From Actinomycetes bacterium (lineage in GTDB: Bacteria; Actinomycetota; Acidimicrobiia; Acidimicrobiales; Palsa-688), in assembly GCA_021808425.1 (NCBI GenBank), contig JAKBBS010000018.1, positions 1 through 29,822 of the forward strand: a DNA stretch of 29,822 bases, given 5' to 3'. The position numbers were made by a program, and so were the translations under genes. A model generated the notes under the pieces. That model saw only the letters and a list, made by a program, of their open reading frames with translations, ran no database searches and was not told the origin of the DNA. The stretch's first letter is position 1. Every line of letters begins with the position of its first letter. Shown here piece after piece: positions 1 through 29,822 of the stretch.

Positions 1-132
1 ACCGGCCACGGATACTGGCTCTTCGGATCAGACGGCGGAGTGTTCGCCTTCGGAGACGCCACCTACCAAGGATCCGTCCCAGGCGACAACATCCACATCA
101 ACAACATCGTCGCAGCAGCACCAACCCTTTGA
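1..132 (+). CDS. C-terminal end of a GYWL/GGVFAFGDA repeat protein (partial)
   Basis: An open frame enters from the left edge and stops with TGA at 130-132, giving 43 visible residues. They include GYWLFGSDGGVFAFGDA followed by TYQGSVPG. This is the aromatic and glycine-rich, propeller-like repeat seen in many secreted or surface proteins of Acidimicrobiia, where it often forms C-terminal tandem arrays. Only one repeat unit is visible, so domain order, signal peptide and function cannot be judged. The gene converges on dnaB with a 53-bp gap in which no clear terminator hairpin was found. The frame and repeat match are direct; the surface location is inferred from the family. Confidence 0.6.
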   Translation, partial: TGHGYWLFGSDGGVFAFGDATYQGSVPGDNIHINNIVAAAPTL

Positions 133-185
133 CGCCCTCGCGCTGCGACGCCTGACGCCTCCCGGCATGTGGGATCTTCTTCCGC

Positions 186-2513
186 TCAGACGCGCGCCAT
201 GTTGACGAACCGGGTGAAGTGATCCAGGAAGGCGAGCTGTATCTTGCCCGTCGGGCCGTTTCGGTGTTTGGCGATAATCACTTCGGCTGTTCCCTTGTCC
301 TGCGACTCAGGGTTGTAAACCTCGTCGCGATAAAGGAACATGACGACGTCGGCATCCTGCTCCAATGACCCTGACTCGCGAAGGTCGGCAAGGACAGGCC
401 GTTTGTCTGCACGCGCCTCGAGCTGGCGTGAAAGCTGCGAAAGTGCGACAACCGGGACTTCGAGCTCGCGGGCGAGTATCTTCAGCCCGCGGCTGATCGA
501 GGAGACTTCAAGTTGGCGGTTCTCGTAGGAGCCGCCGGACATCAGCTGCAGGTAGTCGACAATTATGAGCCCGAGGCCGCCCTGGCGCGCTTTGAGGCGC
601 CGCGCCTTAGCCCGGATCTCCATGACAGTCGTGTTCGGGTTGTCGTCGATGAAGAGTGGTGCGTCGCCGAGCCGGCCGACGGCCGCACTTATCTTCGGCC
701 AGTCAGGCTCGTTCAGCTTCCCGTTGCGCATCCGATTGGCGTCCACACGCGACTCCGACACGAGCAGCCTATTGGTTATCTCGTCCCTGCCCATCTCCAA
801 GGAGAAGACCAAGGTAGGTACGCGCGCCTCGACCGCGGCGTGAGCCGCAATACCGAGCGCAAACGACGTGTTGTGCACGATCATGTCGTCGGCAACAAAG
901 TTGTGGGTTCCTGCAACGCTGAGGTCGTAGACCTGCTCCGACCCGTCAGCTACGATGGCTACGATCTCGTCCCAGTACACGTCTCCGTCCAAAGAGCCGG
1001 GACCGACCAGCTCGACCTCCCATCGAGGTTCGCTCCGATCGGATCCTCGCGACCCCCGCAGGGTCACCCTGGAAAGCAGCGAGAGTCGAAGAAGCAGGTG
1101 CGCTACGTCGCCAGCAGCCCGACGCGAGAAGCTCCGAAAGACGACGACCTCCTGGCTCGGATTCGACCCACCGCTCAGCGCCTCGCCTGCCGGTGGTCCC
1201 ACCACCCGATCCGCCAGCTCCGACAGGAAGGTCCTGAGTTGCACAGCGCCCAAACCAAACGCACTTTCAGGCAACCCTAGATCTGAAGTACTCCCTTCGA
1301 GTCTGGCCCACCTTGACACTTCGCTTGCCAACTCGACAGGGTCACTGACAGTGCCACCGTTAGGATCACAGGCGCCTTCGGGCGTCGGAAGTGTCGCTGG
1401 AACTGCTATCTCGACGCCCGGAGCGAGATCCGCCAACTGGCGCCAACCTGATCGGGTGAGAAAAGGGTGGCTGGCAGTGGTCCGGATCCGCCTCCCGAGC
1501 CTCGTCCTAACCTTGAACACCGGCTTGAGACCGTCGTTGACGAATGCTCCTACGCGAGCGTCGCCAAGCGTCCGATTCGGAGCCAGACTGACCACCACGA
1601 CGGGTTCGCAATCGTCGACGGCGCTGCGAACGAAGCACCCGTCTCCCATCGGGGCGCCGGCCAACCCGGGCACGCCGACTCTCCCGAAGGCGGCGGCGCC
1701 AGCGCGCGCCGGGACCGCTTCGCGACGTTCGCATATCTCTTCGATACTTCTAAGCGAGCCGGTGCTCGGGTCGAGGATCCGAGTGTCCCGACTGACACAT
1801 TTACCCATAGCTGGACGCGCTCCTACGATTACCAACGCGTTTGGTTGAAGCCCGAAGAGCCGCTCGTCAAGGTCGATGAAACCCGTAGGCACCCCGGTGA
1901 TCGACTCACCCCGGTCGTAAAGGTGTTCTAGACGGTCCATGCTTGCAGCGAGCAGTTCGCTGAGCGGCCGGAGGCTGTCGGTCACACGCCGCTCTGCTAC
2001 GTCGAAGACGAGGCTCTCTGCCCTATCCATGGCAGCCACGACGTCGTCGGGAAGGCTGTAGCCCATCTCTGCGATCTCCCCGGCTACGGCTATCAGACGG
2101 CGCAGAAGGGCATGCTCCTCGACTATCCGGGCGTAGCGCGAGGCGTTAGTCGTGGCCGGAGTGTCGGCTTGCAGGGCAAGGAGGGCGGTGAGCCCGCCGG
2201 ACAGGTCGAGGATGCCGGCTCTCGCCAGTTCGTCCGCCACCGTGACAGGGTCGGCCGGCTCACCCGAACTGTAGAGGGCACTGACCGCGTCGAAGATATG
2301 AGCATGAGCGGGCTTGTAGAAGTCCTCGGAGCTGCAGGTCTCCATGGCTGCTGCGATTGCGTCGCGAGATAGCAGCATCGCCCCGAGCAGAGATCTTTCG
2401 GCGTCGAGGTTGTGTGGCGGGATCCGCGAGCCGGTCGGCGCTGCATGGGGTGCCCCAGCGGATGCTTGACTGGCCGAAGGTTTGCGGCGTGCTGAATCTA
2501 GGTACTGAACCAT
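186..2513 (-). CDS. dnaB: Replicative DNA helicase DnaB, with an in-frame intein
   Basis: Hexameric helicase that unwinds the chromosome at the replication fork. The precursor is 775 residues. The N-terminal domain covers about 30-180 (starting IPPHNLDAERSLLGAML) and the RecA-like motor about 200 onward. The Walker A loop GARPAMGK (231-238) is split after Lys238 by an intein (239-548); the C-extein resumes TSFALGIAAHAA. Walker B is IIVDYLQL (650-657), and KHRNGPTG (749-756) carries the arginine finger. Removing the intein leaves 465 residues, a normal DnaB length, and restores GARPAMGKTS, so activity depends on splicing. The ATG at 2513 has only a weak Shine-Dalgarno sequence. The gene is divergent from dnaA across an origin-like spacer. 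Confidence 0.96.
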   Translation of the reverse strand: MVQYLDSARRKPSASQASAGAPHAAPTGSRIPPHNLDAERSLLGAMLLSRDAIAAAMETCSSEDFYKPAHAHIFDAVSALYSSGEPADPVTVADELARAGILDLSGGLTALLALQADTPATTNASRYARIVEEHALLRRLIAVAGEIAEMGYSLPDDVVAAMDRAESLVFDVAERRVTDSLRPLSELLAASMDRLEHLYDRGESITGVPTGFIDLDERLFGLQPNALVIVGARPAMGKCVSRDTRILDPSTGSLRSIEEICERREAVPARAGAAAFGRVGVPGLAGAPMGDGCFVRSAVDDCEPVVVVSLAPNRTLGDARVGAFVNDGLKPVFKVRTRLGRRIRTTASHPFLTRSGWRQLADLAPGVEIAVPATLPTPEGACDPNGGTVSDPVELASEVSRWARLEGSTSDLGLPESAFGLGAVQLRTFLSELADRVVGPPAGEALSGGSNPSQEVVVFRSFSRRAAGDVAHLLLRLSLLSRVTLRGSRGSDRSEPRWEVELVGPGSLDGDVYWDEIVAIVADGSEQVYDLSVAGTHNFVADDMIVHNTSFALGIAAHAAVEARVPTLVFSLEMGRDEITNRLLVSESRVDANRMRNGKLNEPDWPKISAAVGRLGDAPLFIDDNPNTTVMEIRAKARRLKARQGGLGLIIVDYLQLMSGGSYENRQLEVSSISRGLKILARELEVPVVALSQLSRQLEARADKRPVLADLRESGSLEQDADVVMFLYRDEVYNPESQDKGTAEVIIAKHRNGPTGKIQLAFLDHFTRFVNMARV
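870..1799 (-). mobile_element. DnaB intein in the Walker A loop, endonuclease apparently decayed
   Basis: Encodes residues 239-548 of the DnaB precursor (310 aa). It starts with the nucleophile Cys239 in block A (CVSRDTRILD). Block B is TTASHPFL with the TxxH pair Thr346/His349. It ends with block F/G (THNFVADDMIVHN), with penultimate His547 and Asn548, and the +1 extein residue is Thr549. All core splicing residues are present. The middle 170 residues keep echoes of a LAGLIDADG enzyme: a helix at about 419-439 (QLRTFLSELADRVVG) and the block at about 465-485 (GDVAHLLLRLSLLSRV). No acidic LAGLIDADG motif survives and the first one seems absent, so homing is probably lost while splicing is kept. 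The P-loop position matches a known mycobacterial DnaB intein site. Confidence 0.93.
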
Positions 2514-2587
2514 GGATCTACCATCACAACCGATAGTGCCTGTGGATCAACAGACCCTCAAACTTGGGTGTTGCCAGTGGAGATCTC

Positions 2588-2596
2588 TGTGGATAA
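2588..2596 (-). promoter_or_regulatory. DnaA box (TTATCCACA)
   Basis: Perfect match to the general DnaA box on the minus strand. It is flanked by two weaker copies at 2541-2549 and 2608-2616 in the same orientation, and could bind DnaA both for initiation and for control of dnaA/dnaB transcription. Confidence 0.75.
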
Positions 2597-2784
2597 CTGA
2601 TTTTGTCTGTGGAAAAGGCCTTGTCGTCTGGCATTACAATGACTTTACGAGCCCCCTGTGACACTCCTGCGCTCCAACGATCTGCTCAGCATCGCCGCGC
2701 CGTGGTCAGCCGAACCGTGCTATCGTCGCCGAAGGGCGTTGCGACTCAGTCGAGCGCCGGAGACCGGCTACTTCCCCTGAGATC

Positions 2785-2825
2785 GTTTCGTTTCGACCTA
2801 CATGAGCTTGAAGGTCGAACGAAAC
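2785..2825. repeat. Imperfect inverted repeat upstream of dnaA
   Basis: Left arm GTTTCGTTTCGACCT (2785-2799) and right arm AGGTCGAACGAAAC (2812-2825) pair over 14 bp with one bulged base, around a 12-base loop. There is no T-run after either arm, so it does not look like an intrinsic terminator. It lies 14 bp before the DnaA box at 2839 and 73 bp before dnaA. It could be an origin structural element, an operator, or a hairpin in the dnaA leader RNA. Confidence 0.6.
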
Positions 2826-2862
2826 CCTAACGGTCGAGTTCTCCACAAGGTGTGTGAAACTC

Positions 2863-2871
2863 TGTGGACAA
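2863..2871 (-). promoter_or_regulatory. DnaA box (TTGTCCACA) before dnaA
   Basis: Perfect copy of the actinobacterial DnaA box on the minus strand, 26 bp ahead of the dnaA start codon and 15 bp after a TTCTCCACA near-match. This is well placed for autoregulation of dnaA or for origin function. Confidence 0.75.
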
Positions 2872-2897
2872 CTGGCGCTTGGAGGGGCTGAACTCGG

Positions 2898-4319
2898 GTG
2901 AACGAAGCGGTTCAACTATGGACGGAATGTGCTGAGGTAATCAGACGGGAAGTCAAGGACGCCGTATGGAAGACCTGGTTCGAGGGTCTCGAACCTGTCA
3001 GCGTCGACACGAGCAGCATCACGGTTTCAGCTCCGAGCTCGATCGTTCGCGACCGCCTCGACGAGAGGTTCGCCGCACTCATCGAGAACGCTCTCACGAC
3101 GGTCTGCAAAAGAAACCTCCACATCAACATCGTGGTCCGCAAGTCGCCGGAGGCCGATATGTCGCTTTTTGACGTCGCGGAGCTCGAGGTGAAACCGGAC
3201 ACGAAGGCGCCCCTCGACCACGCCAACGCCGGCCCACCTCTTCCGGCGTCCCCTCTGCCAGCTTCCGCCGCGGCAACGTCGCCGACGACGTCGAGCTCGC
3301 TCAACAAGCGCTACACCTTCGACGCTTTCGTGATCGGCTCGTCCAACCGTTTCGCCCACGCCGCCGCTCAGCGCGTAGCGGAGAGCCCTGCATCGAGCTA
3401 CAACCCGCTCTTCATCTACGGGGACTCCGGCCTCGGCAAGACCCACCTGCTGCACGCAATCGGCCATTACGTGATCGAGAATTTCCAAGGCAAAAGGGTC
3501 CGCTACGTCTCGACCGAGACCTTCATGAACGACTTCGTCGACGCCATCCGAAACAACACCCAAATGACCTTCAAACGGGCATACCGGGAATGCGACGTCC
3601 TGCTCGTTGACGACATCCAGTTCATGGAAGGCAAGGAGTCACTCCAGGAGGAGTTTTTCCACACCTTCAACTGGCTCTACGAGAGCTCCAAGCAGATCGT
3701 CTTGTCAAGCGACCGGCACCCTAGATCGATCGCGACGCTAGAAGACCGCTTGAGAAGCCGCTTCGAGTGGGGCCTGACCACCGACGTGCAGCCCCCCGAA
3801 CTCGAGACTCGGCTGGCTATCCTTCGCAAGAAAGCCGAGAGCGAGCGGATCCCGATCCCCGCTGAGGTCCTCGAGCTCATTGCGACGAACGTGCGCGACA
3901 ACATCCGTGAGCTCGAAGGGGCCCTCATAAGAGTGTCGGCTTACTCGAGTCTCAACCGTCAAGCTCCAACTCTCGAGACGGCGACGAACATACTCTCCGA
4001 CCTTCTCGAGGGAAACAGGCCCCGCCAGATCACCCCCAAACTCATCCTCGAGGAGACCTCGACGGCGTTCGGCTTCAGCGTAGAGGACATCTGCGGACCG
4101 AGCCGGAGGCGACCGCTCGTGAGAGCTCGTCAGATAAGCATGTACGTCTTTCGGGAGCTGACGGACTTCTCCTACCCGGCGATCGCCCGCGAGTTCGGCG
4201 GGCGCGACCACACCACGGTTATACACGCCGTCGACAAGGTGGCCAGTCTCATGAAGGAGAGCCGGCTCGTCTTCGATCAGGTCACCGACCTGATACAAAG
4301 CGTGAAAGGCGGAAGCTGA
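2898..4319 (+). CDS. dnaA: Chromosomal replication initiator DnaA
   Basis: AAA+ ATPase that binds DnaA boxes, melts the origin and helps load DnaB. It has 473 residues. Domain I is about 1-90, followed by a short Pro/Ala/Ser-rich domain II linker (about 100-135). The AAA+ core runs about 138-370 with Walker [10 protein letters not shown] (175-183), Walker B LLVDDIQF (235-242) and the box VII region [12 protein letters not shown] (281-292). Domain IV carries the DNA-recognition signature [14 protein letters not shown] (431-444). The GTG start at 2898 is preceded by GGAGGGG. It heads the plus-strand run toward dnaN and is flanked on both sides by DnaA boxes, so autoregulation is likely. Confidence 0.98.
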
Positions 4320-4559
4320 CCTGTGGGTACGTTCGGGGACGCGGTGTGTCGGAGCCGTGTAGTTCATAGGGAAAAAGTTGCCTTCGTCCACAACGGTCCT
4401 CCTCGCAGCTCCGAACCTGTGGAACCATGGGGATGACAGGCCAGAATAAAAAGGGTCTCGGAGCAGCGCAGACATACAGTTGTCCACAATCCACAGGGCC
4501 TACTACTGACCCTGCCCAAATTATCTATTTAGAAGAACAGAAGCAGGAAGGCAGGCGCG
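4320..4559. other. dnaA-dnaN spacer: right part of a probable oriC
   Basis: This 240-bp spacer contains a perfect TTGTCCACA (4480-4488) overlapped by CAATCCACA (4487-4495), a near-perfect TCGTCCACA (4384-4392), and weaker TGTGGGTAC (4322-4330) and TGTGGAACC (4418-4426). An A/T-only-but-one stretch AAATTATCTATTTA (4518-4531) lies just beyond the box pair and is the best candidate for a DNA-unwinding element in this GC-rich region. AGGAAGG at 4545-4551 is the dnaN ribosome-binding site. The dnaA-dnaN interval is the usual oriC position in actinobacteria. No gene was seen in it. Confidence 0.72.
4480..4488 (+). promoter_or_regulatory. DnaA box (TTGTCCACA) in the dnaA-dnaN spacer
   Basis: Perfect actinobacterial DnaA box on the plus strand, overlapped by the weaker CAATCCACA at 4487-4495 and followed about 30 bp later by the AT-rich stretch at 4518-4531. 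This box-plus-AT-tract order resembles a melting module. Confidence 0.75.
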
Positions 4560-5657
4560 GTGAAGTTCAGGTGTGAAAGAGACGTCTTTTTGGACACGGT
4601 CAGCAGCGCCGGGCGCGCCACGACAGCGCGCGGGTCGATGCCGATCCTCGGTGGTATACGCATGACAGTCGAGCAGGACCATTTGACCGTGACAGGCACC
4701 GACATCGATCTCACCATCACCGTCGCTTCGACTGTCAACGGCGTCGAGGACGGTGTCTCTGTCGCCCCGGCCCGGTTGATAACCGACATCGTGCGGTCGT
4801 TGGAACCTGGTGCCGTGACAGTCGAAGCAGAAGACGACGAACTGCATTTGACGTCGGGCAGAAGCAGGTTCTCTGTCAGGACGCATCAAGCGTCAGACTT
4901 TCCCCGCATTCCGGCTCCGCCGCTCGACGCTGCCGTAACCGGCATTGCAGGGTTGAGCGATGCCCTGCGCCAGGTAACGAGGGCGGCGTCGACGGAAGAA
5001 ACCCGTCCTATCCTGACGGGCGTTTTGATCGCAGCGGAAGGCGAGGGACTCCGCCTTGTCGCGACGGACTCCTACAGGCTGGCGATGCGTGACCTTCCTG
5101 GGATATCGGTTCTTCGCGAGGGTCAGAGAGTCCTGATTCCTTCCCGGGCGCTAAACGAGGTCCAGCGTCTCCTTTCGTCGTCGAGCGACGTCGTCAACCT
5201 TCGCCTCGGAGACCACGAAGCCACCTTCGAGGTGGGCCAGGTGACCCTCACGACTAGGTTGATAGAAGGCGACTTTCCGAACTACCGGGCGTTGATACCC
5301 TCCGACTACCCGAACAGGCTTGTAGTAGGCAGAGAGGCGCTGCTCGACGCGATCAAGCGGGTGAAGCTTCTCGCCCGTGATGCTACGACGCCGGTGCGGA
5401 TAGCTTTGCGGCCGACGTCGATCGAGCTGACAGTGGTGACCAACGACTGGGGTGCAGCGGTTGAGGAGGTCGACGCGAAATACGAGGGGTCCGAGATGAC
5501 CGTCGCATTCAACCCTACTTACCTGATCGAAGGCGTCGAGGTGGTCGGCGGGGACGAGATCGCTCTGGACACGCTTGATGCGCTCAAGCCGGCAACCCTG
5601 CGCCCCGTCGGAAACGAGGACTACCTCTACCTTCTGATGCCCGTTCGAATCCCGTGA
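4560..5657 (+). CDS. dnaN: DNA polymerase III beta subunit (sliding clamp)
   Basis: Ring-shaped processivity clamp that holds the replicative polymerase on DNA and recruits repair factors. At 365 residues it has the usual bacterial length of three repeated domains. It opens MKFRCERDVFLDTVSSAGRA, keeps the family phrase TEETRPILTGVL at the start of the middle domain, and ends YLYLLMPVRIP, where the last residues shape the partner-binding pocket. The GTG start at 4560 has AGGAAGG eight bases upstream. It lies between the oriC-like spacer and recF, the standard order. Confidence 0.98.
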   Translation: MKFRCERDVFLDTVSSAGRATTARGSMPILGGIRMTVEQDHLTVTGTDIDLTITVASTVNGVEDGVSVAPARLITDIVRSLEPGAVTVEAEDDELHLTSGRSRFSVRTHQASDFPRIPAPPLDAAVTGIAGLSDALRQVTRAASTEETRPILTGVLIAAEGEGLRLVATDSYRLAMRDLPGISVLREGQRVLIPSRALNEVQRLLSSSSDVVNLRLGDHEATFEVGQVTLTTRLIEGDFPNYRALIPSDYPNRLVVGREALLDAIKRVKLLARDATTPVRIALRPTSIELTVVTNDWGAAVEEVDAKYEGSEMTVAFNPTYLIEGVEVVGGDEIALDTLDALKPATLRPVGNEDYLYLLMPVRIP

Positions 5658-5755
5658 CGACTCGGAATGCAAAACGCACGGTATTTTTTCGGAGCTCCAG
5701 ATACCGCGATACTCGTCGCGTAGCAGTCCGGGGAGCGATGTGAAGGAGATCGGGG

Positions 5756-6874
5756 TTGTTCGTCGAGCATCTTTCTCTGGTCGACTTTCGTAGCTATCTC
5801 GAAGCCGAGTTGTCCCCCGCTCCGGTAGGGACAACCGTTATCAGAGGTTCTAACGGGTCTGGGAAGACGAACTTGATCGAGGCGATCGGATACCTTGCCA
5901 CCGCCAAGTCGATTCGTGGCGCGCCAACGGACGCACTGCTTCGAATCGGCGCTCTTTCCGCAGTGCTGAGAGGCCGGATCGTCAACGCTGAGAGGGCACG
6001 CCGGGTTCACGTAGACGCGGAGCTCAAGAGCGTTGGCAGAGACGTGATCAAGATGGGAGGTCAGCCAATCCGGCGAGTCGGCGATCTTTCGGACGGACTT
6101 CTGGTGACGGTCTTTGCTCCAGACGACCTCGAGCTCGTCAAAGGGGGTCCAGGCTTCCGGCGCAGCTACATCGACGATCTGGCCGTTTCGTTGCTCGGAC
6201 GTAGGGCATCCACCTTCGGCGAACTCGAGCGGGTCATCAAGCAACGTAACTCGCTACTGCGGTCCGTGTTCGCGAGTGGCTGGAGGCCCGGAAGGGCGTT
6301 GCCGGCGGATGTAGCGTCAACCCTCGACGTCTGGGATCACAAGCTGAGCGAGGTGGGCAGCGTGATAGCGACGATAAGGCATGACCTCACAGAGCAGTTG
6401 GACCCGATAGTCGGGCGTACCTACAGGCTTCTCGGAGGGACGAGCGACGCTACATCGGAGTCCACGGTTACGGTTTCTTACTGTCCCAGTTGGAGCGGGG
6501 CACTGGGCGAAGCTCTTGTAGCGTGTAGGGACGAAGACCTCCGCCGCGGTGTCACCACGATAGGCCCCCAGAGGGATGACCTGAACTTGAGAATTTCGGC
6601 TATGCCAGCCAGAACCCACGCCTCCCAGGGTGAGCAACGCACCGCCGCCCTCGCTCTGCGCCTCGCCGGGCACCTGCTGATCACGGAGTCGAGGGGCACT
6701 TCACCTGTCCTTTTGTTGGACGACGTGTTCTCCGAGCTCGACGACGCGAGGTCGTCTGCGCTGATGGAGATGCTGCCGCCTGGCCAGACGATACTGACGA
6801 CGGCTGGAAGCATTCCTAGCGGGATGACACCCGCCGCTACGGTCATTGCGAGGGAAGGGAGGCTGGAGTCATGA
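5756..6874 (+). CDS. recF: DNA replication and repair protein RecF
   Basis: SMC-like ATPase that binds gapped DNA and helps load RecA at stalled forks. It has 372 residues: Walker A GSNGSGKTN (31-39), an ABC-type signature region around SQGEQRTAALALRLA, and Walker B/D-loop LLLDDVFSELDD near the C terminus. The start is TTG at 5756; AAGGAG at 5743-5748 with seven-base spacing decides it. The 98-bp gap from dnaN holds no obvious promoter. The stop overlaps the next start by 4 bp (ATGA), implying translational coupling with dciA. Confidence 0.97.
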   Translation: MFVEHLSLVDFRSYLEAELSPAPVGTTVIRGSNGSGKTNLIEAIGYLATAKSIRGAPTDALLRIGALSAVLRGRIVNAERARRVHVDAELKSVGRDVIKMGGQPIRRVGDLSDGLLVTVFAPDDLELVKGGPGFRRSYIDDLAVSLLGRRASTFGELERVIKQRNSLLRSVFASGWRPGRALPADVASTLDVWDHKLSEVGSVIATIRHDLTEQLDPIVGRTYRLLGGTSDATSESTVTVSYCPSWSGALGEALVACRDEDLRRGVTTIGPQRDDLNLRISAMPARTHASQGEQRTAALALRLAGHLLITESRGTSPVLLLDDVFSELDDARSSALMEMLPPGQTILTTAGSIPSGMTPAATVIAREGRLES

Positions 6875-7248
6875 GCACATGGCGGTCGTCGCGGACCCCC
6901 AGGTCACAGCAGGAACCGGTGCCTGTGGCCGACTCGCTCACGCGCATCACCCGGCGGTGGTCGATGGCGGACCCTTCGGCCCTCGCCGCTGTTTTTTCGC
7001 ACTGGGAGAGCCTTGTCGGTGCGGAGATCTCCGACCACGCGAAACCCCGGTCGCTTCACGGCGGTGTGCTCGTCCTCGAGGTCGACCACCCCGCTTGGGC
7101 CTCGCAGCTGCGCTTCATGGCCGACGAGCTCGCCAGGACGATCAACTCCGCAACCGAACCGGGCCTGGTCGAGTCGGTGAGGGTGTTCGTCCGGCGAGAG
7201 GAGCGAGACGGAAGGCTACCCCGGCGCAGCTCTGACGCACCCCTCTGA
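6871..7248 (+). CDS. dciA: DciA-like DUF721 protein, probable helicase-loading factor
   Basis: 125 residues matching the DUF721/DciA family, which in bacteria without DnaC or DnaI helps load DnaB. The family core is clear: HWESLVGAEISDHAKPRSL, then GGVLVLEVDHPAWASQLRFM. The N-terminal 25 residues are basic and probably disordered. It overlaps recF by 4 bp and sits in the recF-dciA-gyrB order typical of actinobacteria. No dnaC/dnaI-type loader was seen here, which fits the role. Family membership is secure; the loading role is transferred from studied relatives. Confidence 0.9.
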   Translation: MSTWRSSRTPRSQQEPVPVADSLTRITRRWSMADPSALAAVFSHWESLVGAEISDHAKPRSLHGGVLVLEVDHPAWASQLRFMADELARTINSATEPGLVESVRVFVRREERDGRLPRRSSDAPL

Positions 7249-7254
7249 TAGGAT
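7249..7254 (+). promoter_or_regulatory. Possible -10 element upstream of gyrB
   Basis: TAGGAT at 7249-7254, preceded by TGA, resembles an actinobacterial TANNNT -10 and would leave a leader of about 75 bases before gyrB. No -35 was recognised at the right distance. It may give gyrBA its own promoter, as supercoiling-controlled gyrase genes often have. Confidence 0.25.
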
Positions 7255-7280
7255 GTAAGCGCAGTATTCAGGGCTGCTGA

Positions 7281-9290
<2,010 letters not shown>

Positions 9291-9291
9291 C

Positions 9292-11754
9292 GTGACTGAC
9301 ACGCCCCCCATCCCTCCTTCAGACGACGAACAACCAAGCGGCATCGAGCCGATCGAGATCCAGGAGGAGATGGAACGCTCCTTCCTCGACTATGCGATGT
9401 CGGTCATCGTCTCGCGTGCCCTGCCTGATGTCCGTGACGGCCTGAAACCGGTGCACCGCCGGATTCTCTTCGACATGCACGTGCAGGGATACCGCCCTGA
9501 CCGGCCTCACGTGAAGTGCGCGAAGGTGACCGGCGACACGATGAGCCGTTTCCATCCGCACGGAAACACTGCGATCTACGACGCCCTCGCACGCATGGCT
9601 CAACCGTTCAGCCTGCGCCATCCGCTGATCGCTTTCCACGGTAACTACGGATCGGCCGACTTCCCGCCTGCCGCCGAACGCTACACAGAGAGCCGCCTGT
9701 CGCCGCTGGCAATGCACATGATCGAAGGTCTCGACGAGGAGACAGTCGACATGGTCCGCAACTACACAAACGAGGAAGACGAACCGTCCGTCCTTCCGTC
9801 GCGGTTCCCAAACCTTCTCGTCAACGGCAGCCAGGGGATCGCAGTCGGAATGGCGACGAACATCCCGCCCCACAACCTGGGCGAGGTTATCGACGCAACT
9901 ATCCACCTGATAGACAATCCCGACGCTACCGCCGACGAGCTGATGCGCTTCGTCAAGGGCCCAGATTTTCCTACCGGGGCCCTCATCCTCGGCCGTCAGG
10001 GGATCATGGACGCCTACCGGACCGGCAGAGGCTCGATCAAGATGCGGGCGAAGGCGGAGATCGTCGAGGGACGCACAGGCGACGAGATCGTCATCAGCGA
10101 ACTTCCCTACCAGGCGAGCCCGAAGGGAATCCTGGAGAAGATCGCCGAGCTCGTCAACGCCAAGGAGCTCGATGGCATCCGCGACATCCGCGACCTGAGC
10201 GCCGGCGACGACACGAAACTCGTCGTCTACCTCAAGCGCGACGCGGCAGCCAACGTCGTGCTCAACAATCTTTACAAGCACACGCCTCTGCAGACTTCCT
10301 TCGGCGTCAACATGGTCGCTCTGGTAGACGGGGTTCCCCGCACCCTGAACCTCGTCGGTGCGCTGAGCGCCTACGTCGCGCACCAGGTCGACGTGATAAC
10401 CCGCCGTTCCCAGTACCGGCTGCGCAAGGCGAGGGACCGAGCCCACATCGTCGAGGGTTTGATCAAAGCCCTCGACATGATCGACGCGATCATCGCTGCG
10501 ATCCGCGCGTCGGCGGACAGGCCGGCCGCGCGAACGGCCCTCATGGGAACGCCGTTCGAGTTCAGCGAGGTCCAGTCCGAGCACATTTTGGACATGTCCC
10601 TCTCGACACTCACCCGGCTCGGCCGCGCGCGCCTCGACGAGGAGCTGGCTCGCCTCCGTGAGACGATGGCGGAGCTGGAGGCGATCCTCGGCGACGAGGG
10701 CCGGCTCCGGGATGTTATCAAGACCGAGATGACGGCGATCCGCGATCAATTCGCTGACGCCCGGCGCGCCCAGATAACCCTCGACGACGGGGACATGTCC
10801 GCCGAGGACCTGATCGACGACGAGGAGCTCGTCGTCACGATGACCCGTGCCGGGTACGTCAAGGCGGTGCCAGCGTCGCAGTTCCGCACACAGGGCCGAG
10901 GCGGTCGGGGTGTCCAAGGAGCCAGGCTCAAAGACGAGGACCTCGTGATACGGGTCATTCACACGACAGCCCACGCGTACCTGCTGTTCTTCTCGAACCT
11001 GGGCAAGGTTTACCGGCTCCGGGCTTTCGAGGTTCCGGTCAAGGAGCGCACGGCGAGAGGCACGGCGATAGTCAACCTGCTGCCGCTCGACGCCGGTGAG
11101 CGGATCCAGACGCTCATCGACACCCGCGAGTTTCCGTCCGACCAGTACCTGCTTTTCGCCACGAAACATGGCCAGGTGAAAAAGACGACATTCTCCGAGT
11201 ACGACAAGTCGCGCAGAGAGGGTTTCATCGCGATCAACCTCCGCGAAGGAGACGAGCTCGTGGGGGTGATCGTGACGAGCGGCAGCGACGACATCTTCAT
11301 GGTGTCGAGAGCGGGGATGGCGATCCGATTCGACGAAGGAGAGGTCCGCTCGATGGGCCGCGACGCTGCAGGCGTCCGGGGTATGGCGCTTCGCGGCGGC
11401 GACGAAGTCGTTTCGATAGACCCTGCACGCGACGACGTTTCGATACTGATCGTGACTGAGGCGGGCTTCGGAAAGCGAACCCAGCTCCAGCATTTCAACC
11501 GTCAGGGCCGCGGCGGTGTCGGTGTAAGAGGTATCCGCCTGACGGCGCAGCGAGGCCAGGTGGTGGCGGCGTTCATGATCTCACTCGACGACGAGATACT
11601 GGTAACGTCGTCGGCCGGGGTTATGGTGAGGATGGCCGCACGCGAGATCTCGAGCCAAGGCCGGGACGCCACCGGGGTGCGTATAGTCACCTTGGACTCC
11701 GGCCAGGCGGTGGCATCTGTGGCACCGGTTCTTGCCGTGGAAGACGCCGGCTGA
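9292..11754 (+). CDS. gyrA: DNA gyrase subunit A
   Basis: DNA-cleaving subunit of gyrase. It has 820 residues and a GTG start one base after the gyrB stop. The catalytic Tyr131 lies in [14 protein letters not shown] (127-140). The quinolone-pocket helix reads [19 protein letters not shown]; the positions equal to E. coli 82, 83 and 87 are Asn92, Thr93 and Asp97, so the usual Asp at 82 is Asn here. The C-terminal wrapping domain contains a GyrA box, [10 protein letters not shown], and further blades ([24 protein letters not shown]). It overlaps the next gene by one base (TGATG). Confidence 0.98.
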
Positions 11755-12407
11755 TGGACGAACCCGCCGCAGGCCTGGGCGGCAATGGCCCCTCGTCAGG
11801 CGACGGCGGTCGCGGCCAGGTGCCCGGTGTGCGCTCGGCGGGGCCGGCAGGATCCGGCACCGGTTGGGGTTCCCCGGTGCCTGCCGGCTACGGATCGCTC
11901 AGGACGGGTTCGTCGGGCTTCGCCAACACCGACAGGGAGACGGCGCCGTCCGGCCGTTCCATGCGACCGGCGCTTTCGCCGCGTCGCGAGCCGCGGGCGG
12001 AGCTTCGAAGCGAACCTGAAGCCCCGACGACTCTGATGTCGCGTCGCGGTCCTGTCGAGGTTCGCCGCACTACGCTGAGCCACATCAGTATCGTCACGGT
12101 GATCAAAGTTTCGGTTGTGCTCTATCTGGTCTTTCTTGCGGTGATCGTTGTAGCGGCGATGCTTTTGTGGGTGGTCGCTGACCAGACCGGCGTCGTCACC
12201 TCTATCGACAAGTCCGTGCGGAGCCTGTTCAGCTTGAAGGCGTTCGCGCTTCATGCGTCGGCTGTTGCGAAATACACGGCGCTGGCGGGCGGCGTCCTCG
12301 GCTTGGCAGGCACACTCGCCAATATTCTGGCGGCGCTCATTTACAACTTGATCGCCGACGTCGTCGGCGGGATACGGCTGAGGACCGAAAGCACCGTTCT
12401 CGAATGA
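11754..12407 (+). CDS. DUF3566 membrane protein following gyrA
   Basis: 217 residues. The first 100 are rich in Gly, Pro, Ser and Arg and look disordered. The DUF3566 core follows (about 103-215) with two hydrophobic segments at about 112-141 and 174-200 and the link DQTGVVTSIDKSV between them. This family sits directly downstream of gyrA in many actinobacteria. Its role is not established; cell-envelope or chromosome-membrane functions have been considered. The start ATG overlaps the gyrA stop by one base, so translation is probably coupled. The end is 13 bp from csrA, suggesting one transcript. Confidence 0.85.
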   Translation: MDEPAAGLGGNGPSSGDGGRGQVPGVRSAGPAGSGTGWGSPVPAGYGSLRTGSSGFANTDRETAPSGRSMRPALSPRREPRAELRSEPEAPTTLMSRRGPVEVRRTTLSHISIVTVIKVSVVLYLVFLAVIVVAAMLLWVVADQTGVVTSIDKSVRSLFSLKAFALHASAVAKYTALAGGVLGLAGTLANILAALIYNLIADVVGGIRLRTESTVLE

Positions 12408-12420
12408 ACCGCGAGGCGAA

Positions 12421-12864
12421 GTGCTAGTTCTCAGTCGAAGGCCTGACTCGTCGATCATCGTCGGCCACGACATAACCGTCACCGTCGAATACGTGGCAGG
12501 CGACGACGTCTGCCTACAGGTGAAGGGACCCGAAGACCTGGAGGTTCGCCGCGTCGAGGAGGTAGAGGTGGCGGAGATCCTCTCGAAACGGGGCCGGGCT
12601 TGGGACGCGTCGAGCATGTACGTGCTGTCGAAGCGGTCGAGGCCGGCGCTGTTGCTCAACGGCGAGATCCTCGTCGCCGTCCAATCGGTGAGCAACGAGT
12701 CGGTGCGGATCGGAATCGAAGCACCGCCGCACGTTCTCATATACCGCGAAGAGGTCTACCGCCAGATGCAGGACGCCAACAGGGGCGCCCTCAACGACCC
12801 GTCAGGCGACCTCGTAGGCTTGTCCGCTCTCAGACGCCAGAATCCTCCCGCTCCGATTCCCTGA
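12421..12864 (+). CDS. csrA: Tandem CsrA protein (two fused CsrA domains)
   Basis: CsrA is normally a 55-75 residue RNA-binding protein that acts as a swapped homodimer on GGA motifs in mRNA leaders. This protein has 147 residues and two copies. Domain 1 (1-54) begins MLVLSRRPDSSIIVGHDITV and has Arg44 in EVRRVEE. Domain 2 (66-121) begins MYVLSKRSRPALLLNGEI, with VRIGIEAPPHV and Arg109 in YREEVYRQM at the position equal to E. coli Arg44. A Pro-ending tail covers 122-147. Both halves keep the RNA-contact arginine, so one chain might fold as a pseudo-dimer. The GTG start has GAGG at 12413-12416. It sits 13 bp behind the gyrase/DUF3566 genes and tail to tail with fliW. The domain reading is direct; the folding idea is inference. 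Confidence 0.88.
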   Translation: MLVLSRRPDSSIIVGHDITVTVEYVAGDDVCLQVKGPEDLEVRRVEEVEVAEILSKRGRAWDASSMYVLSKRSRPALLLNGEILVAVQSVSNESVRIGIEAPPHVLIYREEVYRQMQDANRGALNDPSGDLVGLSALRRQNPPAPIP

Positions 12865-12867
12865 CAG

Positions 12868-13329
12868 TCACACCGGCAGCGCCTCGGCGACCCGATACGA
12901 CGAGCGGTACTGGACGACCTGTGCTGCAGCGCCGGTGAAGCGGTTGACGACTATCGGTCCGAGCAGGTTCGCGGACGGCGTGGCCGGCGGACGCGGTACC
13001 GTAACCATCACAATCGTTACAACGTCGTCGGATGATCGCACTCCGAGTGCTTCTTGGTCCTCCTCGTCGATCTCGATGCTGTAGTCGGGATAGAGCAGGC
13101 CGGGCGCGACGACGGTGAATCCGACCCCCGGCTGGTCTGTCGATTTCAGCCTCGCGAACGGCAGGAAATCCTCGGCGAGGACGGACAGCTCGAAGTCCCG
13201 GACTTCGGGGAAGCCTGGCAGCCCGGACGCGAACGTCAGCTTCGACAAACCGGCGAGCCCGGGGACCATTGGTCCGCTCGCAGAGTCGTAGCTCATCTCG
13301 ATCACACTATCTACAACAGTCGCTGGCAA
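12868..13329 (-). CDS. fliW: Flagellar assembly factor FliW, CsrA antagonist
   Basis: FliW binds flagellin and CsrA, releasing or holding CsrA so that flagellin translation follows secretion. The protein has 153 residues. The family phrases are FASGLPGFPEVRDFEL (33-48), a mid-domain VVAPGLLYPDYSIEI, and SANLLGPIVVN near 117-127. The TTG start at 13329 is favoured by GGAG with seven-base spacing; ATG at residue 12 is an alternative with a poor ribosome site. It is last in the flagellar operon, 13 bp after flgL, and its stop lies 3 bp from that of csrA on the other strand. In Bacillus the order flgL-fliW-csrA is the same but all in one direction. Confidence 0.93.
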   Translation of the reverse strand: MPATVVDSVIEMSYDSASGPMVPGLAGLSKLTFASGLPGFPEVRDFELSVLAEDFLPFARLKSTDQPGVGFTVVAPGLLYPDYSIEIDEEDQEALGVRSSDDVVTIVMVTVPRPPATPSANLLGPIVVNRFTGAAAQVVQYRSSYRVAEALPV

Positions 13330-13342
13330 AGGTCTTCTCCGG

Positions 13343-14269
13343 TTACAGGTACGATACGAGGGAATGCAGCTCTATTTGAGAGGTCGCCCATAGGCCGGCC
13401 TGGTAGGAGTTCTGCGCTTGCGTCAACGCTGTCGTGGCCTGCGCAACGTTGACGCTGTTCTGCGTTGAGATCTGAGTCTGCAGCGCCGTCTGCACGCTTG
13501 TCGCCTGCGTGGCATACGTTTGCACACTTTGATAAGCGGCTCCTAGCGAAGCGGCCTGGTTCGTCACGTTCTGGATGGCCGAGTCGAGCGCAGCGAGGTC
13601 GGTGGTGGTGGCGGTGTTGATGGACGCGGGTGTGCCGGTACTGACGTCGGCTATCAGTTTCGAGAGCACGCCGGTTGGTCCGAGCAGGCCGGTGCTCCCG
13701 GTTCCGAACACGGACGGCCCTGTCGCCGAGACGCTCACCGAAACGCCGGGGCCCACGGTACGGGTTGGTGCGGTCCCGCCGCCCACGTAGTTGCCGTTCG
13801 AGTCGTACGCGGTCGTGACGTTACCGGTTCCGGAGAAGATCGCCTGGTTCCCGTAGGTGGTGTTGGCAAGGGACAGGACCTGCTGCATTGTGGCATTGAG
13901 CGCCGCGGCGGTCCCAGCGACCGCCCCCTGCGGGTTGGCGAGGGAGTTGCCCGACAAGGACATGACCGACTGCTTCGCTGACTGCAAGGTGCTTATGAGC
14001 GAGTTCAACGTCGAGGCGCCGAGACCGAGCCATGCGGTGGCGTCCGAAGCGTTCGTCGAGTACTGCTGCGCTCGCGCAAGGCTTGAACTTGACGCAAGGA
14101 GCGACCCTGCCAACGTCGGATTATCCGACGGCTGGTTCACCAGGTTCCCAGTCGAAAGCTGCGCTTCGAGCGTTGCCTGTTGGGCCTGGTTGGCGTCGAG
14201 ACTTGACAGTAGCTGCGAGGCTATGACGTTCGGCGTGTAGGAGATACCGGTGATCACGCTGGAAGACAC
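13343..14269 (-). CDS. flgL: Flagellar hook-associated protein 3 (FlgL)
   Basis: Junction protein joining hook and flagellin filament. From the GTG at 14269 it has 308 residues. It carries the flagellin-like N-terminal helix with QLSTGNLVNQPSDNPTLAGS and the C-terminal helix VAQATTALTQAQNSYQAGL. The middle is Gly/Ser/Thr-rich and exported proteins of this type lack a signal peptide. AGGAG at 14275-14279, five bases upstream, supports this start; the frame is open to 14335 but that start would overlap flgK and lacks a good ribosome site. A short open frame with a perfect Shine-Dalgarno overlaps the start. It lies 52 bp after flgK. Confidence 0.93.
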   Translation of the reverse strand: MSSSVITGISYTPNVIASQLLSSLDANQAQQATLEAQLSTGNLVNQPSDNPTLAGSLLASSSSLARAQQYSTNASDATAWLGLGASTLNSLISTLQSAKQSVMSLSGNSLANPQGAVAGTAAALNATMQQVLSLANTTYGNQAIFSGTGNVTTAYDSNGNYVGGGTAPTRTVGPGVSVSVSATGPSVFGTGSTGLLGPTGVLSKLIADVSTGTPASINTATTTDLAALDSAIQNVTNQAASLGAAYQSVQTYATQATSVQTALQTQISTQNSVNVAQATTALTQAQNSYQAGLWATSQIELHSLVSYL

Positions 14270-14310
14270 GGCTGCTCCTCTCCGGCCAAGTGATTTGTAG
14301 GATCTGACAT
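14254..14310 (-). CDS. Possible 18-codon leader ORF overlapping the flgL start
   Basis: ATG at 14310 follows AAGGAG (14318-14323) with ideal seven-base spacing, the best ribosome site in the neighbourhood. It encodes MSDPTNHLAGEEQPCLPA and stops at 14254-14256, just inside flgL. Because the frame spans the flgL start codon, its translation could couple to or compete with flgL. It has no recognisable homology and could be chance. The spacer carries several GGA triplets, the element CsrA binds. Confidence 0.35.
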   Translation of the reverse strand: MSDPTNHLAGEEQPCLPA

Positions 14311-14321
14311 CGGGTTTCTCC

Positions 14322-15668
14322 TTAGACCGCCGCAAGTAGGGACTGAAGCGCCGTGTCGACCGTGGTAACGACCTTTGCGGCCGCCTGGTAGGTCGACTGG
14401 AAGTTCATCAGGTCCACGAGCGCAGCATTTTGATTCACGCCTGTCACGGCCTGGAGATTCTGTTGGGCAGTGTTTGCTGTTGTCGTCTGCGACTGCACCT
14501 GGCTGTTGATCTCGCTTACTTGGGAGCCGACGTTGACAACCGCTGCCTGCCAGGCGGCGTCCGGGCCGTTCGAGGAGTTGTAAAGGTTGGCTAGCGCCTG
14601 CGCGTTCGAGCCGTCGTTGGTTGCCGCGGGCAGACTCGCGCTAGCCGAGGTGGCTATCAGCGCCGGGTTGGCCGCGACGGCGGGATTGACGGTGAGGCCC
14701 GCCGCGCCGGAACCGGTGAACAGGGGCGGACCTGCAGTGCCTGAAGAGGTGAAGCCGGCTGCGAGCTGGGTGTTGACCACGGTCGCCAAGTTGTTGGCGA
14801 CTGTGTCGACCTGCGACTGGTAGGACGGCAGGTACAAGTTGACCGCAGCGAGTAAGCCTGCCGCCGACCCGGACGCGGCGTTCAAAACGCTGTGGGTGCT
14901 TTGAGCTACGACCTGGGTGGACGAACCGGAGCCCTGCAGGGTGAGCGTGTCCGACCAGTTACCCTGAACGAGTGTGATGCCCCCGACGCTGACATCGATC
15001 GCGCCGGACGATCCCGTCCTCGACGTGGCGCCTATTTGTGACGAGAGTTGTGTCAAGATCTGGTTGCGCTGGTCGACCAAAGCGGACACCGACGAGCCGG
15101 TTGCACCTTGGGCCGTGACCTGTGAGTTGAGCGCCGCCACCTGGCTGAGCAGGGTGTTCGCCTGCGTAATCGTCCCTGCCAGCTGTGAGGAGGCGTTGGC
15201 TGTAACCGTGCTTATTTGACTTGACGCCTGTTGTAGATCGCTAACGACAACCTGGGCGGAGTCGACGACGCCCTGGCGGCCTGCTGAGCTGCTCGGATTC
15301 GCGGCCAGCTGATCCCACGACTGCCAGAAGGTCGACAGGTCGGGCCCTACCCCGGTAGTCGACGACGGGTTCCCGAACGCTAGCTGGGCCTGCTGAAGCA
15401 CCTGCTGGAGAGCTGTGCTCTGCGCTGCGTTGGCTGAAGTCTGTGCGGCGTTAGCGGCGAGGAGGCTGTCGCTGTTTTGAGTGACAGAACCAACGGTCGC
15501 GCCGCCGCCTATTCCGAGAGGATCACCGGATGCTATCGCCGAAATGTTGGCGGTCTCAGCGATGTAACCGGGGGTGTTTGTGTTCGAAAGGTTCTGAGCG
15601 ATGGTGTCCATCGCCGTCTGTGCAGCGTCGATGCCCGATGCGGCGATTGCCAGACCGAGATTACCCAT
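14322..15668 (-). CDS. flgK: Flagellar hook-associated protein 1 (FlgK)
   Basis: First hook-filament junction protein, exported through the flagellar type III system. It has 448 residues. The N-terminal rod/hook signature is AMDTIAQNLSNTNTPGY (19-35) and the C-terminal helix is ALVDLMNFQSTYQAAAKVV, with a Ser/Thr/Ala-rich central region. The length is typical. The ATG at 15668 lies 5 bp after the flgN stop with only a weak ribosome site, suggesting translation coupled to flgN. FlgN, encoded immediately upstream, is its expected export chaperone. Confidence 0.96.
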   Translation of the reverse strand: MGNLGLAIAASGIDAAQTAMDTIAQNLSNTNTPGYIAETANISAIASGDPLGIGGGATVGSVTQNSDSLLAANAAQTSANAAQSTALQQVLQQAQLAFGNPSSTTGVGPDLSTFWQSWDQLAANPSSSAGRQGVVDSAQVVVSDLQQASSQISTVTANASSQLAGTITQANTLLSQVAALNSQVTAQGATGSSVSALVDQRNQILTQLSSQIGATSRTGSSGAIDVSVGGITLVQGNWSDTLTLQGSGSSTQVVAQSTHSVLNAASGSAAGLLAAVNLYLPSYQSQVDTVANNLATVVNTQLAAGFTSSGTAGPPLFTGSGAAGLTVNPAVAANPALIATSASASLPAATNDGSNAQALANLYNSSNGPDAAWQAAVVNVGSQVSEINSQVQSQTTTANTAQQNLQAVTGVNQNAALVDLMNFQSTYQAAAKVVTTVDTALQSLLAAV

Positions 15669-15673
15669 GACCT

Positions 15674-16189
15674 CTAGGCCTTGAAGTCGTACGAGCGTAG
15701 GGCGCCCAGACCGTCCTGGCGGAATGCTCCGGACGCGTCGTAGGTCGGCTTCGCTCCGAGCAGCGCTAGGGCGTCGTTCGTTGCGGCAAGTCCGCTGGCG
15801 AGGAGCTGTCTGTTCTGGCGTGAGCAGCGCCGCACCTGGTCGAGGACGTTGCGGAGAGCCATTTGGCGCTGGCGGAGATGCTGGCCCGCAAGCTCGTCCT
15901 CAACGCGATCCGCAAGGTCGCTCAAAGTCGATCCTTGGGGCAGTTGGTGAGCGGCGTGGACTTTCCCTGCAGTGCCTTCACGCACATGTCCCACCCGGGT
16001 GAGCTCTCTTACCGCCTCTTCTACTTCGGAGGTGCACGCTGAAAGCCAGCGCTGCTCGCCCGCAGAGAGGATCAGGTGTTGTTCACGAAGCTTGAAGAGC
16101 AGCTGCTCGAGAGCACGCTGCTCCTGGTCCAAGCAGTTGAGTAGATCAGAGCAGTCGTCGTCTTGACCGTGCCTCGATTGCTCGTTCAA
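15674..16189 (-). CDS. flgN: FlgN-type export chaperone for FlgK and FlgL
   Basis: 171 residues, almost entirely alpha-helical, with heptad-like stretches such as LDQEQRALEQLLFKLREQHL near the N terminus and RQRQMALRNVLDQVRRCSRQN later. This fits the FlgN family, cytoplasmic chaperones that keep FlgK and FlgL unfolded for export. Sequence identity in this family is low, so position directly before flgK and flgL carries much of the call. The TTG start at 16189 is preceded by AGGAG with five-base spacing. It begins 24 bp after fliL. Confidence 0.8.
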   Translation of the reverse strand: MNEQSRHGQDDDCSDLLNCLDQEQRALEQLLFKLREQHLILSAGEQRWLSACTSEVEEAVRELTRVGHVREGTAGKVHAAHQLPQGSTLSDLADRVEDELAGQHLRQRQMALRNVLDQVRRCSRQNRQLLASGLAATNDALALLGAKPTYDASGAFRQDGLGALRSYDFKA

Positions 16190-16213
16190 TGCTGCTCCTC
16201 GCTGACAACTATC

Positions 16214-16705
16214 TCATTGGATCACGAACCCGGTGTAGTAAACGGCGCTCACCTGCTCGGCTGCTCCGTCGACCGTCCCGGTAATTTTCTGGCACTGCTT
16301 CAATATTGCGGTCTGGACCGCCTGGCGTTGCGCCGGAGCCAGCAAACCCTGGTAGGTCTGCTCACCGAGGATCTGGATCACCGAGTTCTCGATACGTGGC
16401 TGATCGTTCGAGATCGTCGTCGGGACCGCTACAGCAGTTAGTTGCAGCGATATCGACACTTGTACAAGGTGACCGTCGGAGAGGTTGACGGTCAGCTGGT
16501 CAAGTGGAAAGATCTTGCCGGCTGGGACCGCCTGCCCTGGCTTGTAAACTGTCTTCATCAGGATGCTTTTTGCTTCGTAACCTCCGATCAGCAGCACGAC
16601 CAACCCAATTATCAGGAACAACTTTTTCTTGGATTTCTTCGGTGCTTCCTCGACTGTCTCGGCTGTTTTGGACTTCGACTTGACCGATTCGGCTGTGGCG
16701 CTCAT
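16214..16705 (-). CDS. fliL: Flagellar basal body-associated protein FliL
   Basis: Inner-membrane protein with a periplasmic domain that surrounds the stator and supports torque. It has 163 residues: a Lys/Glu-rich cytoplasmic tail (1-28), one membrane segment (29-43, LFLIIGLVVLLIGGY), then the periplasmic FliL domain with FPLDQLTVNLSDGHLVQVSISL and a C-terminal helix. GGGAG lies just before the ATG. The gene overlaps motB by 4 bp, consistent with FliL and the stator being made together. Confidence 0.92.
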   Translation of the reverse strand: MSATAESVKSKSKTAETVEEAPKKSKKKLFLIIGLVVLLIGGYEAKSILMKTVYKPGQAVPAGKIFPLDQLTVNLSDGHLVQVSISLQLTAVAVPTTISNDQPRIENSVIQILGEQTYQGLLAPAQRQAVQTAILKQCQKITGTVDGAAEQVSAVYYTGFVIQ

Positions 16706-17514
16706 GGTTGGCTCCCTGTAGAAGATAGGACTACGATATCTATGCGGCGGTTGAGCGCCATGTTCGCTGGAGTCGTGTTCGGCGCCACCGGCCGCGTCGA
16801 GCCGTAGCCTGTCGCCGACAGACGGGAGGAGGCGATCCCGTCGGTCTTCTCCAGGCGCAGCACCACGTTGACTGCTCTCACCGCTGACAGCTCCTCGTTC
16901 GAGGTGAAGACACCACCGACGATGGGCTGGTTGTCCGTGTAGCCCTCGACGTCAATGTGGTAAGGGTCGCTCCTTAGAACCGAGGCGACGGCGTCTATGA
17001 CCTGCGTGCCGGCCGGCCCAAGGTTGGCTGAGTCCGAAGCGAAGAAGACCTTGTCCGCCAGCACCTGCACCACTAGTCCACGTGTCTGCTGGCTCAGGCT
17101 CACGTCGCCTTGGAGGCCTTGGCGGACGAGAGCGTTGTTGATCTGCGCCTGCAGTGCCACCAAAGACGCTTTAGGGACGGTGCCCGACGACGGCGGCGGC
17201 GGCAGTGTGGTCGTCGTAGTCGTCGGCCCGAGCGGGTTCGGGACGATCGACTTGTACTGGCTCCCGGCGGTTTGGGTGAGGCTTGCATTTTGGAGCAGCC
17301 CGGAACCGTTTGTCAGAACGCCCGGTTTAGGGTCGAAGCTCTGCTTCAGGCCCAAAGCCAGCGCCAGGAATTTCTTCTGGTTGATCGACGAGATAGCGAA
17401 CAGAACGATGAACAGTGCGAGCAGGAGGGTGATCATGTCGGCGTAGGTGAGCAGCCATCGCTCGCCGTTCTCGACCTCCTCTTCGTGGCCTTCGTGGCGA
17501 CCGCGCTTGGTCAT
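16702..17514 (-). CDS. motB: Flagellar motor stator protein MotB
   Basis: Stator subunit that anchors MotA to peptidoglycan and carries the ion-binding acid. It has 270 residues. One membrane helix covers 23-44 (TYADMITLLLALFIVLFA) with the ion-binding Asp26. A Thr/Pro linker lies at about 95-112. The OmpA-like domain (about 140-265) has FFASDSANLGPAG, DVEGYTDNQPI (188-198) and NMALNRRIDIVVL (251-263). It overlaps motA and fliL by 4 bp each. Whether protons or sodium drive it cannot be told from these residues. Confidence 0.96.
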   Translation of the reverse strand: MTKRGRHEGHEEEVENGERWLLTYADMITLLLALFIVLFAISSINQKKFLALALGLKQSFDPKPGVLTNGSGLLQNASLTQTAGSQYKSIVPNPLGPTTTTTTLPPPPSSGTVPKASLVALQAQINNALVRQGLQGDVSLSQQTRGLVVQVLADKVFFASDSANLGPAGTQVIDAVASVLRSDPYHIDVEGYTDNQPIVGGVFTSNEELSAVRAVNVVLRLEKTDGIASSRLSATGYGSTRPVAPNTTPANMALNRRIDIVVLSSTGSQP

Positions 17515-18293
17515 GCCGCTAGCGCCTCATCCCTGGTGCCCGGGGGGAGATGAGACTCCATGCGGGCTTTGATCATGCGGGGGCTGCTCCCGGCCTGGAC
17601 AGCGAGCATTCCGTCGACGATCATGCGTTTGCGCGAGACTTCCACCTGCGAAGCCCGCTTGAGCTTGTTCGAAATAGGCAGCCAGAAGACGTTTGCTGCC
17701 ATGACACCCCAGAGTGTCGCCGTGAATGCAGATCCGATAGCGGCGCCGATAGTCGAAGGGTTGTTGAGGTTCTGCAGTACGTGGATCAGACCGACGACCG
17801 TGCCGATGATGCCGAGGGTTGGTGAGAAACCTCCCAGGTCCTGGAAGAACTTCGCGCCGATCTTGTGGTGCTGCTCCGTCGCCGCAATCTCGCCCTCCAG
17901 AATGTCCTGCATCTCCTCGGGATCTGTCCCGTCGACCGCAAGCTGGACGCACTGGCGCAGAAAAGGGTCGGTGATGTCCTTTGATGCGGCTTCGAGGGCG
18001 AGCAGCCCCTCCTTACGCGCTATCGACGCGAACTGGAAGATCTTCTCGATATCTTCCCCCGTGTTGGGGTCAGGGACACCGAACGCCGACATTAGGATCG
18101 ACTTGATCTCCTTGACGTCGCGCTTCATGAAGCCGGCGGCTCCGACCGCGAGCGTGCCACCGAAGACCAGGATCAGCGGCGCCGGCATAAAGAGCACGGC
18201 AGGGTTGGAGCCGTCGAGGATCATGGCAAGAAACACGCATGCCAGCGCTCCCCCGACTGCCATCGGGGTCAACCGGTCGAGGCTGGCCTTCAT
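17511..18293 (-). CDS. motA: Flagellar motor stator protein MotA
   Basis: Multi-pass stator subunit forming the ion channel with MotB and pushing on the rotor. It has 260 residues and four hydrophobic segments at about 11-26, 33-54, 154-174 and 182-206. The cytoplasmic loop contains ASIARKEGLLALEAASKD, whose Arg93 and Glu101 match the rotor-contact charges known in E. coli MotA. The channel segment GGFSPTLGIIGTVVGLIHVL includes the conserved Pro158, and NVFWLPISNKLK holds Pro206. It overlaps swrD and motB by 4 bp each, typical of coupled stator genes. Confidence 0.96.
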   Translation of the reverse strand: MKASLDRLTPMAVGGALACVFLAMILDGSNPAVLFMPAPLILVFGGTLAVGAAGFMKRDVKEIKSILMSAFGVPDPNTGEDIEKIFQFASIARKEGLLALEAASKDITDPFLRQCVQLAVDGTDPEEMQDILEGEIAATEQHHKIGAKFFQDLGGFSPTLGIIGTVVGLIHVLQNLNNPSTIGAAIGSAFTATLWGVMAANVFWLPISNKLKRASQVEVSRKRMIVDGMLAVQAGSSPRMIKARMESHLPPGTRDEALAA

Positions 18294-18589
18294 CGAGGTT
18301 CGACCCCGGGACGATAGGGTTCCTCGGTGTGCTCGTCGATGTCCGAATCTGATTTGACCAGGCGGAGTCGCTTGCCTTCGCCGGGTCCGGGTGCGCTGTT
18401 CGCCAAGCGCAGAACACGCGCCTTAACCTCTACCATCTCGTCGATGATCTGATCCAGGGTCTCTTGTACCAGGTAGCGAGTCCCGTTGACGAGAGTTATG
18501 ACGGTGTCAGGAGTCTCCTCTACCTTCTCGATCAGGTCGACGTTCACCGCTATGCGGTTCCCGTTGCCGAAATGTGTAAGCACTATCAT
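18290..18589 (-). CDS. swrD: SwrD/FlbD family flagellar protein
   Basis: 99 residues. The first 60 match the FlbD/SwrD family: MIVLTHFGNGNRIAVNVDLI, then VEETPDTVITLVNGTRYLVQ. In Bacillus SwrD raises flagellar power, apparently through the stators, which fits its position immediately before motA with a 4-bp overlap. The C-terminal 35 residues are charged and variable. AGGAGG lies seven bases before the ATG. A GC-rich hairpin ends 7 bp upstream of that ribosome site. Confidence 0.9.
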   Translation of the reverse strand: MIVLTHFGNGNRIAVNVDLIEKVEETPDTVITLVNGTRYLVQETLDQIIDEMVEVKARVLRLANSAPGPGEGKRLRLVKSDSDIDEHTEEPYRPGVEPR

Positions 18590-18604
18590 CCGAGGTCCTC
18601 CTGA

Positions 18605-18632
18605 GGGGCGCTTCCGCGGGCGGAGGCGCTCC
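18605..18632 (-). repeat. GC-rich hairpin just upstream of the swrD ribosome-binding site
   Basis: On the coding strand GGAGCGCCTCCGC and GCGGAAGCGCCCC pair over 13 positions with two mismatches around a tiny CC loop. No U-run follows, so an intrinsic terminator is unlikely. It lies in the 120-bp gap between the 94-residue membrane gene and swrD, the longest internal gap of the operon. It could stabilise a processed mRNA end or control access to the ribosome site. The rest of the gap shows no gene. Confidence 0.45.
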
Positions 18633-18709
18633 CGGATTCTCGGTGGACCCCAGAAACGGCTTGAGATACCCCATAGGGACGAAAGCCGCGTCCGGTGCAG
18701 AAACCCCCG

Positions 18710-18994
18710 TCACGGGCTGTCTTCGGTAGAGGCTGCGGTGGGGCCGTAATCGGTCGGTCCGGTGATCCCGGGCCGCTGCGTCAGGCGCGTCAGCTCGGCT
18801 CGGCGCGACTGATGCGAATAGGTGGTGGTCACCCAGCTGAGGACTGAGCCGAGGATCCAGCAGCCGACCAGCGCTACCAGGAAGCGTTCGCCGGCGGCGA
18901 CAGTGCCGATGTCGCCGTTGAGGATTCCGGACACCATTGGAAGACTGACCAACACCGCCCCGGCAATGACGAGCTCGGGGTGCCGGACGCTCAT
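18710..18994 (-). CDS. Small two-helix membrane protein in the flagellar operon
   Basis: 94 residues, not recognised as a named family. Two hydrophobic segments are evident: LVIAGAVLVSLPMVSGIL (8-25) and FLVALVGCWILGSVLSWV (38-55), joined by a short loop. A polar tail follows, containing RRAELTRLTQR and ending in an acidic, Pro/Thr-rich stretch. Its ATG overlaps the flhF stop by 4 bp, so it is clearly translated with the flagellar genes. The size and position suggest an accessory of the export or stator apparatus, but no function can be assigned from sequence. Confidence 0.7.
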   Translation of the reverse strand: MSVRHPELVIAGAVLVSLPMVSGILNGDIGTVAAGERFLVALVGCWILGSVLSWVTTTYSHQSRRAELTRLTQRPGITGPTDYGPTAASTEDSP

Positions 18995-20679
18995 CGCAGG
19001 GCTGAGCGCGTCTCAGTATTCTCCTGCGCGGCAGGAACGAACTGCGGCCACACGATAGGGCGGAGCTGCCTTCGTCGAGCGGCGGCGGTGCCTTCGTCCC
19101 CTCCGGCGGACGACCCGGTGCTCTTCTCGGCTGCAAGGGCACCGTTAGTGGCGGCCTCGCCCGGAGGATCGATGTCCGTGCTTGAAATCACCGACAGCTT
19201 CGGCCGGCCGAGGTCCTTGCAGTCATCGCTCAGCAGGTCTGCGATCGCCGCCACCCACCTTTGCGGTGTAGACGGAAAGTCCCCGATTCGAAGGACCGGT
19301 ATGTCGAGACTGAGCACACGTGCCGGCGAGGAGGTCGACTCGACCCTGTCGACGACGATCGTATCCAGCCCGTCGAGAGCTTGTGCCCACCTGGCTATGT
19401 CCTCGGTCTTGTACATGGCGTCAACGACGCCGATCACCAGCGTCGGCCTAAGGGCGGCTAGCACGTGGCGTGCCCAGACCGTCGACGTGGCTCCGGTCGG
19501 TGAGTCGACGGCCACGATACCGACCCGGCCGCGCCGGAGGCTCGGTCCGAACTCCATGGCGTCAGCAGCGTCGCTGATCAGCAGCTCTTCTTTCACCGGA
19601 GTACCACCCTGTTGGGGGCGTGCGATGCCGATCAGTGACGGGTCGGAATCTATCTCGGCGGCGATTCGAGCTGCTTCAGCCGTCGCTCGGTCGCCGGCGC
19701 CGATCACGGCGATCAGCGATCCGGGACGTCTCGGGATGCTCGACGGGCTCGGCATCGCCTCGAGGAGTGTTGTCAGCGCCACAAGCGTGCTGGCTCCGGC
19801 ACTGACAGCGTTTTCCACCCGTGTCGCCGACTGCGGGTCGAAGCCGACGTCGAGAAGTTCGCCGCGCAGGATCGAAGCGACAGGAAGCGATAAGTCACCT
19901 GCGTCACGGTTCAATGTGTCGCGGGCACCCGGCGAGTCGTCGAGGTCGGCTAGGTCCTCGACCGACAGACAGGTCGGAACGAACAGCTCCGAACCGAGGA
20001 CATCCTTATCGTCGGCTTCGTAGCCGATGTATAGCGCTTGCGGCTCTGCCATCTCGATTGCTGGGTCGCCAACAGCGACAGGACGAGCGCTCGGAGCTGC
20101 CTCGACGGCACGACTCTCCAGCGGTAGTTTGGCCGGCGCAGGTGGCGCGCCCGCAATGTGAGCCACCCGGCTCAGAACCGCCTCGAACGACGGGTTCTCG
20201 TCCGGCGCCTTGCCGATGCCGAGTGCCTTGGCGGCGTCTGGGCCTCCGATGGCAGGAGCGTCCCGGTCCTCGCCGGTGGGAGCTTGGATGCCGGCAACGT
20301 GGTTCTCGTCCTGCGTCGAGTCTGCGACGTCCGCGAAGAGATCAATGGGTCGGCCTTTGGATGCGGGAGTCTCGGGGACGGGCTTTGACTGCGGCAGCTC
20401 ACTTCGAGGAGATGGCACAGCGAAGTGCTTTCCCGTCTTGCGACGCTTCGCCTGCGGACGGCCGTCCGGTACTGGAACGACGCGACTTGCCGCCTTGGAA
20501 GCACCCCCGTCTGGGGTGTCGACTACTAGGCGGAACTGTTCGCGCTGGAACAACCCGAGGAACCCGCCGGACCTGAAGGTCTCGGCACGCGAGATCGTCG
20601 GGTCGTTCCCGTACTCGGAGCGGATCTTCTCGAGAAGAACCCGCACGTCAGGACCCTCAAACTGGCGCTGCAGTGACAT
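18991..20679 (-). CDS. flhF: FlhF-like protein with degenerate GTPase motifs
   Basis: FlhF is an SRP-type GTPase that sets flagellar position and number. This one has 562 residues. Residues 1-55 resemble the FlhF N terminus (FEGPDVRVLLEKIRSEYGND). Residues 60-300 are a long Pro/Ala/Asp-rich linker. The region 318-490 has the layout of an NG domain, but the motifs are eroded. The P-loop position reads VIGAGDRATAEAAR (325-338) without GKT, the DTAG position reads VDSPTG (391-396), and the TKxD position reads VDRVES (443-448). A late phrase, LDIPVLRIGDFPS, recalls the FlhF ending. It overlaps flhA by 23 bp. The call relies on N-terminal likeness and context; nucleotide binding is doubtful. Confidence 0.72.
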   Translation of the reverse strand: MSLQRQFEGPDVRVLLEKIRSEYGNDPTISRAETFRSGGFLGLFQREQFRLVVDTPDGGASKAASRVVPVPDGRPQAKRRKTGKHFAVPSPRSELPQSKPVPETPASKGRPIDLFADVADSTQDENHVAGIQAPTGEDRDAPAIGGPDAAKALGIGKAPDENPSFEAVLSRVAHIAGAPPAPAKLPLESRAVEAAPSARPVAVGDPAIEMAEPQALYIGYEADDKDVLGSELFVPTCLSVEDLADLDDSPGARDTLNRDAGDLSLPVASILRGELLDVGFDPQSATRVENAVSAGASTLVALTTLLEAMPSPSSIPRRPGSLIAVIGAGDRATAEAARIAAEIDSDPSLIGIARPQQGGTPVKEELLISDAADAMEFGPSLRRGRVGIVAVDSPTGATSTVWARHVLAALRPTLVIGVVDAMYKTEDIARWAQALDGLDTIVVDRVESTSSPARVLSLDIPVLRIGDFPSTPQRWVAAIADLLSDDCKDLGRPKLSVISSTDIDPPGEAATNGALAAEKSTGSSAGGDEGTAAARRRQLRPIVWPQFVPAAQENTETRSALR

Positions 20680-22825
20680 TCACCACTCCTACTCTCTCCA
20701 CGCGGACCTGAGGCCCGAGCTCGTTTACCGAAAGAACTGTGACCCGCCGCGCACCGACCGCCGTCAGTTGCTGTAAGGGAAGTCGAAGGCGGCTGGCGCA
20801 AACGAGGACGGCATCGCGGCCTGTCTCTTCGACCTGCGTAGCCATCGCTTGGACTTCACGCACCAGGGCCTCGGCGAGCTGGGCGTCGACCGCGAGATAC
20901 GGACCCTGGTCGCTGCTACGCACCGCCTCTAGAAGTTGACGTTCGAGTAGCGCATCGAGTGTTATGGCTGCGACGGTGCCGTCTTTAGCGTGTTGCGCAG
21001 TGATCGCCGGCCCGAGAACCTGGCGCGCGGCTTCGAGCAGGCCTTCTGGGTCGCGGCTCACCCGGGCTTTCACGGTGACCGCTTCGAGGATGCGCACCAG
21101 ATCGCGGATGGCGACGCCCTCATCTAGAAGAGAACAAAGCACCCGGTGGACATCGGTGAGGGTCAGCTGCGCTGTCGCCATCTCGTCTAGGATCGCCGGG
21201 TCGGTCGCTTTCAAACGGTCGAGTAGCTGGCGCACCTGCTGTGCCGACAGGAGTCTTCCAGCGTAGCGGACGCATATCTCCCCGAGGTGGGTCGTGATGA
21301 CCGACGATCGATCAATGACGGTTGCGCCGGCGACGAGTGCCTGCTGGCGCGCTTCACTCGGAACCCACTTCGCGGCAAGCCCGAAGACTGGTTCGGTGCA
21401 CGGCTCACCCGGAACTAACTCGAGCCCCTCGCCGATTGCGAGGAACCTTCCCGGTGGGGCGCTTCCGGCGGCGGCTTCTACACCGTTGATCCGGATCGAG
21501 TAGCTGTCGGGCTCCAACGTAACGTTGTCGCGGGTTCGGACCGAGGGGATGATCATCCCTCGCTCCAAGGCCAGTTTGCGTCGAAGGCCCTTGACGCGTT
21601 CGAGCAGGTCGCCGCCCCTGGTGGTGTCGACGAGGTCTATCAGGTTGGTGCCGATCTCCAACTCCAGCGGTTCTACCTTCATGTCGGCAGCCAACGCCTG
21701 GGGACTGTCAGGGTCTATTACAGCCGGCGCGCCGGATTCCACTGCGCCTGCGGACTCACGAACCGATGCGCTGGCCCTCCTCGAGAGCAGGAACAATACG
21801 AACGCGACAGCGAGAAAAGCGAAATGTGGGAGACCCGGGACGATGCCAAGAATGCCCATCGCCCCCGCCGCGACGGTGATCGCACGATGCTGGCGGAGGA
21901 CTTGCGAGATCACGTCGGAGCCGAAGTCGTCCTCGTCTGTCGCTGCTCTTGTGACGATCAGACCGGTGGAGATCGACAGGAGCAGCGCCGGGATCTGCGA
22001 CACTAGACCGTCGCCGACGCTGAGAAGGCTGTAGCGGTGCACCGCTTCGCTGAGAGGCAGGTGCTTCTGGACGATCCCGACGCTCAAACCGCCGATGAGG
22101 TTGATAGCTGTGATCACGATGGCGGCAATGGCGTCGCCTCGGACGAACTTTGAGGCTCCGTCCATAGCGCCGTAGAAGTCGGCTTCGTCGGCGATCTCTC
22201 GCCGCCGCCTGCCCGCCTCTGCCTGATCGATGACACCCGAGTTGAGGTCCGCGTCGATAGCCATCTGCTTGCCTGGCATTGCGTCGAGGGTGAAACGTGC
22301 GGCGACCTCCGCAACCCTGCCCGCCCCATTGGTCACAACGACGAACTGGATGACAATGAGGATCAGAAACACGACGAGGCCGACGACGATCTGGCCGCCG
22401 ACCACAAAGTTTCCGAACGACGAGATGACCGCACCCGCATAGCCGTGAAGCAACACCAGTCGCGTGGCTGAAACGTTGAGCGCCAAGCGGAAAAGGGTCG
22501 CTACCAGCAGGATCGAGGGGAACACCGAGAACTCAAGGGGCTTCTTCACGTGCATCGTCATCAACAAGATGATCACCGCTGCAGAGATGTTGGCGCTGAT
22601 GAGCACGTCTAGAACGATGCTCGGCATCGGCACCACCAGCATCACCACGATGGCGATGACTGCGGCGGGAACTCCTATGAGACCAGTACGGCTGCGCAAA
22701 GGGACCTCGGATCGAGCGTTGCGGGGTTCGGAACTGTATGGACCGTCCGTGGCCCCATCGGCTCGCCATCCTGGCGGTGCGCCAAGATTGGTATCGGCTC
22801 CTCTACATCCGGCCTTGAGGCTCAC
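20657..22825 (-). CDS. flhA: Flagellar export gate protein FlhA
   Basis: Large membrane subunit of the flagellar type III export gate. It has up to 722 residues, with hydrophobic segments from about 48 to 330 and a C-terminal cytoplasmic ring domain. The family loop is intact: LDAMPGKQMAIDADLNSGVI followed by RRRREIADEADFYGAMDGA. The outer GTG start (22825) has no Shine-Dalgarno and adds about 42 polar residues. A TTG at 22699 has GAGG five bases upstream and would give 680 residues, closer to family length; third codon positions in the extension are also less GC-rich (about 24 of 42). I give the longer form as the outer limit. It is the first gene of the minus-strand operon. Confidence 0.96.
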   Translation of the reverse strand: MSLKAGCRGADTNLGAPPGWRADGATDGPYSSEPRNARSEVPLRSRTGLIGVPAAVIAIVVMLVVPMPSIVLDVLISANISAAVIILLMTMHVKKPLEFSVFPSILLVATLFRLALNVSATRLVLLHGYAGAVISSFGNFVVGGQIVVGLVVFLILIVIQFVVVTNGAGRVAEVAARFTLDAMPGKQMAIDADLNSGVIDQAEAGRRRREIADEADFYGAMDGASKFVRGDAIAAIVITAINLIGGLSVGIVQKHLPLSEAVHRYSLLSVGDGLVSQIPALLLSISTGLIVTRAATDEDDFGSDVISQVLRQHRAITVAAGAMGILGIVPGLPHFAFLAVAFVLFLLSRRASASVRESAGAVESGAPAVIDPDSPQALAADMKVEPLELEIGTNLIDLVDTTRGGDLLERVKGLRRKLALERGMIIPSVRTRDNVTLEPDSYSIRINGVEAAAGSAPPGRFLAIGEGLELVPGEPCTEPVFGLAAKWVPSEARQQALVAGATVIDRSSVITTHLGEICVRYAGRLLSAQQVRQLLDRLKATDPAILDEMATAQLTLTDVHRVLCSLLDEGVAIRDLVRILEAVTVKARVSRDPEGLLEAARQVLGPAITAQHAKDGTVAAITLDALLERQLLEAVRSSDQGPYLAVDAQLAEALVREVQAMATQVEETGRDAVLVCASRLRLPLQQLTAVGARRVTVLSVNELGPQVRVERVGVVNVTAAPV

Positions 22826-22840
22826 GTGGTCGCAGGAGGC

Positions 22841-22868
22841 TTTAGGAAAAGCGTTGCCCTACCGATAT
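22841..22868 (+). promoter_or_regulatory. Possible sigma-28-type promoter for the aminotransferase gene
   Basis: TTTA at 22841-22844 and ACCGATAT at 22861-22868, separated by 16 bases, resemble the flagellar sigma-28 pattern TAAA-N15-GCCGATAA (six of eight in the -10). Transcription would begin near 22875, at or next to the ATG at 22876, giving a leaderless message, which is common in actinobacteria. This would tie the glycan cassette to flagellar gene control. The match is imperfect and was found by eye. Confidence 0.33.
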
Positions 22869-22875
22869 TTCCGTC

Positions 22876-25314
22876 ATGCCCGAAGAGCCGCGTACGGGGT
22901 TACTCAACAGAATTCCTTCTCTGAAACCCATGTTCGACCCGCCGATCTCAGCGTCAAACCTGCCGGAGGTGCACTTCGACGATTTCCTTGCCTACTCGAA
23001 GGTATTCCACGACGCCAGGCGCTACACCAATCGAGGTCCACTCGTTCAGACGTTGGAGCGTCGCCTCGCCGACTTCCATGAGGTCGAGCACTGCGTCGCT
23101 GTCTCCAGCGGATTCTGGGGGATAGTGCTTGCCGTCGTGACGTGCGCACGTCCAGGCCGACGTCACGTTATACTTCCGTCACTCACCTACAGGCGCATGA
23201 GTGACGCAGTGGCGTGGGCAGGTTTCATCCCGAGGTTTTGCGATGTAGATCCGGCCAGCTTGGCAATGACAGCGGAACTGACGGCACAAATGGTTGACGA
23301 CGACGTCGCACTCATCCTCGGCGTCCATCCAATGGTCAACACGTGCGACGTGGCTGGTCTAATCAAACTGTCCTCGGACAAGGAGATACCGCTCCTGTTC
23401 GATGCGGTGGAGTCCCCCTACGAGATACTGGCCGGACGGAGAATCGGTGGTTTCGGGAACGCCGAGGTGTTCTCTTTGCATGCCTCCAAGCTTCTTAGCG
23501 GCATGGAAGGTGGATACGTGACGACAAACGACTCTGCCCTCGCTGAACGTATCCGTCTCACAAGCGCCTTCGGGTTCAACGGCTACGACAACATTGCAAT
23601 ATTGGGTATGAACGCCAAGCTCAACGAAGTCCACGCCGCCTATGCGCTGGCGTGCCTCGACCATATCGAAGAACAGATCCCTCAGCACTACGAGAACTAC
23701 GAGGAGTATCGCAGGGGGATTCAACACCTCGACGGGTTGCGTCTCGTAGCTTACGATCCCCAAACTCGACCCTCCTACCGCCAGATCGTCGTGGAGCTCC
23801 TTGACGCATGGCCGCACAGCCGGGACGACACTCTTGCTTCTCTGCAATCTGAGGGGGTTCTTGCGCGTCCGTACTACTCCCCTGCGCTGCATCAGGTCAC
23901 CTCGACGTATCAGCGCGATATCAGGGAACTCCCCCTGACCGAGAGTCTTGCTGAGCGGTTCGTGCTGATGCCGTCCGGGGCCCGGGTATCCAGACGAGAT
24001 GTGCGTCTGCTCGTCGACTATCTCGGGCATCTGAGAGAAGTTCCGGCTGCAGACGTTGGGCGGTCACGCATCGACGACACGGCTGTTGTACCCGGTTCAG
24101 CCTCCGCATGCCGAGCAAGCAGCGCCGGGTTGGCGCGCTTGGCGATCGAAGGTGGCCCACCAGCCTTCGACACGCCGATCCCTGTTGGCCAGCTCTACTT
24201 TCCGAGCTGGAGTCGTTACGAGCGGGTGATGCGGACCGTATTCGACAATAGGTGGTTTACAAATAGCGGACCCCTCTCACTCAGAGCCGAACAGGAACTT
24301 TCCGAGCTGTACGAGGTAGCGCACGTCGTCACCGTCGTGAACGCTACAACCGGACTCATGGCCGCGTTGAAGGCTTTGAATGTCTCCGGCCCGGTGATCG
24401 TGCCAGGATTTACCTTTGCTGCGACGGCACAGGCAGTTACATGGGCCGGGCTGGAGGTCGCATTCTGCGACGTCGACCCCGTCTCGCATCAGGTCACCGC
24501 TGAGACTTTGAAGAACTGTCTTGACGCCTGGCGTGGATCGAGGCCCGACGCCGTCATTGCGGTGGACCTGTGGGGAGGCGCGACCGACTCAGTCGCGCTG
24601 GAGTCGTTCTGTAGATCCCGGGGGCTGGCACTCCTGTTCGACTCGGCGCAGGCGACTGGAGTGAGGTTTCGCGGCGAGCCGCTCGGAAGTGGCGGGATGG
24701 CAAGAGTGTTTTCCTTTCACGCTACGAAAATCCTGAGTGCCGCAGAAGGTGGCTGCATCTGTACTGACGACGAGGGACTGGCCCATCGGCTGAGGAACGT
24801 GCGTTCAAGCTACGGGGTGACAGAAAAGCGCCCGGTACCGGTGACCCTGAATGGTCGCTTCTCCGAAGCGCAGGCCGCTCTCCTACTCGACAGTATCCCG
24901 GAGGTGGCAGGACGGATTGCGCGCAATCGGTTCCTTCTAGAGACTTATCGCGAGCTATTGGGAGACCTACCCGGGATAAGCGTTCACACCGATTCCGAGG
25001 GTGTGGTCGGCAATAGCTCCTATGCCGTGGTCGAAATCGACAGCGCGCATTTCGGAATCAACCGTGATATGACAGTAGCTGTCCTGAAGTCGGAGAACGT
25101 GCTCGCCCGCCGTTACTTCGCCCCCGGAGTGCATCAAACCCCTCCTTATTTGCAGCTTGGTGCTCCTCGTCTCCCTGTAACAGAGAAACTCTGCACGTCG
25201 GTCTTCCAGTTGCCGCTCGGTGCACACACTGACAGAACGACAGTCGAAAAGATATGTTCAATAGTAAGGAAGGCGCATCGTCGTGCCGACTCAATCGCAG
25301 CCCTAGTGCGCTGA
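22876..25314 (+). CDS. Double-domain DegT/DnrJ/EryC1-type sugar aminotransferase
   Basis: 812 residues made of two full PLP-dependent aminotransferase domains of the DegT family, which convert keto-sugars on nucleotide carriers to amino sugars. Domain 1 covers about 25-388: GPLVQTLERRLADFHEVEH, PLP-site Asp176 (LLFDAVES), Schiff-base Lys205 (LHASKLLSGMEGGY). Domain 2 covers about 425-805: GPLSLRAEQELSELYEVAH, Asp589 (LLFDSAQA), Lys618 (FHATKILSAAEGGC). Both end with a matching phrase (ARPYYSPALHQ; ARRYFAPGVHQ). A linker of about 35 residues joins them. Usual family members are about 380 residues and work as dimers, so this may be an internal pseudo-dimer or a two-substrate enzyme. It is divergent from flhA, with wbqC one base downstream. 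The substrate is unknown. Confidence 0.93.
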   Translation: MPEEPRTGLLNRIPSLKPMFDPPISASNLPEVHFDDFLAYSKVFHDARRYTNRGPLVQTLERRLADFHEVEHCVAVSSGFWGIVLAVVTCARPGRRHVILPSLTYRRMSDAVAWAGFIPRFCDVDPASLAMTAELTAQMVDDDVALILGVHPMVNTCDVAGLIKLSSDKEIPLLFDAVESPYEILAGRRIGGFGNAEVFSLHASKLLSGMEGGYVTTNDSALAERIRLTSAFGFNGYDNIAILGMNAKLNEVHAAYALACLDHIEEQIPQHYENYEEYRRGIQHLDGLRLVAYDPQTRPSYRQIVVELLDAWPHSRDDTLASLQSEGVLARPYYSPALHQVTSTYQRDIRELPLTESLAERFVLMPSGARVSRRDVRLLVDYLGHLREVPAADVGRSRIDDTAVVPGSASACRASSAGLARLAIEGGPPAFDTPIPVGQLYFPSWSRYERVMRTVFDNRWFTNSGPLSLRAEQELSELYEVAHVVTVVNATTGLMAALKALNVSGPVIVPGFTFAATAQAVTWAGLEVAFCDVDPVSHQVTAETLKNCLDAWRGSRPDAVIAVDLWGGATDSVALESFCRSRGLALLFDSAQATGVRFRGEPLGSGGMARVFSFHATKILSAAEGGCICTDDEGLAHRLRNVRSSYGVTEKRPVPVTLNGRFSEAQAALLLDSIPEVAGRIARNRFLLETYRELLGDLPGISVHTDSEGVVGNSSYAVVEIDSAHFGINRDMTVAVLKSENVLARRYFAPGVHQTPPYLQLGAPRLPVTEKLCTSVFQLPLGAHTDRTTVEKICSIVRKAHRRADSIAALVR

Positions 25315-25315
25315 C

Positions 25316-26059
25316 ATGCGACTTGGACTAATGCAGCCCTATTTCTTTCCCTACCCGGGCCACTTTGCTCTAATAGCAAACACTGACTCGTGGGTAGTGT
25401 TTGATACCTCCCAGTACACCCCCAAGCGCTGGATGAACCGCAATAGAGTCCTTCGAGAGGACGGTGGCTGGATCTGGCTTACACTTGCCGTTCGAACTCG
25501 GTCACATCGTGTCGCATCCAAAGATGTGGGTGTACATGACGTGGCTCGGACCAGGGATCTGATGATAGGCCGCCTGATGCACTACCGTCGAGCTGCTCCG
25601 TTCGCGGGGAAAGTAATCGATTTGGTTGCCGACGTCCTTGACGTGGAACCGGACGCCACGTTGGTGGATCTGAACGTGCGAAGCCTGTCAGCGGTGTGTA
25701 GCTACCTCGGAATACGCTTCGAGCCGAAGCGCCTTTCGGAGCTCGACATCGAATTCCGCCGGCCGAGCCACCCGGGGGGTTGGGCACCGGCTGTGGCAGC
25801 GGCGCTCGGCGCAGACGAATACCTGAACCCTGTCGGGGGAGCAGCGTTGTTCCGGTTGGCCGACTTCGACGAGCTCGGCGTCCGACCGCTGCTATGTCAC
25901 ACAACGCCGCTGCGCTACGACACGGGGCCCTACCGATTCGAGGAAGGACTCTCGATCATTGACGCCTTGATGTGGTGCCCACCCACACAGATCGTGGACT
26001 ACCTGTCGTCTGCGACGGTGAGTCCGCTCGATGCACCGGCCGAGTCGCATGTCGCCTGA
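25316..26059 (+). CDS. WbqC-like family protein
   Basis: 247 residues with the WbqC family opening MRLGLMQPYFFPYPGHFALI, then TPKRWMNRNRVL and later YLNPVGGAALF. The family is found in O-antigen, exopolysaccharide and flagellin-glycan clusters. Its activity is unsettled; an acyl- or amino-sugar-modifying step is usually supposed from context. The ATG lies one base after the aminotransferase stop, so the two are probably coupled, which suggests WbqC acts on the amino sugar made by that enzyme. No membrane segment or signal peptide is seen. Confidence 0.88.
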   Translation: MRLGLMQPYFFPYPGHFALIANTDSWVVFDTSQYTPKRWMNRNRVLREDGGWIWLTLAVRTRSHRVASKDVGVHDVARTRDLMIGRLMHYRRAAPFAGKVIDLVADVLDVEPDATLVDLNVRSLSAVCSYLGIRFEPKRLSELDIEFRRPSHPGGWAPAVAAALGADEYLNPVGGAALFRLADFDELGVRPLLCHTTPLRYDTGPYRFEEGLSIIDALMWCPPTQIVDYLSSATVSPLDAPAESHVA

Positions 26060-27005
26060 GATCTCAGTCTTGATACCGGCGTTCCGAGCGCGACATTTGG
26101 ATCTCACTATTGCAAGCATCCTTGCTCAGTCCTACACCAACTTCGAGTTGATAATCAGTGACGACTCCGATGGTCCCGACGTCGAGGACGTAGTATCCAA
26201 GTGGTCAGACAATCGCATGCGTTACGTACGCAACCCGGACCGGCAAGTTCCCGGCGCGAACAGGGATAACCTGATCTTGCTGGCGGAAGGGCGCTATATA
26301 AAATTCGTCTTCGACGACGATTTCCTCCTCCCCCAATCACTTGAAGTGCTCGAGCAGGGGGCACGGCTGCTGGCGGCGGATCTGGTTTTTCACGCGCGCT
26401 ATTTCGTGGACGAATGCGGTCGCCGGCTCGGGGAAGTCTCGGTTGTCCCTGCCGGCCAGGCGATCGTCCTCGATTCGTCGCTCGTATTCGTCAACATGGT
26501 CGGCGGGGCTCAGAATTTCATCGGCGAGCCGAGTAATATTATGATTAGGACGGACATGCTGCGTGAAATGGCGAACCCGTTCGGAGTCGATGGCGATCGG
26601 ATGAGGTTCTTGACCGACGTTGCCTTGTACCTAAACGTAGCAGCCGGAGGGCGGCGCCTGGTCGGTACTGGATACACAGGCTCCGCTTTCAGACTCCACC
26701 GCGACCAGACGAGTGCTGTTGGTGGACCCGCCTACTCGGCGGGTCTCTTCGAGTGGGAGCTCTTCGCGAGGTGGGCTGCCGATCATGGATATCTCGACCG
26801 CGATTCAGCTGTCGCGGCAATCTCCGCAAGGCGCTTGAGTTATCTTCCGCACGCCCACGACTATCCGGAGCTTTTCGCCTTGGCGTCTGTACCACCAGAC
26901 CCCGGGCCCCAAGAACTCTTTCTCGACCAAGAGTTCACAGCGGTACTAAGGGCGGCGTGGAGCGCAGTCGACCAACGAAACGCCCAGCAGAAGTTGGCTG
27001 CGTGA
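26049..27005 (+). CDS. Family 2 glycosyltransferase
   Basis: GT-A fold enzyme transferring a sugar from a nucleotide donor. From the ATG at 26049 it has 318 residues. It opens MSPEISVLIPAFRARHLDLT, followed by SILAQSYTNFELIISDDSD, the donor-binding region ANRDNLILLAEGRYIKFVFD, and the metal-binding acids in FDDDFLLPQSL. The C-terminal part is variable, as expected for acceptor recognition. An in-frame ATG at 26031 is possible, but the start at 26049 puts the beta strand in the family's usual place; either way it overlaps wbqC, so translation is coupled. Donor and acceptor are unknown. Confidence 0.9.
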   Translation: MSPEISVLIPAFRARHLDLTIASILAQSYTNFELIISDDSDGPDVEDVVSKWSDNRMRYVRNPDRQVPGANRDNLILLAEGRYIKFVFDDDFLLPQSLEVLEQGARLLAADLVFHARYFVDECGRRLGEVSVVPAGQAIVLDSSLVFVNMVGGAQNFIGEPSNIMIRTDMLREMANPFGVDGDRMRFLTDVALYLNVAAGGRRLVGTGYTGSAFRLHRDQTSAVGGPAYSAGLFEWELFARWAADHGYLDRDSAVAAISARRLSYLPHAHDYPELFALASVPPDPGPQELFLDQEFTAVLRAAWSAVDQRNAQQKLAA

Positions 27006-27748
27006 CCGCCGATCGCGTCGCGCGAGGCTTAGCGGGAAGTGCAGGGGGCAGGCAGGTGGAGAGCCATCCTTGTTACCGAATTCCGCCCACATCGACGACA
27101 AGGAGCGACTTTTGGCGTCAGGTCAGGAGAACGATCGGAGGTGAGCCCGTTGCGGAGCAGCAGGTCGACATGATCATCGCAGCGATTGGTGACGCCTTGA
27201 GTTTGGATTCCAGCGACAGGCTTGTCGACTTGGCGTGTGGCAACGGAGCTCTCACATCCCGGCTGTATCCGTATTGCGCCGCCAGCGTCGGGGTCGACTC
27301 TTCAGAATACCTGATATCGGTAGCCGACGAGTTCTTCTCCGAGGGAGAGGCACGCACGTTTGTCCTCGACGACGTCGCTCACTTCGCATCAAACGCTGAG
27401 GACGCCGAGAGCTTTGATAAGGCTCTTTGTTACGGTAGTTTCGCCTATCTGAGCGACAGCGACGCAGCTGACATGCTTCGGGGACTCAGCACCAGGTTTC
27501 CTCGCTTATCGACGGTGTTTCTCGGAAACTTGCCCGACCGGGACCTGATTCATAGGTTCTACTACAACGGCCGAGTTCCCTCTAACGACGTACTGGCCGA
27601 CCCAATGACGTCCATCGGCGTGTGGCGTTCCGAACTCGACATAGCCCGGCTGGCTGGCCAAGCGGGTTGGAGCGTTACCATCACGCGGATGCCGGCCGAG
27701 TTCTACGCGTCGCATTACCGCTTCGATGTAAAGTTAACTCGGGCGTGA
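27002..27748 (+). CDS. SAM-dependent methyltransferase
   Basis: Class I methyltransferase of about 248 residues. Motif I is LVDLACGNGALTSRL, followed by the acidic beta-2 end VGVDSSEYLISVADEFF and a motif II/III area FDKALCYGSFAYLSD. The C terminus has EFYASHYRFDVKLTR, similar to sugar or small-molecule methyltransferases. The start is uncertain: GTG at 27002 overlaps the glycosyltransferase stop by 4 bp, while GTG at 27056 has a GGGGG ribosome site. The frame is open back to 26753, but that part overlaps the glycosyltransferase and is not needed. As last gene of the plus-strand cassette it may methylate the sugar being built. Confidence 0.85.
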   Translation: MTADRVARGLAGSAGGRQVESHPCYRIPPTSTTRSDFWRQVRRTIGGEPVAEQQVDMIIAAIGDALSLDSSDRLVDLACGNGALTSRLYPYCAASVGVDSSEYLISVADEFFSEGEARTFVLDDVAHFASNAEDAESFDKALCYGSFAYLSDSDAADMLRGLSTRFPRLSTVFLGNLPDRDLIHRFYYNGRVPSNDVLADPMTSIGVWRSELDIARLAGQAGWSVTITRMPAEFYASHYRFDVKLTRA

Positions 27749-27760
27749 TTCGAGGAGAGT

Positions 27761-27777
27761 GCGTGCGAGTAGCACGC
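27761..27777. terminator. Small hairpin between convergent genes
   Basis: GCGTGC (27761-27766) and GCACGC (27772-27777) form a perfect six-base-pair stem with a five-base loop in the 53-bp gap between the convergent methyltransferase and TPR-glycosyltransferase genes. There is no clear T-run on either side, so it is only a weak candidate for a bidirectional terminator. Confidence 0.35.
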
Positions 27778-27801
27778 GGCGGCTAGGTAAAATAGCACAG
27801 C

Positions 27802-29822
27802 CTACGCGGAGACGAGATGTCCTGAGGGAAGGGGCCGCAGCGGAGACCATCGAGATTGCCACCGTCGCACAAACGTGTCTATGTTGTGCTGAAGGCGGCT
27901 ATAGCGCTCAGGGCCTGACTGTGACTCGAGGTGCACGAGAGTGGAACCAGGCTCATAGACAACGCTCCATCCGCTAGCGCGAGCGCTCAGACACAAGTCG
28001 AGGTCCTCATTCCCGTTCCAGTACTCCTCGCTGAAGCCGCCTATCTCCTCGAAGCAGGAGCGGCGTATGCAAAGCGCGGCACCCGTTACGGCCTCGACCT
28101 CGCTAAGGACGTTTGCCGGAGGATGACCGGCTTGCTCGCCGACGAAACGGTGTTGGCCTTGTAGTCGACCGCCGCTATCAATGGTCACGTCGACGCCTCC
28201 ATGCTGTATGGTTCCGTCGGGGTAGAGCAATCTGGCGCCGGCGATCCCGACGCTGCCCTCCTCGTCGAGTAGATCGAGTAGAGCATCAAGCCAGCCTGGA
28301 AGAGCAGTGATGTCGTTGTTCAAGAACACGAAGACGTCACTTGATGCTACGGAGGCACCTTGATTGCACGCTCTTGCAAAACCGAGGTTCGTGCTATTGC
28401 GGATGACTCTCAACCCCCCTCCGGGGCTGCTGTCTAGCAGTCTGGTGTCGTCGGTGGACCCGTTATCGACGATGACGAGTTCGACCTCACCCATGTTCGT
28501 AGTTTCCGCAACGCTCTTCAGGCAGCCAGCTGTCAGGTCCGCTCGGTTGAAGCAGGGAACGACTATGGTTGCACGAGGAGGCGAACCCTGTTTGCTTCGC
28601 CGATGAGCGTTTGCCTGCAATGGCTCTTGAGGGTAAGAGCCGACTGTGCGTTGTCCGACACCACTGGCAGCTGAAACCAGGTCCGGCGCGAGCGATGAGG
28701 CCTCGATTTCGATCCTATGGCGCTCGATGTCGAGTGAATCCTGCCAAGCAGAGTCGAATGCTTGGTGCGCGCGATCGTCTTTGAAGGCAGCCCAAGCGAC
28801 GGCCGCCGCTCTCGCGCGCAGGACAGGGGGAGCGTCGGAAAGTGCCTGAGCAATAAGAGGGCAAGATGCCGCCTGGCCTGCCTGGCGCAACCTTGCTGAC
28901 CAGACCATCGCTCTTTCGATCGGCAGACGAGGCGCTAGCGCAGCGGCCGTGGCGAGCAGGATCTGGGGCGCTACGCCACTTGGAACCCACGCTTCAAGCA
29001 CGTTGTCGGCTACGTCCGGTCGCAGCTGCAGGACCTGTGCCATGAAGAGCTTGACTCGATCAGCTGGTATCAGCCCCGCCAGCAAGCTAAACGGCCGGTC
29101 ACCTTTCGCCATGAAGTCGATGAGGGAACCAAGATGGGTGTCGAGAACTCCATCCTCTCCCAAGGTGGACATGAGGACGTCGGCGGCCTCAGCGAATCGT
29201 CCTAGAGCGGCGAGCCCCTGCGCCTTGTGGGCTGCTACCGTGCCTGGGGATGGGGCGAATCCGTCGGCGTCGCTGTGGCCACAAACGACTCCGTCGAGAA
29301 TCTCCAAAGCCTTCTCGTAGTTGCCGATGGCAAGGTAAAGCGGTGCTTCGAGCGAGGAGACGGTGTTCGCGTCGCCGCCTTCGTCGCGAAGTCGTAAGCA
29401 CCACTCCAATGCGTCCACATGGCAACCTACCACTGACATTGCGCTGATACCGCTTTGAAGCGCTAGGCGGCGGGTGATGGCGCTCTTGGTGCATTCGAGG
29501 GCCTCGGATAGGCGCTCCAGTCCCTCCTCAAGACGCCCTGCGAGGATCAGTGATCGACCGAGTGATGTTAAGGAGTAACCGGGGTCCCAACTGTCGGCGT
29601 CGTCGACCTCCGCTTGGGCCAATCGAATGTTTCGTTCCGCCTTGTTTCTCTCGAGCAGCGCCGCAGCCATGTAGCCCGTGTGGCGGATCCAAGCGCCGCT
29701 CGAAAGCTCTGCTTGGACGATAGGGTCGTGGCTCACTCTGAGGGCAATCTGCTCGTGAAGGCGACCAGTCCACTCGCAACGTTCACGACGGAAAAGCCGT
29801 GCAGCGTGGTGAGAGAAGCTCG
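27802..29822 (-). CDS. TPR and glycosyltransferase family 2 fusion protein (5' end beyond window)
   Basis: The frame is open from the right edge to the stop at 27802, giving about 672 visible residues. The piece at the edge, CEWTGRLHEQIALR, and the later IRHTGYMAAALLERNKAERN match the link that follows an N-terminal GT2 domain in TPR glycosyltransferases, so the true start is probably outside; the GTG at 29736 is likely internal. TPR-like helices follow (GRLEEGLERLSEALEC, GNYEKALEILDGV, GRFAEAADVLMS). A second GT2 domain ends the protein: TIVVPCFNRADLTAGCLKSV, VIVDNGSTDDTR, FVFLNNDITALPGWLDALL, EDLDLCLSARASGW. Such proteins add sugars to surface polymers or flagellin. It converges on the methyltransferase gene. 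Confidence 0.88.
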   Translation of the reverse strand, partial: SFSHHAARLFRRERCEWTGRLHEQIALRVSHDPIVQAELSSGAWIRHTGYMAAALLERNKAERNIRLAQAEVDDADSWDPGYSLTSLGRSLILAGRLEEGLERLSEALECTKSAITRRLALQSGISAMSVVGCHVDALEWCLRLRDEGGDANTVSSLEAPLYLAIGNYEKALEILDGVVCGHSDADGFAPSPGTVAAHKAQGLAALGRFAEAADVLMSTLGEDGVLDTHLGSLIDFMAKGDRPFSLLAGLIPADRVKLFMAQVLQLRPDVADNVLEAWVPSGVAPQILLATAAALAPRLPIERAMVWSARLRQAGQAASCPLIAQALSDAPPVLRARAAAVAWAAFKDDRAHQAFDSAWQDSLDIERHRIEIEASSLAPDLVSAASGVGQRTVGSYPQEPLQANAHRRSKQGSPPRATIVVPCFNRADLTAGCLKSVAETTNMGEVELVIVDNGSTDDTRLLDSSPGGGLRVIRNSTNLGFARACNQGASVASSDVFVFLNNDITALPGWLDALLDLLDEEGSVGIAGARLLYPDGTIQHGGVDVTIDSGGRLQGQHRFVGEQAGHPPANVLSEVEAVTGAALCIRRSCFEEIGGFSEEYWNGNEDLDLCLSARASGWSVVYEPGSTLVHLESQSGPERYSRLQHNIDTFVRRWQSRWSPLRPLPSGHLVSA

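Follow-up and report, generated by a model that had tools for sequence, protein, structure and literature searches.

The RNA site of CsrA is composite, formed by strand 1 of one protomer together with strand 5 of the other. In the CsrA family, RNA is contacted by the strand-1 leucines, the strand-5 backbone and the equivalent of Arg44, and in the RsmA dimer an Arg6-Glu46 salt bridge runs between the subunits (PMC3791407, in excerpt). The closest described systems are the FliW-type CsrA proteins of B. subtilis, C. jejuni and G. thermodenitrificans (5DMB). Like the protein reported here, they have a CsrA domain with the Arg44 equivalent, a C-terminal extension with Asn55 and a fliW neighbour in a flagellar locus; they differ in that two identical one-domain chains assemble into a dimer with a pair of equal RNA sites and a pair of FliW sites, whereas the tandem holds both halves in one chain and has the FliW-contact asparagine in half 2 only. 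In both B. subtilis and C. jejuni, CsrA depends on Asn55 to bind FliW (PMC6529632 and PMC7829508, both in part).

According to Oshiro et al. (2019, PMC6529632, in part), flagellin, FliW and the CsrA dimer of B. subtilis work at a ratio close to 1:1:1, and inhibition still works on a CsrA heterodimer that has a single FliW site. The engineered CsrA-Hetero (wild type with N55D) resembles the tandem in joining one FliW-proficient to one FliW-blind half, but it is non-covalent, and its halves differ by N55D and tags alone (PMC6529632, same part). A rerouted chain in which one chain gives one RNA site is known from Pseudomonas aeruginosa RsmN/RsmF (4KJI, 4K59). RsmN is a single-domain protein that carries an extra helix between strands 2 and 3 and is still a dimer (PMC3791407, in excerpt), whereas the tandem has two domains and, in the alignment of its short family, no insert at this place in either half; the AF2 model of the window protein has no such helix.

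The tandem protein and its family

The window, that is, the whole stretch of 29,822 nucleotides that was analysed, encodes a protein that clearly belongs to the CsrA family (Table 1). PF02599 matches it in two stretches and each half alone exceeds the cut-off of 27, in agreement with an earlier note on this DNA that had seen two CsrA domains in one chain. The motifs IIVGHD (residues 12-17) and LLLNGE (77-82) were correctly read there from the translation, and Arg44 and Arg109, which it had picked out, are both present, Arg109 being kept in 60/60 tandems and Arg44 in 56/60. In register, half 1 and half 2 share 24% identity (z 6.2 relative to shuffled sequences), and BLASTP of half 1 against half 2 returned no alignment, so the duplication or fusion is old.

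Table 1. Features of the tandem csrA locus in the window
Feature	Position	Strand	Evidence
DUF3566 protein, directly upstream of csrA	11754..12407	+	58 bits; conserved upstream of csrA in L001-L004
Tandem csrA, 147 aa, GTG start	12421..12864	+	Pfam PF02599 in two stretches, 93.2 bits; 60-sequence family
Half 1, residues 1-54, CsrA domain without FliW-contact Asn	12421..12582	+	45.5 bits alone (PF02599, E 7.1e-12); position 55 Asn 0/60
Strand 1 of half 1, residues 2-7 LVLSRR, one side of strict RNA site A	12424..12441	+	Residues 2-6 60/60; residue 7 R59/K1
Arg44 of half 1, site B	12550..12552	+	56/60 in family
Linker, residues 55-65, with Trp61	12583..12615	+	Trp61 59/60
Half 2, residues 66-121, canonical CsrA domain	12616..12783	+	Residues 66-147 alone 53.4 bits (PF02599, E 2.6e-14)
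Strand 5 region of half 2, Ala101-Glu111 with Arg109, other side of site A	12721..12753	+	Ala36, Pro37, Arg44 and Glu46 equivalents 60/60
Asn120, equivalent of FliW-contact Asn55 in B. subtilis and C. jejuni	12778..12780	+	Half 2 60/60; contact from PMC6529632, PMC7829508 (both in part)
C-terminal tail of FliW-type CsrA; Leu131, Gly133, Leu134 invariant	12784..12861	+	Alignment of 60
fliW, convergent with tandem csrA	12868..13329	-	Pfam FliW 106.8 bits; same arrangement in L001-L004
flgL, named from domains and place	13343..14335	-	Flagellin_N and Flagellin_C above cut-off; conserved neighbour
flgK	14322..15668	-	FlgK_D1 152.3 bits
flgN	15674..16189	-	FlgN 56.6 bits

The architecture proved to be conserved in 60 aligned full-length tandems. 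Among about 5.8 billion proteins, 142 candidates gave 59 matches, 50 of them full-length tandems; a profile search, in which the best 7999 candidates were scored, added nine more. The alignment of 60 comprises the window protein, P0002-P0051 and P0061-P0069, with one-domain or half proteins (P0052-P0060, P0070-P0091) left out. The 59 other full-length tandems are 52-94% identical to the window protein, and the P0034 cluster is labelled Acidimicrobiales by its source.

The short tandems occur in motile Actinobacteria of one group. Four tandem loci (L001-L004) came from a scan with each species represented by one genome, and G307 is a fifth genome; the tandem is the sole CsrA match in each of the five carriers, though these assemblies are not necessarily complete. 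Across the class, 91/395 sampled genomes have a CsrA match, and G001 and G307 carry the short tandem. In a phylum-wide sample, the tandem profile matches in 52/396 genomes (E <=1e-12, a threshold that would not necessarily reveal the long family described below), with both halves covered in G001 only.

Two other forms were met in passing. G056, of the same class, has 12 CsrA matches spread across many contigs, most of them over profile positions 15-49 only, which may be a repeated element. In G554, from the host family of the short tandems, a single-domain CsrA (L093) carries some 12 extra residues between strands 3 and 4.

No tandem, fused, duplicated or two-domain CsrA was found among the open-access papers listed, which agrees with the earlier note; one paper that came up concerns csrA mRNA as a target of CsrA binding. 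The survey of Pseudomonas CsrA (PMC7366521) does not mention tandem, fused or fusion, and CsrA together with Acidimicrobi led to a flagellar-evolution paper only, the accessible part of which names CsrA merely in its list of searched genes. The architecture is real and conserved, and no description of it was found among the open-access papers listed.

Genomic neighbourhood

The gene order gyrB, gyrA, DUF3566, tandem csrA, followed on the opposite strand by fliW, flgL, flgK and flgN, is common to the window and L001-L004 (L004 begins within gyrB). With 59 other full-length tandems on separate contigs and this order shared by four other genomes, an assembly artefact is very unlikely. No flagellin gene was recognised among the window ORFs read by eye.

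FliW matches are present in 14/16 tandem genomes, G307 and G260 having none. Where fliW lies within reach, the tandem csrA is convergent with it in 14/15 loci (the exception is G580), and fliW and csrA are therefore mostly not translationally coupled in tandem genomes. The tally of orientations covers 94 loci from 93 CsrA-bearing genomes, plus the window. Single csrA genes of the same order or families are convergent with fliW in 13, co-directional in 26 and divergent in 4 of 43 loci (7 more lack fliW); single genes sharing only the class are co-directional in 23/23, with 5 more lacking fliW. Convergence is in excess in tandems over the singles of the order (Fisher p 3e-5), which serves as a lead only because the genomes compared are related. 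The convergent singles G457, G444, G420, G462 and G454 fall outside the tandem groups, while co-directional singles branch closer to these groups or within them.

The flagellar cluster adjoins apparent replication-origin genes, dnaA, dnaN, recF, gyrB and gyrA, at 2898-12864 of the window (named by eye). Separately, the ORF translation at 186-2513 on the minus strand contains an apparent in-frame intein in the P-loop of a replicative helicase, CVSRDTRILD ... THNFVADDMIVHN; we take the product to be DnaB and the insertion to be an intein.

Two composite RNA sites of unequal strictness

Twelve positions per half, of our own choice and in E. coli numbering, were compared in the 60 tandems. Site A consists of strand 1 of half 1 and strand 5 of half 2, and site B of strand 1 of half 2 and strand 5 of half 1. 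Site A has the canonical letter at 12/12 positions in 60/60 tandems, while site B falls short of full conservation at 8/12 positions in the same proteins. Its counts per 60 are L2 0, R6 53, R/K7 57, A36 5, P37 59, V/I40 23, R44 56 and E46 28; V/I3, L4, S/T5 and V42 are fully kept (60/60), and positions 6 and 46 pair R/K with E/D in 60/60. By its residues, site B of the short family appears relaxed, not dead. Core positions are better conserved in half 1 (0.49 against 0.80 bits); half 2 is not simply the better-kept half.

These counts modify two proposals of the earlier note. It had described two complete RNA-binding domains: two CsrA domains are present, but they are not separate complete RNA units, since conservation is crossed, with composite site A strict and site B relaxed or decayed. 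It had also held that the halves diverged at RNA or FliW contacts, which stands for Asn120, present in half 2 only, and for strand 5 of half 1; LLLNGE against IIVGHD, the contrast it offered, is not an informative difference.

Two-site binding would be possible in the short family, given that site B keeps Val42 (60/60), Arg44 (56/60) and the position-6/46 charge pair (60/60). These residues, together with Pro37 (59/60) and L4 and S5 of half 2 (60/60), would suit a symmetric bivalent pseudo-dimer with both composite sites active, different in RNA preference, the chain bridging two GGA sites per mRNA like the ordinary dimer; this follows the idea of the earlier note. Such a protein is nevertheless unlikely, for site A is intact at 12/12 positions in every protein in which site B is short at 8/12, and the long family has lost Arg6 of half 2 in 22/22.

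Crossed conservation would be equally explained by partners on different chains, half 1 of one tandem pairing with half 2 of another to give two strict sites per complex. In an AF2 monomer model of the window protein, half 1 matches the CsrA fold at 0.9 A, strand 1 of half 2 is unpaired coil and site B is not formed; being a monomer prediction, it stays compatible with exchange between chains, and the unpaired strand speaks for it. We consider such exchange quite unlikely. An intrachain pseudo-dimer, one of the folds put forward in the earlier note, is the most likely fold on the strength of the crossed strand conservation.

A single predicted FliW dock

The equivalent of the FliW-contact asparagine is found in half 2 of 60/60 short tandems and in half 1 of 0/60. 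The sole exception met in short tandems is L071, the copy in genome G307 and not among the 60, in which serine replaces it; G307 has neither a FliW nor a flagellin match, and its assembly may be incomplete. By analogy, the tandem looks like a natural counterpart of the B. subtilis heterodimer that has a single FliW site.

A second, longer tandem family

Three genomes of the same order, G260, G511 and G495 (loci L072, L073 and L074), encode proteins of about 190 aa with two CsrA-like halves and, as read from the alignment, an insert between strands 3 and 4 in each half. The isolated halves of L074 score 44.1 bits (half 2), which passes the Pfam cut-off of 27, and 25.8 bits (half 1), just below it. 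A search returned 972 candidates and 20 matches, one identical to the query; the alignment (n=22) holds L072, L073, L074 and P0092-P0111, with P0092 dropped as identical to L074. Long and short tandems share the order, two CsrA-like halves, the FliW asparagine in half 2 and a usually convergent fliW; the long ones differ in length, in the strand 3-4 inserts, in the loss of Arg6 from half 2 and in host family. Within their own host family, long tandems occur in 11/35 genomes, counting the diverged G580.

Strand 1 of half 1 reads LVLRRR in 22/22, with Arg at position 5 in place of the canonical Ser/Thr. Half 2 has the equivalents of Ala36, Pro37, Val42, Arg44, Glu46 and Asn55 in 22/22 and V/I40 in 17/22; its strand 1, where Arg6 is kept in 0/22, holds the informative half-to-half difference of this family. 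The alignment is poor over strand 5 of half 1: residues 65-70 include an Arg in 18/22 sequences, yet no single column has it in more than 10, and the apparent loss of half-1 Arg44 therefore depends on the alignment. For site B, the loss is thus clear in strand 1 but in doubt in strand 5. Judging by position 5 (Arg 22/22) and V/I40 (17/22), site A is not untouched either.

The long family also bears on an internal start at Met66, which would yield ordinary single-domain CsrA homodimers and leave half 1 as a minor or regulatory extension. Met66 is kept in 58/60 short tandems, and P0070 is recorded as a 79-aa protein with half 2 only. Against this, residue 66 is His in 2/60, only 1/22 long tandems has a Met near the beginning of half 2, and, by eye, the only ribosome-site-like sequence ahead of this ATG in the window is a GGGA 11-14 bases upstream. 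Half 2 of the long family alone could not build a canonical site, as its strand 1 has lost Arg6. In the two comparisons nearest the window, half 1 appears to be under purifying selection (dN/dS 0.05 and 0.06, the latter at saturated dS; more distant pairs give larger values). A start at Met66 is accordingly very improbable. Neither this start nor a second half unable to adopt the CsrA fold, the two results named as refuting in the earlier note, was encountered within the scope of this analysis.

Origins

In a GyrB tree of 31 rows, carriers of short and long tandems fall in different parts, with single-CsrA genomes between them, and a single clade of all tandem carriers is rejected. Two origins would be the economical reading of the tree; one old origin with losses, or transfer, is possible. 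P0072-type single-domain relatives combine the GHD motif of half 1 with the LAGLAGL tail of half 2, as would the expected pre-duplication form.

Flagellin leaders

Leaders were taken as the 80 bases upstream of flagellin, in 25 genomes and then in 22 further single-CsrA genomes. The first set started from 30 genomes, 28 with a flagellin match, of which 25 were used (G001, G574 and G580 were omitted for a partial or FlgL-like match); the second also started from 30, 28 with a match, and 22 were used, six being omitted as probable FlgL matches by our own call.

An ANGGA at -20 to -6, over the Shine-Dalgarno sequence, occurs in 13/13 and 19/22 single-CsrA leaders of the two sets (32/35 in total), in 2/3 short-tandem leaders and in 1/9 long-tandem leaders (counts of the first set, tandem leaders included, tallied by hand from printed positions). 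The three single-CsrA leaders lacking it are L179 and L200, both with doubtful starts, and L198. In long-tandem leaders a plain GGA persists near the Shine-Dalgarno sequence, and one ANGGA in a hairpin near -37 is kept in 8/9; the ninth, L164 from G260, keeps the hairpin but has lost the loop GGA, in a genome without a FliW match. Two ANGGA motifs are present in 2/3 short-tandem leaders (the near-identical G003 and G004), which counts in favour of the bivalent pseudo-dimer weighed above.

In glgC, a CsrA homodimer binds a hairpin site and a weaker Shine-Dalgarno site, and at least one single-site CsrA target is known (PMC7652899, in part). The long-tandem leader pattern would be consistent with a CsrA of one RNA site, which is not proof; since all these leaders come from one host family, the change may be one evolutionary event.

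Proposed mechanism and significance

On the preferred reading, with a probability of about 0.6, the tandem would be a CsrA pseudo-dimer within a single covalent chain, offering one main site for RNA and one for FliW. Its two halves would pair with each other like the two protomers of a CsrA dimer. Site A would be the main RNA site of the chain, next to the sole docking place for FliW, on the helix of half 2, a proximity suggested by the chain order, and site B would be a weaker or structural site. The tandem would repress translation of flagellar mRNA, e.g. that of flagellin, and one FliW molecule would release it, fixing the ratio at one FliW to one CsrA dimer, as in B. subtilis. The long family would be further along in the loss of site B. 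Counter to this reading, G307 and G260 have tandems but no FliW match, G307 also lacks a flagellin match, and two ANGGA motifs remain in 2/3 short-tandem leaders.

More tentatively, two lineages of one actinobacterial order may each have made CsrA covalent and asymmetric, with one RNA site and one FliW site, hard-wiring one FliW to one CsrA dimer to one flagellin mRNA, and the flagellin leader of one lineage may correspondingly have shed its second CsrA site. Engineered heterodimers have so far been the means of asking whether two RNA sites are needed by CsrA and why a single FliW suffices to silence a dimer. Here a natural fused CsrA would be available at two stages, one with a relaxed site and one with a site further decayed, and each composite site could be mutated separately in a single chain, without heterodimers. 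The fused CsrA also predicts which flagellin leaders would need one CsrA site and which would need two.
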